Source of the DNA: Luteimonas fraxinea
Lineage (GTDB): Bacteria > Pseudomonadota > Gammaproteobacteria > Xanthomonadales > Xanthomonadaceae
DNA: 64,000 nt
Direction: 5' to 3'
NCBI RefSeq assembly: GCF_021233355.1
Contig: NZ_CP089507.1
Coordinates: 1,302,001 to 1,366,000, forward strand
In this document: piece after piece, positions 1 to 64,000 of the stretch
Layout: every line of letters begins with the position of its first letter
How positions within the stretch are numbered: the first letter of the stretch is position 1
Position numbers and translations under genes: made by a program
Notes under the pieces: generated by a model
Seen by the model: only the letters and a program-made list of their open reading frames with translations
Database searches by the model: none
What the model was told of the DNA's origin: nothing

Positions 1-465
1 GCCGACGGGCACGGCTCGATCACCGCGTTCTACACCGTACTCACCGAAGGCGACGACCAGCAGGAACCGATCGCCGACGCCTCACGCGCGATCCTCGACG
101 GCCACATCGTGCTGACGCGTCGCATCGCCGAGTCCGGCCAGTACCCGGCGATCGACATCGAACAGTCGGTTAGCCGCGTGATGCAGGACATCACCGACGC
201 GCCGTGGCGCGAGCGCATCCGCAAGCTCAAGCGCCTGATGGCAGCGCACGGCGCGCAGCGCGATCTGATCGCGATCGGTGCCTACCAGCGCGGCAGCGAT
301 CCGACCGTCGACGAAGCCCTGCAGCGCTGGCCCGCGATCCAGCATTTCCTCGGCCAGGACGTGCGCGAATCCGCCGACGTGCCAGCCAGCCGCGACGCAC
401 TCGCACGCCTGCTCGATGACGCCGCCGGTCAACCCTTTCCGCTCAACCCGACCCACGGGACCTGA
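1..465 (+). CDS. fliI: Flagellum-specific ATPase FliI, C-terminal part (5' end outside window)
   Basis: The reading frame is open from the first base and ends at a TGA at 463-465, giving 154 visible residues. It begins with ADGHGSITAFYTVLTEGDD, the conserved segment after the catalytic core of FliI/YscN export ATPases, followed by the DASRAILDGHIVL stretch shared with F1-ATPase-like subunits. FliI hydrolyses ATP at the base of the flagellar export gate and works with FliH and FliJ. The stop lies 5 nt before fliJ, so the genes are cotranscribed. The Walker motifs lie outside the window. Identity is very secure from sequence and neighbours. Confidence 0.95.
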   Translation, partial: ADGHGSITAFYTVLTEGDDQQEPIADASRAILDGHIVLTRRIAESGQYPAIDIEQSVSRVMQDITDAPWRERIRKLKRLMAAHGAQRDLIAIGAYQRGSDPTVDEALQRWPAIQHFLGQDVRESADVPASRDALARLLDDAAGQPFPLNPTHGT

Positions 466-470
466 TCACC

Positions 471-917
471 ATGCGTTCGCAACGACTCGACCCGCTGATC
501 AAGGTGGTGCAACAGCGCCAGGACGAGGCCGCGCGCCGCGTCGCCGAGCGCGAGAAAGTGGTGCGCGAGCAACAGGATCGCCTCGAAGCGCTGCGCCGCT
601 ACGCCGACGAATACGCTGCGTCGCCCGGCTCGGTCAGCATCTCGCCGGCGCTGCTGGTCAACCGCATGGCGTTCCGCGAGCGCCTCAATGCCGCGGTCGT
701 GCAGCAGGCCGGCATCGTCGATCACAGCCGCCAGGTCAGCGATGTCGAACGCGCGCGTCTGATGCTCGCCAGCCGCGAAACGCTGGTGCTGGAAAAGCTC
801 GCCGACAGTTACCGCGCGCAGGAAGCCAAGGTCGAACAGGCCAAGGCCCAGCGCGAACTCGACGAGATCGGCGGCCGCCGTCCGCGCAACGCCGCGACCG
901 CGGAGGACGTGGCATGA
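471..917 (+). CDS. fliJ: Flagellar export chaperone/ATPase stalk protein FliJ
   Basis: The product has 148 residues, the usual FliJ length. It is almost wholly charged and helical, and is predicted to form the two-helix coiled coil typical of FliJ. Basic and acidic heptads start at residue 1 (RLDPLIKVVQQRQDEAARRV) and Gly and Pro are nearly absent before the last 15 residues. FliJ sits in the centre of the FliI hexamer and links it to FlhA. The ATG follows the fliI stop by 5 nt, and the stop overlaps the fliK start (ATGA). The call rests on length, helicity and position, since FliJ sequences are poorly conserved. Confidence 0.9.
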   Translation: MRSQRLDPLIKVVQQRQDEAARRVAEREKVVREQQDRLEALRRYADEYAASPGSVSISPALLVNRMAFRERLNAAVVQQAGIVDHSRQVSDVERARLMLASRETLVLEKLADSYRAQEAKVEQAKAQRELDEIGGRRPRNAATAEDVA

Positions 918-2197
918 GCGGCTCGTCGCCCCTGCATCTCTTCGCCGCGACACCGGCGGTCGCCGCGACTGCTACGCCCGCACGTACCGGCGTCGCGCCG
1001 GACGCGATCGGCACCGATTTCGCACGCGTCGCGGCCGATCTCGCAGCCGCCCTGCAGATGGGTGGTGATGCGCCGACCACGCGCCCCGTTCCCGTCGACC
1101 CGAATGCCCCCATGAACCCGATGCTGACCGCCGGCGGCCCGTCGCCGCTCGTGCAACCCGGTGTGCCGACGACGCGACACGCGACGCCGATCGAAGCGCG
1201 GCTCGATGCGCGTCTGGTCGTGCCTATGGAGACCGCGGCGATCGATCCCGCATTGCTCGCGCTGCCGACAGATGCCGCCGCGTTGCTGCCGACGCTGCCG
1301 CAAATGAGTGAGCGCGATGTCGTCGCCGTGTCGCCGGACGATACGCTGTCGCAGCAGATGTTCGCCTTGCTGTCCGGCCTCGCGCCGCCGACTGCGCCCG
1401 TTGAATCGACGCCAGCGACCGACGCAGCCGATCTGCTCGCCGGCATGCGCGCACCCGTATTGCCCGCGCAGGCGCTGCCGATCGCGAACGCACCCCCCGC
1501 CGCGACACCCGATGCCGGTGCAGGCGCGATCGATCTGTCATCGCTGCTGTCCGAACTGCCCGCGATGCCGCGCGCGAACGAAACCGCTGCGGTTGCTGCA
1601 CCGATCGCAGCTGCGACGGCAGCGCAGATCGCACTCGCCGCATCGCAGGATGTCGAACGCGAAGATGCCGGCGCGATCGATGGCCTCGAGTCGCTGCCGC
1701 CCGGCGTTCCGCTCGCCGTACACGGCTCCACCCGCGGACCCAGCGCGCCGTCGACGGTGATGCCGCCGGTACAGATGCCCACCGACCTCGACGCCGGCTT
1801 CGACGACGCCCTCGGCGCCCGCGTGGCCTGGGCCGCGGAGCAGAAACTCGGTCATGCCGAGATCCGCCTCAATCCCGAACACCTGGGCCGCATCGATCTG
1901 AAGATCCAGCTCGACGGCACCCGCGTCTCGGCCGAATTCGCCAGCGCCAACGCCGACGTACGCCAGGCGCTGGAAGCGACGTTGCCGAAACTGCGCGAGA
2001 TGCTCGGTCAGCATGGCCTGCAGCTCGGTCAGGCCGATGTCGGCCAGCGCCAGCAGAACGCACCGCAGTCGCAGGGGCAGAGTGCCTTGGGCTTCGGCGG
2101 TACCGGCTTCGGCGATGAGGGCGCGAGCGCGAATGTCGCGACATCGACGCCGGCGCCGGTGCTGCGCAATCGCGGGTTGCTGGACGAGTACGCCTGA
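914..2197 (+). CDS. fliK: Flagellar hook-length control protein FliK
   Basis: The product has 427 residues. The ATG at 914 overlaps the fliJ stop in an ATGA junction; the frame is open further upstream but that part shadows fliI/fliJ. Residues 1 to about 290 are low-complexity Ala/Pro/Thr/Asp-rich, as expected of the secreted molecular ruler. Residues about 295-375 form the conserved hook-length switch domain (Flg_hook), with RLNPEHLGRIDLKI and a following region that reads ADVRQALEATLPKLREML. The tail is Gln/Gly-rich. FliK is exported during hook assembly and switches FlhB specificity. It is the last gene before the REP/RAYT insertion, so the transcript probably ends or is interrupted here. 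Confidence 0.93.
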   Translation: MSGSSPLHLFAATPAVAATATPARTGVAPDAIGTDFARVAADLAAALQMGGDAPTTRPVPVDPNAPMNPMLTAGGPSPLVQPGVPTTRHATPIEARLDARLVVPMETAAIDPALLALPTDAAALLPTLPQMSERDVVAVSPDDTLSQQMFALLSGLAPPTAPVESTPATDAADLLAGMRAPVLPAQALPIANAPPAATPDAGAGAIDLSSLLSELPAMPRANETAAVAAPIAAATAAQIALAASQDVEREDAGAIDGLESLPPGVPLAVHGSTRGPSAPSTVMPPVQMPTDLDAGFDDALGARVAWAAEQKLGHAEIRLNPEHLGRIDLKIQLDGTRVSAEFASANADVRQALEATLPKLREMLGQHGLQLGQADVGQRQQNAPQSQGQSALGFGGTGFGDEGASANVATSTPAPVLRNRGLLDEYA

Positions 2198-2223
2198 GTT
2201 TCGCATCACTGCGAGATGGCATT

Positions 2224-2254
2224 GATGGGTTTCGCTGCGCTCTACCCATCCTAC
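2224..2254. repeat. REP palindrome, copy 1 (paired with copy 2)
   Basis: This 31-nt unit starts GATGGGTTTCGC and ends CATCCTAC. It is internally palindromic at its ends (GATGGGT/ACCCATC). Its exact 31/31 reverse complement lies at 2275-2305 after a 20-nt spacer, so the two units together form a long hairpin. Read on the minus strand the unit starts with GTAG, as in the GTAG-type REPs of Stenotrophomonas. The pair lies downstream of fliK and could also end its transcript. Confidence 0.9.
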
Positions 2255-2862
2255 GGTCGCGCCGCCATGCCTTTGTAGGATGGGTAGAGCGCAGCGAAAC
2301 CCATCACCTGCAAACCGGAACGGCCAAGCTGTTTCCGTTCGCCAGAATTGTTCGCGTCGGATGCATCTCCCGCCCAGCTAGGTGGCAGGACGCCGCGCCG
2401 CACATATCGATGGAAGCTCGACCACGGCCAATCCACGACACACGCCACGTGTCCGTGCTTCACCGGATTGAAATGGATGTAATCGACATGGCGCATGAAA
2501 TCCGTCTCGTCCCGGATTCGGTGCTCCCAATACCGACGCTGCCAGACGCCACGCTCGCCAGCCGACGCCCGGCTCCGTGATCGAGGCTCACCCGCATCGA
2601 GGCCCCGCGAGAACGCTGCCTTGATCAGTCGCCAACGCAGCGGATAGTCCGCATCGTCTGCCGGCAGGGTCCAGATCGCGTGGAGATGGTCCGGCAGCAC
2701 CACGATCGACTCGATCTTGAAGGGATGCCGTTCGCGAACGGATGCGAACGCAGCTCTGAGCACGGCGATCCGCTCGACGAGCAGGCGTTGCCGCCGATCG
2801 GCGAGATTGACCGTGAAGAACCAGGTGGCGCCTGGCGTGTGATCGCGTCGGTAGCGGGTCAT
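2251..2862 (-). mobile_element. REP-associated tyrosine transposase (RAYT)
   Basis: The product has 203 residues and belongs to the Y1_Tnp/IS200-like superfamily of single-strand DNA transposases that handle REP palindromes. The HUH-type motif is PDHLHAIW (His59, His61) and the catalytic-tyrosine segment is VDYIHFNPVKHG (Tyr128). WPWSSFHRY near residue 145 is also typical. The gene is bracketed by REP units at 2224-2305 and 2884-2914. Its last 15-20 residues are encoded by the REP repeat itself, so the original C terminus may have been shorter. It lies antisense to the flagellar genes, between fliK and fliL. The catalytic residues are intact, so it may be active, although RAYTs are normally single-copy and do not form insertion sequences of their own. 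Confidence 0.9.
2275..2305. repeat. REP palindrome, copy 2 (inverted)
   Basis: This is the perfect reverse complement of the unit at 2224-2254. It lies inside the 3' end of the RAYT reading frame and encodes part of its last residues (VMGFAALYPSY). It forms the downstream REP boundary of the RAYT gene. Confidence 0.9.
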
Positions 2863-2883
2863 CCTTGACCTCGGGCTCCAGGT

Positions 2884-2914
2884 GATGGGTTTCGCTGCGC
2901 TCGACCCATCCTAC
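2884..2914. repeat. REP palindrome, copy 3, upstream side of RAYT
   Basis: This 31-nt unit is in the same orientation as the one at 2224-2254 and differs from it by one base (CTCGACCC instead of CTCTACCC). It lies just upstream of the RAYT start codon, so the transposase gene sits inside a REP-bounded cassette. Confidence 0.88.
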
Positions 2915-2968
2915 GAATAGCGCACCCGCGGGGCTGTCGGCTTTCCGGCAGCCGCCATGTCGGCGCCC

Positions 2969-2984
2969 CGGCACACGCCTTGCA
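2969..2984 (+). promoter_or_regulatory. Sigma-54 (RpoN) -24/-12 promoter of the fliL operon
   Basis: The sequence CGGCAC-ACGCC-TTGCA matches the sigma-54 consensus (TGGCAC-N5-TTGCA) at every key position except the first T. The invariant GG and GC are correctly spaced. Transcription would start near 2996, just ahead of a CCGGAG ribosome site at 3003-3008 and the GTG at 3016. RpoN/FleQ control of fliL-type operons is known in Pseudomonas and Xanthomonas; its use here is inferred. Confidence 0.75.
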
Positions 2985-3015
2985 TCCGGTAGACATCCAT
3001 CTCCGGAGTCGTCCC

Positions 3016-3513
3016 GTGTCCGCTGCCCCTGCCCAACCGTCCGCCCCCAAGAAGAAGAGCAAGCTGCCGTTGATCATCGGCGCGGTGGTGCTGCTGGCCG
3101 GTGGTGCCGGCGGTGGCTGGTGGTGGACCCAGCACAACGCGCCAGCGCATGCGCCCGAAGGCGAAGCGGCTGCTGCGGCGACGCCTGCCAAGGCCGCGGC
3201 GACCTACTTCGCGCTCGATCCCTCCTTCGTCGTCAATCTCGCCGACACCGACGCGACCCGCTTTCTGCAGGCCGACGTGCAGGTAATGACGCGCGATGCC
3301 AAGACGCATGCGGCCATCGAGGCGCAGGCGCCGGCGATCCGCAACCGTCTGCTGCTGCTGTTCGGTCAGCAGACCGCCGCGCAGCTCGGCCAGCGCAGCG
3401 GCAAGGAACGCCTGCAGGAGCAGGGCCTGGCCGAAGTGCGCAAGCTGCTGCGCGAGGAAGGCCAGCCGGACAAGGCCGAGGCCGTCATCTTCACCAGTCT
3501 GGTCGTGCAGTGA
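3016..3513 (+). CDS. fliL: Flagellar basal body-associated protein FliL
   Basis: The product has 165 residues from the GTG at 3016. That start is preceded by CCGGAG at 7 nt, whereas the TTG at 2980 lies inside the -12 promoter element and can be excluded. A Lys-rich cytoplasmic head (PKKKSKLP) precedes one transmembrane helix (residues about 19-38, with GGAGGGWWW at its end). A periplasmic domain follows with YFALDPSFVVNL and a C-terminal FTSLVVQ, both typical of FliL. FliL surrounds the stator units at the motor and supports torque. Its stop overlaps the fliM start (TGATG). Confidence 0.93.
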   Translation: MSAAPAQPSAPKKKSKLPLIIGAVVLLAGGAGGGWWWTQHNAPAHAPEGEAAAAATPAKAAATYFALDPSFVVNLADTDATRFLQADVQVMTRDAKTHAAIEAQAPAIRNRLLLLFGQQTAAQLGQRSGKERLQEQGLAEVRKLLREEGQPDKAEAVIFTSLVVQ

Positions 3514-4529
3514 TGAGCAACGAGCTGCTGTCGCAGGACGAGATCGACGCGCTGCTGCACGGCGTCGACAGCGGCGCGGTGGGCACCGATGCGCCGGCGG
3601 CGCCGGGCGAAGTGCGTCCCTACGATTTCGCCCGCCAGGGCCGCGTGGTGCGGGGCCGCCTGCCGGGTCTGGACGCGGTCAACGAACGCTTCGCGCTGGC
3701 CTTCAAGGTCGGCCTGTTCAACCTGCTGCGGCGCTCGTGCGAACTCACGATCCGCGGCGTCGACGTGGTGCGCTTCGACGAGTACATGCACTCGCTGCCG
3801 CAGCCGGCGAACCTCAACGTGATCCAGGCGCGGCCACTGCGCGGCAATGCGCTGGTGGTGTTCGAACCGCGGCTGGTGTTCACCGTGGTCGACAACTTCT
3901 TCGGCGGCGGCGGGCGTTTCCCGGCCAAGGTCGCCGAGCGCGAGTTCACGCCGACCGAGCAGCGCATCGTGCAGCTGATGCTGCGCCAGGTGTTCTCCGA
4001 CATGACGACCGCCTGGCTGCCCGTGCAGGCGCTGGAATTCACCCACACCGGCACCGAGAGCAATCCGCTGCAGGTCGAACTGATCGACCCGCGCGACCAC
4101 ATCGTCATCAGCCGTTTCAGCATCGCGCTCGACGGCGGCGGCGGCGATCTGCACATCGCCCTGCCCTACAAGATGCTCGAACCGCTGCGCGACCACCTCG
4201 AGGCCACTGGCCCGCGCCGCCAGCGCAGCGATTCCGACGAGACCTGGGCGCGGCACCTGCGCGCGGGCGTCGAAGCCGCGGCGCTGGAGCTCAGCGTGTC
4301 GCTGGCGCATCGCCAGATCAGCCTGCGTGAACTCTCGCGACTGAAAGTCGGCGACGTGATCCCGATCGAGCTGGCACGCCCCGTGCAGATGGAGGTCGAG
4401 TCGACGCCGATGTTCGAAGGCGAGTTCGGCACCCACAACGGCTTCAACGCATTGAAGGTCACCCAGCTGAAGTTTCCGCAGGTGATCCCGTCCAACGATT
4501 CCCACGAGTTCCAGGCCGCGACCCCATGA
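3513..4529 (+). CDS. fliM: Flagellar motor switch protein FliM
   Basis: The product has 338 residues. The ATG at 3513 overlaps the fliL stop. The N terminus carries the CheY-binding peptide LLSQDEIDALLHGV. The middle CheC-like domain contains the FFGGGGRFP segment, and the C-terminal SpoA domain carries LKVGDVIPIELARPV and the NGFNALKVTQ end. FliM forms the middle ring of the C-ring, receives CheY-P and binds FliG and FliN. The ATGA overlap with fliN indicates coupled translation. Confidence 0.97.
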   Translation: MSNELLSQDEIDALLHGVDSGAVGTDAPAAPGEVRPYDFARQGRVVRGRLPGLDAVNERFALAFKVGLFNLLRRSCELTIRGVDVVRFDEYMHSLPQPANLNVIQARPLRGNALVVFEPRLVFTVVDNFFGGGGRFPAKVAEREFTPTEQRIVQLMLRQVFSDMTTAWLPVQALEFTHTGTESNPLQVELIDPRDHIVISRFSIALDGGGGDLHIALPYKMLEPLRDHLEATGPRRQRSDSDETWARHLRAGVEAAALELSVSLAHRQISLRELSRLKVGDVIPIELARPVQMEVESTPMFEGEFGTHNGFNALKVTQLKFPQVIPSNDSHEFQAATP

Positions 4530-4858
4530 GCACCGACACCGCCACCACCGCCGCGTTCGATCCGCTGACCGCCGAGGCCGCTGCCGCGCCCGCGGGCGAT
4601 CTGAATCTCGACGTCATCCTCGACGTGCCGGTGCAGCTTTCGCTCGAAGTCGGCCGCACCCGCATGCCGATCCGCAACCTGCTGCAGCTCACCCCGGGCG
4701 CCGTGGTCGAACTGGAACGCGCAGCCGGCGAGCCGCTCGACGTCTACGTCAACGGCACGCTGATCGCGCACGGCGAAGTCGTCGTCGTCAACGACCGCTT
4801 CGGCGTGCGCCTGACCGACGTGGTCAGTCCGGCCGAGCGCATCAAGCGCCTGAAGTGA
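4526..4858 (+). CDS. fliN: Flagellar motor switch protein FliN
   Basis: The product has 110 residues and one SpoA domain, with LDVPVQLSLEVGRTRMPI at residues about 30-47 and NDRFGVRLTDVVSPAERIKRL at the end. FliN forms the base of the C-ring and docks FliH during export. It lacks the long N-terminal extension seen in some FliN/FliY proteins. The start overlaps the fliM stop and the stop overlaps the fliO GTG. Confidence 0.97.
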   Translation: MSTDTATTAAFDPLTAEAAAAPAGDLNLDVILDVPVQLSLEVGRTRMPIRNLLQLTPGAVVELERAAGEPLDVYVNGTLIAHGEVVVVNDRFGVRLTDVVSPAERIKRLK

Positions 4859-5481
4859 CCGCGATGACCAGCGCCCTCGCCGCCCACGCCACGCTCGCCG
4901 CGGCGCAGGCACCGGTCACGATCGGCGCTGCGTCCACAGCCGATGCGGCTGTCGATCCATCTCCAGCACCCGCAACCGCTTTCGGCGTCGATGCCTTCGT
5001 CGTCGACATGCCCGGCCCTGCCGCGCCGGCCACTGCGATCGGCGCGCAGGCGATCACTGCGACGCCCGCCGTCGCGCAGCCGCTCGGGCGTCCGTCGACG
5101 GAGAAAACCGCGCAGGTCGCGACGCCCGGCAGCGCGACGCCGGTTGCGTCCGCGAGCAGCGCCGGCAGCATCGGTGGCGCGGTCCTTGCACTGGTCCTCG
5201 TCGTGGGCCTGATCGTGGCGCTGGGCTGGTTCGCCCGGCGCATGCCGGGCATCGGCGGCGCCAGCAATCCGGCGCTCCGCGTGCTCGGTTCGCTGTCGCT
5301 CGGCCCGCGCGAACGCGTGGTGGTGATCGCCGTCGGCGACACCCAGCTGCTCGTGGGCACCGGCGCCACCGGGACCCGCGTGCTGCACACGCTCGACACG
5401 CCCCTGCCGGTGCCCGAAGCGAAGCCGACGCCGGTCTTCGCCCAGGTGCTCGCCCAACAGTTCGGAAAGAAGAAGCCGTGA
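4855..5481 (+). CDS. fliO: Flagellar biosynthesis protein FliO
   Basis: The product has 208 residues from the GTG at 4855 that overlaps the fliN stop; an ATG at 4864 is an alternative. A poorly conserved Ala/Pro/Thr-rich segment of about 95 residues, probably periplasmic, precedes the transmembrane helix (GGAVLALVLVVGLIVALGW). The conserved cytoplasmic FliO domain follows, with LGSLSLGPRERVVVIAVGD and QLLVGTGATG. FliO is a scaffold for FliP assembly in the export gate. The N-terminal part is longer than in enteric FliO, as in pseudomonads. Confidence 0.92.
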   Translation: MTAMTSALAAHATLAAAQAPVTIGAASTADAAVDPSPAPATAFGVDAFVVDMPGPAAPATAIGAQAITATPAVAQPLGRPSTEKTAQVATPGSATPVASASSAGSIGGAVLALVLVVGLIVALGWFARRMPGIGGASNPALRVLGSLSLGPRERVVVIAVGDTQLLVGTGATGTRVLHTLDTPLPVPEAKPTPVFAQVLAQQFGKKKP

Positions 5482-6320
5482 TCAGCGCCACGTTCCGCAC
5501 CCGCATCGCCACGCTGCTGCTCGGCGCGCTGCTGCCCTTCGCCGGCAGCGCGCTCGCGCAGACCGCGCCGTCGCCCATGCCGGCACCGATCGCCGCGCCC
5601 GCGATTCCCGACAGCGGCGCGCCCGGCTTCGCCGATCTCGCCACACAGTCGATGCCGGCAGTGACCGTCGGTCAGGTCGGCGGCGAGACGGTCAGCATGC
5701 CGCTGCAGGTGCTGGCGCTGATGACCGGCATCACCTTGCTGCCGGCCGCGCTGCTGGGCATGACCGCGTTCACCCGCATCATCATCGTGCTGGGCCTGCT
5801 GCGGCAGGCACTGGGCACCGGTCAGACCCCGAGCAACCAGGTGCTGCTGGCGCTGGCGCTGTTTCTCACCTTCATGGTGATGACGCCGGTGTTCGACGCC
5901 TCGTGGAGCGCGGGCATTGCGCCTTACCTCGACGGCACCCTGGATTTCCGCAGCGCCTGGGCCGCGGCCAGCGACCCGTTCCGCGGCTTCATGCTGGCGC
6001 AGGTGCGCGAAACCGATCTGATGACCTTTGCCGGTCTGTCCAACAGCGGTCCCTACAACAGCGCCGAAGACGTGCCGTTCGGCGTGCTCGCCGCGTCGTT
6101 CCTGACCAGCGAACTGAAGACCGCGTTCGAGATCGCGTTCCTGATCTTCATTCCGTTCGTGATCATCGATCTCGTCGTCGCCAGCGTGCTGATGTCGATG
6201 GGCATGATGATGATGTCCCCGATGCTGATCTCCGCCCCGTTCAAGATCCTGCTGTTCGTGCTGGTCGACGGCTGGGTGCTGGTCGTCGGCTCGCTCGCCG
6301 CCAGCTTCAACGCGGTCTGA
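5478..6320 (+). CDS. fliP: Flagellar export gate protein FliP
   Basis: The product has 280 residues from a GTG overlapping the fliO stop. A cleavable signal peptide (ALLPFAGSALAQ) is followed by a Pro/Ala-rich stretch and then the FliP family core. The core includes MTAFTRIIIVLGLLRQALG, the FLTFMVMTPVF helix, and MSMGMMMMSPMLISAPFKI near the C terminus. FliP forms the pentameric core of the export gate with FliQ and FliR. The gene lies 4 nt before fliQ. Confidence 0.97.
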   Translation: MISATFRTRIATLLLGALLPFAGSALAQTAPSPMPAPIAAPAIPDSGAPGFADLATQSMPAVTVGQVGGETVSMPLQVLALMTGITLLPAALLGMTAFTRIIIVLGLLRQALGTGQTPSNQVLLALALFLTFMVMTPVFDASWSAGIAPYLDGTLDFRSAWAAASDPFRGFMLAQVRETDLMTFAGLSNSGPYNSAEDVPFGVLAASFLTSELKTAFEIAFLIFIPFVIIDLVVASVLMSMGMMMMSPMLISAPFKILLFVLVDGWVLVVGSLAASFNAV

Positions 6321-6324
6321 TGCC

Positions 6325-6594
6325 ATGACCCCGGAAACCGCCCTCACCGAAATCTCCCGCGGCATGCAGATGGCGCTGGTCCTCGGCGGCCCGCCGCTGG
6401 TCGCGGTGCTGGCGATCGGCGTGATCGTCGGCATCCTGCAGGCCGCCACGCAAATCAACGAGCCGACGATCGCGTTCGTGCTCAAGGCGATCACGCTGGT
6501 CGCGACGTTCGCGCTCGTCGGGCATTTCCTGCTGGGGCGGATGGTGGCGTTCACGACGGAGCTGTTTCATCGGATTCCGCATTTGATCGGGTGA
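6325..6594 (+). CDS. fliQ: Flagellar export gate protein FliQ
   Basis: The product has 89 residues and two transmembrane helices (LGGPPLVAVLAIGVIVGILQ, and VATFALVGHFLLGRMVAF). QAATQINEPTIAFVLK between them is the family signature. FliQ packs around FliP/FliR in the export gate. The usual next gene, fliR, does not follow directly here but begins about 1.1 kb downstream after a repeat island. Confidence 0.97.
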   Translation: MTPETALTEISRGMQMALVLGGPPLVAVLAIGVIVGILQAATQINEPTIAFVLKAITLVATFALVGHFLLGRMVAFTTELFHRIPHLIG

Positions 6595-6689
6595 TTGGGT
6601 GCTGTCGCTCGACCTTTCCGGGGGTCGGATGCTTTCGTATGCTGAGTGAGTTGTCCTGGCGCTCTGCTCGACGCCTTTGCAAAACAGAG

Positions 6690-6867
6690 CTTTCGTCCGC
6701 TGACGCGGCCGAGTTCATTTCTTTTGGTTGACGCCAAAAGAAACGGAACCAAAGAAAAACGTCACCCCGACAAGTCCGAAACCCGCAGCTTTTGGCTCAC
6801 CGGGATTTTCCGACTCGGCATCCTGCCTCGGTCGGAAAACACCGCCCATCCATGGGCGGCGCCCTCC
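6690..6867. repeat. Left arm of a ~180-nt imperfect inverted repeat
   Basis: The arm runs from CTTTCGTCCGCTGACGCGG to GGGCGGCGCCCTCC. Read in reverse complement, the segment 7295-7474 matches it along its whole length with scattered substitutions. It contains a hairpin (CCGCCCAT at 6842-6849 against ATGGGCGG at 6852-6859) whose stem also varies in matched pairs in the other arm. Confidence 0.88.
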
Positions 6868-6924
6868 AGGTTTGCGGCTGTGGGAGCGCGTTGCGGACGG
6901 CGAGTGCCAGAGCAACAGCACGTC

Positions 6925-7002
<78 letters not shown>

Positions 7003-7068
7003 GAGCATGCGCGCACTGCGGCCGACCACCGGACCGAAACCTGAGATAGGAGCAGTACTGGCTCTTAA

Positions 7069-7173
7069 CCGTCATTCCCGCGCAGGCGGGAATCCAGGGA
7101 CTTTCGACCTTTCGAGCGGGTCGGGATTCCAGACGCAACGTCACATGGATTCCCGCTTTCGCGGGAATGACGG
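7069..7173. repeat. Small palindromic element with 28-nt inverted ends (MITE-like)
   Basis: Ends 7069-7096 and 7146-7173 are inverted repeats that match at 26 of 28 positions. Each end is itself a hairpin of the ATTCCC-N8-GGGAAT type, with GTCATTCC outside and GGAATCCA inside. A second member of the same design lies at 29133-29314. It resembles the widespread CGTCATTCCCGCGAAAGCG repeats and the Neisseria dRS3 motif, though homology cannot be shown from this window. Confidence 0.85.
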
Positions 7174-7294
7174 CAAGCGATGTAGGCGAACTAGCGCAAG
7201 CTTTGCACCATCTGCTGCAGCCAGAACCCACGCCACCTCGCACTCAGTCTGCTTTTTTGCTTTTCCATAGGCAGCCAGCCGCGCGAGCACACCC

Positions 7295-7474
7295 GGAGGG
7301 CGCCGCACATAGATGTGCGGCGTTTTTCGACCGAGGCACGATGCCGAGTCGGAAAATCCCGGTGGACCAAGAAGACGCGGGCTTCGGACTTATCGGGGAG
7401 ACGTTTTTCTTTGGTTCCGTTTCTTTTGGGGTCAACCAAAAGAAATGAACTCGGCCGCGTCAGCGGACGAAAGC
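7295..7474. repeat. Right arm of the ~180-nt imperfect inverted repeat
   Basis: This is the reverse-complement partner of 6690-6867. Its internal hairpin is CCGCACAT (7303-7310) against ATGTGCGG (7313-7320), a compensated change relative to the left arm. The outer end reads CAGCGGACGAAAGC. A shortened, diverged relative of this end occurs near 15420-15480, again just before a copy of the 50-nt repeat. Confidence 0.88.
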
Positions 7475-7550
7475 GTTTGATCTTGCAAATCTGCCGAACA
7501 CCGCCGAGCGCGGAACGCTCATGAGGTCGGCAACAGACCAGCGAGCACCT

Positions 7551-7600
7551 GCCCTCACCCGACGCGCTGTGCGCGTCGACCTCTCCCAGAGGGAGAGGTG
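7551..7600. repeat. 50-nt double-hairpin repeat, copy A
   Basis: The sequence reads GCCCTCACCCGACGCGC, a small hairpin (GACGCGC..GCGCGTC), then CCTCTCCC-A-GAGGGAGAGG. The copy at 15496-15545 matches at 47 of 50 positions. A third, more distant relative is at 55655-55690 in the opposite orientation. Confidence 0.88.
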
Positions 7601-7667
7601 CTGAAGCTCACAGCTCACAGCCCAAATCCCAAAGCCGGAGCGTCACAGCGCGAAGCCGGCACGCTCC

Positions 7668-7683
7668 CGGCACAAATCCTGCA
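7668..7683 (+). promoter_or_regulatory. Sigma-54-like -24/-12 promoter of fliR-flhB-flhA
   Basis: CGGCAC-AAATC-CTGCA keeps GG and GC at sigma-54 spacing, and four of five bases of the -12 box fit TTGCA. It lies 51 nt upstream of the fliR ATG and downstream of the repeat island, so fliR and following genes could be transcribed without reading through the repeats. Same arrangement as upstream of fliL. Confidence 0.6.
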
Positions 7684-7734
7684 TCCCGCCATCACGGCCC
7701 TCCCGCCGCGATCGCCCGGACCGCTCGACCCGCA

Positions 7735-8523
7735 ATGGACACCGTCACCCTCACCACCTCGACCGGCGTCGACATGTTCGCGATGCTCGCGGCCGTGCTG
7801 TGGCATGCGATCCGGATCGGCGCGGCATTGCAGGTGTTGCCGGCGATCGGGGGCCGGACGATGCCGGTGCGGGCGCGTTTGATTCTGGTGATCGCGCTGT
7901 CGGCGACGATGAGCACGGTGCTGCCGGCGCCGCCGCCGATGGCGGTGGACTCGGCGACAGTGCTCGGCGTGCTGCGCGAGTTCACGGTGGGGGTTGCGAT
8001 CGGGCTGGTGCTGCGGATGGCGTTCGAGGCCGGGCAGCTGGCCGGTGAGCTGGTGTCGCAGGGCATGGGCCTGTCGTTCGCGACCATGGCCGATCCGCTC
8101 AGTGGGGCGTCGTCGCCGGTGCTGTCGCAGTGGTTCTTTCTCGTCTTCTCGCTTTTGTTCTTCACCCTCGACGGTCATCTGGCGCTGATCGGGCTGCTGC
8201 ACGACAGCTACGCCAGCCTGCCGATCGGCCAGGCGCTGCCGGATCTGCAGGCGTTGCTGTCGGCGGTGCCCGCGTTCTTCGCGACCGCGCTACGCGCCGG
8301 GGTGCTGCTGGCCTTGCCGGTCGTGATGGCGCTGCTGTCGGTCAACATCGCATTCGGCGTGCTGTCGCGCGCGGCGGCGCAGCTCAATCCGATGGCAATC
8401 GGTCTGCCGGTGTCGCTGCTGACCGGTCTGATCCTGCTGATGCTGCTGATGCGCCAGTTGCTGGCGCCGGTGCAGGCGTTGTTCGACCAGGCCTTTCTCG
8501 CCGCGCGCGGGCTGATCGGCTGA
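7735..8523 (+). CDS. fliR: Flagellar export gate protein FliR
   Basis: The product has 262 residues and about six hydrophobic segments, the FliR/SpaR pattern. Recognisable family stretches are RIGAALQVLPAIGGRTMPVR near the start, FEAGQLAGELVSQGMGLSFA in the middle and LNPMAIGLPVSLLTGLILLM near the end. FliR completes the FliP5-Q4-R1 gate. The ATG at 7735 is 10 nt ahead of a second in-frame hydrophobic start region and gives the normal length. flhB begins 10 nt after the stop. The preceding fliQ is 1.1 kb away, which is unusual. Confidence 0.96.
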   Translation: MDTVTLTTSTGVDMFAMLAAVLWHAIRIGAALQVLPAIGGRTMPVRARLILVIALSATMSTVLPAPPPMAVDSATVLGVLREFTVGVAIGLVLRMAFEAGQLAGELVSQGMGLSFATMADPLSGASSPVLSQWFFLVFSLLFFTLDGHLALIGLLHDSYASLPIGQALPDLQALLSAVPAFFATALRAGVLLALPVVMALLSVNIAFGVLSRAAAQLNPMAIGLPVSLLTGLILLMLLMRQLLAPVQALFDQAFLAARGLIG

Positions 8524-8533
8524 GGCCCGGGCG

Positions 8534-9706
8534 ATGAGCGAGACGGACCAGGAGGACAAGACCGAACTTCCCACCGAAAAACGGCTTCGGGAAGCGCGGG
8601 AAAAAGGCAACGTGCCGCGCTCGCGCGAGCTGGCCAATGTGGCCGTGCTCGGCTGCGCGGTGCTCGCGCTCAAGGCGACTGCCGGCAGCATCGGCGCGAC
8701 CAGCATGGACTGGATGCGCGGCGCGCTGACCATCGATGCGTCGATGCTCGGCACCCAGGATCGTCTGCTGCCGCATGCCGCTGGCCTGTTCGGGCGACTG
8801 CTGCTGGCGATGACGCCGCTGTTCGTCGCCGCGCTGCTCGCCTGCGCGATCGCGCCGGCGGCGATGGGCAGCCTGCGCTTCGCCGGGCAGTCGCTGCAGC
8901 CCGATTTCAAGCGTCTCAATCCGAAGACCGGCCTGGGCCGGATCTACGGCAAGGAAGGCGCGGCCGAACTCGTGCGCTCGCTGCTGCGTGTCCTGCTGAT
9001 CGGCGGCGTCGGCATGCTGATGGTCTACCACGCGTTCTCATCGTTGCTGTCGATGCCGCTGGCGTCGCTGGAGCAGTCGGTCGCCGGCGGCATCGACACC
9101 GCGATGAACGCCCTGCTGGCGATGGTCGGCGCGCTGGGCGTGCTGGCACTGATCGATGTGCCCTGGCAGCACATCCAGTACCGCAACAAGCTGAAGATGA
9201 CCAAGCAGGAAATCCGCGACGAATACAAGGAAAGCGAAGGCAATCCCGAACTCAAGGCGCGCGTGCGCCAGGTGCAGGCGCAGATGTCGCGCGGGCGGAT
9301 GATGGACGCCGTGCCGCAGGCCGACGTGATCCTGGTCAACCCGACCCACTACGCCGTCGCGTTGAAGTACAAGGCCGATGGCGACATGCGCGCGCCGGTC
9401 GTCGTGGCCAAGGGCGTCGACGAACTGGCGCTGGCGATCCGCGCGATCGCCGACAAGCACCGCATCGCGATCGTCGAGGCGCCGCCGCTGGCACGGTCCT
9501 TGTACAGACAGGCACAGGTCGATCAGGAAATCCCGGTGAAGCTCTACGCCGCCGTCGCACAAGTGCTGTCCTACGTGTACCAGCTCCGCGCCTGGGCGCC
9601 CGGCCGTGGGCCGATGCCGTCGCTGGCCGAGCTCGACGCCGGCCCCGAGGGCGCGGTCGATTACGACCCGACGGCCGACACCGGCGTCAACGGACCGGCG
9701 CGATGA
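8534..9706 (+). CDS. flhB: Flagellar export switch protein FlhB
   Basis: The product has 390 residues. The N terminus TDQEDKTELPTEKRLREARE is the family signature, followed by four membrane segments. The cytoplasmic domain carries the autocleavage motif VNPTHYAVALKY, with NPTH intact, so FlhB should self-cleave and switch from hook to filament substrates on a signal from FliK. The C-terminal tail is about 35 residues longer than in enterics and acidic. The stop overlaps the flhA start. Confidence 0.97.
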   Translation: MSETDQEDKTELPTEKRLREAREKGNVPRSRELANVAVLGCAVLALKATAGSIGATSMDWMRGALTIDASMLGTQDRLLPHAAGLFGRLLLAMTPLFVAALLACAIAPAAMGSLRFAGQSLQPDFKRLNPKTGLGRIYGKEGAAELVRSLLRVLLIGGVGMLMVYHAFSSLLSMPLASLEQSVAGGIDTAMNALLAMVGALGVLALIDVPWQHIQYRNKLKMTKQEIRDEYKESEGNPELKARVRQVQAQMSRGRMMDAVPQADVILVNPTHYAVALKYKADGDMRAPVVVAKGVDELALAIRAIADKHRIAIVEAPPLARSLYRQAQVDQEIPVKLYAAVAQVLSYVYQLRAWAPGRGPMPSLAELDAGPEGAVDYDPTADTGVNGPAR

Positions 9707-11787
9707 GGGCACAACCGGGTCGGTTCTCCGTCGGCGGCGCATTCGGTGCGATGAAGGCCGGCGCCGCGGCGCCGATCGTCGTGCTGGCATTGCTGGCGAT
9801 GATCATCATCCCGCTGGCGCCGCCGGTGCTGGACGCACTGTTCACGATCAACATCGCGCTGTCGCTGGTGGTGATGCTGGCCGTGGTCTACGTGCGCAAG
9901 CCGCTGGACTTCTCGATCTTCCCGAGCGTGCTGCTGCTGGTCACGCTGCTGCGCCTCGCACTGAACGTCGCCTCCACCCGCGTGGTGCTGCTGCATGGCC
10001 ACGAAGGCCCGGGCGCGGCCGGCAAGGTCATCGAATCCTTCGCCCACTTCGTGATCGGCGGCAGCTTCGCGGTCGGCATCATCGTGTTCGCGATCCTGAC
10101 CATCGTGAACTTCGTCGTCGTCACCAAGGGCGCAGGCCGCATCTCGGAAGTCTCGGCGCGCTTCATCCTCGATGCCCTGCCGGGCAAGCAGATGGCGATC
10201 GACGCCGACCTCAACGCCGGCGTGCTGACCCGCGAGGAAGCCAAGGCCCGCCGCCAGGAAGTCCGCGACGAAGCCGACTTCTACGGCTCGATGGACGGCG
10301 CCTCGAAGTTCGTCCGTGGCGACGCCATCGCCGGCATCCTGATCCTGGTCATCAACATGGTCGGCGGCGTGCTGATTGGCGTGCTGTCGCACGACATGAG
10401 CTTCGGTGAAGCCATGCGTACCTACACGCTGCTCACCATCGGCGACGGCCTGGTCGCGCAGCTGCCGGCGCTGCTGGTCGCGACCGCAGTCGCGATGCTG
10501 GTCACGCGTTCGACTGGCGAGCAGGAAATGGGCGAGGCGGTGTCGAAGCAGGTCTTCGGTCACCAGCGCGCACTCACCGTCGCGGCGGTGATGATGTTCC
10601 TGATCGGCATCATCCCGGGCATGCCGAACCTGCCGTTCCTCATTCTGGCCGGCATCCTCGGATTCGTGGCGTGGAAGCTGCGCGGCGCACCCGAGGCGGA
10701 GGCGCAGGCCAAACGCGACGCCGAGGCCGTCGCCGCGACCGCCGCCAGCTCGCCGCTGGCCGAACTGAGCTGGGACGAGATCCGCCCGGTCGAGCCGCTG
10801 GCGCTGGAAGTCGGCTACAAGCTGATCGCGCTGGTCGACAAAGCCCAGGGCGGCGAACTGCTGGCGCGCCTGAAAGGTGTGCGCCGCAAGCTCACCCAGG
10901 ACATCGGCTTTTTGATTCCCGCCGTGCACGTGCGCGACAACCTCGAACTCGCACCGGGCGCGTACCGGGTGATGGTGCACGGCGTGCCGGTCGCCGGCGG
11001 CGAGATCCACCCCGATCGCGAACTCGCGCTCGATCCGGGCCGCGTGTTCGGCCCGCTCGACGGCATTCCCGGCAAGGACCCGGCGTTCGGTCTCGACGCG
11101 ACGTGGATCCTGCCGAGCCAGCGCGCGCATGCCGAATCGCTCGGCTACACCGTGGTCGACGCGGCCACGGTCGTCGCGACCCATCTCTCGCATCTGGTGC
11201 GCGAGCGCAGCGCCGAGCTGCTGGGCCACGACGAAGTGCAGCAGCTGCTGTCGACGCTGTCGAAGGCGACGCCGAAGCTCGTCGAAGACCTGACGCCGAA
11301 GCTGCTGCCGCTGTCGGTGGTGGTGAAGGTGCTGCAGTCGCTGCTGGCCGATCGCGTGCCGGTGCGACAGATCCGCCAGATCGTGGAAACCCTGCTCGAG
11401 CACGGCGTGCACACGCAGGACCCGGCGCAGCTCACCGCCGCGGTGCGCGTCGCGCTGGGCCGCTTCATCGTGCAGGAGCTCAACGGCATGGCCGAAGAGT
11501 TTCCCGTCTACACCCTGGCGCCGCAGCTGGAACGGGTATTGCAGGACTCGGTCAACGGCCAGGGCGCAGCGCTCGAACCGGGACTCGCCGAGCGTCTGCA
11601 TCAGAACTTGAGCGAGTGCGTCACCCGCCAGGAGAGCCGCGGAGAACCCGCCGTGCTGCTCGTTCCCGGTGGAGTCCGCGCCTCGGTGGCGCGGCTGGTG
11701 CGGCACAGCGTTCCGTCGCTGTCCGTACTCGCCTACGCCGAGGTTCCCGAAGACAAACGTCTGCGTCTGGTCGGCGCCGTGGGATGA
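9703..11787 (+). CDS. flhA: Flagellar export protein FlhA
   Basis: The product has 694 residues, the normal length. Eight N-terminal membrane helices are followed by the FHIPEP-type loop (LPGKQMAIDADLNAGVLT) and the large cytoplasmic ring domain that docks chaperone-substrate complexes. The conserved EVGYKLIALVD and VSVVLRNL-type regions are recognisable. The start is an ATGA overlap with flhB. A 68-nt gap separates it from flhF. Confidence 0.97.
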   Translation: MRAQPGRFSVGGAFGAMKAGAAAPIVVLALLAMIIIPLAPPVLDALFTINIALSLVVMLAVVYVRKPLDFSIFPSVLLLVTLLRLALNVASTRVVLLHGHEGPGAAGKVIESFAHFVIGGSFAVGIIVFAILTIVNFVVVTKGAGRISEVSARFILDALPGKQMAIDADLNAGVLTREEAKARRQEVRDEADFYGSMDGASKFVRGDAIAGILILVINMVGGVLIGVLSHDMSFGEAMRTYTLLTIGDGLVAQLPALLVATAVAMLVTRSTGEQEMGEAVSKQVFGHQRALTVAAVMMFLIGIIPGMPNLPFLILAGILGFVAWKLRGAPEAEAQAKRDAEAVAATAASSPLAELSWDEIRPVEPLALEVGYKLIALVDKAQGGELLARLKGVRRKLTQDIGFLIPAVHVRDNLELAPGAYRVMVHGVPVAGGEIHPDRELALDPGRVFGPLDGIPGKDPAFGLDATWILPSQRAHAESLGYTVVDAATVVATHLSHLVRERSAELLGHDEVQQLLSTLSKATPKLVEDLTPKLLPLSVVVKVLQSLLADRVPVRQIRQIVETLLEHGVHTQDPAQLTAAVRVALGRFIVQELNGMAEEFPVYTLAPQLERVLQDSVNGQGAALEPGLAERLHQNLSECVTRQESRGEPAVLLVPGGVRASVARLVRHSVPSLSVLAYAEVPEDKRLRLVGAVG

Positions 11788-11855
11788 CCCGCGGTTCGAT
11801 TGCCCGCCACTGACACGGTCGGCGCGCCGGAAATCCGGCAGCCGCGGAGAGGACC

Positions 11856-13529
11856 ATGAAGATCAAGAGTTTCATCGCCCCGGACATGCGCACCGCGCTG
11901 CGGAAGATCCGCGAAGCGCTGGGCCCCGATGCGGTGATCCTGTCCACCCGCGGCGTCGCCGAGGGCATCGAGGTGGTCGCCTCCCTGGGCTACGACGAAG
12001 CCGCGCTGGCCCGCGTGCTGCGCGCTGCCGAAGCCGATGAGACGCCGGTCGCCGATGCCGGAATTCCGACGCCTGCAGCGCCGGTCGTCGAAGCCGCGCC
12101 GGTCGCGCCTGCGCGCACCGTGTTCGAACGCGCCATCGTCGATCCCGCCGCCGCGTTCGCCGCGGCGTTGGGACACGGCCGCCAGCCTGCGCCTGTCGAT
12201 GCGCCGATTGCCGCACCCGTCGCACCCGCCGACACCGCCGCACTGCGCGACCGCGCACGTGCCCGCCTCAAGGACAGCGACGGTCCCACGCTGGCAGAAC
12301 TCACCTCGGCGATCCGCCCGGCCGCTGCCGTGGCCGAAGTTGCGCGCAGCCTGCCGCTGCAGCCGGCCTCGCCGACGCGCGCGACCTTCGCCGCGGCCAA
12401 TGCCGAACTGCGCGCCGACGACACGCACGCACTCGACGCATTGATCGCCGACGAGGCGCCATCGTTCGCCGCGATGCTGGGCACGCGCATGCCGCGGGCG
12501 CCGCAGCCAATGGCGGTTGAAGAATCCGTTGCCGTCGAAGCATCTTTCGAAGCGCCACGTCCCGCGGTCGCCACCGCACCGGCGCTGTCGCTGGTGCCGT
12601 CGCCGGAACCCGAAGCACCCGCGATCACCGCGATGCGCGACGAGATGGCGCGCTTGCGCCAGCTGATGGAAACCCAGATGGCGCAGTTCGAGCGCGAGCG
12701 CCTGCGCGGTTCGCCGGCGCGCGCCGCCGCGTTCGATGCACTGCGCGCATTCGGTTGCGAAGACGCGCTGGCGCAGTCGGTCGCCGCCCAGCTCGATCCG
12801 GCGTTGCCGGTCGATGCGATCCAGGGCCCGATGCTCGACGCGCTCGCACGCACGCTCGAAGTCAGCGCCTGCGAGCCGATCGACGACGGCGGCGTGATCG
12901 CCCTCGTCGGCCCGACCGGCGCCGGCAAGACCACCACCGCGGCCAAGCTGGCCGCGCGTTTCGCCGCCCGCCACCGTGCGCGCGACGTCGCGCTGATCAC
13001 CACCGACTGCGAACGCCCCGGCGCGCACGAACAGCTGCAGGCGCACGGCCGCAAGCTCGGCATCACCGTCTGCGAAGCGCGCGGCATGTCCGGCCTGCAG
13101 CAGGCGCTGACGCAGCTGGCCGACTATCCGCTGGTGCTGGTCGACACGACCGGCTACGCGCCCAACGACCGCGCCCTGTTCAACCAGATCCTGTGGCTGC
13201 GCACCGCGCGCAAGGTCCGCAGCCTGCTGGTGCTGCCGGCCAACGGCAATCCGCAGGACATGCACGAAGTCATCCGTCGCTACCGTCCGTGCTCGCCGGA
13301 AGGCCTGATCCTGACCAAGCTCGACGAGACCGGCTATCTGGGTTCGGCGTTGTCGGTGACCGTGCGCAACGGTCTGCCGATCGCCTACACCGCCGACGGC
13401 CAGAACGCCGACGCCGACATCGAATCGGGCAACCGGCTGCGCATCGTCCAGGCGATGGCTGCCGGCCGCCACGCGCCCGTCGCCGACACCGCCGCCACCG
13501 ATGCGTTCGAGACCCGTCATGCCGTCTGA
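11856..13529 (+). CDS. flhF: Flagellar placement GTPase FlhF (SRP family)
   Basis: The product has 557 residues. The N terminus MKIKSFIAPDMRTALRKIRE is the FlhF B-domain start. An Ala/Pro-rich linker of about 200 residues follows, then the NG domain with Walker A GPTGAGKTTTAAKLA (about residue 352), a DTTGYAPND switch region and TKLDETGYLGSAL. FlhF recruits the first flagellar parts to the cell pole in polar flagellates. The linker is longer than in Pseudomonas or Vibrio. A GAGAGG ribosome site lies just before the ATG. flhG overlaps its end. Confidence 0.95.
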   Translation: MKIKSFIAPDMRTALRKIREALGPDAVILSTRGVAEGIEVVASLGYDEAALARVLRAAEADETPVADAGIPTPAAPVVEAAPVAPARTVFERAIVDPAAAFAAALGHGRQPAPVDAPIAAPVAPADTAALRDRARARLKDSDGPTLAELTSAIRPAAAVAEVARSLPLQPASPTRATFAAANAELRADDTHALDALIADEAPSFAAMLGTRMPRAPQPMAVEESVAVEASFEAPRPAVATAPALSLVPSPEPEAPAITAMRDEMARLRQLMETQMAQFERERLRGSPARAAAFDALRAFGCEDALAQSVAAQLDPALPVDAIQGPMLDALARTLEVSACEPIDDGGVIALVGPTGAGKTTTAAKLAARFAARHRARDVALITTDCERPGAHEQLQAHGRKLGITVCEARGMSGLQQALTQLADYPLVLVDTTGYAPNDRALFNQILWLRTARKVRSLLVLPANGNPQDMHEVIRRYRPCSPEGLILTKLDETGYLGSALSVTVRNGLPIAYTADGQNADADIESGNRLRIVQAMAAGRHAPVADTAATDAFETRHAV

Positions 13530-14376
13530 TGCCGCACCCGCCACCGCCGCACCCCGCGTGATCGCCGTCGCCAGCGGCAAGGGCGGCGTCGGCAAGACCA
13601 CGACCGCGGTGAACCTCGCCGCGGCGATGGTCAACGCCGGCCAGCGCACGCTGCTGCTCGATACCGATCTGGGCCTGGCCAATGTCGACGTGATGCTGGG
13701 CCTGTCGCCGCGCTTCACCCTCGCCGACGTGTTCGCCGGCCGCTGCGATCTGGCCGACACCATCCTCGAAGGCCCGAACGGGCTGATGGTGGTGCCGGCC
13801 GCGTCCGGCAAGCAGCACATGGCGCAGCTCTCCCCGCAGGAACACGTGGGCCTGGTGCACGCGTTCTCCGAACTCGACCGTTCGATCGACACGATGATCG
13901 TCGACAACGCCGCCGGGATCGCCGATGGCGTGCTGACGTTCTGCCAGGCCGCGCAGGATGTGATCGTCGTGGTCTGCGACGAACCCGCATCGATCACCGA
14001 CGCCTATGCGCTGATCAAGGTGCTCAACCGCGACCGCGGCGTGCAGCGCGTGCAGGTGCTGTGCAACCAGGTGCAGGACGCGAGCGAGGGCCCGGCGCTG
14101 TTCGAGAAGCTGCAGCGGGTGACCGCGCGTTTCCTCGACGTCACCCTGAATCACCTGGGTTCGATTCCGCGCGATGAGTGGCTGCGCCGCGCCGTGCAGC
14201 GCCAGGAAGCCGTCGTCGACGCGTTCCCGTCGGCGCCGTCCGCGGTCGCCTATCGCGGGATCGCCCGTCGCGCGCGCAGCTGGCAGTCGCCGGCGGTCGC
14301 GCGCGGCCATGTCGAATTCTTCGTCGACCGGCTGGTCGCCTCTGGCGCCCAGTCCACCGGAGGCCTGCCCGCATGA
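13519..14376 (+). CDS. flhG: Flagellar number regulator FlhG/FleN (MinD-like ATPase)
   Basis: The product has 285 residues from the ATG at 13519, which lies inside the last codons of flhF; an in-frame ATG at 13501 is also possible. The deviant Walker A motif is SGKGGVGKTTTAVNLA, and LLLDTDLGLANVDVMLGL and VDNAAGIADGV are typical of FlhG/FleN. In polar flagellates the protein limits flagellar number by antagonising FlhF and the master regulator FleQ. The stop overlaps the fliA start. Confidence 0.94.
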   Translation: MPSDAAPATAAPRVIAVASGKGGVGKTTTAVNLAAAMVNAGQRTLLLDTDLGLANVDVMLGLSPRFTLADVFAGRCDLADTILEGPNGLMVVPAASGKQHMAQLSPQEHVGLVHAFSELDRSIDTMIVDNAAGIADGVLTFCQAAQDVIVVVCDEPASITDAYALIKVLNRDRGVQRVQVLCNQVQDASEGPALFEKLQRVTARFLDVTLNHLGSIPRDEWLRRAVQRQEAVVDAFPSAPSAVAYRGIARRARSWQSPAVARGHVEFFVDRLVASGAQSTGGLPA

Positions 14377-15134
14377 ATGCCACCGCCACCGCCTGCTACC
14401 GCGCGACCCAGACCGGCTCGCCGGCGGACATCGTCGAGCGTCATGGCGAGCTGGTGCGCCGCATCGCCCACCACCTCGCCGCGCGGCTGCCGCCCAGCGT
14501 CGAGATCGAGGATCTCGTGCAGGCCGGCATGCTCGGCCTGATCGACGCGGCGCGGAACTACCAGTCCCATCCCGGCGCGACCTTCGAGACCTATGCATCG
14601 ATCCGCATACGCGGCGCGATGATCGACGAGATGCGGCGCGGCGACTGGACCCCGCGTTCGGTGCACCGCGGCTATCGCGACATGATCGCCGCCGTGCGCG
14701 CGATCGAGCAGGAGACCGGACGCAGCGCGGTACCCGCGCAGATCGCCGCGCACATGGAGATCACCCTCGACGAGTACCACCGCATGGTCGAGGACGTCGC
14801 CCGCGGCCAGCTGACCAGTTTCGACGCGCACCTGGAAGAACACGACGGCGAGGCCCGCCTCGCGGTCCGTGATTCCGCCAGCCCCGCGCGCGCCTTCGAG
14901 GACGACGCCTTCCGCGTCGCCCTGGTCGAAGCCATCGAAGGCCTGCCCGAACGCGAAGCGCTGGTGCTGTCGCTGTACTACGAACAGGAACTCAACCTGC
15001 GCGAGATCGGCGCCGTGCTGTCGGTCAGCGAATCACGCGTCTCGCAGATCCACGGCCAGGCCATGGTCCGCCTGCGCGCCCGCATGTCGGACTGGAAGCG
15101 GGATCCGGACAGATTCGACGACGGGCGGGATTGA
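14373..15134 (+). CDS. fliA: Flagellar sigma factor FliA (sigma-28)
   Basis: The product has 253 residues from an ATG overlapping the flhG stop. Region 2 includes HLAARLPPSVEIEDLVQAGM and ASIRIRGAMIDEMRRGDW. Region 4 includes LPEREALVLSLYYEQELNLR and SVSESRVSQIHGQAM. FliA drives late flagellar genes such as flagellin and chemotaxis and is held by FlgM. It is the last gene before a 0.6-kb repeat-containing gap. Confidence 0.96.
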   Translation: MNATATACYRATQTGSPADIVERHGELVRRIAHHLAARLPPSVEIEDLVQAGMLGLIDAARNYQSHPGATFETYASIRIRGAMIDEMRRGDWTPRSVHRGYRDMIAAVRAIEQETGRSAVPAQIAAHMEITLDEYHRMVEDVARGQLTSFDAHLEEHDGEARLAVRDSASPARAFEDDAFRVALVEAIEGLPEREALVLSLYYEQELNLREIGAVLSVSESRVSQIHGQAMVRLRARMSDWKRDPDRFDDGRD

Positions 15135-15610
15135 GGGGCGTTCGTCAGTGGGTGATGGTGTGAGGGCGTCAGTTGGCGAGGGCGTGAGGGCGCAAAGATT
15201 GAATTCCTCAACCTCTGCAACGCTCGCAGACCTGCTGCTCTTGATCTGAATCGAGCCGTCGAGCGAGCCGAGCATCGCAGGGCGTCGGGGTCGAAGAGCA
15301 GCCCATGTCTGAGCGCAGCGAGTTTGGGCTGCGGAACCGTGAAGGTCCCAATGTGCCCCGTCGTCCGAGAAGCACGGGGGACCGCCGCGGCTGTATTGCG
15401 GCGGATCGCGTCCGGCGAAGGGGGTTTTGGTTCCTCTTTGGCCCGTCAAAAAGGAACTCGCGCGCGCAGCGGGCGAAAGCACTGCACTTGCGGTTGCCCT
15501 CACCCGACGCGCTTCGCGCGTCGACCTCTCCCGGAGGGAGAGGTGTTGTCCTAAGACCGGTCACCTGCCCGGCTTGATCGGTTCAGCCGCCCGCCGCCCG
15601 CAACGCCACG
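15135..15610. other. Repeat-bearing intergenic region between fliA and motC
   Basis: I see no credible gene. The first 100 nt hold short imperfect repeats of GGGCGTGAGGGCG type. Around 15420-15480 there is a shortened relative of the outer end of the 180-nt arm near fliR (GGTTCC..GGAACTCG..CAGCGGGCGAAAGC). It is followed 15 nt later by copy B of the 50-nt double hairpin. Short frames here are repeat translations. Confidence 0.7.
15496..15545. repeat. 50-nt double-hairpin repeat, copy B
   Basis: It matches copy A (7551-7600) at 47 of 50 positions, and two of the three differences fall in the GC-rich loop. As near fliR, it follows a segment ending in CGAAAGC, so the two parts appear to travel as a composite repeat. 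Confidence 0.88.
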
Positions 15611-15626
15611 CGGCCCACCTCTTGCA
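15611..15626 (+). promoter_or_regulatory. Sigma-54-like -24/-12 element upstream of motC
   Basis: CGGCCC-ACCTC-TTGCA has a perfect -12 box and a GG at -24 with correct spacing. The -24 box departs from TGGCAC at two positions. It lies about 120 nt ahead of the preferred motC start and resembles the fliL promoter, including the TTGCATCC continuation. A sigma-28 site would be the usual expectation for stator genes, and I find no good one. Confidence 0.5.
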
Positions 15627-15744
15627 TCCCCTCTCCCCGTGACCCCCGCCGACGGAAATCCGTCGCCGCGGTGGCCCGACGCCGGGGCGTGCCCGTGTGC
15701 ACATCCCCTCTTCAGAAATCTTCGCCGCGACCGTTAACGACTCC

Positions 15745-16485
15745 ATGGACAAGCTCAGCGTCATCGGATTCATCCTCGCGCTCGTCGCGGTGCTGATCGG
15801 CAGCGTGCTGAAAGGTGCGGGCCTGTCCAGCCTGTGGTCGCCGGCGGCGTTCGTCATCGTGATCTGCGGCACGGTGGCGTCGATCCTGATCCAGACCAGC
15901 CTGGTGACCTTCAAGCGGGCGATGAAGATCACCAAATGGGTGTTCAAGCCGCCGTCCCAGGACCGCGCCGCGATCCTCGCCAGCCTCGTCGAATGGGCGA
16001 ACACCGCGCGCAAGCAGGGTCTGCTGGGCCTGGAGTCGCAGGTCGCCGAGCAGCAGGACGCGTTCACCAAGAAGGGCCTGCAGATGGTCGTCGACGGCAT
16101 CGCGCCCGATTCGATCCGCGCCGTGCTCGAGACCGACATGCACCACCAGAGCCAGGGCGATCTCGCCGCGGCCAAGGTGTTCGAGGGCATGGGCATCTAT
16201 GCGCCGACGCTCGGCATCATCGGCGCGGTGCTGGGCCTGATCGCGGTGATGAAGAACCTCGCCGATCCGAGCAAGCTCGGCGGCGGTATCGCGGCGGCGT
16301 TCACCGCGACGATCTACGGCATCGGCGCGGCCAACCTGTTCCTGCTGCCGATGGCCAACAAGCTCAAGGCGCTGATCAATGCGCAGACCGAGGAGCGCGA
16401 GATGATCGTCGAGGGGCTGATCGCGATCGCCCAGGGCGAGAATCCGCGCAACATCGAGTCGCGTCTGGCCGGCTACGTGCACTGA
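15745..16485 (+). CDS. motC: Flagellar stator protein MotC (MotA family)
   Basis: The product has 246 residues from the ATG at 15745, exactly the length of Pseudomonas MotC; a GTG at 15697 would add 16 residues. The start MDKLSVIGFILALVAVLIGS is the first helix. The cytoplasmic loop has the FKPPSQDRAAILASLVEWA region, and GMGIYAPTLGIIGAVLGLI is the conserved third helix. MotC pairs with MotD to form a proton-driven stator. In Pseudomonas this second stator favours swarming. Confidence 0.93.
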   Translation: MDKLSVIGFILALVAVLIGSVLKGAGLSSLWSPAAFVIVICGTVASILIQTSLVTFKRAMKITKWVFKPPSQDRAAILASLVEWANTARKQGLLGLESQVAEQQDAFTKKGLQMVVDGIAPDSIRAVLETDMHHQSQGDLAAAKVFEGMGIYAPTLGIIGAVLGLIAVMKNLADPSKLGGGIAAAFTATIYGIGAANLFLLPMANKLKALINAQTEEREMIVEGLIAIAQGENPRNIESRLAGYVH

Positions 16486-16488
16486 CCC

Positions 16489-17436
16489 ATGGCCAGGAAG
16501 CACGTCCACGAAGAACACGCCAACCATGAAGCCTGGGCCATCCCCTACGGCGACCTGGTGACGTTGCTGCTCGCGTTCTTCGTGGTCATGTACGCGATTT
16601 CCTCGGTCAACGAAGGCAAGTACCGCGCGGTCTCCGACTCGCTCAACGCGGCCTTCGGTGGACCGCCGCGTTCGATGAGTCCGCTGCAGCTGGGCAAGAC
16701 CCAGCGCCTGGGCTCGTCCTACGACCGTCCTTCGCTGATGACAGCCGCCGCGAAGAACGGCCCGGCGCCGGCGAGTTCGATGATCCAGCAGCGTCTGCAG
16801 CAGGCCATCGACATGCCGCGCTACGCGACCGGCCCCGAGTCGCAGGCCCAGGGCGGCCAGTTCGACGGCACCGGCCGCGGCGAACGCGAGGGCGAAGGTG
16901 AGCTGGTCTCGCTGGGCCGCGACCTGCAGGTCGCGCTGTCGGATCTGGTGCAGAAGAATCTGGTCACGCTGCGCCGCGGGCACAACTATCTGGAAGTCGA
17001 GATCCAGAGCGACATCCTGTTCTCCAGCGGCGTCGCCGCGCCCAGCACCACCGCGAGCGCCACGATCCGCAAGGTCGCCGCGGTGCTGCGCGACGTGCCC
17101 AACGCGATGCGCGTCGAGGGCTACACCGACAACCAGCCGATCCGCACCGCCGCGTTCCCGTCGAACTGGGAGCTGTCGACCGCGCGCGCGGCCAGCGTCG
17201 TTCACATCCTCGCGGCCGAGGGCATCGCCCAGTCGCGACTGGGCGTCGTGGGCTATGGCGAATTCCAGCCGATCGCCGACAATGCGACCGTGGAAGGTCG
17301 GAATACCAATCGCCGCGTCATGCTCGTGATCCTCGCCGCGCCGCAGGGGCCCGATGCCGTGCCGCAGTCCACGGCGACGGTCGCGGTGGCCGCAGCGCCC
17401 GCCGAGCCGGTCGATCCCGCGGCAGGGGCGCACTGA
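16489..17436 (+). CDS. motD: Flagellar stator protein MotD (MotB family)
   Basis: The product has 315 residues. The single helix PYGDLVTLLLAFFVVMYAIS carries the essential proton-binding Asp (residue 22, in YGDLVTLLLAFF). A linker of about 120 residues rich in Gly, Gln and Ser follows. The C-terminal OmpA-like peptidoglycan-binding domain has VEGYTDNQPIRTAAFPSNWE and NRRVMLVI. The protein anchors the stator to the cell wall. It is 3 nt from motC and its stop is 1 nt before the next GTG. Confidence 0.95.
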   Translation: MARKHVHEEHANHEAWAIPYGDLVTLLLAFFVVMYAISSVNEGKYRAVSDSLNAAFGGPPRSMSPLQLGKTQRLGSSYDRPSLMTAAAKNGPAPASSMIQQRLQQAIDMPRYATGPESQAQGGQFDGTGRGEREGEGELVSLGRDLQVALSDLVQKNLVTLRRGHNYLEVEIQSDILFSSGVAAPSTTASATIRKVAAVLRDVPNAMRVEGYTDNQPIRTAAFPSNWELSTARAASVVHILAAEGIAQSRLGVVGYGEFQPIADNATVEGRNTNRRVMLVILAAPQGPDAVPQSTATVAVAAAPAEPVDPAAGAH

Positions 17437-17437
17437 C

Positions 17438-18223
17438 GTGCGGGTGTGGGCGATCGCGAACCAGAAGGGCGGCGTCGGCAAGACGACGACCACGCTGTGC
17501 CTGGCGCGCAACCTCGCCGACGACGCCCGCGTGCTGGTGGTCGATCTCGATCCGCATGCGTCGCTGACCCGCGCCTTCGGCGTGCCGCGCCAGCCGCCGC
17601 CGATCGGCACGCATGAAGTCTTCGTCGCGCAGACGCCATCGCTCGATGGACTGTCGCGCACCACCGCGATCGAACGTCTGCGCCTGGTCGCCGCGCAGCC
17701 TGCACTCGCTACGCTCGAACGCCGCAGCGCGACCCAGCCCGGCCTCGGCATGGCCTTGCAGCGCGCGCTTGGTGGCGTGTCCGAACTCTATGACCACGTG
17801 CTGCTGGACTGTCCGCCGACGCTGAGTCTGCTGATGGTCAATGCACTGGCTGCCGCCGACTGCCTCGTCATGCCGACCCAGACCGATCCGCTGGCGCTGC
17901 ACGGTCTCGCCGACATGCTGCGCACCGCCGACATGGTCGAACGGTCGCGCAAGCGGCCGTTGATGCGCGCGATCCTGCCGACGCTCTACGACGGCCGCAC
18001 CGGCAGCGGCCGCCAGAGTCTGGAACATCTCTACGCCGGCTACGAAGGCCTGGTGTGGTCGGATGCGATTCCGGTCGACACCCGTCTGCGCGATGCGCGC
18101 AGCATCGCCGGCAATGGCCCGTTGACCGGCCGCGGCGCCGAGGCTTACCGCAGTGCGCTGGCCTGGCTGCACACGCGCATGGCCGCCGCCGTCCCCGACG
18201 ACAGCGCCGCAGTCGCCGCATGA
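17438..18223 (+). CDS. ParA-family ATPase next to motCD (ParC-like, chemotaxis-array positioning)
   Basis: The product has 261 residues from the GTG 1 nt after the motD stop. The N terminus RVWAIANQKGGVGKTTTTLC contains the deviant Walker A box of ParA/Soj ATPases. LLDCPPTLSLLMVNAL is the Walker B region. ParA proteins encoded beside motCD in Pseudomonas (PA1462) and Vibrio place chemoreceptor arrays at the cell pole and partition them at division. Neither ParP nor CheW follows here, so the partner is elsewhere. The assignment to array positioning rests on context. Confidence 0.85.
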   Translation: MRVWAIANQKGGVGKTTTTLCLARNLADDARVLVVDLDPHASLTRAFGVPRQPPPIGTHEVFVAQTPSLDGLSRTTAIERLRLVAAQPALATLERRSATQPGLGMALQRALGGVSELYDHVLLDCPPTLSLLMVNALAAADCLVMPTQTDPLALHGLADMLRTADMVERSRKRPLMRAILPTLYDGRTGSGRQSLEHLYAGYEGLVWSDAIPVDTRLRDARSIAGNGPLTGRGAEAYRSALAWLHTRMAAAVPDDSAAVAA

Positions 18224-19641
18224 GTCCGCCGCCCGCCGACGATGCGATGTCGGACTACGTCGAGGCTTTGCTCGACGCGACCCGCGCAGAAGAAGATCCG
18301 CTGACCGGCCTGCCGAATCGCGCCGGTCTGCTGCGTGCGCTCGATACACGCCGCGCCCAGCAGATGCCGACCGCGGTCGCGGTGCTCGGCCTCGACAATT
18401 TCCGCTCGATCAGCGTGACGCTGGGCCCGGGCATGGCCGACACCATGCTGCAGGTCGTCGCCGCACGGCTGCTCGCGCGTCTGCCGATGGATGCGTTTCT
18501 CGCACGCCTCGACGGCGACGAGTTCGCGATCGCGTTGTCGGTCAACGGGCAGAAGCCGCGTGCGACCGAAGCACTGCTCAACGCGATCCTGCTCGATCTC
18601 GCCCAGCCCTGCGAAGTCGACATGCACCGCGTGCATCTCGATGCCTGCGTTGGCGTGCTGCTCGACGCGGCCGACGACGACGCCAGTCCCGAACCGCTGA
18701 TTCCCGGCACGCCCGGCGACGACGGCGCGACCGACAGTCTGGAACTCGTCGCGCGCGCGCAGCTGGCGATGCACTACGCCAAGCGCAGCCGCGGGCAGCA
18801 GCTGCGCCGCTTCGAGCCGAGCATGCGCACCGAAGCGATCGATCGTCGCCGGCTCGATCTCGAACTGCGCCGCGCGGCCAACGAGCACGAATTCGAACTG
18901 CACTACCAGCCGCAGATCGATCTGGAAACCGGCCGCCCGACCGGCGCCGAAGCGCTGCTGCGCTGGCGCCATCCCGAGCGCGGCCTGCTGATGCCGGTGA
19001 GTTTCATCGAGGCACTGGCGATGAGCGGCATCGCCGCGACCGTCGGCTGGTGGATTCTCGATCGCGCCTGTCGCGACGCGGCCACGTGGCCGAAGGTCGA
19101 CGGCCATGCGATGACGGTCAGCGTGAACCTGTTCCCGTCTCAGTTCGGCCACGAGGATTTCCTGCACGAAGTCGACTCGGCACTGCGTGGCAGCGGCCTG
19201 CCGCCGTCCTCGCTGGAACTCGAACTCACCGAAACCATCGCCCTGCGCGATGACGGCGCCGCGGCAGCCACGCTTCAGGCGTTGCGCCAGCGCGGCGTCA
19301 AGGCCGCCTACGATGATTTCGGCACCGGCTATGCATCGCTGTCGATGCTGCACCACCTCGCCGTCGACCGGGTCAAGATCGACCGCAGCTTCGTGCGCGA
19401 CGTGATGGAAGATCGCGGCGACGCGGCGATCGTGCGGTCGATCCTGCTGATCGCGCGCAACTTCGACATGCAGGTCACCGCGGAAGGTGTCGAGTCCGCG
19501 CCGCAGGCGGATTTCCTGCGCAAGCTCGGCTGCGACGAAGTGCAGGGTTTCTATTACTCGCAGGCATTGCCGCTGGCCGATTTCGGCCATTGGCTGACCG
19601 GCTACGAACGCCGCCGCGCGAGCATCGCGGCGATCGAATGA
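18220..19641 (+). CDS. c-di-GMP phosphodiesterase: GGDEF-like domain plus intact EAL domain
   Basis: The product has 473 residues with no membrane segment. A GGDEF fold spans residues about 25-180 (DPLTGLPNRAG), but its signature reads DGDEF (98-102). The EAL domain spans about 215-460 and keeps its catalytic set: EALLRW at 244, SVNLFPSQ, ELELTET, YDDFGTGYASL, VKIDRSF and AEGVES. Most likely it hydrolyses c-di-GMP, with the GGDEF part regulatory or weakly active. The ATGA overlap with the ParA gene places it in the motCD-parC operon and ties c-di-GMP removal to motility. Confidence 0.9.
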   Translation: MSPPPADDAMSDYVEALLDATRAEEDPLTGLPNRAGLLRALDTRRAQQMPTAVAVLGLDNFRSISVTLGPGMADTMLQVVAARLLARLPMDAFLARLDGDEFAIALSVNGQKPRATEALLNAILLDLAQPCEVDMHRVHLDACVGVLLDAADDDASPEPLIPGTPGDDGATDSLELVARAQLAMHYAKRSRGQQLRRFEPSMRTEAIDRRRLDLELRRAANEHEFELHYQPQIDLETGRPTGAEALLRWRHPERGLLMPVSFIEALAMSGIAATVGWWILDRACRDAATWPKVDGHAMTVSVNLFPSQFGHEDFLHEVDSALRGSGLPPSSLELELTETIALRDDGAAAATLQALRQRGVKAAYDDFGTGYASLSMLHHLAVDRVKIDRSFVRDVMEDRGDAAIVRSILLIARNFDMQVTAEGVESAPQADFLRKLGCDEVQGFYYSQALPLADFGHWLTGYERRRASIAAIE

Positions 19642-19648
19642 GATCCGC

Positions 19649-20284
19649 ATGAGCACGCGCGCGCCCGACTGGATGGACCGCATCGACGCCGAACGGCGCG
19701 CGCTCGCCCGCGATCTGCACGACGACCTCGGCCAGATCCTCAGCGCGTTGCGCCTGAGTGCGCACGCATTGTCCGGCGCGCTGGTCGATGATCCGCGCGA
19801 AACCCTGGCCGACGATGTCGTCGTACTCGCCGATGCGGCACTGGCGCGCGTGCGCGCGGTCTCGCACGGCCTGCATCCGCCGCTGCTCGCCAGCCAGGGC
19901 CTCGCAGCCGCGCTGCAGGGACTGGCGGATGGCATCCCGCTCGGCGAAGTCGAGGTGCGCTTCGAGGCCGAATCGGATCTGCCGCGGCCGACCCATGCGG
20001 TGGAAATCGCCGCCTACCGCATCGCGCAGGAAGCGCTGACGAACGCATTGCGCCATGCGCAGGCGCGCAGCGTTCGCATCGAACTGCGCGCGGAACGCGA
20101 TGCACTGCAGCTGCAGATCATCGACAACGGCCACGGTCACGACCTCGACGCCGCGTCCGGTTTCGGCCGCACCGCGATGCGCGAACGCGCCGCGCTGGCG
20201 AGCATTGATTTCGCCGAATCGGCATCCGCGGATGGCACCCGGATCACATTGCGCCTGCCCTTGGCCGGACGCGATGCGGACTGA
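19649..20284 (+). CDS. Sensor-less NarX/DesK-type histidine kinase
   Basis: The product has 211 residues. The HisKA_3 dimerisation helix starts near the N terminus, with ALARDLHDDLGQ and phospho-acceptor His24. A HATPase_c domain follows, with EALTNALRHAQA and DNGHGHDLD boxes. No sensor, HAMP or membrane segment precedes His24, so input must come from a partner. No response regulator lies next to it; the following HDOD protein has only a receiver-like N terminus. The gene starts 7 nt after the phosphodiesterase stop and probably shares its operon. Confidence 0.88.
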   Translation: MSTRAPDWMDRIDAERRALARDLHDDLGQILSALRLSAHALSGALVDDPRETLADDVVVLADAALARVRAVSHGLHPPLLASQGLAAALQGLADGIPLGEVEVRFEAESDLPRPTHAVEIAAYRIAQEALTNALRHAQARSVRIELRAERDALQLQIIDNGHGHDLDAASGFGRTAMRERAALASIDFAESASADGTRITLRLPLAGRDAD

Positions 20285-20328
20285 TCGCAGAACACGTTCA
20301 AGGCGCGTTCCGCGCGGCATCGCGTTGC

Positions 20329-20334
20329 TATCAT
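20329..20334 (+). promoter_or_regulatory. Possible -10 box ahead of the HDOD gene
   Basis: TATCAT lies 32 nt before the GTG start in an otherwise G+C-rich leader. No convincing -35 box is seen, so this is tentative. A strong AAGGAG ribosome site at 20355-20360 fixes the GTG at 20366 as the start. Confidence 0.35.
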
Positions 20335-20365
20335 CGCGCCTGTTCATATCGCACAAGGAGACGCC

Positions 20366-21433
20366 GTGCATCTGGTCGTAGCGTGGGAGCGCGGTGACGA
20401 AGTCGAGCGCCTGCAGGCGGAGATCGCCGCGCGCGGTCTCGACTGGCAGGTCAGCTGGTTGCCACTGGATGACGGCGCGACCGGCTCGGCCGCCGACCTC
20501 GATCCCGACGCACTGGTGTGCACCGCCGACAGTGGCTGGAGCCGCTGCCGCCTGCTGCTCGACGAAGTGCGCGTGCGCCACCCGCATGCGGTGCGCATCG
20601 TGCTGATGGAAGCCGGCGACAACGCGCGCGCGGTCGACGCGCTCGAACATGCGCATCGCGTGCTGCCCGAACCGCTGGACGCGCAGACCGTCGTCGACGC
20701 GGTGAAGGGCGTGCTCGACCTGCAGCACCTGCTCGACGACGCACAGCTCAAGCGCGCGATCGAACGCATCGGTGCGTTGCCCTCGGCGCCGAAGCAGTAC
20801 CTCGCGCTGACCCGACTGCTGCGCGATCCCGATGCCGGCACGCATGCGATCACCGCGATCGTCGCCCAGGATCCCGCGCTCGCCGCGCGCGTGCTGCGCC
20901 TGAGCAACTCCGCGTACTACGCGATCGGCCGCGAGATCGGCGATCTGCGCACCGCGGTCGTGCGTCTCGGCCAGGACGCGCTGCGACGGCTGGTGCTGGC
21001 CAGCGAAGTCTTCGCCTCCGGACCGGACATGGACGGCATGCGCGAACGCGCACTGCGCACTTCGTGGCTGGCCGGCCAGATCCTGCCCGGCAGCGGCGCC
21101 GGCGTAGCCGCGACCGCAGGCCTGCTCGCCGATGTCGGCCGTCTGCTGCCGCCCGACAGCCTCGGCGACGTGCCGCACAGCATCGCCGGCGCGTATCTGC
21201 TGGGTCTGTGGGGCCTGCCGACACCGATCGTCGAAGCCGTCGCCTATCACCAGCATCCGACGCGGATGTCGGGCGCGTTCTGGATCACCGGCGCGGTGCA
21301 CGTGGCTTCGGCGCTCGTCAACGGCACCGAGGTCGATCACGACTATCTGCAGCGCGTCGGCGCCCTGCACCTGATGCCGCAATGGCGTGCGCTCGCGGCG
21401 GCGTCGCCGGCGGATGGGGGCGCGCTCGACTGA
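20366..21433 (+). CDS. HDOD-domain signalling protein with receiver-like N terminus
   Basis: The product has 355 residues from a GTG preceded by AAGGAG at 5 nt. Residues 1-115 have the size and hydrophobic pattern of a receiver but lack a clear acidic pocket. Residues about 125-330 form an HDOD domain, with LPSAPKQYLALTRLLRDPDA, IVAQDPALAARVLRLSNSAY and TAVVRLGQDALRRLVLA. HDOD proteins are catalytically inactive HD relatives that act as output or scaffold modules in chemotaxis and c-di-GMP networks. Position behind the motility genes fits such a role. The precise function is unknown. Confidence 0.82.
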   Translation: MHLVVAWERGDEVERLQAEIAARGLDWQVSWLPLDDGATGSAADLDPDALVCTADSGWSRCRLLLDEVRVRHPHAVRIVLMEAGDNARAVDALEHAHRVLPEPLDAQTVVDAVKGVLDLQHLLDDAQLKRAIERIGALPSAPKQYLALTRLLRDPDAGTHAITAIVAQDPALAARVLRLSNSAYYAIGREIGDLRTAVVRLGQDALRRLVLASEVFASGPDMDGMRERALRTSWLAGQILPGSGAGVAATAGLLADVGRLLPPDSLGDVPHSIAGAYLLGLWGLPTPIVEAVAYHQHPTRMSGAFWITGAVHVASALVNGTEVDHDYLQRVGALHLMPQWRALAAASPADGGALD

Positions 21434-21452
21434 GCGCAGGCTCATCCATTAC

Positions 21453-21484
21453 CTCGTCATCCCGGCGAAAGCCGTGATGACGAG
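21453..21484. terminator. Palindrome between convergent HDOD gene and ubiE
   Basis: CTCGTCAT (21453-21460) and ATGACGAG (21477-21484) pair exactly around an inner GGC-GAAA-GCC hairpin. It lies between two converging genes and could act as a bidirectional terminator, although there is no T run. It also resembles half of the CGTCATTCC-type repeats seen at 7069 and 29133. Confidence 0.5.
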
Positions 21485-21495
21485 CAGGAATCGCC

Positions 21496-22257
21496 TCAGG
21501 CCTTGTAGCCGTCGTGGATCGCGACGATGCCGCCGCTCAGATTGCGGTACTTGCAGCGCGCGAAACCGGCCGCTTCCATCATGCCCTTGAGCGCATCCTG
21601 CGGCGGATGCTTGCGGATCGATTCCGACAGGTACTGGTAGCTGTCGCTGTCCCGTGCGAACAGCTTGCCCAGCCGCGGCATGATCTGGAAGGAATGGAAG
21701 TCGTAGATCGGCTTGAACCAGTCCGCCTTCACTTCCGAGAACTCCAGCACGCGCGCCTGGCCGCCGACTTTCAGCACGCGCAGCATTTCGCGCAGTGCGG
21801 CGTCCTTGTCTGTGACGTTGCGCAGGCCGAAGGCGATCGTCACCAGATCGAAACTGGCATCCGGGAACGGCAGCGTCTCGGCATTGCATTGCACGTACTC
21901 GAAGCCGCGCACGTTGCCGCGGTCGGTCATGCGGTCGCGGCCGACGCGCAGCATCGAGGCGTTGATGTCGCCGAGCACCAGCTCGCCGGATTCGCCGACA
22001 CGGGATTTCAGCAGCGCCGCGATGTCGCCGGTGCCGCCAGCCAGATCGAGCACGCGATCGCCGGTGCGCACCTGCGCGGTCGCGGCGAAGTAGCGCTTCC
22101 ACACCCGGTGGATGCCGAGGCTCATCAGGTCGTTCATCAGGTCGTAGTTGCCTGCGACCGAGGAGAACACCTCGCCGACCAGCTTCTGCTTGTCCCCGGT
22201 GGGGACATCGCGGAAACCGAAATGGGTGGTGCCGGGCTTGTTGGATTCGTCGCTCAT
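21496..22257 (-). CDS. ubiE: Ubiquinone/menaquinone biosynthesis C-methyltransferase UbiE
   Basis: The product has 253 residues from the ATG at 22257; an upstream ATG at 22275 would overlap the next gene. The N terminus has the THFGFRDVPTGDKQKLVGEV segment of UbiE. Motif I is DLAGGTGDIA, and the C terminus NLSGGIVAIHDGYKA is the family end. It methylates the ring of demethylmenaquinone and of the ubiquinone precursor using S-adenosylmethionine. It is followed upstream by the TerC gene on the same strand with 7 nt between them. Confidence 0.96.
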   Translation of the reverse strand: MSDESNKPGTTHFGFRDVPTGDKQKLVGEVFSSVAGNYDLMNDLMSLGIHRVWKRYFAATAQVRTGDRVLDLAGGTGDIAALLKSRVGESGELVLGDINASMLRVGRDRMTDRGNVRGFEYVQCNAETLPFPDASFDLVTIAFGLRNVTDKDAALREMLRVLKVGGQARVLEFSEVKADWFKPIYDFHSFQIMPRLGKLFARDSDSYQYLSESIRKHPPQDALKGMMEAAGFARCKYRNLSGGIVAIHDGYKA

Positions 22258-22264
22258 GGCCTGA

Positions 22265-23809
22265 TTATCCCTCATCCGGGACCGGCGCGATCCGCAGCTT
22301 GCCGACGCGGCGCCGTTCCAGCGATTCGACCTGCAGCAGCCAGGCGCCGACGGTCACCGTGTCGCCCTCAACCGGCATGCGGTCGAGCAGGTGCAGCACG
22401 AGGCCCGACAGGGTGACGTAGGTGGCCTCGCGCGGCAGCACGATGCCGGTGGTCTGCTCCAGATCCTGCAGCGACATCGAGCCGTCGACCAGCCAGATGC
22501 CGTCGTCGCCGCGGCTGGCCGCGTAGTCGGCGTCCTGGGTGTCGACCAGATCGCCGGCAATCGTCGCCAGCAGATCGTTCGCGGTCACCATGCCCTCGAG
22601 GCTGCCGTATTCGTCGACGACCACCGCCAGCGGAATCGGATGCGCGCGGATCTGCTCCAGCACGCGCAGCGTCGAGGTGCCCTCGGGCACGACCAGCGGT
22701 TCGCGCACGAAGTCGGTGACGTTCAGCGCGCGGCCCTGCAGCACGCTCGACAGCAGATCGCCGCTCTGCACGATGCCCAGCATCTGGTCGAGTTCGCCGT
22801 CGCAGACCAGCAGGCGCGTATGCGGCGATTCGATAAGGCGCGCGGTCGCGTGCTCGATGCCGCGTGTCGCATCGATCCACTCGATGTCGCTGCGCACCGT
22901 CATCACACTCGACACCGGGCGCTCGGCCAGCGTGAGCACGCTGCGGATCATGTCGTGCTCGGCGGCTTCGAGCCGTTCTTCGCCCTCGCCCTGCGGCACG
23001 TCGATCGCGCCGTCCTCGACGTGCGCGGTCGGGCGCGTGCCGAGCAGACGCAGCACCGCATCGGCGGTGCGCTGGCGGAACGGCAGCTGTTGCGCGTGGC
23101 GCTCGCGGTTGAAGCGCGACCACTGGTTGAACGCTTCGACCAGGATCGAGAACGCGATCGCCGCGTACAGATAGCCCTTCGGAATCTTGAAGCCCAGGCC
23201 CTCGGCGACCAGGCTGAAGCCGATCATCAGCAGGAAGCCCAGACACAGCACAACGACGGTCGGATGCTTGTTGACGAAGTTGGTCAGCGGCTTGCTGGCG
23301 AGCAGCATCACCGCCATCGCGATGGTGACCGCCGCGTACATCACGCCGAGATGGTCGACCATGCCGACCGCGGTGATCACCGAGTCGAGCGAGAACACCG
23401 CATCGAGCACGACGATCTGGGTCAGCACGACGCCGAACGAGGCGTAGACGCGCTTGGTACTCGTCTGGCTCTGCTGGCCTTCGAGCCGCTCGTGCAGCTC
23501 CATCGTCGCCTTGAACAGCAGGAACACGCCGCCGATCAGTAGAATCAGATCGCGCCCGGAAAAGTCGTTGCCCCAGACAGTGAACAACGGTGTGATCAGA
23601 CCGGCGATCCACGCCACCAGCGCCAGCAGGACCAGCCGCATCAGCAGGGCCAGCGACAGGCCGATCACACGGGCCTTGTCGCGCTGCTCCGGTGGCAGCT
23701 TGTCGGCGAGAATCGCGATGAACACCAGGTTGTCGATGCCGAGAATGATCTCGAGGACTACCAGGGTCGCCAGCCCCATCCAGATCGTGGGGTCGGACAG
23801 CCATTCCAT
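22265..23809 (-). CDS. TerC-family membrane protein with CBS pair and CorC/HlyC domain (YoaE/YegH type)
   Basis: The product has 514 residues. The TerC-type membrane domain spans residues 1 to about 215, starting with [20 protein letters not shown]. The conserved acidic residues lie in the EIILGIDN and [14 protein letters not shown] segments. Two CBS domains follow at about 290-420 and a CorC_HlyC domain at the end. YoaE/YegH proteins are thought to take part in metal-ion export or in metallation of exported proteins. The substrate cannot be read from the sequence. It is probably cotranscribed with ubiE. Confidence 0.88.
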
Positions 23810-23946
23810 AGGTGTTCTTGCATCGCGCTCTTGGGGGCCACGGATTCTGCCACGCGATCGTTAAGAAGTTGCCGCGGCGTCTCACGCTCGACCGCGACGG
23901 ATGCGGCAGGCAGACTCGCGGGCCCGATGTATCGAAGACCGCCTGC

Positions 23947-24402
23947 ATGATCGCCACGCCCGACTACCGCGCCCTGCTCGACACCGCGATTTCCGAAGCC
24001 CGTCAAGGCCTTGCGGAAGGTGGCATTCCGATCGGCGCGGCGCTGTATCACCAGGACGGCCGCCTGCTCGGCTGCGGCCATAACCGCCGGGTGCAGGAAA
24101 GCGACCCGTCGATCCACGGCGAGACCGATGCGTTCCGCAAGGCCGGGCGCCAGCGCTCCTATCGGGACACGATCATGGTCACGACGCTCGCGCCGTGCTG
24201 GTACTGCAGCGGCCTGGTCCGCCAGTTCGGCATCGGCACCGTCGTCGTCGGCGAGTCACAGACCTTCCAGGGCGGCATCGACTGGCTGCGCGAGGCCGGC
24301 GTCGACGTCATCGACATGCAGAGCCAGGAATGCGTGGACCTGCTCGGCGGCTTCATCGCCGCGCATCCTGAAGTCTGGAACGAGGACATCGGCGAGGACT
24401 GA
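23947..24402 (+). CDS. Cytosine/nucleoside deaminase of the fungal FCY1 type
   Basis: The product has 151 residues from the ATG at 23947; longer starts are not supported. The zinc site is complete: SIHGETDAFRKAG supplies His and the catalytic Glu, and LAPCWYCSGLV supplies the PCxxC cysteines. The C terminus (AAHPEVWNEDIGED) closely follows the end of yeast cytosine deaminase, and VVVGESQTFQGG matches the FCY1 substrate-loop region. This points to free cytosine or a related base as substrate and not to tRNA adenosine (TadA). Bacteria more often use the unrelated CodA. The gene stands alone, divergent from the TerC gene. Confidence 0.82.
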   Translation: MIATPDYRALLDTAISEARQGLAEGGIPIGAALYHQDGRLLGCGHNRRVQESDPSIHGETDAFRKAGRQRSYRDTIMVTTLAPCWYCSGLVRQFGIGTVVVGESQTFQGGIDWLREAGVDVIDMQSQECVDLLGGFIAAHPEVWNEDIGED

Positions 24403-24547
24403 GAACCTGTTCAATGTCCTGCTGCGCTTGTCAGCTGGCGCGCGTGCGGTGCTCGGAATGCTCACGTACCACACGTACGCTGCGCTTCCTGCGCTCCACC
24501 ACGCGCCATCTGGCGGCGCTCGCGACGGACCTCGAACAGGTTCTGAG
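24399..24547. repeat. Inverted-repeat-bounded intergenic element upstream of the SulP gene
   Basis: CTGAGAACCTGTTC (24399-24412) and GAACAGGTTCTGAG (24534-24547) are inverted with one mismatch in 14. Inside, GTCC/GGAC and further short complementary stretches continue the symmetry, and ACGTACCACACGTACG is partly palindromic. The left end overlaps the stop codon of the deaminase gene. The 318-nt gap 24403-24720 otherwise holds no gene; its second half is the SulP leader. Confidence 0.6.
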
Positions 24548-24720
24548 CTGTCCCTGCCTGCGCTAGACTGCGCGCCTTCGCGTCACCCGCCCCGCCCCCG
24601 ATGACGATCACGCCACCATAGCCGCCGCTCCCGCGCCGCCCATCGGGCGACGCTGCGCTATGCCATGCACCGTCATTCCGCCAGACACCGCTGCGTGTCC
24701 GGCCTCGTCAGGGCTTTCCC

Positions 24721-26199
24721 ATGCACCTCAAGATTCCGCTGCGCCAGCAATGGTTCGGCAACGTCCGCGGCGACGTGCTCGCCGGACTCGTCGTCGCGCT
24801 CGCACTCATTCCCGAGGCGATCGCGTTCTCGATCATCGCCGGCGTCGATCCGCGCGTCGGTCTTTACGCCTCGTTCTCGATGGCGGTGGTCACCGCGATC
24901 GTCGGCGGCCGACCCGCGATGATTTCCGCCGCCACCGGTGCGATGGCGCTGGTGATGGTCACACTGGTGCGCGATCACGGCCTGCAATACCTGCTGGTCG
25001 CAACCCTGCTCGCGGGCGTGTTCCAGATCCTCGCCGGCGTGCTGAAACTCGCATCGCTGATGCGCTTCGTCTCGCGCTCGGTGATCACCGGTTTCGTCAA
25101 TGCGCTGGCGATCCTGATCTTCGCCGCGCAGCTGCCGGAACTGATCGGCATGCCGTGGACGGTGTACGCACTGTGCGCGGCGGCGCTGGCGATCATCTAC
25201 GGCTTGCCGCGCCTCACCCGCGCCGTGCCGTCGCCGCTGGTCGCGATCGTCGCGATGACCGTGCTCGTCGCCGCGATGGGCATTGACGTGCGCACCGTGT
25301 CCGACATGGGCGCGCTGCCCGACAGCCTGCCGGTGTTCCTGCTGCCCGACGTGCCGTGGACGCTGGAGACGTTGCGCATCGTGCTGCCGGTGTCGGCAAC
25401 GCTCGCCGTGGTCGGCCTGCTGGAATCGCTGCTGACCGCGCGCATCGTTGACGACATGACCGACACACCCAGCGACAAGCACCGCGAATGCGTGGGTCAG
25501 GGCGCGGCCAACATCGCCACCGGCTTCCTTGGCGGCATGGCCGGCTGCGCGATGATCGGCCAGTCGGTGATCAACGTGAAATCCGGCGGTCGCGGGCGGT
25601 TGTCGTCGATGGTTGCCGGCACCGTGCTGCTGGCCCTGGTGGTGTTCGCCGGGCCGTGGGTCGGGATGATTCCGATGGCCGCGCTGGTCGCGGTGATGAT
25701 CATGGTCTCGATCGGTACCTTCAGCTGGCAGTCGCTGCTGGATCTGCGCCGGCATCCGCCGGGATCGAGCGTGGTGATGCTCAGCACCGTCGTCGTCACC
25801 GTGGCCACGCACGATCTCGCCAAGGGCGTGCTGACCGGCGTGTTGCTGTCGGCGCTGTTCTTCGCCCGGCGCGTCGGCCGGCTGCTGGATGTCGAGGATT
25901 CGATCGATGCCGACGGCACCCGCCGCTACGTCGTGCGCGGCCAGGTGTTCTTCGCATCGGCCAATGCGTTCGGCGACGCCTTCGATCTGCTGGAACCCGT
26001 GCCGCGCATCGTGATCGATCTGACACACGCGCACTTCTGGGATCTCAGCGCGATCGGCGCACTCGACACCGTGGTGATGAAACTGCGCGCACGCGGCGTC
26101 GACGTCGACGTACTCGGCCTCAATGCCGCGAGCGCGACGCTGGTCGAACGGCTCGGCGTGCACGACAAGCCGGGGGCGACGCGCGTCGCCGGCCACTGA
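24721..26199 (+). CDS. SulP-family anion transporter with C-terminal STAS domain
   Basis: The product has 492 residues. The start [20 protein letters not shown] is the SulP signature, and about 10-12 membrane helices follow. Residues about 400-480 form a short STAS domain ([20 protein letters not shown], then [12 protein letters not shown]), with a serine in the usual regulatory loop. The family carries sulfate, bicarbonate, dicarboxylates or chloride. The substrate is not evident, and no carbonic anhydrase or sulfur gene is adjacent. The gene stands alone, and the next gene starts 91 nt downstream. Confidence 0.9.
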
Positions 26200-26290
26200 A
26201 TCCGACCTGATCCATGGCGCGCGGCGCGGTGTAACGGACCGGTCCACCGGTCGTCTTGTCGCTGGCTGGAGCCGGGTCCAGACTGGCGTC

Positions 26291-27991
26291 ATGTCGCGCG
26301 TCCCGCCCGCTTCCCCGCCGTCCGCGACCGTGCGCGCGCATCGCTACGCGCCCCGCGACTGGGCGCCGCACGAGCGGCCGATGATGCCGGGCTCGCCATC
26401 GACGCCGCTGCATTCCACGCGGCGTCGCATCGCGTTCGGCATCGTCGGTTTCATCGTCGCGATGACCGGTGGCCTCGGCAACGCGCTGGTCACCGCGAAT
26501 CTGGTCAACCTGCAGGGCGCGCTGGGCGCGTATGCATCGGAGATCGCCTGGCTGCCGGCGGCCTACGTGATGACCAACGTGTCGATGAACATCCTGCTGG
26601 TGAAATTCCGCCAGCAGTTCGGCCTGCGGCTGTTCACCGAGGCGTTCCTGATTCTCTATGCGCTGATCACGCTGGCGCATCTGTTCGTCAACGATCTGGG
26701 CTCGGCGATCGCGGTGCGCGCCGGCCACGGCATCGCCGGCGCCGCGCTCAACACGCTGGGCCTGTACTACATGCTGCAGGCGTTTCCGCAGAAGCATCGT
26801 CTGCGCGGCCTGGTGATCGGCCTGGGCATCGCGCAGCTCGCACTGCCACTGGCGCGCGTGTTCTCGACCGATCTGCTCGAGTTCGGCGAATGGCGCGGGC
26901 TGTACATGTTCGAACTCGGGCTGGCGCTGGTCGCGCTCGGTGGCGTGCTGCTGCTCAAACTGCCGCCCGGTGATCGCCACAAGGCCTTCGAGCCGCTGGA
27001 CTTCGTGACCTTCGGCCTGTTCGCGCCCGGCATCGCGCTGTTGACCGCGGTGCTCGCGCAGGGACGGCTCGCATGGTGGACGGAAACCGCGTGGCTGGGC
27101 TGGGCGCTGGCCGGCGCGTTCGTGCTGGTGACGGCGGCGATCGCGATCGAACACTTCCGTGCGCGGCCGCTGCTCAATACGCGCTGGCTCGCGACCGGCT
27201 CGATGCTGCGGCTGGCGCTGGCGATCGTGCTGATCCGCATCGTGCTGTCGGAGCAGGCGACCGGCGCGGTCGGATTCCTGCAGGCGCTGGGCCTCGGCAA
27301 CGAGCAGATGCGCACGCTGTTCGTGATCGTGCTCATCGGCAGCGTCGCCGGACTGGCGACGAGCGCGCTGACCATCAACCCTGCGAAGACCTGGCAACCT
27401 GTACTGATCTCGCTGGCGCTGATGATGACCGGTGCGCTGATGGATGCGCAGGCGAGCAACGTCACCCGGCCCGAGCAGATGTATGTGAGCCAGTTCCTGC
27501 TCGCGTTCGGCAGCACGTTCTTCCTCGGGCCGATGCTGATCGCCGGCATCGGTCCGGTGATCAGCCAGCCCCGCAACCTGATCAGTTTCGTCGTGCTGTT
27601 CGGAATGACCCAGAACCTCGGTGGCCTTCTCGGCTCCGCGCTGCTGGGCACGTTCCAGACGATGCGCGAGAAGTTCCATTCCAGCGTGCTGACCGAGCAC
27701 CTGACCCTGCTCGATCCGCTGGTCGCCGCGCGCGTGCAGGCCACCGCGAACGGCTACTCCGCGACCATCGCCGATCCCGCGCAGCGCAACGCACTCGCGG
27801 TACGCGCGCTCGGCAGCGCGGCCACGCGCGAGGCCAATGTGCTGGCCTACAACGATGTCTTCCTGCTGATCGCCTTCATCGCGTTCTGCACGCTGGTGTG
27901 GATCATCGCGTCGCGGGTCTGGGCGCGTCTGCGCGCCGCGCCGGCAACGCCCGCATCGCCACCCTCTTCTGCCGCCCCGGATTCCGCATGA
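26291..27991 (+). CDS. MFS efflux pump, DHA2 (EmrB/QacA) type
   Basis: The product has 566 residues from the ATG at 26291; longer frames have no ribosome site. About 14 membrane helices are visible, matching the DHA2 family. GGLGNALVTANLVNLQGALG is the first helix and DLGSAIAVRAGHGIAGAALN lies near the family's motif C region. It overlaps the following HlyD-type gene (ATGA), giving a two-component exporter like EmrAB. A TolC partner is not encoded here. The 45-residue hydrophilic N terminus is unusually long. The substrate is unknown. Confidence 0.9.
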   Translation: MSRVPPASPPSATVRAHRYAPRDWAPHERPMMPGSPSTPLHSTRRRIAFGIVGFIVAMTGGLGNALVTANLVNLQGALGAYASEIAWLPAAYVMTNVSMNILLVKFRQQFGLRLFTEAFLILYALITLAHLFVNDLGSAIAVRAGHGIAGAALNTLGLYYMLQAFPQKHRLRGLVIGLGIAQLALPLARVFSTDLLEFGEWRGLYMFELGLALVALGGVLLLKLPPGDRHKAFEPLDFVTFGLFAPGIALLTAVLAQGRLAWWTETAWLGWALAGAFVLVTAAIAIEHFRARPLLNTRWLATGSMLRLALAIVLIRIVLSEQATGAVGFLQALGLGNEQMRTLFVIVLIGSVAGLATSALTINPAKTWQPVLISLALMMTGALMDAQASNVTRPEQMYVSQFLLAFGSTFFLGPMLIAGIGPVISQPRNLISFVVLFGMTQNLGGLLGSALLGTFQTMREKFHSSVLTEHLTLLDPLVAARVQATANGYSATIADPAQRNALAVRALGSAATREANVLAYNDVFLLIAFIAFCTLVWIIASRVWARLRAAPATPASPPSSAAPDSA

Positions 27992-29115
27992 GCGCACCCG
28001 CCCCGACACCCCCACCCGAACAGCCGGCCGCGCCGTCACGTCGCCGACGCGTGCTGCAGATCGCCGCGTTCGCCGCGGTCGCGCTGGCCGGCGTGTTGCT
28101 GGTGCTCTACGCCTGGCGCCTGCCGCCGTTCGGCAGCAGTGTGCAGAGCACCGAGAACGCGACCGTGCGCGGCCGCGTGACGCTGATCGCGCCGCAGGTC
28201 TCGGGCTATGTCACCGAGGTCGCGGTGCAGGATTTCGAGGCGGTGACGCGTGGGCAGCTGCTGGTGACCATTGACGACCGCATCTACCGCCAGCGTTTCG
28301 AACAGGCCGAGGCCAACCTGCGCGTGCAGCAGGCTGCGCTGGCGAACGCCACACAGTCGCGACGCAGTGCCGAAGCCGGCATCGCACGCAGCGCTGCCGA
28401 CATCGCCGCGACGCGCGCGCAGTCGAACGTCGCCGCGATCGACCTGCGCCGGATCGAACAACTCGCCGCGCAGAAACTCATTTCCGAACACGACCGCGAT
28501 CTCGCCCGCGCCAGCGATGCGCAGGCACGTGCGTCGGCCGCGCAGGCACGCGCATCGCTCGACATTTCCGAACAGGATGCGCGCAGTGTCGACGTCAACC
28601 GCGAGAGTCTGGAAGCCGCGGTCGCCAGCGCCGAAGCGGCGGTGCGTCTGGCGAAGATCGATCTCGACAACACGCGCATCACCGCGCCCGACGACGGCCT
28701 GCTCGGCCAGGTCACCGTGCGCCAGGGCGCGCTGGTCAACGCGGGCACGCAGCTGATGGCCGTGGTGCCAGCCGATGTCTGGGTGCTGGCGAACATGAAG
28801 GAAACGCAGATGGTCGACATGCGCGTCGGCCAGCCGGCGAGCTTCACCGTCGACGCACTGGGTGGCGCGCGACTGACCGGTCGCGTCGAGCGCATTTCAC
28901 CCGCGACCGGTTCGGAGTTCAGCGTGCTGCCCGCGGACAACGCGACCGGCAACTTCGTCAAGATCGCGCAGCGGATTCCGGTGCGGATCGCGGTGGATCG
29001 CGATCAGCCGCTGGCGGCGCGGTTGCGGCCCGGCATGTCAGTGGAGGTCAGTGTGGATACGGGCGCGGCGGTGCGGGAAGACGCTGGCGAGGCGCCGGCG
29101 TCGCGCGCGCCGTGA
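27988..29115 (+). CDS. HlyD/EmrA-family membrane fusion protein
   Basis: The product has 375 residues. A single N-terminal helix (AAFAAVALAGVLLVLYAW) is followed by the split biotinyl-lipoyl domain (LIAPQVSGYVTEVAVQDFEA, later TRITAPDDGLLGQVTVRQGA). Between the halves lies an Ala/Arg-rich coiled-coil hairpin of about 130 residues. The beta-barrel part contains VWVLANMKETQMVDMRVGQ. It bridges the inner-membrane EmrB-like pump to an outer-membrane channel. Translationally coupled to the MFS gene. Confidence 0.92.
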   Translation: MSAPAPTPPPEQPAAPSRRRRVLQIAAFAAVALAGVLLVLYAWRLPPFGSSVQSTENATVRGRVTLIAPQVSGYVTEVAVQDFEAVTRGQLLVTIDDRIYRQRFEQAEANLRVQQAALANATQSRRSAEAGIARSAADIAATRAQSNVAAIDLRRIEQLAAQKLISEHDRDLARASDAQARASAAQARASLDISEQDARSVDVNRESLEAAVASAEAAVRLAKIDLDNTRITAPDDGLLGQVTVRQGALVNAGTQLMAVVPADVWVLANMKETQMVDMRVGQPASFTVDALGGARLTGRVERISPATGSEFSVLPADNATGNFVKIAQRIPVRIAVDRDQPLAARLRPGMSVEVSVDTGAAVREDAGEAPASRAP

Positions 29116-29132
29116 GTCCGCTGCTGTTGCCC

Positions 29133-29314
29133 GTCATTCCAGCGTCCGCTGGAATCCATTTTCGCTTTCGGATGTCTGTTCCGCTGAGGTAACCGGTACT
29201 GGTGTTGTCGAGCGCACGACAGTTGTTTCAGGGTCCGCCTAGCGGACCCCAAGCAAGATCAAAATGGATTCCAGCCTGACCAGCCATTCGGCTGTTGAAA
29301 ACCGCTGGAATGAC
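29133..29314. repeat. MITE-like element, second member of the 7069-7173 family
   Basis: Ends are GTCATTCCAGC..GCTGGAATCC (29133-29155) and GGATTCCAGC..GCTGGAATGAC (29265-29314). The layout equals that at 7069-7173, but the hairpin stems read CCAGC/GCTGG in place of CCCGC/GCGGG, a paired change. AAAATGG/CCATTTT extends the symmetry. A perfect 8-bp hairpin (GGGTCCGC-CTA-GCGGACCC, 29231-29249) lies inside. No gene is present in 29116-29345. Confidence 0.8.
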
Positions 29315-29345
29315 AGGGTGCCTGGCGACTTAGCCACGTCGATTC

Positions 29346-29978
29346 TCAGAAACCCAACGCCGCCTCCAACACCGGCTTCGCCCACTCCGGCGTCTTCGCC
29401 AGCGCGGCCAGATCATCCGCATCCGGCACCACCAGCCTGCCGTCGACCATCTCCAGCAGCAGCACCGGATCCGGCACCGCTTTCCCGCGCGCGACTTCGA
29501 CGCTGTTGTCGTAGACCTGCAGCTGCGCGACCACCGGCATCAACGCGATCAGGTTTTCGCGCGCACGCGTCCACCGCGCGCGGATGCTGGCTTCGGGAAT
29601 GTCGTGGCCGCCGACCGCGACGCGCGCCTGCACGCGCGCGATGTGCTGCTCGGCCGAGGACAGCCCGCAGAACCACATCAGCACGCCGTGGGTGCGCGCG
29701 GCTTCTGCGATGCGCGCCGGCACGGTGTTGCCGCCCAGCGTGGTTTCGAATGCATGGCTATGGCCGTGTGCGAGTGCGACGTCGAGCCGGCGCATGCCTT
29801 CCTGCCAGGCCTCCGCATTCGCTTCGGGCATCGTGCAGCCGGTTGCGGCGGCCAGTTCGCGCGCGAAGGTGTCGGGGTTGAACCACGTCATGCCGGCGCG
29901 TTCGAGCAGATGGCCGCCGACCGAACTCTTGCCGGCGCCGTTGACGCCCGCCAGCACGTAGAGGACCGGACGCGCCAC
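29346..29978 (-). CDS. Zeta-toxin-like P-loop kinase
   Basis: The product has 210 residues. The Walker A motif is AGVNGAGKSSVGGHL, followed by MTWFNPDTFARELAA and the segment SHAFETTLGGNTVP, all typical of the zeta toxin/AAA ATPase family. Zeta toxins phosphorylate UDP-N-acetylglucosamine and block wall synthesis; some chromosomal relatives have other substrates. It starts 2 nt after the stop of a Phd-like antitoxin gene, which fits a toxin-antitoxin module. No epsilon-type antitoxin is present. Confidence 0.8.
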   Translation of the reverse strand: MARPVLYVLAGVNGAGKSSVGGHLLERAGMTWFNPDTFARELAAATGCTMPEANAEAWQEGMRRLDVALAHGHSHAFETTLGGNTVPARIAEAARTHGVLMWFCGLSSAEQHIARVQARVAVGGHDIPEASIRARWTRARENLIALMPVVAQLQVYDNSVEVARGKAVPDPVLLLEMVDGRLVVPDADDLAALAKTPEWAKPVLEAALGF

Positions 29979-29980
29979 GC

Positions 29981-30337
29981 TCAGCAGGTCGCGCCGGCCT
30001 TGACCTTGCCGCGCAGCCGCGCGGGGCCACGCATCGCGTCACGCAGGCGCGTGCCGGCGTCGTCGGCCTGCAGCGTGGCCAGGCGCGCGTCGAAACGTGT
30101 GCGCAGGGTGTCGAGCGCCGAACGCTGCGCCGCGCCGGCGGCGTCGAGTGCCTGCAGGATGGCGCCGTATTCCTCGGCCGAGAGGATCACCGCCTCGGGC
30201 GTGTTGTGATTCGTCACCACAACCTTGCCGCCGCGGGCGATGGTCTTCATCACGCCGCGCCAGCCGAGTTTCTTGACGTCGGAGGCCGGCGTGCGCGGCA
30301 GCGCATCGAGGGCGTCGAGCTTGAGGGACATCGTCAT
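29981..30337 (-). CDS. Phd/YefM-type antitoxin
   Basis: The product has 118 residues from the ATG at 30337, which has CAGGAG 8 nt upstream; a start at 30361 is possible but overlaps the putative operator. DVKKLGWRGVMKTIARGGKV followed by VVTNHNTPEAVILSAEEYGA is the Phd/YefM DNA-binding fold. The C-terminal half is helical and basic and would wrap the toxin. It is directly coupled to the zeta-like toxin gene and probably represses the module with it. Confidence 0.82.
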   Translation of the reverse strand: MTMSLKLDALDALPRTPASDVKKLGWRGVMKTIARGGKVVVTNHNTPEAVILSAEEYGAILQALDAAGAAQRSALDTLRTRFDARLATLQADDAGTRLRDAMRGPARLRGKVKAGATC

Positions 30338-30360
30338 CGCGGTCGCTCCTGCGGCGGGCA

Positions 30361-30377
30361 TGGGGAAATATACCCCA
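30361..30377. promoter_or_regulatory. Candidate operator/promoter of the antitoxin-toxin pair
   Basis: TGGGGAAATATACCCCA is an inverted repeat (TGGGG-N7-CCCCA) with an A/T centre in a G+C-rich region. On the minus strand it contains TATATT, a plausible -10 box, just ahead of the antitoxin gene. Phd-family antitoxins bind such palindromes. That assignment is inferred. Confidence 0.5.
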
Positions 30378-30424
30378 ATTGGCCTATCTGGCCCTTCACG
30401 CGATGCCCGGTGTTCCGGACCCGC

Positions 30425-30868
30425 TCAGCGACGGGAGAAGCGCAGCACCATCCACAGGATGAGCGCGAGCAGGTTCACCCCCAGCGCCGCGGTCGACGGG
30501 CCAGCCAGCGCGAGCCGGAAGGCCTCCGACGGCACCGACCAGTCGAGGTCGACCACGACGCTGCGGCCGAAACGGAACTGCAGCGGCACCGTGGCGCCGG
30601 CGTGCCAGGCGTAGCTCAGCCACGGCGTGGCGATGACCGGAATCTGCAGGGCGAGCGCGATCCGTGACAGGCGCTCGCCGAGGGCGTCGCCTTCGAGCAG
30701 CAGCACGCCGGCGATCATCGCGAACGTCGACAGCAGCAGGCCGATCACCAGCACCAGCACCGCGCTACCGCCGAAGCCGCCGGAGGCCAGCCGCATCAGC
30801 GTGCTGGCGAGGCCGTAGAAACCACCGGCGATCTGCAGGATCGCGACGAGTCGAAGCAACACGGACAT
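30425..30868 (-). CDS. Hypothetical four-helix membrane protein
   Basis: The product has 147 residues with four hydrophobic helices (near residues 5-22, 35-58, 70-88 and 123-143). The region between helices 3 and 4 is hydrophilic (RFGRSVVVDLDWSVPSEAF) and likely faces the periplasm. I do not recognise a family. It lies between the toxin-antitoxin pair and a DUF1176 lipoprotein gene on the same strand, with 51 nt to the latter. Codon use and the clean start support a real gene. Confidence 0.6.
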   Translation of the reverse strand: MSVLLRLVAILQIAGGFYGLASTLMRLASGGFGGSAVLVLVIGLLLSTFAMIAGVLLLEGDALGERLSRIALALQIPVIATPWLSYAWHAGATVPLQFRFGRSVVVDLDWSVPSEAFRLALAGPSTAALGVNLLALILWMVLRFSRR

Positions 30869-30919
30869 GGGCGGCGCACCGGACAGGGCGGGCGATTGTG
30901 GCGCCGTCGCCCGGCGGGC

Positions 30920-32122
30920 TCAAGGCGCGGCGGCAGGCTCGGCCACGCGCCACAGCACCGGCCATGCATCGGCGCTCAGGCCACCGCACGTCTGCATCTC
31001 GGCGTAGTGCGACAGCTGGAATGCCTGGCCATCGAACTGCCATGTCGCTTCGAAGCCGCAGTCGCCGATGCCGCGGCCCTTCGCGAACTGCGCGAGCGTG
31101 CCGTTGGCGGCATCCAGGCCCGGGCTGACCAGCAGGTCGAAATCCTCGCTGGGGTTCACGCTGTCGTCGGAGAGTTTCGGCGCCGGCAGGGTCAGCCGCG
31201 TGACGTCGCTGCCGTCGCGCGCGGCGCGGAATACCAGGCTCGAGCCCTGATAGGCGCCGCTGTAGCAGCTGATGAAGACCAGCGCGTGATCCACATCGAG
31301 CGGATGGGCGGCGTCCTCGCGCGAGACATCGAAATCGCCGCCCGCCTCGTTGCACTCGTGCGTACGCAGCGCGGCGACCTGCGTGTCACGCACGCTGCGC
31401 GTCAGACGCGCGGCATCGGCGTCCGACAACGGCGGCGGTGCCGAAGCGGGCTGCGCCAGGACCGGCAACGCCGGCGCCGCAGGAATCGCCGCGGCATCCT
31501 GCTCGCCGCGTCGTGCCCACGCGCCGGGCGTATCGAGTCGCTGCTGATGTTCGTCGATGTAGAGCAGCGCCGCGTTGAGGCCCGACAACGACACGCTGCG
31601 GTCCTGGTCGTCGCCCAGACGCGTGCCATTGCGGACCAGATCGATGAAGCGCGCAATCGCTACGGGATCCTCGATACGCAAGGCAGCGTTCTCACCTGCA
31701 TCGCGCTGCCACGGCAACGCCGCGATCGCGGGTGCGGCGATACCGTCGAGTCGCAGTGTCGAGGCGTCCACGTCGGCCCACGGCGCGCTCAGCAGCAGTG
31801 TCTGCGTGCCATCGACGCCGGCATCGCGGGTCAACGACAGCACCAGTCCCGGCGCGGCGTCGGTGACGCCGATCGCAGCGCAGCGGCGGATGTTGTCGCA
31901 GGCGACCGTGACGTCGCGGAAGGTCCGGTAGACCGGCAGGGCGGGCGTGCCGGCGGGTGACGCCGGCAGTGCGGATGTATCCGCGGAAGACGCGGCATCG
32001 CTATCCGGTACCGCCACAGACGCGGTCGTGGATGCCGGCGTCTCCGCATCGCGTTGCGTGCACGCGCCCAACGACACAAGCAGCGCCACCAAGAGTACCG
32101 ATTTGCAGGCGGCGTTCGACAT
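30920..32122 (-). CDS. DUF1176-family lipoprotein
   Basis: The product has 400 residues. A lipoprotein signal ends in the lipobox SLGAC (Cys21), and an Ala/Ser/Thr/Pro-rich tether follows to about residue 62. The DUF1176 part is recognised by VACDNIRRCAAIGV near its start and GIGDCGFEATWQF near its end, with several Cys that could form disulfides. This family is of unknown function and widespread in proteobacterial envelopes. Transcribed with the same direction as hslU but separated from it by a hairpin. Confidence 0.78.
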   Translation of the reverse strand: MSNAACKSVLLVALLVSLGACTQRDAETPASTTASVAVPDSDAASSADTSALPASPAGTPALPVYRTFRDVTVACDNIRRCAAIGVTDAAPGLVLSLTRDAGVDGTQTLLLSAPWADVDASTLRLDGIAAPAIAALPWQRDAGENAALRIEDPVAIARFIDLVRNGTRLGDDQDRSVSLSGLNAALLYIDEHQQRLDTPGAWARRGEQDAAAIPAAPALPVLAQPASAPPPLSDADAARLTRSVRDTQVAALRTHECNEAGGDFDVSREDAAHPLDVDHALVFISCYSGAYQGSSLVFRAARDGSDVTRLTLPAPKLSDDSVNPSEDFDLLVSPGLDAANGTLAQFAKGRGIGDCGFEATWQFDGQAFQLSHYAEMQTCGGLSADAWPVLWRVAEPAAAP

Positions 32123-32135
32123 CGCGACGTTTCCA

Positions 32136-32163
32136 ACGAAAGGGCCCGCAATGATGCGGGCCC
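32136..32163 (-). terminator. Hairpin after hslU
   Basis: GGGCCCGCA-ATGA-TGCGGGCCC is a perfect 9-bp stem. Read on the minus strand it is followed by TTTCGTT, a weak T run, just after the hslU stop. It probably ends the lptM-to-hslU transcript. Confidence 0.65.
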
Positions 32164-32192
32164 GGGGTTCGATCGTGGTGAACGCGGATGCG

Positions 32193-33578
32193 TCAGAGGA
32201 TGTAGCGGCTCAGATCCTGGTCCTGCACCAGATCACCCAGCTGCTGGTCGACGTACGCGCGATCGATGAGCACCGTGCCGCCCTTGTCGGGCGCCTCGAA
32301 GCTCAGCGAATCGAGCAGGCGTTCGAGCACCGTGTGCAGACGACGCGCGCCGATGTTTTCCTGGCGCTCGTTGACGTGCGCGGCGATCTCGGCGAGCCGG
32401 TCCACCGCATCCGGCGCGAACGTCAGGCCGACGCCTTCGGTCTTGAGCAGCTGCACATACTGCGTGGTCAGCGCCGCCTTGGGCTCGGTGAGGATGCGGA
32501 CGAAATCGTCCTTGGTCAGCGCGGTCAGTTCGACGCGGATCGGGAAGCGGCCCTGCATCTCGGGAATCAGATCGCTGGGCTTGGCGAGGTGGAACGCGCC
32601 CGACGCGATGAAGAGGATGTGGTCGGTCTTCACCGAGCCGTACTTGGTGCTGACCGTGCTGCCTTCGACCAGCGGCAGCAGATCGCGCTGCACGCCTTCG
32701 CGGCTCACGTCGGCGCCGCTCGACCCGCCTTCGCTGCGCTTGGCGACCTTGTCGATCTCGTCGATGAAGACGATGCCGTGCTGCTCGCAGGCCTCGATCG
32801 CGGCTTCGCGCACATCGTCCTCGTTGACCAGCTTGCCGGCTTCTTCCTCGACCAGCTGCGGACGCGCGGCGCGGATCGTCAGCTTGCGCTTGTGGGTCTT
32901 GCCGCCGCCGAGATTGGCGAACATCTGCCGCAGCTGCTGGCCCATTTCCTCCATGCCCGGCGGCGTCATGATGTCCATGCCCTGCCCGGCGCTGAGTTCG
33001 AGTTCGATCTCGCGATCGTCGAGATCGCCTGCACGCAACTGGCGGCGCAGCTTCTGCCGCGTCTCCGATTCCTTCGACGAGGGCTCGGCGCCGATGTCGA
33101 CGGTCGCACTCTGCGCGCCAAAACCGAACGCCGGCTGCGCGGCTTCGCGCTTGGGCAGCAGCGCATCGAGGATGCGGTCCTCGGCGCGGTCCTCGGCCTG
33201 CGTGCGCACGCGCACCTTGGCCTGTTCGCGATACAGCTTGACCGCCGTGTCGGCGAGGTCGCGGATGATCTGCTCGACGTCCTTGCCGACGTAGCCGACC
33301 TCGGTGAAGCGCGTCGCCTCGACCTTGACAAACGGCGCATTGGCGAGCGTCGCCAGACGACGCGCGATCTCGGTCTTGCCGACGCCGGTCGGGCCGATCA
33401 TCAGGATGTTCTTGGGCATGACTTCATTACGCAGATCGTCATCGAGCTGCGCGCGGCGCCAGCGGTTGCGCAGTGCGATCGCGACGGCGCGCTTGGCGGC
33501 GTTCTGGCCGACGATGTGGCGATCGAGTTCCTGCACGATCTCGCGCGGGGTCATGGTCGAGGAATTGGCATTCGTCAT
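32193..33578 (-). CDS. hslU: ATP-dependent protease ATPase subunit HslU
   Basis: The product has 461 residues from the ATG at 33578 ([18 protein letters not shown]); an upstream extension is not supported. The Walker A motif is [15 protein letters not shown] and Walker B is IVFIDEIDK. The intermediate I-domain and the C-terminal DLSRYIL tail, which inserts into HslV, are intact. HslU unfolds substrates and feeds them to the HslV peptidase. hslV lies 91 nt upstream on the same strand. Confidence 0.97.
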
Positions 33579-33669
33579 GGGAATCGGGTGTCCGTAGAAG
33601 CGTGGGCGGGTGCGCGCGACCGGCGGACGCGTGCGACCCGGCGGATCGCCACGCGCCGCCGCAGGTCGA

Positions 33670-34224
33670 TCACAACTCTTCGACCACCACGTTGCGGTTG
33701 GTGTAGATGCAGATGTCGCCGGCGATGTTGAGCGACTCGACGGCGACGGTGCGCGCATCGAGTTCGGTGTGCGCGAGCAGCGCGCGCGCCGCCGACAAGG
33801 CATAGGAGCCGCCGGAACCGATCGCGATGATGCCGTCGTCGGGTTCGATGATGTCGCCGTTGCCGCTGATGATCAGCGAGGTCTCGGCATCGGCCACGGC
33901 GAGCAGTGCTTCGAGCTTTCCGTAGCGGCGATCGGTGCGCCAGTCCTTGACCAGCTCCACCGCGGCGCGGACCAGCTGGCCGCCGTGCTGCTGCAACTTG
34001 CCTTCGAAGAGTTCGAACAGGGTGAACGCATCGGCAGCGGCGCCGGCGAATCCGGCGAGCACCTTGCCGCCTTCGCCCAGGCGACGCACCTTGCGCGCGT
34101 TGCCTTTCATGATGGTGTGGCCGAGCGTGACCTGGCCGTCGCCGGCGACGACCACCTTGCCGCCCTTGCGGATCGACACGATCGTCGTGGCGTGGAATAC
34201 GTTGGGATTCTGGCTGGGGTCCAT
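33670..34224 (-). CDS. hslV: ATP-dependent protease peptidase subunit HslV
   Basis: The product has 184 residues from the ATG at 34224, which has GGAGG 4 nt ahead. The segment [15 protein letters not shown] shows the N-terminal nucleophile: removal of the leader exposes the catalytic Thr, as in all Hsl[10 protein letters not shown] and [15 protein letters not shown] are typical. HslV forms a double hexamer with HslU. A longer start at 34248 would add eight residues and is less likely. Confidence 0.97.
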
Positions 34225-34292
34225 GCGGCCTCCAAGGATCGAATCCACTGGATGGGGCCGCGCCCGCCCGGATCAAGGCATCCGACGTTGCG

Positions 34293-34691
34293 TCATGGTG
34301 TCGCGTCGGCCGCAGGCCCGCGCACGTGGCGATCCAGACGCCGTCCCGCGCGCACGCCCAGCACGGTCGCGATGCCGGAGATCACGATCGCCATCGCGTT
34401 CGCGCTCACGGCATCGGCGAACGTGAACTGCCCACCACCGAGGCGCTGCACCACGAGCACGCTCGACACCCAGCCCACCGCCCACAACACCAGCGCGGCA
34501 CGCATGAACGGCTGCCGCGCGGCGAACGCGCCGCCGGTCGACGACAGCAATGCGATCACGCCGGCCTGCACCGCGGTCGACACCGGCGCCACGCCCGACG
34601 GCACCGGCGGAAACAGCGACGCGGCGAGCAGGCCGAGCAGCATCTGCAGGGAAACCGAGACGGCCAGGCCGATGACGATGCGCAGGTTCAT
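34293..34691 (-). CDS. Hypothetical small membrane protein between xerC and hslV
   Basis: The product has 132 residues with four hydrophobic segments (residues about 4-24, 40-58, 66-84 and 92-114) and a basic C-terminal tail (GRRLDRHVRG). I do not recognise a family. It starts 19 nt after the xerC stop and ends 68 nt before hslV, so it lies inside the lptM-hslU transcription unit. The alternative long antisense-like frames over it have no family signal. Confidence 0.6.
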   Translation of the reverse strand: MNLRIVIGLAVSVSLQMLLGLLAASLFPPVPSGVAPVSTAVQAGVIALLSSTGGAFAARQPFMRAALVLWAVGWVSSVLVVQRLGGGQFTFADAVSANAMAIVISGIATVLGVRAGRRLDRHVRGPAADATP

Positions 34692-34710
34692 GGACAACTC
34701 CGGGTGTGCA

Positions 34711-35592
34711 TCAGGACTTGCGGCGCGCGCGCGGATGCGCGGCGTCGTAGACCTTGGCCAGATGCTGGAAATCGAGATGGGTGTAGATCTGCGTGGTCGC
34801 GATGTCCGCGTGGCCCAGCAGTTCCTGCACGCCGCGCAGATCGCCAGACGATTCGAGCACGTGGCTCGCGAACGAATGGCGGAGCAGATGCGGATGCACG
34901 CGCTTGAACAGGCCCTGGCGCTGCGCGAGCAGGCGCAGGCGCAGCTGCACGGCGCGCGCCGAAATCGGTGCGCCGCCGCGACCGGGGAACACTGGCGCCG
35001 CCGACGTGCCGCCACTCTCGGTGCGCCACTCGGTCAACGCGCGCAGCGCATGACTGCCGACCGGCACGCTGCGCTGGCGGCTGCCCTTGCCGAGCACGGT
35101 CACCAGACGGCCGTCGAAATCCAGATCACGCCAACGCAAGCCGACCAGTTCGGACAGGCGCAGGCCCGACGAATAGAACAGTTCGAGCAGCGCGCGATCG
35201 CGCAAACCGAGCGGAGCGTCGACCGGCACTTCGACCAGTTGCGTGGCCTCGTCGACATCGAGCACCTGCGGCAACTTGCGCGGCGCCTTCGGGCCACGCA
35301 CGCCGGACGCGGGATTCGCGCTGATGTGGCCGTGCTTGAGCAACCACTGGTAGAAGCTGCGACATGCGGACAGGCGCCGCTGCAGGCTCTTGGGCGACAG
35401 GCCGCCGCGGTGGCCGGCGGCGACGAAGGCGCGAATGTCCTCGCCGTGCAGCGCGCGCAGATCGCCGCGCGATTGCGCACCGGTCCAGTCGACCAGCGCG
35501 GTCAGATCGCGGCGATAGGCGTCGAGCGTGTGCACCGACATCCGCCGTTCGATCTGCAGATGGTCGAGGAACGCGTCGACGTCGGCGTGCAT
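34711..35592 (-). CDS. xerC: Site-specific tyrosine recombinase XerC
   Basis: The product has 293 residues. The SAM-like core-binding domain spans residues 1-90. The catalytic set is Arg in SSGLRLSELVGL, Lys in VLGKGSRQRSVPV, His and Arg in HLLRHSFASH, His in LGHADIATTQ and the nucleophile Tyr in IYTHLDFQHL. XerC acts with XerD at dif to resolve chromosome dimers. Position between DUF484 and hslV is the usual gammaproteobacterial order. Confidence 0.95.
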   Translation of the reverse strand: MHADVDAFLDHLQIERRMSVHTLDAYRRDLTALVDWTGAQSRGDLRALHGEDIRAFVAAGHRGGLSPKSLQRRLSACRSFYQWLLKHGHISANPASGVRGPKAPRKLPQVLDVDEATQLVEVPVDAPLGLRDRALLELFYSSGLRLSELVGLRWRDLDFDGRLVTVLGKGSRQRSVPVGSHALRALTEWRTESGGTSAAPVFPGRGGAPISARAVQLRLRLLAQRQGLFKRVHPHLLRHSFASHVLESSGDLRGVQELLGHADIATTQIYTHLDFQHLAKVYDAAHPRARRKS

Positions 35593-35602
35593 GCGCGTGC
35601 GC

Positions 35603-36280
35603 TCAGGCGGCGGTGTCGAACCGTCGCATCGCGGTCGCGAACGCTTCGCCCATCATGCGCAGGAACAGCGTGCCCATGCCGGGATAGAAGCGGTTGGCGT
35701 CGCGGCTGCCGACCGCGACCAGGCCGATGCCGGCCAGCGGCAGCAACGCGCTCGAATGCACTTCATCGACGCGCGGACCGTACAGCAGCGACTGCTTGTC
35801 CGGATGCAGGCGGCCGCACAGCGGCTCCTCGTCCTTCAGGCAATCGACGAAGGGCTGCAGCAGACGGTCGTCGCGCGCGACCACCTGCAACCAGTCTTCC
35901 TCCAGCCCCGGCACCGGCGCGAACAGCACGATGCGCACCAGATCTCCGTTGAAGTCTTCCGCCAGCGTCGCGGCGAGCGCGCGCACGGTGGACGCAGGAT
36001 CGGACTGGCGCATCAGCGCCAGCGTGAGCTGGTGCGTGCGCACCGCGAGACGCTCGTTCTCCTGTGAGATCGCGAACAGATCGCGCAGGCGCTTGGACAG
36101 TTCGCGGTTCTTGTCGCGCAGCACTTCGAGCTGGTAACTCGCGAGCGAGGCGGCGGGGCCGTCTTCGCGCGGCACGACCAGGGTCAACGCCAGATCCGGG
36201 AACTGCTGCAGGAAGCTCGGGTGGCGACGCAGCCATGTGGCGACTTCGTGTGCGCCGAGTTTCTCGGTCGTTTCGCTCAT
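35603..36280 (-). CDS. DUF484 family protein (YigA-like)
   Basis: The product has 225 residues from the ATG at 36280, which overlaps the dapF stop (GTGATG). The start EVATWLRRHPSFLQQFPDLA is diagnostic of DUF484, followed by a coiled-coil stretch and a GAF-like domain that ends with YPGMGTLFLRMMGEAFATAM. Function is unknown, but the gene is nearly always found between dapF and xerC, as here. The domain build suggests a small-molecule-binding or signalling role, which is inference. Confidence 0.9.
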   Translation of the reverse strand: MSETTEKLGAHEVATWLRRHPSFLQQFPDLALTLVVPREDGPAASLASYQLEVLRDKNRELSKRLRDLFAISQENERLAVRTHQLTLALMRQSDPASTVRALAATLAEDFNGDLVRIVLFAPVPGLEEDWLQVVARDDRLLQPFVDCLKDEEPLCGRLHPDKQSLLYGPRVDEVHSSALLPLAGIGLVAVGSRDANRFYPGMGTLFLRMMGEAFATAMRRFDTAA

Positions 36281-37119
36281 CACAATTCCCCTTCGAAAAC
36301 GAATGCAGCCGGTCCGGACATCGACAAGGTGACGTCGTCGGCGGGCCAGTCGATGTGCAGGGTGCCGCCGGGCAACGATACGGCGACGCTGCGCCCGGTG
36401 CGACCGCGGCGCGCGAGCACCGCGACGGCCGCGCAGGCGCCGCTGCCGCAGGCCAGCGTTTCGCCGACGCCGCGCTCGAACACGCGCAGGCGGATGCGGT
36501 CATCCGCGATCACCTGGGCAAAGCCGACGTTGACAGATTCGGGAAACCAGGCCGAGGCCTGCAGCGCGCGGCCGATGCGCGCGACGTCCGCAGACGCGAC
36601 ATCGTCGACTTCGATCACCGCATGCGGATTACCCATCGACGCCGCGCCGAACGCGAGCGTGCCGATGCCGTCGACCGGCAGCGTGTACAGCGGCTGCGCC
36701 GTGTCGACACCGGCCATCGGAATCCGCGCCGGCACGAACTCCGGTACGCCCATCGCGATGCGATAGCCCGCGCCTTCGCGCGTGACCGCATGCAGGCCGG
36801 CCGGACTTTCCAGCACGAAACCGTCACCGCCCACGCCGTCGCGCACCAGCCACGCGGCCACGCAGCGCGCGCCGTTGCCGCACTGCTGCGAGGCCGAGCC
36901 GTCCGCGTTCCAGATGCGGTAGCGCGCCAGCACGCCGGTGGCGCGCGGGGTCTCGACGGTGAGAATCTGGTCGCAGCCGACGCCGGTGTGGCGATCGGCC
37001 AGCGCGCGGCACAGCGCGGCATCGGGCGGCGGCACGTCGCCGCGCAGGTCCAGCACGACGAAGTCGTTGCCGGCACCATGCATCTTGGTGAAGCGCAGCG
37101 GGGAGACGGTTCCGGACAT
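36280..37119 (-). CDS. dapF: Diaminopimelate epimerase DapF
   Basis: The product has 279 residues. [17 protein letters not shown] starts the first half-domain. The two catalytic cysteines lie in [14 protein letters not shown] and [14 protein letters not shown]. DapF converts LL- to meso-diaminopimelate for peptidoglycan and lysine. The stop overlaps the DUF484 start, and lptM lies 37 nt upstream. Confidence 0.97.
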
Positions 37120-37156
37120 CAGGGACGACAGCGGTGCGAACGGGTGTCGCGCAGGC

Positions 37157-37453
37157 TCACGGCGTTCCGGTGGTGGCCGGCGGCACGTCGCGGATCAGCG
37201 GCACCGGCTGCGCGGGCGGCGTACCGGTCGCGTCGTCGGTCGTGCCGTCGTCCGTGGTGTCTTCGTCGGCGTCGTCTTCCCACGCCGCTTCTTCTTCGGC
37301 GTCGAGCTGTTCCTGGGTCGGAATCGACGACTTGAAGATGTAGCGGCCGCGGTCTTCCGGCGGCACCTGGCGCGGCTGCAGGAGGTCGGCCTTGTTGCCG
37401 CAGGCGGACAACAACAGCGTGGCGGCGAGGATCGGCAGGAGACGGGTGTGCAT
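37157..37453 (-). CDS. lptM: Small LPS-assembly lipoprotein LptM (YifL)
   Basis: The product has 98 residues from the ATG at 37453. The lipoprotein signal ends [15 protein letters not shown], where Cys and the following segment match the LptM motif. In E. coli LptM helps oxidative maturation of LptD/E. The C-terminal part is unusually long and acidic here, rich in Asp, Glu and Thr, compared with about 67 residues in E. coli. The position directly before dapF is conserved in gammaproteobacteria. Confidence 0.85.
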
Positions 37454-37607
37454 GCGCGGAAGTGTAGCCCGGCGCGTGGCGCGCGACATCACCGGCGTTG
37501 CTGTTCAGATGACAGCACGATGACAGCGCACCAAGGGTCGGCCCCAGATTGTCCGGGTCTGCCGCCCCACCCAGACTTTGCGGCATCCGCGCCGACAGGA
37601 CCGCACG

Positions 37608-38708
37608 ATGGGCATTCTCGATGGGCTGGGCAACGCTGCCTCGCAGGCTGGTGGCTTCTTCAAGGGCGCTGGCGAAGTGCTTTGGGAGACCGGCGAAGGC
37701 GTGGTCACCCTCGGCGGCAACGCGCTCAAGGCCAGCTACGACCTGAGCCCCGCGGGCCTCGCCGTCGACGGCGTGACCGGGCTGTACGAGCAGGCGACCG
37801 GCAACACGCTCGACGCACCGGAGTGGTTGCCGTCGGCTGCACGCGGCGGTGAGCGCATGGAGGCCGCCGCCGAGGTCGTCTCCACCCTCGCCCGCAACCC
37901 GGGCCTGCTGGTCGATGCGGTGGTCGATCCGATCAAGGCCGACTGGCAGGCCGGCAATTACGGCGAAGCGATCGGCCGCGGCGCGACCGAACTGGTGCTG
38001 GCCGTGGTCGGCACCAAGGGCGCCGACAAGGCGGCCAAGGGCGCGAAGGTGGCCGACGCCGCGGATACGGCCGCGGACGCTGCGCGTGTCGCCGATCGCG
38101 CCGACGCTGCCGGCGATGCCGGTCGCACCACGGCTGCTCGCGGCGCCGACGAGGCGGATCTGGGCGACATCCTTGCCGACGCGGACAGCGGCCGCACCGT
38201 CGGCGGACGTCGGGTGCTGGCGTTCGAGTCGATGGACGATTTCAACCTCGCCGCCAACGCCGCGCGTCCGGACACCGTCTACGAATTCGGCAACTACCGC
38301 TGGACCACCGACGACCAGGCGCGCGTGATCCGCGCCGAAGGCCGCGTCGATCTGGAACCCGTCGGTCGCAACGATGCCGGCCTGCAGCGCGACATCGGCA
38401 ACGAAGGCCGCGCGACCGACGTCGGCTTCCACATCATCGCCGACCGCCTCGCCGGCCCGACCAACCGTCTGAACGTCGTGCCGGGCAATGGCAAGCCGAT
38501 CGGCGATGGCCTGCCGAATCTCAACAACGGCGAGTACAAGCGCTTCGAGAACGAACTGGCGCGACTCGCCGGCGACGGGCACGAGGTGGATATGCGGGTA
38601 TCGCCCCAATACAATCCGGGCAACACCAGCAACCGTCCCGACACCTTCGTTGCGGAATATCGCGTGGATGGCGGCGACTGGATCGACCAGACCTTCCCCA
38701 ACAAGTGA
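37608..38708 (+). CDS. Polymorphic-toxin-like protein with C-terminal DNA/RNA non-specific endonuclease domain
   Basis: The product has 366 residues from the ATG at 37608. Residues 1 to about 150 are Gly/Ala-rich and moderately hydrophobic (GFFKGAGEVLWETGEGVVTL), without a signal peptide. Residues 150-200 are a low-complexity Ala/Asp linker. Residues about 225-366 resemble the Endonuclea_NS_2 fold of LXG/YeeF-type toxins: ATDVGFHIIADRLAGPTNRL with likely catalytic His275, then NVVPGN, EYKRFENELARLAGDG, and VSPQYNPGNTSNRPDTF near the end. The next gene encodes a DUF600-like immunity protein. The route of secretion is not evident, as no Rhs, VgrG, PAAR or XVIPCD element is seen. Confidence 0.75.
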   Translation: MGILDGLGNAASQAGGFFKGAGEVLWETGEGVVTLGGNALKASYDLSPAGLAVDGVTGLYEQATGNTLDAPEWLPSAARGGERMEAAAEVVSTLARNPGLLVDAVVDPIKADWQAGNYGEAIGRGATELVLAVVGTKGADKAAKGAKVADAADTAADAARVADRADAAGDAGRTTAARGADEADLGDILADADSGRTVGGRRVLAFESMDDFNLAANAARPDTVYEFGNYRWTTDDQARVIRAEGRVDLEPVGRNDAGLQRDIGNEGRATDVGFHIIADRLAGPTNRLNVVPGNGKPIGDGLPNLNNGEYKRFENELARLAGDGHEVDMRVSPQYNPGNTSNRPDTFVAEYRVDGGDWIDQTFPNK

Positions 38709-38720
38709 TGCGAACACGCC

Positions 38721-39155
38721 ATGGATGATCTCAATGCCGCCTATGCCGACACCGTGCGTGCCGTCGCGGCGAGCGTCCGGGATGTGAACGACGGCGAATG
38801 GGGTGCGCGCGACTGGCTGCGCCTCGTGGTCGATTTCGAATCGCTGTCCGAAGACGGCGGCGCGCCGCGCACCAGCAGCATTTCGTTCGCGATTGCGCGC
38901 GAGGGCGATGGTCCGCTGGAGAAGGTCGCGTTCCGTCTGTCGCCCGAGGCCAAGGCCGGCTTCGCGCAGATCGGCCGGATCATGCACGCGCAGAAGGGCC
39001 AGGACTGGACCACGAGCACGCTGGTCGTCGAACGCGACGGCCAGTACGACTTCCAGTTCGCCTACACCCCGCCGTATCGCCTGTCTGGCAACCTCAACGA
39101 CACGCGCTACCGCGATTATCTCGAGCGCTACAAGGCCGAGACCGGCGCGCCCTAA
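38721..39155 (+). CDS. Probable immunity protein, YezG/DUF600-like
   Basis: The product has 144 residues, acidic and without membrane segments. GARDWLRLVVDFESLSEDGG and the later WTTSTLVVERDGQYDFQFAY match the pattern of the YezG/DUF600 family, the cognate immunity of YeeF-type nucleases. It begins 12 nt after the toxin gene stop on the same strand. The family call is by pattern only and moderately secure, but the pairing is strongly supported by context. Confidence 0.7.
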   Translation: MDDLNAAYADTVRAVAASVRDVNDGEWGARDWLRLVVDFESLSEDGGAPRTSSISFAIAREGDGPLEKVAFRLSPEAKAGFAQIGRIMHAQKGQDWTTSTLVVERDGQYDFQFAYTPPYRLSGNLNDTRYRDYLERYKAETGAP

Positions 39156-39169
39156 GCGCGCGGAGACCG

Positions 39170-39192
39170 TTCGCGCGCAAGCGCGCTCCCAC
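39170..39192. repeat. Short REP-like palindrome after the immunity gene
   Basis: TTCGCGCGCAAGCGCGCTCCCAC contains the hairpin GCGCGC-AA-GCGCGC. The form (G)TTCGCGCGCAAGCGCGCTCCCAC is a common dispersed palindrome in xanthomonads and pseudomonads. It lies between converging genes and may stop transcription. Confidence 0.45.
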
Positions 39193-39195
39193 TGA

Positions 39196-39591
39196 TCAGA
39201 CGCTTGGCGGCTCCGGCCGCAGCCATAGCCAGGTCGCCACCGCGGCCATGCACGCGATCGGCAGCGCGGTCATCCACCAGCGATGCGCCGGTATCCACAG
39301 CATCAACACGAGCAGGATCGCGGCGCACAGCGTCATCGTGCCGGTCGCGAGCCATTTCGCACGGCGACTGACCGCGCCATGCGCCTGCCAGTCGCGGATC
39401 GACGGGCCGAAGCGCGGATGCGCCAGCAGCCAGCGATGCAGACGATCCGAACCGCGTGCCGCAGCCCAGGCGGCGATCAGCACGAACACCGTCGTCGGCA
39501 GGCCGGGCACGAACACGCCCACGATGCCGAGGCCCAGACTGGCGTAAGCCAGCAGCCACCAGGCCCAGCGGAAGCGCGTGCGTCGTTGCAT
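39196..39591 (-). CDS. DUF454/YbaN-family inner membrane protein
   Basis: The product has 131 residues from the ATG at 39591 (MQRRTR). AYASLGLGIVGVFVPGLPTT is the DUF454 signature, followed by AAWAAARGSDRLHRWLLAHP and RFGPSIRDWQAHGAV, both typical. Two further membrane helices end the protein. Function is unknown. It follows the lipocalin gene on the same strand at 55 nt and could be the last gene of that transcript. Confidence 0.85.
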   Translation of the reverse strand: MQRRTRFRWAWWLLAYASLGLGIVGVFVPGLPTTVFVLIAAWAAARGSDRLHRWLLAHPRFGPSIRDWQAHGAVSRRAKWLATGTMTLCAAILLVLMLWIPAHRWWMTALPIACMAAVATWLWLRPEPPSV

Positions 39592-39646
39592 GACGCGCAT
39601 TCTATGCGCGGCGTCCGTGATCGCCGGACGCCGCGCCCGGAACGGT

Positions 39647-40237
39647 CTATTCGACGCGGGTCGCGTCGGGCACGCGCGCCGGATCGCCGGCCGACTGCGG
39701 CACGCGGCGGATCAAGGAGAGGTCGTAGCCGAGTCCGCGGATGCGTTCCATGTGCGCCGCGTAGTCCGCGTCGGAGATCACCGGCGTCCGCGCCATCAGC
39801 CACACGTAGTCGCGCTTGCTGCGGCCGACGATGGTCTGCTGGTAGTCGTCGTCGACGTAGACGATCACGTACTCGGCCTTGATCGGCCACACGAACTGCA
39901 TGCCCCAGATCGCATTGCCGGTGCCTTCGCGCACGGTGCCGGTCGGGTGCAGCGTCTTGATCTTCTCGTCGAAGCCGCCGTCGCGATAGCGGAACGTCGT
40001 GTCGACCTTGCCGTCCTCGCGCAGCGTGTAGGTTTCGACGGAATCGAAGGCTTCTTTCTCGAGACGCGTCGGGATCTGCGCGATCACGTACCAGTCGCCC
40101 ATGAAACGGGGGACGTCGACATGTGCGACCGGGGGAATCTGTTCCTTCACGTTGCCGCCTCCACAGGCCGCGAGCATGCCGGTGGCGATGCCCGCGAGAA
40201 TCAGGCCAGCGGCAAACCGCCGGTTCGAAGTCGCCAT
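39647..40237 (-). CDS. blc: Outer-membrane lipocalin Blc
   Basis: The product has 196 residues from the ATG at 40237. A lipoprotein signal ends GMLAAC (Cys24). The lipocalin signature is FMGDWYVIAQIPTRLEKEAF, followed by the FRYRDGGFDEK strand, NAIWGMQFVWPIKAEYVIVY and the last segment DYVWLMARTPVISDADYAAH. Blc binds lysophospholipids or fatty acids and is stress-induced in E. coli. It lies 37 nt behind the CFA-type gene, which suggests it is the seventh gene of the lipid operon. Confidence 0.92.
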   Translation of the reverse strand: MATSNRRFAAGLILAGIATGMLAACGGGNVKEQIPPVAHVDVPRFMGDWYVIAQIPTRLEKEAFDSVETYTLREDGKVDTTFRYRDGGFDEKIKTLHPTGTVREGTGNAIWGMQFVWPIKAEYVIVYVDDDYQQTIVGRSKRDYVWLMARTPVISDADYAAHMERIRGLGYDLSLIRRVPQSAGDPARVPDATRVE

Positions 40238-40274
40238 GAAACCCCTCCTGCCGTGAGTACGGCGTCGGTCGCGG

Positions 40275-41357
40275 TCAGCCCGCGCGTGCAAACCGGTAAT
40301 GCGCGACCAGCCACTGCTGGCCACGCTCGTATCCGAACAGTTCCGCGCAGGACATCCAGAACATCCGCCAGCGCTGGAACCACAGCTTCGCACCGTCACG
40401 TCCATAGGCCTGCTCCAGCACGCGCATCACCGCGTCGCGGTTGCGGTCCTGGTTGGCGAGCCAGTGGTTCGACGTCTTTTCGTAATGCGTGCCGTCGAGC
40501 AACCAACGCTGTTCGATGCCCAGATCGCCCTGCTGGAAATGCAGCAGCGTGTCCGCCGCCGGCATCAGGCCACCGGTGAAGAAATGCCGCCCCATCCAGT
40601 TGTCTTCGCCGGCCGTCTCATAGGGATACATCAGCGTGCGGTGCGCGAAGATGTGCACGAACAGCTTGCCGCCGGGGCGCAGCCACGTGCCGATGCGCGT
40701 CATCAGGATCTGGTAATTGCGCATGTGCTCGAACATCTCGATCGACACCACGCGGTCGAAGGCTTCGGTGTCGAGCTCGAGCTGGTTCACGTCGCAGGTG
40801 ATCACCCGCACGTTGCTGAGACCACGCGCCTTGCACTGCGCTTCGATGTGCAGACGCTGCGGCCGCGAGTTCGAGACCGCCGTGATGCGCGCCCCGGGAA
40901 AGTGCTCGGCCATCCACAGCGTCAGCGAACCCCAGCCGCAACCGAGCTCGAGGATGTCCTGCCCATCGGCCAGCTCGGCGCGCGCGCCGTACAGCGCGAG
41001 CATCGCGTCTTCGGCTTCGTCGAGCGTCTCGTTGCCGGTCGGGTAGTAGCAGCTGCTGTATTTGAAGCGGCGCCCGAGGCATAGCGCGAAGAATTCCGGC
41101 GGCAGCTCGTAGTGCTGGGTGTTGGCGGCATCGGTGTGGATGGCGACTGGACTGGTGCGCAGCGACTGCAGCAGCGTGTCGAAGCGCGTCGACTGCGCTT
41201 CCACGCTGCCTTCGGCTTCTTCGGCCAGACGCTGCGCGCACAGGCGGCGGATGCCGAGGCGCAGCGCCGCGTCAGGCACCAGACCCCGCTCGGCCATGCC
41301 GATCAGGCCGGGCGCGGCGGAGTCGCGTTCGAGTTCGGGGCGGGCCACGGCATTCAT
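40275..41357 (-). CDS. CFA-synthase-family SAM methyltransferase (second copy)
   Basis: The product has 360 residues from the ATG at 41357, in a 4-nt overlap with the DUF1295 gene. The SAM-binding motif is ILELGCGWGSLTLWMAEHFP, preceded by QHYELPPEFFALCLGRRFKY and SSCYYPTGNETLDEAED. IEMFEHMRNYQILMTRIGTW corresponds to the CFA active-site region, with EDNWMGRHFFTGGLMPAADT after it. It is closer to the short, non-canonical CFA-like branch than to E. coli Cfa and lacks the N-terminal lipid-binding domain. It may add a methyl or methylene group to an unsaturated acyl chain; the product is not known. Confidence 0.85.
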   Translation of the reverse strand: MNAVARPELERDSAAPGLIGMAERGLVPDAALRLGIRRLCAQRLAEEAEGSVEAQSTRFDTLLQSLRTSPVAIHTDAANTQHYELPPEFFALCLGRRFKYSSCYYPTGNETLDEAEDAMLALYGARAELADGQDILELGCGWGSLTLWMAEHFPGARITAVSNSRPQRLHIEAQCKARGLSNVRVITCDVNQLELDTEAFDRVVSIEMFEHMRNYQILMTRIGTWLRPGGKLFVHIFAHRTLMYPYETAGEDNWMGRHFFTGGLMPAADTLLHFQQGDLGIEQRWLLDGTHYEKTSNHWLANQDRNRDAVMRVLEQAYGRDGAKLWFQRWRMFWMSCAELFGYERGQQWLVAHYRFARAG

Positions 41358-42160
41358 GCGGAAGGTCCTTCGGGGTCGGAACGGGCGGATTCGGAGCGGG
41401 GAAACCACGGAAACAGCATCGGTGTAGTGCGCTGGTAGTCGCGGTAGTCGTCGCCGCGCGAGCGCAGCGCCTGCTGCTCGGTGTAGGGGATGCCGCTGAC
41501 GTAGCGCAGGAACAGATACATCAGCACCGGCCCGACCAGCGCCAGCCACCACAGCGGCGAGCCCGCGGCCAGCACGACATAGGTCAGCCAGTGCAGCCAT
41601 TCGAAGAAGTAGTTCGGATGGCGCGAATACCGCCACAGGCCTTCGCGACAGGTCTTGCCGCGGTTCGCCGGGTCGGCGCGGAAGTCGGCGAGCTGGCGGT
41701 CGGCGACTGCTTCACCGCCGACACTGATCAGCCACACCGCGATTGCGGCGAGCAGACCGAGCGAGGACACCGGGTTGGTCGCAACGGCGAGGAACGGCAG
41801 CGCGAACAATGCGACCAGCAGCGCCTGGGCCTGGAAGAACAGGAAGAACTTACGCTGGTCGCCGTGCCAGTGCTTGCGCAGGTAGGCGTAACGGCCGTCT
41901 TCGTCTTCGCTGCCGACGCGCTTCCACAGATGCGCGGCCAGACGCAGGCCCCACAGCCCGCCGAGCACGGCGAGCAGGATCCTCGGCAGCATCGCGCCAT
42001 CGCCGAGCAGTGCGACCACGATGGCCGCGCCGCCGACACCACATGCCCAGACCACGTCGACGATGCCGGCGTTGTCGCGCGCCTTCTGCCAGCGCCATGC
42101 GCCGGTCATCGCGATCGCGGCGAGCGCCCAGACCAGCATCAGCGTCCAGAGCGGGCTCAT
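41354..42160 (-). CDS. DUF1295 membrane protein (steroid 5-alpha-reductase/isoprenylcysteine methyltransferase-like)
   Basis: The product has 268 residues from the ATG at 42160, overlapping the cfa stop by 4 nt. Several membrane helices are followed by the C-terminal signature GLWRYSRHPNYFFEWLHWL and GIPYTEQQALRSRGDDYRDY, typical of DUF1295. Members are thought to reduce or methylate lipid-like substrates, and they recur beside CFA synthase and DUF1365 genes in proteobacteria. The exact reaction is unknown. Confidence 0.88.
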   Translation of the reverse strand: MSPLWTLMLVWALAAIAMTGAWRWQKARDNAGIVDVVWACGVGGAAIVVALLGDGAMLPRILLAVLGGLWGLRLAAHLWKRVGSEDEDGRYAYLRKHWHGDQRKFFLFFQAQALLVALFALPFLAVATNPVSSLGLLAAIAVWLISVGGEAVADRQLADFRADPANRGKTCREGLWRYSRHPNYFFEWLHWLTYVVLAAGSPLWWLALVGPVLMYLFLRYVSGIPYTEQQALRSRGDDYRDYQRTTPMLFPWFPRSESARSDPEGPSA

Positions 42161-43401
42161 GACGCCATCGCCCGCACGTGGCCCGGCTTGCCGAACAGCA
42201 GGTGCGATACGCCGATCGAGCGCTCGCGGAACCCGCCTTCGCAGTAGGCGAGATAGAAGGTCCACATGCGCTCGAAGCGTGCGTCGAAACCCTGCTTGCG
42301 CACGTCGGACAGACGCGACAGAAAGCGCTCACGCCAGATCTGCAGCGTGCGGGCGTACGAGGGACCGAAGTCGTCCTGCTGCAGCAGTTGCAGATCGCTG
42401 GCTGCGGTCTTGGCCTGGAGCATCGCCGAGATCGACGGAATGAAACTGCCTGGGAAGATGAAGCGCTTGATGAAGTCCACCGAATCGCGCGCCTGCGCGT
42501 AGCGGTGGTCTTCGATCGTGATCGCCTGCACCAGTGCGGCACCGTCCGGCTCGAGCAGACTGCCGAGCTTGCCGAAGTAGGTCTCCAGATACTGCGCGCC
42601 GATCGCTTCGATCATCTCGATCGACACCAGCTTGTCGTAGGTGCCGTCGAGATCGCGATAGTCCTGCAGCAGCAGCGTCACCCGATCCTGCAAGCCGGCC
42701 TCGGCGATCCGCGCGCTCGCCAGCGCGTGTTGCTCGCGCGAGATCGTGGTCGTGGTGACGTGGCAGCCGTAGTGCTGCGCCGCATGCAGCGCAAAGCCGC
42801 CCCAGCCGGTGCCGATCTCGATCACCCGATCACCGGGCCGCAGCGCCAGCCGTTCGCAGATGCGATCGAGCTTGCGGGTCGATGCGGTTTCCAGCGTGTC
42901 ACCGTCGCGCTCGAACAGCGCGGACGAATACATCAGGTCGGGCGAGAGGAACAGCGAGAAGAAATCGTTGCCGAGGTCGTAATGCGCGGCGATGTTGCGG
43001 CGGCTGCCGTCGCGCGTGTTCCGGCGCAGCGCGTTCCAGCCGCGCATCGCCAGACCGCCGAGGCGCGCGATGCCGGTTTCCATGCCGTCAAGCAGATCGC
43101 GATTGCGCACCAGCAAACGCACCAGGCCGACGAGATCGTCGCTGTCCCAATGGCCTTCCATATAGGACTCGCCCGCACCGACGCTGCCGTTGGCGGCGAC
43201 CAGCCGGTAGAACGCGGGATCGTGCACGCGTACCTGTACCGGGCGCAGTTGAGCGTCGCCGAAGGTCTCGCTGCCGAGCGCATCGTCGAGCCGCAACGCG
43301 CCGCCCTGCATCTGTGCGAACTGGGCGACGAGCCGTGTGCGCAGCGTGCGTTCGAGCGCGCCGAACGCACGCGGCGTCGCATGGGCGGCGATCTGGTTCA
43401 T
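42157..43401 (-). CDS. cfa: Cyclopropane-fatty-acyl-phospholipid synthase
   Basis: The product has 414 residues from the ATG at 43401, overlapping the DUF1365 stop. The N-terminal lipid-binding domain includes [20 protein letters not shown]. The methyltransferase domain has [47 protein letters not shown] and [17 protein letters not shown], all intact. The enzyme adds a methylene group from SAM to cis double bonds of membrane phospholipids. It is the canonical of the two CFA-type enzymes in this operon. Confidence 0.93.
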
Positions 43402-44213
43402 CGGAAAGGCTCCTGTTCGGCGCCCGGCAGGCGCGGATGGTCGTGCACCGGGTTGCGCTTGAGCCACAGACGCAGCGCCTGCCAGTGGATCGCGGCGACG
43501 ACCTGCACGGTCATCAGTGGGTAGCGCCACAGCACGCGCGCCAGAGAGGCCGCGTCCAAGGGTCGCCGCTGCAGCGTCATGGTGGCGTCGAATTCGCGCA
43601 CGTCTTCGCGCAACACATCCATGTGAATGTGCAGATCCTCCACCGGCGGTGTCAGCCGCCAGCGGTAGCCGTGATCCATCGCCATGAACGGCGACACATG
43701 GAACGCCTTGGCGAAATCCCACTGCAGGGCGCGGCCATGACGCTCGGCGTCCGCGGCCGGCAGCACGTAGGCGTGGCGTTCCTTCCACGGCGTATTGGTG
43801 ATCTCGGCGACGATGCAGTCAAGCGTCGTGCCGTCGGCGCGGTAGCAGTAGTAGAAGCTCACCGGATTGAAGACGAATCCGAAGTAGCGCAGATGCGTCA
43901 GCAGCCGGATCGGACCTGCAGGCCTGCGCCCGAGCGCGGCTTCGACGCGCATACGCACGGCTTCGGCGAGCGGCACATCGGTCGGACCCAGATAATCGGA
44001 GCGGCGGAACCGGGCCAGCGCGGGGCGCCGGGTCGACCACAGCCAGCGACCGTCGAAAACACGATCGAGCTCGTCGAGATCCAGCCACAGCTGCGCGACG
44101 CGATACGAGAATTCATGCGGCACCGGATGGTACCGGCGATGGCGCACCACGCCTTCGTAGACCGCGCTCTGCAGCGGTGCGACGTGGTCGGCGCGATCGC
44201 CATCGCCGCTCAT
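43398..44213 (-). CDS. DUF1365 family protein
   Basis: The product has 271 residues from the ATG at 44213, overlapping the FAD oxidoreductase gene. The family is recognised by [20 protein letters not shown] at the start, [20 protein letters not shown] in the middle and [17 protein letters not shown] later. The function is unknown. It is almost always encoded between an FAD oxidoreductase and a CFA synthase, as here, so it very likely takes part in the same fatty-acyl modification. Confidence 0.93.
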
Positions 44214-45511
44214 GCGACTGCGCTCACCGGCATCGGCGTCGACTGCGCGCGGCCGGCGGCCGCCAGCGGCCCGAGACCGAATGCACGCGCGACCTGTGCT
44301 GCGCTGCGGATGCCGTCTTCGTGGAAGCCCCAGCCCCAGTACGCACCGGCGTACCAGGTGTGACGCTGGCCCTGGATCTCCTCGCGCCGACCCTGCGCGG
44401 CCACCATCGCCGCGTCGTAGACCGGATGCGCGTAGCGCATGCGCGCGATCACTTTCGCAGGATCGATCGCATCGCTGCGGTTGAGCGTGACCACCAGCGG
44501 TTCGGGTGTGTCGAGGCTCTGCAGCTGGTGCATGCAGTAACTCACCGTGCACGCGGCATTGGGCGTCGCCGGCACGTGCGCGTTCCATGCCGCCCAGGCC
44601 TTGGGGTCGCGCGGCAGCAGACGCGCATCGGTATGCAGCACGGTCTCGTTGGTCTGGTAGCGGATCGCGCCAAGGATGTCGCGCTCGGCGCCATCGGCAT
44701 CGTCGAGCAGCGCCAGCGCCTGGTCGCTGTGGCAGGCCAGCACGATCTGGTCGAAACGCTCGCTGCCCGCCGCGGACGCCACATGCACGCCGGCTGCATC
44801 CCGACGCACCGCATCGACCCGGCAGCCGACGCGCTCGGTCACCGACCAGCGTGCGCGCAAGGCATCGATATAACGCGACGAGCCGCCACGCACCACGCGC
44901 CATTCCGGGCGCCCGGTCAGCTGCAGCATGTGGTGGTTGGCCATGAACTGGACGAGGTAGCGCGCCGGAAACTCGAGGATGCCGGCGCTCGGCGACGACC
45001 ATAGCGCCGACGCCATCGGCACCAGATGCAGATCGCGGAACGCGTCGCCGTAGCGGTTGGCCTGCAGGTACTCGCCGAGCGTCGGCCCGGCGTCATCGCC
45101 GTCGAGCAGCGCCGGCGCCTCGCGATAGAAGCGCTTGAGGTCGCGCAACATGCCCCAGAACCGCGGCGACAGCAGATTGCGGCGCTGGCAGAACAGCGTG
45201 TCGAGCGAGGTCGCGTTGTACTCCAGGCCGTCGGCCTCGTTGTGCACCGAGAAGCTCATCGTCGTCGGCTGCGACGCGACATCCAGCGATTCGAACAACC
45301 CGCTCAGCAGCGGATAGTGCTGCGGATTGAACACGATGAAACCGGTGTCGACCGCGTACTCGCGTCCTGCCATCTGCACGGCATGCGTATGCGTGTGACC
45401 GCCGAGGCGCGTGTCGGCTTCGAACAGCGTCACCGCATGGCGCTGCGACAGCCACCACGCAGTGGCGAGCCCGGCGATGCCCGAACCGACGACGGCGATG
45501 CGCTGGCTCAT
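44210..45511 (-). CDS. NAD(P)/FAD-dependent amine-oxidase-like oxidoreductase of the CFA/DUF1365 cluster
   Basis: The product has 433 residues from the ATG at 45511, overlapping the desaturase stop by 4 nt. The N terminus [20 protein letters not shown] is a Rossmann FAD-binding motif, followed by [32 protein letters not shown] and [17 protein letters not shown] are recurrent in this group. Enzymes of this branch lie in operons that modify unsaturated phospholipid fatty acids, including one that makes furan fatty acids in Rhodobacter. A desaturation or dehydrogenation step is therefore plausible; this is inference. Confidence 0.88.
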
Positions 45512-46461
45512 CCGCGTGCCTTCTCGTGCACCCATGCGGGCACCGGCTTGAGGTCACGCACCAGACCGACCCACGACATAGCCTTGAGGCCATACCAGGT
45601 CAGATCGATCTCCCACCAGCGGAAGCCCTGACGCACGGTGCCGGGGAAGAAGTGATGGTTGTTGTGCCAGCCCTCGCCGAAGGTCAACAGCGCCAGCCAG
45701 ATGTTGTTGCGGCTGTCGTCGCCGGTCTCGAAGCGCTGGCTGCCGAAGCGATGCGACAGCGAGTTGATCGTCACCGTCGCGTGGAACAGCACGGTGGTGG
45801 AGATGAAGAAACCCCAGATCAGCATCTGCCCGCCCGTGGTGCCGAGGCCCGGCGCGACGCGCTCGAGCAGTGCGCCCAGACCGAACAGGCCGACCGCAAG
45901 CAGCACCGGAATCAGCGTGTCGAAACGATCGAGCCAGCGCAATTCTGGAAATTTCGCCAGATCGGGAATGCGCGACCAGTCGGTGCGGAAGCCTTCGCGG
46001 GTCAGGAACCAGCCCATGTGGCTCCACCAGAAGCCGTGCACACGCGGCGAGTGCGGATCGAGTGGGGTTTCGGTGTGGCGGTGATGATTGCGATGGTGCG
46101 CCGCCCACCACAGCGGACCGCGCTGCACGCAGGATGCACCGATCAGCGCAAAGACGAACTGGACGACACGCGACGTGCGGAAGGTGCGGTGCGAGAAGTA
46201 GCGGTGGTAGAAACCTGTCAGCGCGAACATGCGGATCGCGTACAGCGCGACCGCGACGATCACCGCGATCGGCGACACTCCGACCCAGAACACCAGCAGA
46301 CAGGCGAGATGCATCGCCACGAACGGCGTCGCGCGCAGCCAGTCGATCCGGTCGTCGCCTTCGCGCACTTCGTTCGCCTGGGCGCCGGTATCGAACCAGC
46401 GGCCCAGACTCGCGCGCAATGTGCGGGCACCGGTCGCGTTGCGGCCGGAATCGCTCGACAT
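45508..46461 (-). CDS. Acyl-CoA/acyl-lipid delta-9-type fatty acid desaturase
   Basis: The product has 317 residues. The three histidine boxes of the membrane di-iron desaturases are present: [19 protein letters not shown] and [10 protein letters not shown]. Four hydrophobic segments match the family topology, and [14 protein letters not shown] residues close the core. It would introduce cis double bonds into acyl chains, supplying substrate for the downstream CFA-type enzymes. It is the first gene of the lipid operon, 31 nt behind a candidate ECF -10 box. Confidence 0.93.
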
Positions 46462-46491
46462 GGGGAACTCCTGCGGGTGTGACTGTCAGGA

Positions 46492-46519
46492 AATACGCGC
46501 GGACGTGAAAAACGGATGC
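46492..46519 (-). promoter_or_regulatory. Candidate ECF-sigma promoter of the lipid-modification operon
   Basis: Read on the minus strand: GCATCC (-35), 16 nt, CGTATT (-10), then 30 nt to the desaturase ATG. The same -35 with CGTA at 16-17 nt stands at the matching distance ahead of the sigma-factor operon (48887-48915). The -35 core CATCC resembles that of SigK/RskA-type systems. Control by the adjacent ECF factor is inferred from this coincidence. Confidence 0.6.
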
Positions 46520-46597
46520 ATGCGATGCGCATGCGTTCACCGTCTCGATGGTCAGGCGCGGACGCGCGGCGGCCTGTGGCCGCCACGCGTGGGTGAA

Positions 46598-47392
46598 TCA
46601 GATGCGCAATGCGCCGCTCGCGACCACGGGCCCGGTCGGTGCGCCATCCGGCGCGCCACCCGGCGGCTCCAGCGACACTGCCAGCGTGGCGCCTGCGATC
46701 AGCGCCGCATGCAGTTCCGCCGGCACCTCGACGGCGCGCGTGCGGTCGTGCGGCAGCAGGCCGAGCGACGCCGGCGCGCCGCCTTCCGGAATCAACCACA
46801 GCTCGGCGACGCGGCCTTCGGCATCGACATCCGCCGGCAGCGGTACGACGAGCACGCGGCCATGCGCGGCATCGACCGAGGCGAGCCACGCCGGCGAGCC
46901 GTCTTCGTGCGCGAGCGTGGTGACCGGGAGGGCCTCGGCGGCGGGTGCAGGCGTGGGCGTGGGGATCGGCGTCGGCGCGACGACCACCGGCACCTCGCGC
47001 GCGTCGTCGTCGACCGGCACACGGCCGACGAGCACTGCGACGATCGCGACGACCGCCGCCAATGCCGTGGCGCCGCGCCAGAAACCGGTGCTGTGCCAGA
47101 GGCCTTCGGGCTTCGCGGCCACGGGTGTCCAGCCAAGCGCGGTGCGGATACGCGGCCACACATGCGCAGGCACGTCGGCGGTCGGAAATTCGGCGAACCA
47201 GGGCGCAAGCCGCAGATCCCACTCGGCGACCAGACGTGCGAAGCCCGGATCGCGTGCGATGCGTGCCTCGGCCGCTGCACGCGCCTGCGCGTCGAGCACG
47301 CCCAGCACGTACTCGCCGGCGAGCAGATCCGCGCGCGGCGGCTCGGGACCGCCGTCGTCGTCGATGTCGAAGTCGGGATCGCGCACGTTCAT
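46598..47392 (-). CDS. RskA-like transmembrane anti-sigma factor
   Basis: The product has 264 residues from the ATG at 47392 in a 4-nt overlap with the sigma gene. The cytoplasmic domain (residues about 15-90) has LLAGEYVLGVLDAQARAAAE, the anti-sigma start. One membrane helix (about residues 107-127, ATALAAVVAIVAVLVG) and a Pro/Thr linker precede a periplasmic RskA-type domain with VAELWLIPEGGAPASLGLLP. It should hold the adjacent ECF factor at the membrane until released by proteolysis. No zinc-binding HxxxCxxC motif is visible. Confidence 0.88.
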   Translation of the reverse strand: MNVRDPDFDIDDDGGPEPPRADLLAGEYVLGVLDAQARAAAEARIARDPGFARLVAEWDLRLAPWFAEFPTADVPAHVWPRIRTALGWTPVAAKPEGLWHSTGFWRGATALAAVVAIVAVLVGRVPVDDDAREVPVVVAPTPIPTPTPAPAAEALPVTTLAHEDGSPAWLASVDAAHGRVLVVPLPADVDAEGRVAELWLIPEGGAPASLGLLPHDRTRAVEVPAELHAALIAGATLAVSLEPPGGAPDGAPTGPVVASGALRI

Positions 47393-47958
47393 GGCTCCAG
47401 GCATGTCCGCAGCTGCAGCAGCCCGCGGCGGATCCAGCTCTTCACCGATCCCAATGGCGAACCCACGCGCTGCGCGAGTTCTTCGTAGGTCGCGCCGTCG
47501 AAGAACGCGGCGCGGATCAGGCGGCGGCGTCGCGGCTCCAACGTCTCGAAACAGGTGTCCAGACGCGAACGGTCACCGGCGCGCTCTGTCGATTCCAGCG
47601 GCGTTTCACCGTCGTCCGGCATCGCCTCGATCAGTTCGACCGGCGCGAGCTGGTGCTGCGGACGCGCACGCAGGCGGTCGATCGCGGTGTTGCGGGCGAT
47701 CGTCGCCAGCCAGGTCGTCGCCGCGGCGCGCGCGGGATCGAACTGCGCGGCCTTGCGCCAGATGCGCACGTACACGTCCTGCAGGGCGTCTTCGGCTTCT
47801 TCGCGGTCGTGCAGCACACGGATGCACACGCCGAGCAGGCGCGATGCACTGGCGCGATACAGCGATTCGAAAGCGCGCTGGTTGCCGTCGGCGACCTGTG
47901 CCAGCCAGACGTCGAGGCCGGGTTCGGTCGCAGTTGCGGTCGCATCGTGCTGTGGCAT
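47389..47958 (-). CDS. ECF RNA polymerase sigma factor (SigK/RskA-associated type)
   Basis: The product has 189 residues from the ATG at 47958; the frame is open further and starts at 47994 or 48084 cannot be excluded. Region 2 includes AFESLYRASASRLLGVCIRV and DALQDVYVRIWRKAAQFDP. Region 4 includes LEPRRRRLIRAAFFDGATYE and LGSVKSWIRRGLLQLRTCL. There is no SnoaL-like or other extra domain. It is translationally coupled to its anti-sigma gene. It most likely drives its own operon and the lipid operon through the shared promoter motif. Confidence 0.9.
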   Translation of the reverse strand: MPQHDATATATEPGLDVWLAQVADGNQRAFESLYRASASRLLGVCIRVLHDREEAEDALQDVYVRIWRKAAQFDPARAAATTWLATIARNTAIDRLRARPQHQLAPVELIEAMPDDGETPLESTERAGDRSRLDTCFETLEPRRRRLIRAAFFDGATYEELAQRVGSPLGSVKSWIRRGLLQLRTCLEP

Positions 47959-48071
47959 CCGGCGCGCGAATCCCGGGAAGTGATGGACCGCCATCCTCAC
48001 CGGCGCCCGCCGTTCGCGCAAGCGCGATCGTGCGATCCGGTGGCCGCGACCCGTTCGCAGGTGGACGGGCA

Positions 48072-48857
48072 TCAGGTGCTGCATCGGCCGCTCAACGGGT
48101 CTTCGAGCGCAGCCGCGACTTCGCTTGCGGCAACGGCGCGCGGCGCCTGCGCGGGGAACACGATGCGCACGTCGCGCGGCTTGCCGCGCGCGTCGCGGAC
48201 CGTGCCGGGACCGGCGAATTCGCGCAGCCGCTTGTCGTCCAGGCCGTAACGCAGCTCGATCGGCGGCACCGCGAAGCCGAACCAGCGGTCGACCGACATG
48301 CGCAGCTGGCGCATGCCATCGGCGTCACCGACTTTCGCCACGCGCACCGGCATGAACGCGAAGCGCTCGGGCAGCAGGAACGACAGCCGCTGCGGCGCAT
48401 CGCCCAATGCAGCCCAGTGCGTGCGCACCGCGGCATCGAAACCGGCATCGATCACCGCATCGTCGGCAGCCGGCAACGCGGCGGTCCGCGGCGCGCCTTC
48501 GCCACGCTGGACGAAGATCTCGCGTTTCCCATCGCGCGTGCGCACGCCTTCGCGATAGCCGCTGCGGGCGTCATGGAACGCAAAGTCCGGCTGCGTGGCG
48601 TTGACCTGCGCGCGCACGATCTTGCGCGCGAACGCGGCGCCATCCGGGCAGCGGTACAGCACCACGCGCCTGGCGACGTCGCCGTCACGGTCCTGGTAAT
48701 GCACTTCCCGATACAGCAGCCGGCCATCGTCGCGTGCCAGCGCCCGCGCCTCTTCGCGCTCGGCGGCCGCCAGCGGAAACGCTGCGAACAGACACGCGAG
48801 CAGCGCAACGAAGACCGTGCGCGCCGCAACGACACGTTCGGCAGCGGGCAATGACAT
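48072..48857 (-). CDS. Secreted protein of unknown function, first gene of the sigma-factor operon
   Basis: The product has 261 residues. An N-terminal signal peptide (VFVALLACLFAAFPLAAAE) suggests periplasmic location. The rest is soluble, mixed alpha/beta, with DGRLLYREVHYQDRDGDVAR near the start and a single Cys pair (positions in YRCPDG and near the C terminus). I do not recognise a named domain. The gene stands immediately behind the candidate ECF promoter and ahead of sigma and anti-sigma, so it may sense or respond to the envelope stress they monitor. Confidence 0.7.
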   Translation of the reverse strand: MSLPAAERVVAARTVFVALLACLFAAFPLAAAEREEARALARDDGRLLYREVHYQDRDGDVARRVVLYRCPDGAAFARKIVRAQVNATQPDFAFHDARSGYREGVRTRDGKREIFVQRGEGAPRTAALPAADDAVIDAGFDAAVRTHWAALGDAPQRLSFLLPERFAFMPVRVAKVGDADGMRQLRMSVDRWFGFAVPPIELRYGLDDKRLREFAGPGTVRDARGKPRDVRIVFPAQAPRAVAASEVAAALEDPLSGRCST

Positions 48858-48886
48858 GGGCGACTCCCGTGTTGAGGTTCACGGGA

Positions 48887-48915
48887 CGTACGCCGGCAGT
48901 GCGTGGCGCGGATGC
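48887..48915 (-). promoter_or_regulatory. Candidate ECF-sigma promoter of the sigma/anti-sigma operon
   Basis: On the minus strand: GCATCC (-35), 17 nt, CGTACG (-10), then 29 nt to the ATG at 48857. The -35 hexamer with its next base (GCATCCG), the CGTA core and the leader length match the desaturase-operon promoter at 46492-46519. Two matching sites at the two operon starts suggest autoregulation. Confidence 0.6.
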
Positions 48916-48922
48916 AGTCGGT

Positions 48923-50020
48923 TCAGCGCGCGTCCACGGCCTGCCGCGCGAGCGCGGGGTCGTCGGCGAACAGACCATCGACGCCGGCATCGAGGAACGC
49001 GCGCATCTCGGCGATCGCGCCGGCCTCGTTGCGCGCATTGGCGCCGCCACTGCGCAAGCTCCGCGGCAGATACGGATTCTCGGGACGGAACGTGTACGGC
49101 ATGACCTGCAGGCCGGCAGCGTGTGCATCGGCGATCAATGTCGTTCCCTCGAACCGGCCGCCGCGTCCGACCTCGCCGATTTGCGACTTGTGCGGCCCGA
49201 GCAGCGACGCGTATGCCGCGATCGCGCGCAGGCCGTCCACGGCAAGCATGTCGCGGTAACGCAGATCGCCGCCGGCGGCGTCGACATCCGCCGGTTTCAC
49301 ACGCGGATCGCCGATCAGTTGCAGCAGGCGCAGATCGGGCAACACCGGCGCGGCGATGTCGCGCAGCGTGCGCAGGCTGGTCGGCTCGAACGACTGCACG
49401 ACCAGCGGCACGCGCGTGGCCACCTCGTGCTTCGCGAACACATCGATCACTGCCTGCTCCATCGGCAGCCTGATCGTGCGGAAGTGCGTCGGATGCTTGA
49501 TCTCCGGAATCAGGCCGACGTTGCGGCCCGAGTCGCGCAACAGATCGTCGAGCAGCACCATGATCTCGTGCAGCGTGGGCACCGCGAACTGGCGGTCGTA
49601 CCAGACACCGCGCAGCGCCGGCAACGGTTCGCGTGCGCGCAGCGTCTTCAGTTCGGCAAGAGTGAAATCTTCGGTGAACCAGCCGGTGACGTCGCTGCCA
49701 TCGATGCGCTGGGTGCGCTTGCGATCGGCGAACTGCGGATGCAACGCGACATCGGTGGTGCCGCCGATCTCGTTCTCGTGGCGCGCGACCAGCACGCCGT
49801 CGCGGGTCATCACCAGATCGGGTTCGATGAAATCCGCGCCGTCCTCCACCGCGCGGCGATACGCCGCCAGCGTGTGCTCGGGCATGCGCGCACTCGCGCC
49901 GCGATGGGCGATCACGCGCGGCGCTTCGGCAGCGGGTGTGGCGGCGGAAGCGGCGTGATCAGGCAGGGTCATGGCGGCGGTGGCGATCAGCAATGACAGC
50001 AGGCAGCGCAGTGGTGACAT
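48923..50020 (-). CDS. glpQ: Periplasmic glycerophosphodiester phosphodiesterase (GlpQ type)
   Basis: The product has 365 residues with a signal peptide cleaved near HAASAATP. The GDPD catalytic region is [20 protein letters not shown] followed by [20 protein letters not shown]; His, Arg, Glu and Asp of the metal site are intact. The length and [13 protein letters not shown] insert match periplasmic GlpQ. It splits glycerophosphodiesters from phospholipid turnover into glycerol-3-phosphate and alcohols. It stands next to the lipid regulon but has no visible copy of its promoter. Confidence 0.9.
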
Positions 50021-50121
50021 CGGGTATCGGCCGGAGCAAACAGGAACCGACGATGGTGGCAGCCGCGCATGTCAGCACCGCGACGATTGCCGCGCGGGCG
50101 GTCACGGCCGAGAATGCGCGC

Positions 50122-50478
50122 ATGGACATCTTCAAGGTTTTCACCCTCGAGGCCGCGCACCGGCTGCCGAACGTGCCGCCAGGCCACAAGTGCGCGCGTC
50201 TGCATGGACACTCGTTCCAGGTCGAGGTGCACGTGTCCGGCGAGCCCGGACCGGAGACCGGCTGGATCATGGACTTCGGCGATCTGAAGGCCGCGTTCGC
50301 CCCGCTCTACGCCCAGCTCGACCACAACTATCTCAACGACATTCCCGGGCTCGACAACCCCACCAGCGAGCGTTTGGCGATCTGGATCTGGGAGCGGCTC
50401 AAGCCCGCGCTGCCGGCGCTGAGCGCGATCGTGATCCGTGAAACCTGCACCTCGGGCTGCCGTTACACCGGTCTCTGA
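50122..50478 (+). CDS. queD: 6-carboxy-5,6,7,8-tetrahydropterin synthase QueD
   Basis: The product has 118 residues from the ATG at 50122. The zinc-binding and catalytic set is visible: FTLEAAHRL, then [18 protein letters not shown] with Cys and two His. [20 protein letters not shown] holds the conserved Asp/His region and [10 protein letters not shown] is the C-terminal signature. The enzyme makes the pterin precursor of queuosine. Other que genes are not in the window. Confidence 0.93.
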
Positions 50479-50563
50479 AGCCGCCTGCCTGCGCGCTGAA
50501 AACGGTTTCAAGTCACTGATCTTTCTACATAACTGAATGCACGGCGACCGTTCATCGGCTGTT

Positions 50564-50578
50564 TGTTGCAATGCAACA
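50564..50578. promoter_or_regulatory. Palindrome upstream of the phasin gene
   Basis: TGTTGCA-A-TGCAACA is a perfect 7-bp inverted repeat 62 nt ahead of the phasin ATG. PhaR-type repressors of phasin genes bind TGCA-containing palindromes, so it is a candidate operator. No regulator gene is in the window. Confidence 0.45.
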
Positions 50579-50639
50579 TGGCTGCGATATGCTGCACCGC
50601 ACAAACCCGGCAGACCGCCGGCTCACGCAGGTAACCGCC

Positions 50640-51041
50640 ATGTCCTACCAGCTCAACGAGCAGTTCACGGCCGCGTTGCGTCAGTTCGCCGATGCCGCCG
50701 CCCAGTTCAACCGTCTGACTCTCGAGAATGCCGAGACGCTGTTCGGTCTCCACATCTCGACGTTCAACGACAACACCAACGCCACGTTCGCCTTCGTCAA
50801 CGAAGCGATCGAAGTGCGTGACATGGATGGCTTCAAGGCCCTGTGGCCGAAGGGCGCGCAGGTCGCACGCGAGAACGTCGAGCGTCTCGTCAGCGCCGGC
50901 CAGGAAACCCTGGGCCGCACGGTGAAGACGCACGAAGCCATCGCCGGCCTCGCCAAGTCGCACGTCGAATCGGCCACCGCCGACGTCCGCGCCGAAGCCG
51001 AAAAGGTCGTCAAGGCCACCGCGAAGACCACCAAGCGCTGA
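50640..51041 (+). CDS. Phasin family protein
   Basis: The product has 133 residues from the ATG at 50640 (MSYQLNEQFTAALRQFADAA). It is entirely helical and amphipathic with EARDMDGF/EVRDMDGFKALWPK-like residues of the Phasin_2 family, and it ends in a Lys/Ala-rich tail (KVVKATAKTTKR). Phasins coat polyhydroxyalkanoate granules or act as small chaperone-like proteins. No PHA synthase is nearby. A strong terminator follows. Confidence 0.85.
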   Translation: MSYQLNEQFTAALRQFADAAAQFNRLTLENAETLFGLHISTFNDNTNATFAFVNEAIEVRDMDGFKALWPKGAQVARENVERLVSAGQETLGRTVKTHEAIAGLAKSHVESATADVRAEAEKVVKATAKTTKR

Positions 51042-51107
51042 ACCGCGCTGCGGAGCTTTGGCTCCGTGCACTGAACTCCGGGCGATCCCTCCCTCGCCCG
51101 TAGCCGA

Positions 51108-51138
51108 CCCGGCAGCCCGCACGCTGCCGGGTTTTTTT
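51108..51138 (+). terminator. Rho-independent terminator after the phasin gene
   Basis: CCCGGCAGC-CCGCAC-GCTGCCGGG is a perfect 9-bp stem followed by seven T residues. It lies 66 nt after the phasin stop and overlaps the end of the convergent DUF3037 gene by two bases. Confidence 0.92.
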
Positions 51139-51538
51139 ATGCGCCGCGTACGGGACCGGGCGGCAGCACCATGCGCGCCATCAGCCGCGCACACAGCCCC
51201 TCGGGATCGTCGGTACGCCCGGTGTGGACCGGCGAGACCTGGATCATCGAACTGCGCCGCGCGGTGAGCCAGTGAAAGCGCGCGCGCGCGGGCAGCGCAG
51301 CGATCGGCCCGCCATCGGCATCGCCGCGGCAGATGCGCACGATCGCGTCTAGATGCCGGTGCAAGGTGTCCATATCGGCATGCGGATCGAGCGCGTGCAG
51401 CCGCGCCGGGTCCAGTGCGATCGCCGCAACAAGCGTGCGCGCGCCCTGGCACGACACGATGACGCCCGCGTTGATGAACTCCTCGCGTTCGACCCGGGGC
51501 ACGACCCGGATCACCGCGTAATCATAGACCCGCTGCAT
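51137..51538 (-). CDS. DUF3037 family protein
   Basis: The product has 133 residues from the ATG at 51538. [20 protein letters not shown] is the DUF3037 start, and GVIVSCQGARTLVAAIALDP follows. The C terminus FHWLTARRSSMIQVSPVHTG is also typical. The function is unknown. Its first 17 nt overlap the end of the HipA-like gene, and the pairing of HipA-like kinases with DUF3037 proteins is recurrent, so the two probably act together. Confidence 0.88.
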   Translation of the reverse strand: MQRVYDYAVIRVVPRVEREEFINAGVIVSCQGARTLVAAIALDPARLHALDPHADMDTLHRHLDAIVRICRGDADGGPIAALPARARFHWLTARRSSMIQVSPVHTGRTDDPEGLCARLMARMVLPPGPVRGA

Positions 51539-52301
51539 GCGCACGTTGCGCCTCCCCGACGAATGCCGACCGGTGCGCCAGGCGCGTGCAGAAGAACTCG
51601 ACATAGGCCGCGCGATGCGCATCGGCATCGGCGAACCGGGGTTCGACGGCCAGCCAGCTGTCGGGCACCAGCGCGACGATGCGGCGGATGTCGTCTTCGG
51701 TGATGCGCGCAGACAGCGCCGCATCAGCGGCATCGAGCGCGCTCGCGAACGGCAGCAGCACATGGTCGGCGATCCGCGCGAACGGTCCGGTCGCGATGCG
51801 CGTCGCGCTGTCCCAGTCGTGGTGGAAATACAGCGCCGCGCCGTGGTCGATCAGCGTCAGCCGGCGGTGCCACACCAGCAGATTGGTATTGCGCGCAGTG
51901 CGGTCGACGTTGCAGATGAAGGCATCGAACCAGACGATCCGAGATGCGAGATCGGCATCGGGCGGCTCGACCGCGGGGTCGAAGTTGATCGCGCCGGGCA
52001 GATAATCCAGCGCGAGGTTGCAGCCTGCGCTGGCGCGGATCAGATGCTGGATCTCGGAATCGGGCTCGGTCGCGGCCAGATCCGGATCGAGATCGATGAA
52101 GACGATCTCCGGCATCGGCAGGCCCAGCAGGCGCGCGAACTCGCCACCGATCAGCTCGGCAACCAGCGCCTTCGCGCCCTGCCCCGCGCCGCGGAACTTC
52201 ATGACGTACATGCCGTCGTCGTCGGCCTCGACGACCGCCGGCAGCGAGCCGCCTTCGCGCAGTGGCGTGACGTAGCGCGTGGCCTCGACGCTGCGGATCA
52301 T
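51522..52301 (-). CDS. HipA-like kinase-fold protein (HipA_2 type)
   Basis: The product has 259 residues from the ATG at 52301, in an ATGA overlap with ung. It is much shorter than HipA (about 440 residues) and lacks its N-terminal subdomain. The kinase-fold motifs are [20 protein letters not shown] (ATP-binding Lys), [20 protein letters not shown] (catalytic Asp/Asn) and [16 protein letters not shown] (metal-binding Asp). Protein or tRNA-synthetase phosphorylation is possible by analogy. No HipB antitoxin is present, and DUF3037 follows directly. Confidence 0.8.
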
Positions 52302-52996
52302 GCGTCGACCTCCGATCGCTTCGGCAGCGACCAGTCGATCTGGGCAATCCCGCGCTTGCGCAGGAAATTGTTGGTCTTGGAGAAATGCCCGCTGCCGAGG
52401 AAGCCGCGATAGGCCGACAGCGGCGACGGGTGCGTGGTGCGCAACACGCAGTGGCGGTTGGTGTCGATGACCTTGCCCTTGGCCTGCGCGTAGCTGCCCC
52501 ACAGCAGAAACACCAGATTCTCGCGCTCGCGGTTGAGCACATCGACCACGTGATCGGTGAAGCCTTCCCAGCCCTTGCCCTGATGCGCGCCGGCCTTGCC
52601 CTCTTCCACCGTCAGCACCGCATTGAGCAGCAGCACGCCGCGCTGCGCCCAGGGCATCAGCCAGCCGTGATCAGGCCGCGGCAGGCCGATATCGCGTTCG
52701 AGTTCCTTGTACATGTTGTCCAGCGACGGCGGCACGCGTTGGTCCGGACGTACGGAAAAACACAGCCCGTGCGCCTGCCCGGCCCCGTGATACGGGTCCT
52801 GGCCGAGGATCACGACCTTCACCGCATCGAACGGCGTCGCATCGAAAGCCGCAAAGATCTCTGGCCCCGGCGGGTAGATCCGCGCACCCGCCGCTTTCCG
52901 CTGACGCAGGAACCCCGACAGCGCCTGCATGTCCTCGCGGCGCAGCCAGTCGCCGACGTGCGCTTTCCAGGAAGGTTCGAGTCTGATGTCCGACAT
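52298..52996 (-). CDS. ung: Uracil-DNA glycosylase
   Basis: The product has 232 residues from the ATG at 52996 ([13 protein letters not shown]). The catalytic water-activating loop is [20 protein letters not shown] and the leucine/His loop is [17 protein letters not shown], both complete. The enzyme removes uracil from DNA in base-excision repair. It is followed, with a 4-nt overlap, by the HipA-like gene, an unusual neighbour for ung. Confidence 0.96.
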
Positions 52997-53042
52997 GCTT
53001 CGGCTCGATGCTGCGCGGGGCGTCACAGGGTAACGCGGACGC

Positions 53043-53864
53043 TCAGCCCGGCATCGCTGCGAGCCGCAACTGGAACAGCGCCTTGGTCGCCAGCACCCGC
53101 TCTTCGGCCGGTTTGACGACCAGATCGTTGGCGCCCGCGCGCAGCAGCGCGACCTGGTTGTCGTGGTTGCCGTCGCCGGTCATCACCAGCACCGGCAGGC
53201 GCCGCTTGCCGTAGCCGAAATCACGCCGCACCGCGCGCAGCAGGTCGTGGCCGCTGAGTTCGCCCTTGAGGTACACATCGGTCAGCAGCAGATCTGCGCC
53301 CGGCGCGGCCGGGCCATCGCGATACGCATCGAGATAGGCCAGTGCATCTTCCGCGCTGAGCACGTGGGTCACGCGCATCTGCTGCGCCTCGAGCATGCGC
53401 CGCGTGGCGAGTGCGACCGTGCGGCTGTCTTCGACGTAGAGCACGTGCGCGTCGGGAATCGGCGCCGGCTGCACGTAGCCGCGGATGAATTCCGCCAGCG
53501 CGCGATGCCCGAGCGCCTTGTCGAAATGGTCGGTGACGTCTTCGGTGAAACGGCGCGCTTCGAGATGCGACTGCGCGTCGCCCGAGACCACGATCACCGG
53601 GACGTACCGCTGGCCGGTGGCTTCACGCACGCGGCGTGCGAGCTGCAGTCCGTCGCCATCGGGCAGCGACAGCGCGGTGCTGACAAGATCGACAGGCGCC
53701 GCATCGAGCGCGACCACGGCTTCGGCCAGCCCCGTGCATTCGACCACTTCGACATCGGCCAGCGCCTGCCGCAGCACGTCGCCGATCAGTCGACGCACGA
53801 GCTTGGAGCCATCGACGACCATCACCCGGGGCGCGTCGCCGGCCAAATGACGGAGGTCGTGCAT
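53043..53864 (-). CDS. Double-receiver response regulator with a degenerate first receiver
   Basis: The product has 273 residues and two REC domains but no output domain. In the first (residues 12-125) the usual phospho-acceptor Asp is replaced: the strand reads [15 protein letters not shown], with Ser62/Thr63 where Asp is expected. The second (residues 139-265) has [18 protein letters not shown], the acceptor Asp196 in [14 protein letters not shown] and the Lys in LVVKPAEE, so it should be phosphorylated. Such proteins act through partner binding. No kinase is adjacent. Confidence 0.87.
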
Positions 53865-53867
53865 GGA

Positions 53868-54818
53868 TCAGGTGTCGGTGGGCCGCGTCTGGCGCAGGAA
53901 ATGCCCGGTGACGATGCCGCCGCCGCACCAGCCCAGCGCCGTTGCACCGGCCAGTACGGCCACGACGCCCACCGGGCCGAAGCCACGGAGCGCGAATGCC
54001 GCGCCATAGCTCGCCGCGAGTTCGGCGAGCGGCGGCTGCAGTGCGAGCCCGGCCAGTGCCAGCAGACCGAGCGCGACCGCGCCGGCGGCCAGCCCGTACC
54101 AGGCACCGAGATACAGGAACGGCCGGCGGATGAAACCGTCGGTGGCGCCGAGCAGCTGCAGCACGCCGAGCTCGTCGCGGCGCGACTGGATATCGAGCCG
54201 CACCGTATTGCCGACCACCAGCAGCGCGCCGATGCCGAGCAGCGCCGCCAGCACCCAGACCACGCGGCCGCCGAAGCGCAGCCAGCCGTCGAGCCGTTCG
54301 CGCCACTGCGCGTCGTGCTGGACGAGTTCCGATTCCGGCAGCGTGCGCAGTGATTCGGCCAGCAGCATCTCGTCGCCACCGGGCGTCACGATCAGCACGT
54401 GCGGCAGCGGGTTCTCGCCGAGCACGTCGATCGCATCGCCGAACTCGCCACGCTCGCGCAATTCCGCCAGCCCCTCGTCGGGCGAGCGATGCACGACGCT
54501 GCCGACATCGCCGCGGCCACGCAGTTCGCCAGCCAGCGCTTCGGCGCGCGGACCGTCGACGTCCTGCTTGAGGAACACGCTGATCTCGCGCGAGGCGTCG
54601 ATGCTGCCGCCGAGGCGACCGACGTTGTCGAGCACCAGCCACAGGCCGAGCGGCAGCGCGAGCGCCACCGCCATCACGCCGATCGTCAGCGCGGCCGACC
54701 ACGGCTTCTTGAACAACCGACCAAGGCTGGCCAGCACGCTGTAGCCGTGATGGTCGACCCAGGTACCGATCGGCGACGCGCCGCTGCGCACGGGCTGGTT
54801 GCGGGGCGCCTCAGGCAT
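53868..54818 (-). CDS. ftsX: Cell division protein FtsX
   Basis: The product has 316 residues. A first helix (AALTIGVMAVALALPLGLWL) is followed by a periplasmic loop with ISVFLKQDVDGPRAEALAGE, then three helices at the C-terminal half (WVLAALLGIGALLVVGNTVR and later). FtsX is the membrane part of the FtsEX complex that activates septal amidases. The start overlaps the end of ftsE by 8 nt. Confidence 0.95.
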   Translation of the reverse strand: MPEAPRNQPVRSGASPIGTWVDHHGYSVLASLGRLFKKPWSAALTIGVMAVALALPLGLWLVLDNVGRLGGSIDASREISVFLKQDVDGPRAEALAGELRGRGDVGSVVHRSPDEGLAELRERGEFGDAIDVLGENPLPHVLIVTPGGDEMLLAESLRTLPESELVQHDAQWRERLDGWLRFGGRVVWVLAALLGIGALLVVGNTVRLDIQSRRDELGVLQLLGATDGFIRRPFLYLGAWYGLAAGAVALGLLALAGLALQPPLAELAASYGAAFALRGFGPVGVVAVLAGATALGWCGGGIVTGHFLRQTRPTDT

Positions 54819-55500
54819 CGGCGAGGTCCTCCGGCGAAATGTCGTCGGCGAGCGTGCCGTGGTCGAGCACCAGCGTGCGCTTCTTCATGCGCTTCACCAG
54901 ACCAAGGTCGTGACTGGCGATCAACACGCTGGTGCCGCGCTCGGGCAGCTCGGCGAACAGCGCCATGATTTCGGCCGACAGCGTGGGATCGAGGTTGCCG
55001 GTGGGTTCGTCGGCGACCAGCAGCATCGGCTCGCCGACGATCGCGCGGGCAATGCCGATGCGCTGCTGTTCACCGGCAGAGAGCTGCGTGGGCAGCGCAC
55101 GTTCGCGCGCGCCCAGCGCCAGCCGCTCCAGCACGCTGCGCACGCGCTTGCCGATCTCCGGCCGGCGCATGCCGCGCAGGATCAGCGGCAACGCGATGTT
55201 GTCGAACACGGTGCGGTCGGGCAGCAGGCGGTGATCCTGGAACACGACACCGATGTCGCGGCGATGCATCGCGACCTTGCGGCCGCGCACCTTGAGCAGA
55301 TTGCGCTCGCCGAACACCACCGCGCCGCGGCTCGGCCGCTCGGCCAGATGGATGAGTTTCAGCAGCGTACTCTTGCCCGCGCCGGAGTGGCCGGTGACGA
55401 ACAGCATCTCGCCGGCCGCCACATCGAAACTCACTTCCGACAGCGCCACATGGCCGCCCGGATACTGCTTGCTGACGTTGTCGAATCGCAGAACGCTCAT
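54811..55500 (-). CDS. ftsE: Cell division ATP-binding protein FtsE
   Basis: The product has 229 residues from the ATG at 55500; an upstream GTG-containing extension has no support. Walker A is VTGHSGAGKSTLLKLIHL, the ABC signature is LSAGEQQRIGIARA and Walker B is LLVADEPTGNLD. FtsE drives FtsX-dependent septal wall hydrolysis. The residue string QYPGGHVALSEVSFDVAAGE is the usual FtsE start. Confidence 0.96.
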   Translation of the reverse strand: MSVLRFDNVSKQYPGGHVALSEVSFDVAAGEMLFVTGHSGAGKSTLLKLIHLAERPSRGAVVFGERNLLKVRGRKVAMHRRDIGVVFQDHRLLPDRTVFDNIALPLILRGMRRPEIGKRVRSVLERLALGARERALPTQLSAGEQQRIGIARAIVGEPMLLVADEPTGNLDPTLSAEIMALFAELPERGTSVLIASHDLGLVKRMKKRTLVLDHGTLADDISPEDLADA

Positions 55501-55654
55501 GCGCGGCAGTATCGCAGGGAATGTGGACAACAGCGTCATGGTCGGGCGTGTGCCAGGCTTTGATCTGCAGTGAGTGCGGCGGCGCTGCTCCGCAAGCGAA
55601 CCGGATCAAGGCAACGCACGAAGCGACCGACGGACACCACCGCCGCATGACAAG

Positions 55655-55690
55655 CCCCTCTCCTTTTGGGAGAGGGGTTGAGGTGAGGGC
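55655..55690. repeat. Relative of the 50-nt double-hairpin repeat, inverted
   Basis: CCCCTCTCC (55655-55663) pairs with GGAGAGGGG (55669-55677) and is followed by GAGGTGAGGGC. In reverse complement this reads GCCCTCACCTC..CCCCTCTCC, the same plan as copies at 7551 and 15496 but without the GACGCGC hairpin. Confidence 0.7.
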
Positions 55691-55724
55691 AGACGGTCGC
55701 GCGGAACCACCATCGTGCGCCAAT

Positions 55725-55755
55725 GATGGGTTTCTCTGCGCTCTACCCATCCGAC
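55725..55755. repeat. Diverged REP unit, copy 4
   Basis: A 31-nt unit starting GATGGGTTTCTCTGCGC and ending CATCCGAC differs from the unit at 2224-2254 at two positions (C for G in TTCGC and G for T in CCTAC). It keeps the GATGGGT/ACCCATC palindrome. It lies 53 kb from the RAYT gene, showing that the family is dispersed. Confidence 0.85.
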
Positions 55756-55775
55756 GAATGCGCCAGAGGCGCCAC

Positions 55776-55799
55776 AAAAAAGCCCCGCCGAAGCGGGGC
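55776..55799 (-). terminator. Rho-independent terminator after rhlB
   Basis: On the minus strand GCCCCGC-TTCG-GCGGGGC is a perfect 7-bp stem with a stable tetraloop, followed by six T residues. It lies about 30 nt after the rhlB stop. Confidence 0.92.
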
Positions 55800-55827
55800 C
55801 CTTTCTCACGCAAGCATCAAGCCGCGA

Positions 55828-57591
55828 TCAGCGCTTGTCCTCACCCGACACCAGGCGACGCAGGCCGCGACCGATGCGGCTCAACAGCGACGGCGCCTTG
55901 TCGGACTTCGACGCCGGCGCCGGACGCTGGGTCGGACGCACTTCGCGCGGACCCTTGCCGCCGTTGCCCTGCGGCTTCGGTGCATCGGCTGCGATCGCCT
56001 CGCCGCTCTGCGTCGATGCACCCTCGGCACCTTCGATCTTCTTGCCGGCGCGACGGCGACGACGCTTGCGCGGCGGACGCGATTCGTCCGGCATCGCCTG
56101 CGCCACCGAACCGGCGGCATCGATCACCGGCTGCGCAGCGGCAACGGCCGGCGCAGCCGCGGTTTCGTCGCCTTCTACACGCGGCGGACGCGGCTTGCGC
56201 GGTCCGCGCTCGCCACGACCTTCGCCGCTGCCCGCCGGACGCGGACCACGCGAACCGGGCGCACCACGACCACCTGCGCCGGCGCCCGCACCGCGACCAC
56301 CGCCACGCTTGGCGTCTTCGACGGCGCGCGCTTCGCGCACTTCCTTGAAGATCTCGCTGATGCTGTCGCCGTCTTCGTCGTCCGACGCCACGCCTTCGCG
56401 CGGCGCGCGCGGCAGTGCGGTCAGCAGCTCGGAGGTCACCGGCTCGACCGGAATCTTCTGTTCGATGTAGGCCTCGATCTCCGGCAGGCTCTGCGCGTAA
56501 CGCTCGCAGGCGAAGCTGATCGCATCACCCTCGGCGCCCAGACGCGCGGTGCGGCCGATGCGGTGGACATAATCCTCGGCATCGAACGGCAGATCGTAGT
56601 TGTAGACGTGGCTGACGCCGTCGATGTGCAGACCGCGCGCGGCGACGTCGGTGGCCACCAGCAGTTCGAGCTGGCCGGCCTGGAACTTCTTCAGCAGGCT
56701 CTCGCGCTTCTTCTGCGGCACGTCGCCCGACAGTACGCCGACCCGGTAGCCGGCCTTTTCCAGCGCACGCGCCACCCGCTCGATGAACGCCTTGGTGTTG
56801 ACGAAGACCATCGTGCGCGCGCCTTCGCTGCGCGACAGCAGGCCCAGCAACAGCTGCAGCTTCTCGTCGTCGGCGGGGAAATACATCACCTGTCGCACCT
56901 TGGCGTTGGTGATGAACTCGCTTTCGACGACCAGCTTCTCCGGCTCGTTCATGTGCTCGTACGCGAGCTCGAGCACGCGATGGCTCAGCGTCGCCGAGAA
57001 CAGCAGCGTCTGGCGCTCGGTGCGGATCGGCATGCGACGCAGCAGGAAGCGGATGTCCTTGATGAAGCCGAGGTCGAACATGCGGTCGGCTTCGTCGAGC
57101 ACGCACATCTCGCAGGCGTGCAGGCTGACGACCTTGTGCTGCTTGACGTAGTCGATCAGGCGGCCGGGGGTCGCGATGATGACGTCGGCGCCCTCGGTGA
57201 GGATCTGGCGCTGCTTGTCGTAGTCGACGCCGCCGTAGACCAGGGCGAACTTCAGCCCGAGGTGGCTGCCGAACTTCACCGCATCCTTGTGGATCTGGAT
57301 GGCGAGTTCGCGGGTCGGCGCGAGGATCAGCGCGCGCGGGTCTTCCGGCTTGCGGTCGGCCAGCGCCGGCTTCTGCAGGAGGCGGTTGATCACCGCGACC
57401 AGGAAGGCCAGGGTCTTGCCGGTGCCGGTCTGGGCCTGGCCGGCGACGTCGCGGCCGTTGAGGGCCAGCGGCAGCGTCAGCGCCTGGATCGGCGTGCAGC
57501 GGGTGAACCCGGCTTCTTCCAGCCCGGCGAGCAACGCCGGATGCAGGTCGAAGGACGAGAAGGTGATGTCGGTAAGAGGCTTGTCGCTCAT
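55828..57591 (-). CDS. rhlB: ATP-dependent RNA helicase RhlB with long disordered C-terminal tail
   Basis: The product has 587 residues from the ATG at 57591. The N terminus [20 protein letters not shown] is RhlB-like. DEAD-box motifs are [56 protein letters not shown] and [21 protein letters not shown]. coli RhlB has 421 residues, so about 165 extra residues here form a Gly/Arg/Pro-rich and Lys/Ala-rich tail with RGG-type runs. RhlB unwinds RNA for the degradosome. It is divergent from trxA-rho, the order seen in xanthomonads. Confidence 0.93.
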
Positions 57592-57793
57592 GCGTAGGAA
57601 AGTGTCCGGGCGTCGCCGACTGGAGGGCGCCGCGTGCTTGCGTGGGAGGCAGTCGCGACGGCAGACTGCCTGGGCGCAGGACGCATGGGTCGTCCCGCAG
57701 GAGCGCCACCTTGATTCCGGTCGGCGATCCCCCATTTTACATCCATCCCGGCGCCGCTGCCTCAAGCGCGCCCCAGCCCCCCCGGAGCCCCCT

Positions 57794-58120
57794 GTGACCG
57801 ACGCCGTCATCCATGCCAGCGATTCCGATTTCGATGCCACCGTGCTGCAGTCCGATGTCCCGGTGCTGGTCGACTTCTGGGCCCCCTGGTGTGGCCCCTG
57901 CAAGATGATCGCCCCGGCGCTCGACGAACTGGCCGGTGATTACGCCGGTCGCGCCAAGATCGTGAAGATCGACGTCGACCAGAACCAGGCCACTGCGCTG
58001 AAGTACCACGTGCGTTCGATCCCGATGCTGCTGCTGTTCAAGGACGGCCAGGTGCAGGGCACCCAGATCGGCGCCGTGGGCAAGCCGCAGCTCGCCCAGC
58101 TGATCGACAAGGCCCTCTGA
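57794..58120 (+). CDS. trxA: Thioredoxin TrxA
   Basis: The product has 108 residues from the GTG at 57794, exactly the family length. The active site is [20 protein letters not shown] with WCGPC intact, and the cis-Pro lies in [13 protein letters not shown]. It reduces cytoplasmic disulfides. The frame is open far upstream, but that part lies over the rhlB gene and is not coding. It is followed by rho after a 213-nt leader. Confidence 0.96.
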
Positions 58121-58138
58121 GGCCCGTTCCGACCCGGC

Positions 58139-58164
58139 GGCAGGTCGTCCGAAGACGTCCTGCC
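58139..58164. terminator. Hairpin after trxA, in the rho leader
   Basis: GGCAGGTCGTC and GACGTCCTGCC pair at 10 of 11 positions. There is no T run, so it is a weak terminator or a processing or attenuation structure. Further on, TTGCCG, 17 nt, TAGGTT (near 58191-58219) may be a rho promoter, with low confidence. The remaining leader shows nothing else. Confidence 0.4.
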
Positions 58165-58333
58165 GTCTGAACCGACCGCGCGGCCACTGCTTGCCGCCGG
58201 TCGGACGCAGTGCTAGGTTTGCCCTGCTCCGGCGTGTGTACCGCGCGCCGCACCCATCTGGCGTCACTCCCGACTGTCCGTTTTCCTGCCGCCGCCCGTC
58301 CCGGGCGCTCGCAACCGAGCGAGGATTTTCCGC

Positions 58334-60154
58334 TTGTCCGACCACACATCCGATCCCGGCACGCCCGAGGGCGACACCGCCGTGAAGCGCGTGCGCAAGC
58401 CGCGCGTGGCCAAGAAGGCCACCGACGCAGCATCCCCCGATTCCCAGTCCCAGTTGCCGTTGGCGACCCAGGACGCATCCGCACCCAAGGCACCGCCCGC
58501 GAGCGCACCACCGCCGCAGGCTGCCGCACCGCAGTCCGAGGCGCCGAGAGCATCCGGTGACGCCGGGCAGGGCGATGCCCAGCGCGGCCACCAGGGCAAC
58601 AACGGCCAGCCGAACGGTGGCCAGCATCACGCCCAGCAGGGCGGCGAGCCGCGCCAGCACGGTGGCGGCCAGCAGAACCAGAACCGCGGCAACAACGGCG
58701 GCAATGCCGGCGGTGGCGGTGGCGGTGGCGGTGGCAATAACAACAACAACGATCAGGGCAACAACCGCCGCGACCGGTTCAAGAACCGGCGTGACCGTCC
58801 GCGTGGCGGTGGCCGCGATGACGGCCTGCCGCAGGATGGTGGCAACGACCACGTCCAGCGCCTGCCGCCCCCGAACATCCCGGAAGGTTTCCCGCAGTAC
58901 ACGCTGAGCGACCTCAAGCGCATGCCGGCGCACAAGCTGCTCGACATCGCCGACCAGCTCGCGATCGAAGGCGTGGCGCGTGCCCGCAAGCAGGACGTGA
59001 TCTTCGGCCTGCTGAAAGTTCTGACCCGTCACGGTGAAGGCGTCGTCGCCGACGGAGTGCTCGAGATCCTGCCCGACGGCTATGGCTTCCTGCGTGCGGC
59101 CGAGGCGAGCTACCTCGCCGGCCCGGACGACGTCTACATCTCGCCCAGCCAGATCCGCCGCTTCAACCTGCGCACCGGCGACCATCTGCTCGGTCGCATC
59201 CGCTGGCCGAAGGACGGCGAGCGCTACTTCGCGCTGTCGGTCGTCGACACGATCAATGGCGAGCCGCCGGAAGCCAGCAAGGGCAAGGTGCTGTTCGAAA
59301 ACCTGACCCCGCTGTTCCCGCGCAAGCGTTTCAAGCTCGAGCGTGGCGACGGGTCCAGCGAGGACATCGCCGGCCGCATCCTCGATCTGATGGCCCCGCA
59401 GGGCAAGGGCCAGCGCGCTTTGATCGTCTCGCCGCCGAAGGCGGGCAAGACGATGATGATGCAACAGGTCGCCAGCGCCATCACCTATAACCATCCCGAC
59501 GTGCACCTGATCGTGCTGCTGATCGACGAGCGTCCGGAAGAAGTGACCGAGATGCAGCGCACCGTGCGCGGCGAAGTCATCTCGTCGACGTTCGACGAGC
59601 CGGCCGCGCGCCACGTGCAGGTCGCCGAAATGGTGATCGAGCGCGCCAAGCGCCTGGTCGAGCACAAGAAGGATGTCGTCATCCTGCTCGACTCGATCAC
59701 CCGCCTCGCCCGCGCCTACAACAACGTCGTGCCGAGCTCGGGCAAGGTCCTGACCGGTGGTGTCGACGCCAACGCGATGCACCGCCCGAAGCGCTTCTTC
59801 GGCGCTGCACGCAATGTCGAGGAAGGCGGTTCGCTGACCATCATCGCCACCGCACTGGTCGATACCGGCAGCGCGATGGACAAGGTGATCTACGAAGAGT
59901 TCAAGGGCACCGGCAACTCGGAAGTGCATCTGGACCGTCGCATCACCGAAAAGCGCGTCTACCCGGCGATCAACGTCAACCAGTCAGGTACGCGCCGCGA
60001 GGATTACCTCATCGAACCGGACCTGCTGCAGCGCATCTGGATCCTGCGCAAGCTCCTCCACCCGATGGACGAGATCGCCGCGATGGAATTCCTGCTCGAC
60101 AAGATGAAGAGCACGAAGTCCAACGACGAGTTCTTCTCGTCGATGAAGCGCTAA
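58334..60154 (+). CDS. rho: Transcription termination factor Rho with a ~185-residue disordered N-terminal extension
   Basis: The product has 606 residues from a TTG at 58334 with GAGCGAGGA upstream; E. coli Rho has 419. The conserved protein begins near residue 185 ([20 protein letters not shown]). RNA-binding [20 protein letters not shown], Walker [14 protein letters not shown], Walker [21 protein letters not shown] and the R-loop [15 protein letters not shown] are intact. The extension is Ala/Pro-rich, then Gln/Asn/Gly-rich with eight consecutive Gly and five Asn, then Arg-rich ([18 protein letters not shown]). It probably adds RNA contacts or phase behaviour. A strong terminator follows. 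Confidence 0.95.
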
Positions 60155-60175
60155 CCCAGCGGGTATTCGCGCACG

Positions 60176-60207
60176 AAAAAGCCCCGCAGATGCGGGGCTT
60201 TTTCTTT
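60176..60207 (+). terminator. Rho-independent terminator after rho (bidirectional)
   Basis: GCCCCGCA-GA-TGCGGGGC (60181-60198) is an 8-bp stem with AAAAA before and TTTTTCTTT after, so it works on both strands and also ends the convergent gene at 60271. Confidence 0.93.
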
Positions 60208-60270
60208 GGAACTACAGGTTGATCGTGCGATCAGCTTGCTTGAAGTCGCACCCGCGTGAGAAGGCCTCAC

Positions 60271-61134
60271 TCAGCCTTCGAAAGGCGTCATCAGCTTGAA
60301 GCGCGATGTCTCCGGCGTAGCGGCGCCGCCCGAGGCGATCGCGTCGGGACGGAAACCCGGCGCGGTCGGTGCCGCCCAAGCCGGATGGCTCATTTCGCCA
60401 GGGTGATAGCTCGCCCACTGCCCGTAACGCGGTTCTCTTGAGTTTCCAAGAAAAAAATCAACTGGCACGCGTACAACCCAATAGTCGTGATCGGCCGATG
60501 CTCCAGTCGAAGGTGGTGTCCATGTCCATCGTCGGCGTGCTTGATCGACCGCGGCCTCGGTCAGCAGTGCACGGACGCGCTCCATCTGCTGTGCGGTGCC
60601 AAACGCGGTCAGATTGACCTGCTCGGCATGTGCATCTTGCGTTTTACCGTCGCGGCCTACTTTGACCAGCAGGTACACCGTGCCTTGTCCGCCCATACGC
60701 ACCGCATCTTCCGGATATCGTGGCGGCGAGCGACGAAGTAACCGGATCACGCTTGAATCATTCTTCAGATCCCGTTCTCCGAAATGAGCACTCGCGATCC
60801 GCATTTCCACGCCGCCTTTTCCAGAGGACGCTGCGACAAGCCGAGCACTCATCTTTGCGCGCGCAAGCGCCGGTACGCCGTCGACAAGAACCGGCTCAAA
60901 ACGAAGTGTCGGTGCGGCTCTCTCCATGAGCGCGATTACATAGGGCGGCAACGATTCCACCTCATCAATTTCGAGGTCCGTGACTTGACCATCGAGGCCG
61001 ATATCGACATACCCGGTCACCAGCATGCTGGCTTCAAGCTCTTCACGCGCCTGCCGCGCAGTCTGGGCATCGGCGGCCGGCGATGCGCTGCCGAGAAAAG
61101 CCACGGCGAGCGCGGCGAAGAGCAATCGGTGCAT
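60271..61134 (-). CDS. Secreted TonB-C-domain-like protein, copy 1
   Basis: The product has 287 residues from the ATG at 61134. A signal peptide (LLFAALAVAFLGSASPAADA) replaces the N-terminal anchor of true TonB. The region RSPPRYPEDAVRMGGQGTVY with LLVKVGRDGKTQDAHAEQVN matches the TonB C-terminal fold, and residues 30-140 form a preceding domain starting SMLVTGYVDIGLDGQVTDLE. There is no Pro-rich spanning segment or ExbBD gene nearby, so energy transduction is unlikely. It is a tandem paralogue of the next gene. Function is unknown. Confidence 0.75.
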   Translation of the reverse strand: MHRLLFAALAVAFLGSASPAADAQTARQAREELEASMLVTGYVDIGLDGQVTDLEIDEVESLPPYVIALMERAAPTLRFEPVLVDGVPALARAKMSARLVAASSGKGGVEMRIASAHFGERDLKNDSSVIRLLRRSPPRYPEDAVRMGGQGTVYLLVKVGRDGKTQDAHAEQVNLTAFGTAQQMERVRALLTEAAVDQARRRWTWTPPSTGASADHDYWVVRVPVDFFLGNSREPRYGQWASYHPGEMSHPAWAAPTAPGFRPDAIASGGAATPETSRFKLMTPFEG

Positions 61135-61310
61135 AGGTGCGTCCTGCATTGAACCGGATGCTGACTGTGCCGACTTCGCGTAAGGGCGGCAAGTGTTCCC
61201 GGGTGCATTTTTTCCATCAGTACAGCCGACGTGACGCACAGCGATTTCTCGCGCTGCGCGGCGACGCCAGACGATCCGATCGCTCGGCCGCGTATGAACC
61301 ATGTGCCCCG

Positions 61311-61333
61311 AAAAAAACCCCGCATTGCGGGGC
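61311..61333 (-). terminator. Rho-independent terminator between the two TonB-C-like genes
   Basis: On the minus strand GCCCCGC-AAT-GCGGGGT forms a 7-bp stem followed by seven T residues, 17 nt after the stop of the gene at 61350. The two paralogues are therefore separate transcripts; 61135-61310 should hold the promoter of copy 1. Confidence 0.9.
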
Positions 61334-61349
61334 GCGTGGTTTCTAACAC

Positions 61350-62219
61350 TCAGCCCTGGAGCGGCGTGAGCAGGCGAAATCGCGACTGCCCAGCATGCAA
61401 CGCGCCACTGGCGAGCGCATCCGGGCTGAAACCCGGAGGATCCGGCATGGCCCAAGTCGGACGTGTCTGGGCACCTGGCACATAGCCCACCCATTGCCCG
61501 TACGCGGAATCCGCCGGTCGCCGTCCGGACTCGCTCAACGTGAAGTCGACAGGCACACGAACCACCCAATAGTCGCTGGAGACGGCGTCCCCTGTGGTTG
61601 GCGGCGAAAACGTCCATTCCTTCGCCTTGTCCAGTGCAGCTTTTTCCAGACCACGTCGGATCGCGTCCATCTGGCGCGCGCTTCCCAGCGCCGTCAGATT
61701 GGTCTGCTCGGCCGCCGCGTCCTGCACATGGCCATCCCGCCCGACCTTCACCAGCAGATAGACAGTGCCCTTACCGCCAATCTGCGCGATGTTCATCGGA
61801 TACCGGGGCGGACTCATCTCGATGGCTTGGACGCGCCCGGTATCATCCGGCGAAAACTCCTCGCCGAAGCTCGCGCCCTTGATCGCGATCGTCATATTGC
61901 CGTCAGCCGCAGGCGTCGCCACGAGGCGCAAGCTCATTTTTGCGCGAGCGAGCACAGGGACGCCTTCGGAGAGCACGGGCTCGAAGCGCAGGGCAGGCAT
62001 CGCACGTCCAATGAGGCCGACGACGTGCTCGGGCAGCTTGCCCTGCTGATCCAGCGCGTAGTCACTGATGCTGCCATCGAGCGCGATATCGACGTGGCCG
62101 GTCACCAGAATGCTGCCCTCGACCTGCTGTCGCATCTCGCGTGCGCTCTGCGCTGTTGCAATCAACGGCACGAGGCACACGATCGACAGCAGCACGCCGA
62201 ACACTCTTTGAAGTTTCAT
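61350..62219 (-). CDS. Secreted TonB-C-domain-like protein, copy 2
   Basis: The product has 289 residues and a signal peptide (GVLLSIVCLVPLIATAQSA). It matches copy 1 along its full length: ILVTGHVDIALDGSISDY, FEPVLSEGVPVLARAKMSLR, SPPRYPMNIAQIGGKGTVYL, DYWVVRVPVDFTLSESG and a common C-terminal RLLTPLQG / KLMTPFEG end. The tandem arrangement shows duplication. As with copy 1, the absence of an inner-membrane anchor argues against a TonB role; a periplasmic binding role is more likely but unproven. Confidence 0.75.
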   Translation of the reverse strand: MKLQRVFGVLLSIVCLVPLIATAQSAREMRQQVEGSILVTGHVDIALDGSISDYALDQQGKLPEHVVGLIGRAMPALRFEPVLSEGVPVLARAKMSLRLVATPAADGNMTIAIKGASFGEEFSPDDTGRVQAIEMSPPRYPMNIAQIGGKGTVYLLVKVGRDGHVQDAAAEQTNLTALGSARQMDAIRRGLEKAALDKAKEWTFSPPTTGDAVSSDYWVVRVPVDFTLSESGRRPADSAYGQWVGYVPGAQTRPTWAMPDPPGFSPDALASGALHAGQSRFRLLTPLQG

Positions 62220-62300
62220 CGCGGGTCCATCCTTGAGAACTGTGGTCTCAAGTTACCCCCGCCCACAGACACCGGACAAGCCCGGGCAAACCCCGGGTCG

Positions 62301-64000
62301 TCAGCGCTGTTCGCGCAGAAACCGTGCCATCGACACGCCGTCGCCGCTCTGGGCGGGGGCGAACTCGGCGGCGACGTCGATGAAGCCACGCATCACCGCG
62401 ATCTCGCGCGGGGTGCGGTTGAGGGTGTCGCGCAGGTCGGGGTCGGCGCCAGCGCGCAGCAGGCGGCGGGCGAGGCGCAGCTGGCCATGCAGGCCGGAGA
62501 GGTGCAGCGGGCCGAAGCCGCGCTGGTCCTGCGAATCGAGCGAGACGCCCTCGTCGAGCAGATGCTCCATCGCGGCCAGCACCACGTCCTCGTCGCAGGC
62601 GGTGCCCGGTTCGGCGCGGGCGCCTAGCAGCAGCAGCAATGGGGTGACGCCGCCGGCCGCAGGCGCATCGACCTCGGCGCCAGCCAGCAGCAGGGTGTCG
62701 AACAGCGCGAGCAGACGCGGTCGGTCGCGCGACGTGAAGCCGTAGAGCGCGGCGCAATGCAGGGGCGTCAGGCCCTGCGCATCGGTCGCGTGGATGTCGG
62801 CGCCGGCGGTCAGCAGGCGCGCGGCGAGATCGGGCAGGCCGAGTGCGGCGGCGAGCATCAGCACGCTGACTTCGCCCGGCAGGCGCTGGTCGAGCGAGAC
62901 ACCCGACGCGAGCAGGCGATCGACGACCTCGGCGTGCCGCATGCTGACCGCCGCCGACAGCGGCGTCGCGCCGGACTGCGCGGCGCGCGCGGCATCGGCA
63001 TCGCGCGACAGCAGCAGATCGACGACGTCGCGATGGCCGCCACCGGCGGCGCGCAGCAGCGCGGTGCAGCCCTGCGCGTCCACGGTGTCGACCGGGAAGC
63101 CGAGATCCAGCAGGCGGCGCACGGCTTCGGCATCGCCTGCGTTCGCGGCGGCCGGCAGGTCGATCGGTTCCAGCGCGCGACGCGGCAGTTTCCAGCCGCG
63201 CCAGTCGAGCCAGTCGGCGAGATCGCGGCGACCGGCGGACAGGGCGACGCCCAGCGGCGTCTGGCCGTCGGCGGCGCAGGCCGCCGGCGAGGCGCCATGC
63301 CGCACAAGCACCTTCAATGCGCCTTCGCGGCCGAGCGCGGCGGCGAGATGCAGCGCGGTCATGCCGCGGGCGTCGCGGGCATCGAGGTCGACACCATGGC
63401 CGACCAGGCGTTCGATCAGCCGCAGCCAACCCAGCCGCACAGCCAGCGACAGCGGCGGATCGCCAACAGGCGACGGCGCGAAGGGATCGGCGCCACGCGC
63501 CAGCAGGTCGAGCGCGAACGTCTCGTACGCGCGCGCAGCCTGGTCGTCATCGCTGCAGGCGGCGAGATAGCGCGCGAGCGTGCCGGCGCCGCCCGGCGAT
63601 GCACCGTGGCGCAGCAGTGCCTGCAGGATCGGCAGATGCTGCGGCGCCGACGCCAGCAGCGCGCACAGCGGCGGCGCGCCGGTCTCGTCGGCCACTTCGA
63701 CATCGGCGCCCTGCGCGAGCAGCCATTCGATGCGGTCCAGCGACGGCGGCATTTCTGGATCGAGCAGCAGACCACCGAGATCGCGCGCGCCGAGCAGGCG
63801 CAGCAACGGGCCCTGGTCGTCGAAACGCCCTTCGCGCAGGCTGGCGCGCAGCAGCAACACCGGCGTGCGGTCGCTGGCGACGGCGCCGTCTTCGTCATCG
63901 CCGATTCCGATGTTGGCCGGCAGCGGGTAGTCGGGATCGAGCAGACGCACCAGCGTCCAGCGACCGGTTTCGGCGGCGCGGTCGACCGGCTTGCGACCCT
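62301..64000 (-). CDS. Ankyrin-repeat protein, C-terminal part (5' end outside window)
   Basis: The frame stays open to the right edge, giving about 565 visible residues; the start lies outside. At least ten ankyrin repeats are visible with the DxxGxTALHxAAxxG pattern, for example DARGMTALHLAAALGREGAL, DAQGCTALLRAAGGGHRDVV, DAQGLTPLHCAALYGF and DQRGFGPLHLSGLHGQLRLA. Between repeats the protein is Leu/Ala/Arg-rich. No catalytic domain is seen in this part. Such large ankyrin proteins are common in xanthomonads, and their partners are unknown. Confidence 0.88.
   Translation of the reverse strand, partial: GRKPVDRAAETGRWTLVRLLDPDYPLPANIGIGDDEDGAVASDRTPVLLLRASLREGRFDDQGPLLRLLGARDLGGLLLDPEMPPSLDRIEWLLAQGADVEVADETGAPPLCALLASAPQHLPILQALLRHGASPGGAGTLARYLAACSDDDQAARAYETFALDLLARGADPFAPSPVGDPPLSLAVRLGWLRLIERLVGHGVDLDARDARGMTALHLAAALGREGALKVLVRHGASPAACAADGQTPLGVALSAGRRDLADWLDWRGWKLPRRALEPIDLPAAANAGDAEAVRRLLDLGFPVDTVDAQGCTALLRAAGGGHRDVVDLLLSRDADAARAAQSGATPLSAAVSMRHAEVVDRLLASGVSLDQRLPGEVSVLMLAAALGLPDLAARLLTAGADIHATDAQGLTPLHCAALYGFTSRDRPRLLALFDTLLLAGAEVDAPAAGGVTPLLLLLGARAEPGTACDEDVVLAAMEHLLDEGVSLDSQDQRGFGPLHLSGLHGQLRLARRLLRAGADPDLRDTLNRTPREIAVMRGFIDVAAEFAPAQSGDGVSMARFLREQR

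Follow-up and report, generated by a model that had tools for sequence, protein, structure and literature searches.

In the 64,000-nucleotide stretch of the Luteimonas fraxinea genome analysed here (the window), two matching promoter-like boxes are probably driven by a SigK-like ECF sigma factor held by an RskA-like anti-sigma factor, forming one small ECF regulon of a lipid operon; we put the probability of this at roughly 80%. The best reading of the comparison with relatives is that RskA-type and ChrR inputs stand in for one another across the host family.

The boxes are motif 1 (46494..46519, minus strand, GCATCC-N16-CGTA), the candidate promoter of the lipid operon, and motif 2 (48889..48915, minus strand, GCATCC-N17-CGTA), the candidate promoter of gene A, the sigma factor and the anti-sigma factor. 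The first-pass annotation had reported such a GCATCCG..CGTA pair, and both sites are present, although its extents (46492-46519 and 48887-48915) were each two bases too long. It had also placed the -10 box 30-31 nt ahead of the ATG in both cases; from the 3' end of CGTA it is 32 nt and 31 nt to the ATGs at 46461 and 48857, respectively. Motif 2, described as lying ahead of a sigma/anti-sigma operon, is upstream of both genes but not immediately ahead of the sigma gene, as gene A comes between; if 47958 is the sigma start, it lies 113 nt past the end of gene A.

Within the window, GCATCCG-N14..19-CGTA occurs three times against 0.22 expected, with at least three matches in 1 of 100 shuffles, and the third match (18041-18066) is located inside ORFs. 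A whole-genome scan with this loose pattern gave 23 matches against 29 for the reversed pattern, showing no enrichment, and the pattern was therefore discarded as a genome-wide regulon finder. The strict GCATCC-N16-CGTA is found 8 times in 4.0 Mb against 2 reversed matches, and this genome's counts alone prove nothing because 8 in 4.0 Mb does not exceed the 2.28 per Mb averaged over the 85 family genomes that have neither sigma factor. The corresponding means were 3.35 per Mb with the RskA-type only (n=42), 3.85 with ChrR only (n=20) and 1.97 in genomes with both (n=2, this genome included). As the strict motif has a background in genomes without either sigma factor, the regulon is not given by site lists alone. 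These counts speak for the rival reading that the boxes are chance occurrences or that motif 1 is just a part of the abutting terminator-like hairpin (46518..46534, minus strand, followed by ATCCGTTTTT; -15.2 kcal/mol, z -2.85 over 46505-46545), as does the overlap of its 3' arm with the two leading bases of motif 1. Terminator-like hairpins with a T run number one in 45400-49100, where shuffles gave 1.9.

The strong evidence for the boxes is their position-specific conservation in relatives. Among 47 family loci chosen for an RskA-type sigma factor, GCATCC-Nx-CGTA gave 63 matches at a spacer of 16, between 0 and 6 at each other spacer and 1 in the reversed control, indicating that GCATCC-N16-CGTA is a strongly conserved ECF-type promoter. 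The conservation that the first-pass annotation had proposed to look for was found, with a peak at spacer 16 and boxes ahead of both the desaturase gene and gene A. The gene A box is present in 14 of the 15 RskA-only loci having gene A; these sites have a spacer of 16, unlike motif 2, whose spacer of 17 is unusual, with one other such match among the 47 loci. Where the RskA-type sigma locus has no gene A (n=33), GCATCC-N16-CGTA was found in 20 and GAATCC-N16-CGTA in 3, at most 420 nt from the sigma gene, and in genomes without a desaturase match boxes precede the sigma gene in 9/16 copies of the RskA-type pair, which is what autoregulation needs. The same GCATCC-N16-CGTA precedes ECF11 in 17 of 22 family loci; this count leaves out four look-alikes below 50 bits (L242, L247, L258 and L259, all lacking the box) and a further weak match in L096, and rows L224 and L271 (ECF11) and three duplicate sites were also left out of the counts. 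Spacer-specific conservation across genera, at the desaturase, at gene A and at both kinds of sigma gene, makes an origin of the boxes by chance or as hairpin sequence very improbable.

The box ahead of the desaturase was found in 21/27 RskA-only genomes, in 19/20 ECF11-ChrR-only genomes and in 0/27 with neither, the 79 desaturase genomes having been reduced by three (G049 and G135, not retrieved; G143, retrieved locus without the desaturase). The contrast between genomes with either sigma factor and those with none (42/49 vs 0/27) was set aside as independent proof and is descriptive only, since the 27 neither-sigma genomes are mostly one clade, so that it amounts to about one event, and the desaturase-oxidase tree gives too few independent pairs for a test (2 if only well-supported branches are counted, 3 if every branch is). 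The RskA-type sigma/anti-sigma pair adjoins the lipid operon in 23/27 RskA-only genomes. Six of the 27 have no desaturase box; four of them retain the gene A box, and in the other two (G096 and G122) the sigma gene is elsewhere in the genome.

All genes concerned are on the minus strand. Gene A (48072..48857) encodes 261 aa with an N-terminal hydrophobic segment (a signal peptide by eye) and matched nothing in Pfam or NCBIfam at E 0.001; it is predicted to be a periplasmic LolA/RseB/DUF1849-like beta half-barrel protein, based on fold matches of a model with a mean pLDDT of 90.2. The ECF sigma factor (47389..47958, 189 aa) has regions 2 and 4 only, as Sigma70_r2 (33-99) and Sigma70_r4_2 (132-183), and its closest PDB match is SigK (4nqw, E 2.4e-29). 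It is named SigK-like rather than SigK because it scored under the cut-offs of both the NCBIfam SigK model PRK09646 (148.4 bits, cut-off 226) and its best NCBIfam model, PRK12534 (208.1 bits, cut-off 267). The anti-sigma factor (46598..47404) carries an RskA_C domain (PF10099, 72.7 bits, cut-off 29.4) and one hydrophobic stretch by eye, and reached 80.4 bits with the general NCBIfam anti-sigma model, under its cut-off of 100. The AS19-1 anti-sigma helix motif is given as HTLAGAYALDAL (PMC7406223); the window protein, by eye, has LLAGEYVLGVLD.

The lipid operon starts with a fatty acid desaturase (45508..46461, PF00487), followed by an FAD-dependent amine oxidase family protein (44210..45511, PF01593), UfaD-like by family and neighbours, a UfaO-like DUF1365 protein (43398..44213, PF07103, 292.7 bits), a cyclopropane-fatty-acid-synthase (CFA)-type methyltransferase (42157..43401, PF02353, 275.2 bits), a DUF1295 protein (41354..42163, PF06966, 237.7 bits), a second CFA-type methyltransferase (40275..41636, PF02353, 126.8 bits; true start inside the ORF) and a lipocalin (39647..40240, PF08212, 144 bits). 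By their domains (PF02353, PF01593 and PF07103), what appears to be the furan fatty acid gene set of CFA-type methylase, amine-oxidase-family desaturase and DUF1365 protein lies together in one cluster.

From the boxes and their conservation, the gene order and the domains, all of which are observed, we propose that the RskA-like anti-sigma factor keeps the SigK-like sigma factor at the membrane for as long as no envelope or oxidative signal is received, and that the freed sigma factor would then bind both boxes. Motif 2 would drive gene A, sigma and anti-sigma, resulting in positive autoregulation, and motif 1 the operon from the desaturase through amine oxidase, DUF1365, CFA, DUF1295 and CFA to the lipocalin. 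Acting on unsaturated acyl chains, the enzymes would probably yield cyclopropane, methylated or furan fatty acids, and a remote ECF11-ChrR pair may feed the same promoters too.

The SigK promoter is CCATCC-N16/17-CCGAAT, with CCGAAT as the -10; the window boxes agree with its -35 core CATCC, and have CGTA instead of CCGAAT. The Mycobacterium tuberculosis SigK-RskA system (ECF19) is alike in the nearest solved sigma factor (4nqw) and the RskA_C anti-sigma factor. Its Rv0449c-Rv0444c genes code for amine oxidase, DUF1365, CFA-type enzyme, DUF1295, SigK and RskA; the window differs from this system in having a desaturase, gene A, a second CFA gene and a lipocalin. M. tuberculosis sigK is autoregulated via the Rv0449c promoter (PMC7509140).

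In Stenotrophomonas maltophilia, control of the corresponding operon, smlt2375-2367, by the ECF11 of rpoEc-chrR-chrA was shown experimentally (PMC11832516); a single RNA-seq run gave 165- to 697-fold higher levels when ChrR was absent (PMC11832516, Table 1). The order there, namely periplasmic protein, desaturase, FAD oxidoreductase, hypothetical protein, CFA synthase, two hypothetical proteins, CFA synthase and lipocalin (PMC11832516, Table 1), is the same, except that the window lacks a counterpart for one of the two hypothetical proteins that separate the CFA genes. The regulator differs, being a divergent ECF11 with ChrR in S. maltophilia, whereas in the window the SigK-like sigma and RskA_C anti-sigma genes sit between gene A and the desaturase. 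The S. sepilia locus has counterparts of the window proteins at 38-77% identity behind the same boxes. Among the matches listed in open-licence literature, by titles and abstract openings, none concerned an RskA-type sigma factor controlling the corresponding lipid operon in the host family.

In Rhodobacter sphaeroides, RpoE-ChrR controls RSP_1087-1091 and RSP_2144, and the ECF-driven UfaD (RSP_1091), UfaO with DUF1365 (RSP_1090) and methylase UfaM (RSP_2144) lead to a furan fatty acid (PMC7380195, PMC7074977); RSP_1091 has been termed a flavin amine oxidase (PMC5507510). Its anti-sigma factor, in contrast to that of the window, is ChrR-type, and Table 1 of PMC7074977 gives no separate membrane desaturase in RSP_1087-1091. 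The consensus of a related Pseudomonas syringae factor is TGATCC-N16-CGTA (PMC5507510). In Rhodobacter capsulatus, a singlet-oxygen-induced SigK/RskA-like pair, rcc00699/00698, is reported to take the place of RpoE-ChrR, and UfaD/UfaO homologues are missing (PMC7074977), whereas the window retains the lipid operon, with a different regulator.

The first-pass annotation had noted that a CATCC -35 core is known for SigK/RskA-type factors. Such a core is not specific to them, as ECF11-ChrR genomes show the same boxes on the same operon (19/20). Its proposal that the adjacent ECF factor reads both boxes is supported as far as the conserved ECF-type promoters, the pair next to the operon and the boxes before the sigma gene are concerned, but not as to an exclusive reader, and the boxes themselves do not identify it. 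Motif 1 carries the ATCC-N16-CGTA of ECF11-ChrR promoters, in the GCATCC form usual in the family; motif 2 has spacer 17. The window sigma factor has an RskA_C and not a ChrR-type neighbour; the genome's ECF11-ChrR pair is remote, the sole ChrR-model match lying at C1:757904-758542 beside another ECF factor.

It is improbable that this remote pair alone drives the lipid operon while the neighbouring RskA-type sigma factor serves other targets. RpoEc does drive the S. maltophilia operon (PMC11832516), and the promoter persists in G119, a genome with ChrR only and without the RskA pair, whose 26-base desaturase promoter matches, base for base, that of G019, which has both systems. However, the box is retained in RskA-only genomes, in which full-length ChrR was not found, the RskA-type pair adjoins the operon in most of these, and full-profile scores favour RskA: with a 42-base profile the window sites scored +4.3 and +1.8 to +4.7, in the RskA-type direction, and this genome's own ECF11 site (GAATCC) -9.5, ChrR-type. 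A score of +4.31 was reached by 24/54 RskA-only sites and 1/48 ChrR-only sites. The eight most discriminating positions alone, chosen from the same data and giving 83/102, left the window sites undecided or ChrR-leaning (-0.17 and -2.31), and the untrained loci L115 and L138 have an adjacent RskA-type pair, yet a ChrR-like score.

Control by the adjacent SigK-like factor could also be shared. It is possible, though we hold this tentatively, that motif 1, and perhaps also motif 2, is read by the remote ECF11 as well as by the adjacent RskA-type sigma factor; two signals would therefore converge on the lipid operon. The identical G119 and G019 promoters and the boxes before ECF11 are consistent with this, as is the presence of both systems in this genome, in G019 and in 2/16 named genomes searched (a Stenotrophomonas rhizophila genome, L104, and a Rhodanobacter MAG, L105). 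The opposite scores of this genome's ECF11 site and the window sites argue against it, as does the rarity of both systems together, which is below chance (2/149 family genomes, Fisher p 0.02; among the 79 desaturase genomes, Fisher p 0.0008; both uncorrected for kinship).

Shared reading is a sub-case of the main explanation, and the two are compatible. To a further reading we give somewhat less than even odds: one conserved promoter could be a common socket for two unrelated modules, ChrR (ECF11) and RskA-like (SigK-like), repeatedly swapped on the same lipid operon with the promoter core unchanged, and two stress signals would converge where both are present, as in this genome. If so, a stress-response sensor would be exchangeable while promoter and enzymes stay, and regulon assignment from promoter boxes alone would be unsafe. 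The closely related genomes G019 and G119, together with the two-module genomes, make it testable which signal triggers the changes in lipids, and whether sigma factors sharing near-identical promoters interfere or cooperate.

The matching promoter boxes that the first-pass annotation had described ahead of two operons were confirmed, both on the minus strand: GCATCC-N16-CGTA at 46494-46519 ahead of the fatty acid desaturase gene (motif 1), and GCATCC-N17-CGTA at 48889-48915 (motif 2), with 32 and 31 nt, respectively, from the 3' end of the -10 box to the start codon. Motif 2 had been placed at the head of a sigma/anti-sigma operon. It does lie upstream of these genes, but gene A (48857-48072, minus), encoding a 261-aa predicted periplasmic protein, comes first and is followed 113 nt later by the ECF sigma gene (47958-47389, minus), with which the anti-sigma gene (47404-46598, minus) overlaps. 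The lipid cluster is ordered desaturase, FAD amine oxidase, DUF1365, CFA-type methyltransferase, DUF1295, second CFA type and lipocalin. No sigma-70-type promoter was found in a scan of 45400-49100, in which the sole terminator-like hairpin (46534-46518, minus) abuts motif 1; such hairpins were equally common in shuffles. If functional as a terminator, it would separate the two units and leave the lipid operon dependent on motif 1.

Within the cluster, the DUF1295 ORF overlaps the CFA gene end (41354-43401), while the two are ~600 nt apart in many relatives, leaving space for one extra small gene; one of the S. maltophilia hypothetical proteins smlt2369/2370 is a candidate. Elsewhere in the window, a sigma-70 region 2 match (14430-14651, plus strand; 65.8 bits) marks a second sigma gene.

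The nearest solved structure to the window sigma is SigK, the next being R. sphaeroides RpoE, and the anti-sigma carries an RskA_C domain. As the sigma scored below the NCBIfam SigK cut-off, it is named SigK-like, and the system is not a member of the ECF11-ChrR group. According to the available text of PMC7074977, Rhodobacter capsulatus has a SigK/RskA-like pair in place of RpoE-ChrR; that pair is described there without lipid genes, whereas the window pair accompanies a lipid operon.

The decisive test of the boxes against chance is the cross-genome comparison, not counts in the genome itself. The loose pattern matched three times in the window against 0.22 expected, and genome-wide it gave 23 matches versus 29 for the reversed pattern, showing no enrichment. 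The strict pattern was found 8 times versus 2 reversed, which is no excess since family genomes with neither sigma already average 2.28 per Mb. In 47 family loci (706 kb, window included), selected for holding a relative of the sigma, there were 63 matches at spacer 16 and 0-6 at each other length from 6 to 27, with one reversed match at spacer 16. A wider set of 80 named loci, retrieved with the desaturase and spanning many phyla, gave 35 matches at spacer 16, 6 at 17 and 0-5 at other lengths. Motif 2 is one of two spacer-17 matches in the 47 family loci; this spacer is also used by six Marinobacter loci and five genomes with a weak cupin match.

Among 149 family genomes, relatives of the window sigma were present in 44 (E 6.5e-47 or better, the next matches only at 2e-32) and full-length ChrR in 22, namely 20 above cut-off plus G081 and G104, each counted on two partial matches jointly spanning most of the model. 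Both regulators occurred in only two genomes, that of the window (G000) and G019 (rarer than by chance, Fisher p 0.02 over the 149 and 0.0008 when restricted to the 79 desaturase genomes, kinship not corrected). In 16 named genomes, the sigma was found at the same level in 7, ChrR above cut-off in 8 and both in 2. Conservation of the desaturase box in related genomes held: in the 76 of 79 desaturase loci that were read, GCATCC-N16-CGTA within 260 nt of the desaturase was present in 21/27 RskA-only genomes, 19/20 ChrR-only genomes (the remaining one having GGATCC) and 2/2 with both. It was absent from all 14 genomes with just a weak cupin match (5 of them with spacer 17) and all 13 with neither regulator nor that match. 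As 25 of these 27 genomes fall in one clade of the lipid-gene tree, the contrast between regulator and no regulator represents few independent events.

When RskA-only and ChrR-only labels were mapped onto a quick tree built from desaturase plus oxidase, no fewer than 7 changes were required; well-supported branches force 3 per label. Both regulator kinds occur among desaturase genomes of four genera (g16, g17, g29 and g46). In named records, S. sepilia has ChrR, whereas the RskA pair adjoins the operon in S. rhizophila, whose ChrR is encoded elsewhere. The clearest case of exchange is G019 versus G119, two genomes of one genus that share ~92% identity over each flank. Where G019 has 1.7 kb comprising promoter, sigma and anti-sigma, there are 17 bases in G119, a genome that carries ChrR but lacks an RskA-type sigma at the E level of the family search; the 26-base desaturase promoter is identical in both. 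The G019 cassette is bounded by two promoter copies of the same kind, so its loss or gain through these repeats, in either direction, is plausible. To judge from the literature matches listed, it is new that regulators are exchanged within one family while promoter and operon stay conserved.

The first-pass annotation had suggested that the adjacent ECF sigma reads both motifs, a view that is partly supported here. A position profile (54 RskA-only and 48 ChrR-only sites, 42 positions, whole genera left out in testing) sorted 82/102 sites correctly, against a mean of 53 and a maximum of 71 in 200 label permutations. Motif 1 scored +4.31 and motif 2 between +1.8 and +4.7 according to which spacer base was omitted, both RskA-like, and the G000 ECF11 site -9.53. 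Most untrained sites agreed: 6/8 desaturase sites beside an RskA-type pair were positive (L115 and L138 gave -4.9 and -6.0), Frateuria terrea with ChrR only scored -7.3 and Oleiagrimonas with RskA-type only +2.7. On the eight best positions alone, the window sites scored -0.17 and -2.31, undecided or leaning the other way. The site profile therefore favours the adjacent sigma as probable reader, yet the sites would also be compatible with ECF11.

Both kinds of sigma gene have boxes upstream of themselves. In 33 RskA-type loci without gene A, GCATCC-N16-CGTA was found in 20 and GAATCC-N16-CGTA in 3 within 420 nt, and 2 of the 10 without a box are truncated by contig ends; in genomes without a desaturase match, 9/16 RskA-type loci had the box. 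Of 22 ECF11 loci, 17 had GCATCC, 3 (including G000) GAATCC or GGATCC, and 2 neither. The spacer-16 box ahead of gene A was present in 14/15 RskA-only and 8/9 ChrR-only loci. Outside the family, ECF11 loci L147, L157 and L173 carry TGATCC-N16-CGTA, the form reported for Pseudomonas syringae in the available text of PMC5507510, and L141 and L160 have no box. The recognition-helix residue after VKS, IKS or MKS may bear on the -35 choice, a lead from sequence comparison: it is W in the RskA-type sigmas inspected, except at three distant loci with a different motif (L144, L145 and L149). Family ECF11 factors show H, N, T or S at this position if their box is GCATCC, and T or S if it is GAATCC or GGATCC; the ECF11 factors with TGATCC show R.

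The G000 ECF11-ChrR pair lies far from the window (C1, ~757.9-759.3 kb; L096:12896-14337), has its own GAATCC-N16-CGTA promoter and is followed by a same-strand ORF (L096:11774-12880). Two more spacer-16 sites in G000 (C1:1748732-1748757 and 2378450-2378475) have possible starts close downstream; one precedes a reading frame resembling, by eye, an alpha/beta hydrolase, and one sits 60 nt upstream of an ATG. When 10 neighbouring ORFs were scanned, RskA-type pairs distant from the desaturase lay near DUF4331 genes (L048, L056 and L060) or aldehyde dehydrogenase genes (L065 and L069), which suggests other regulons for this sigma group.
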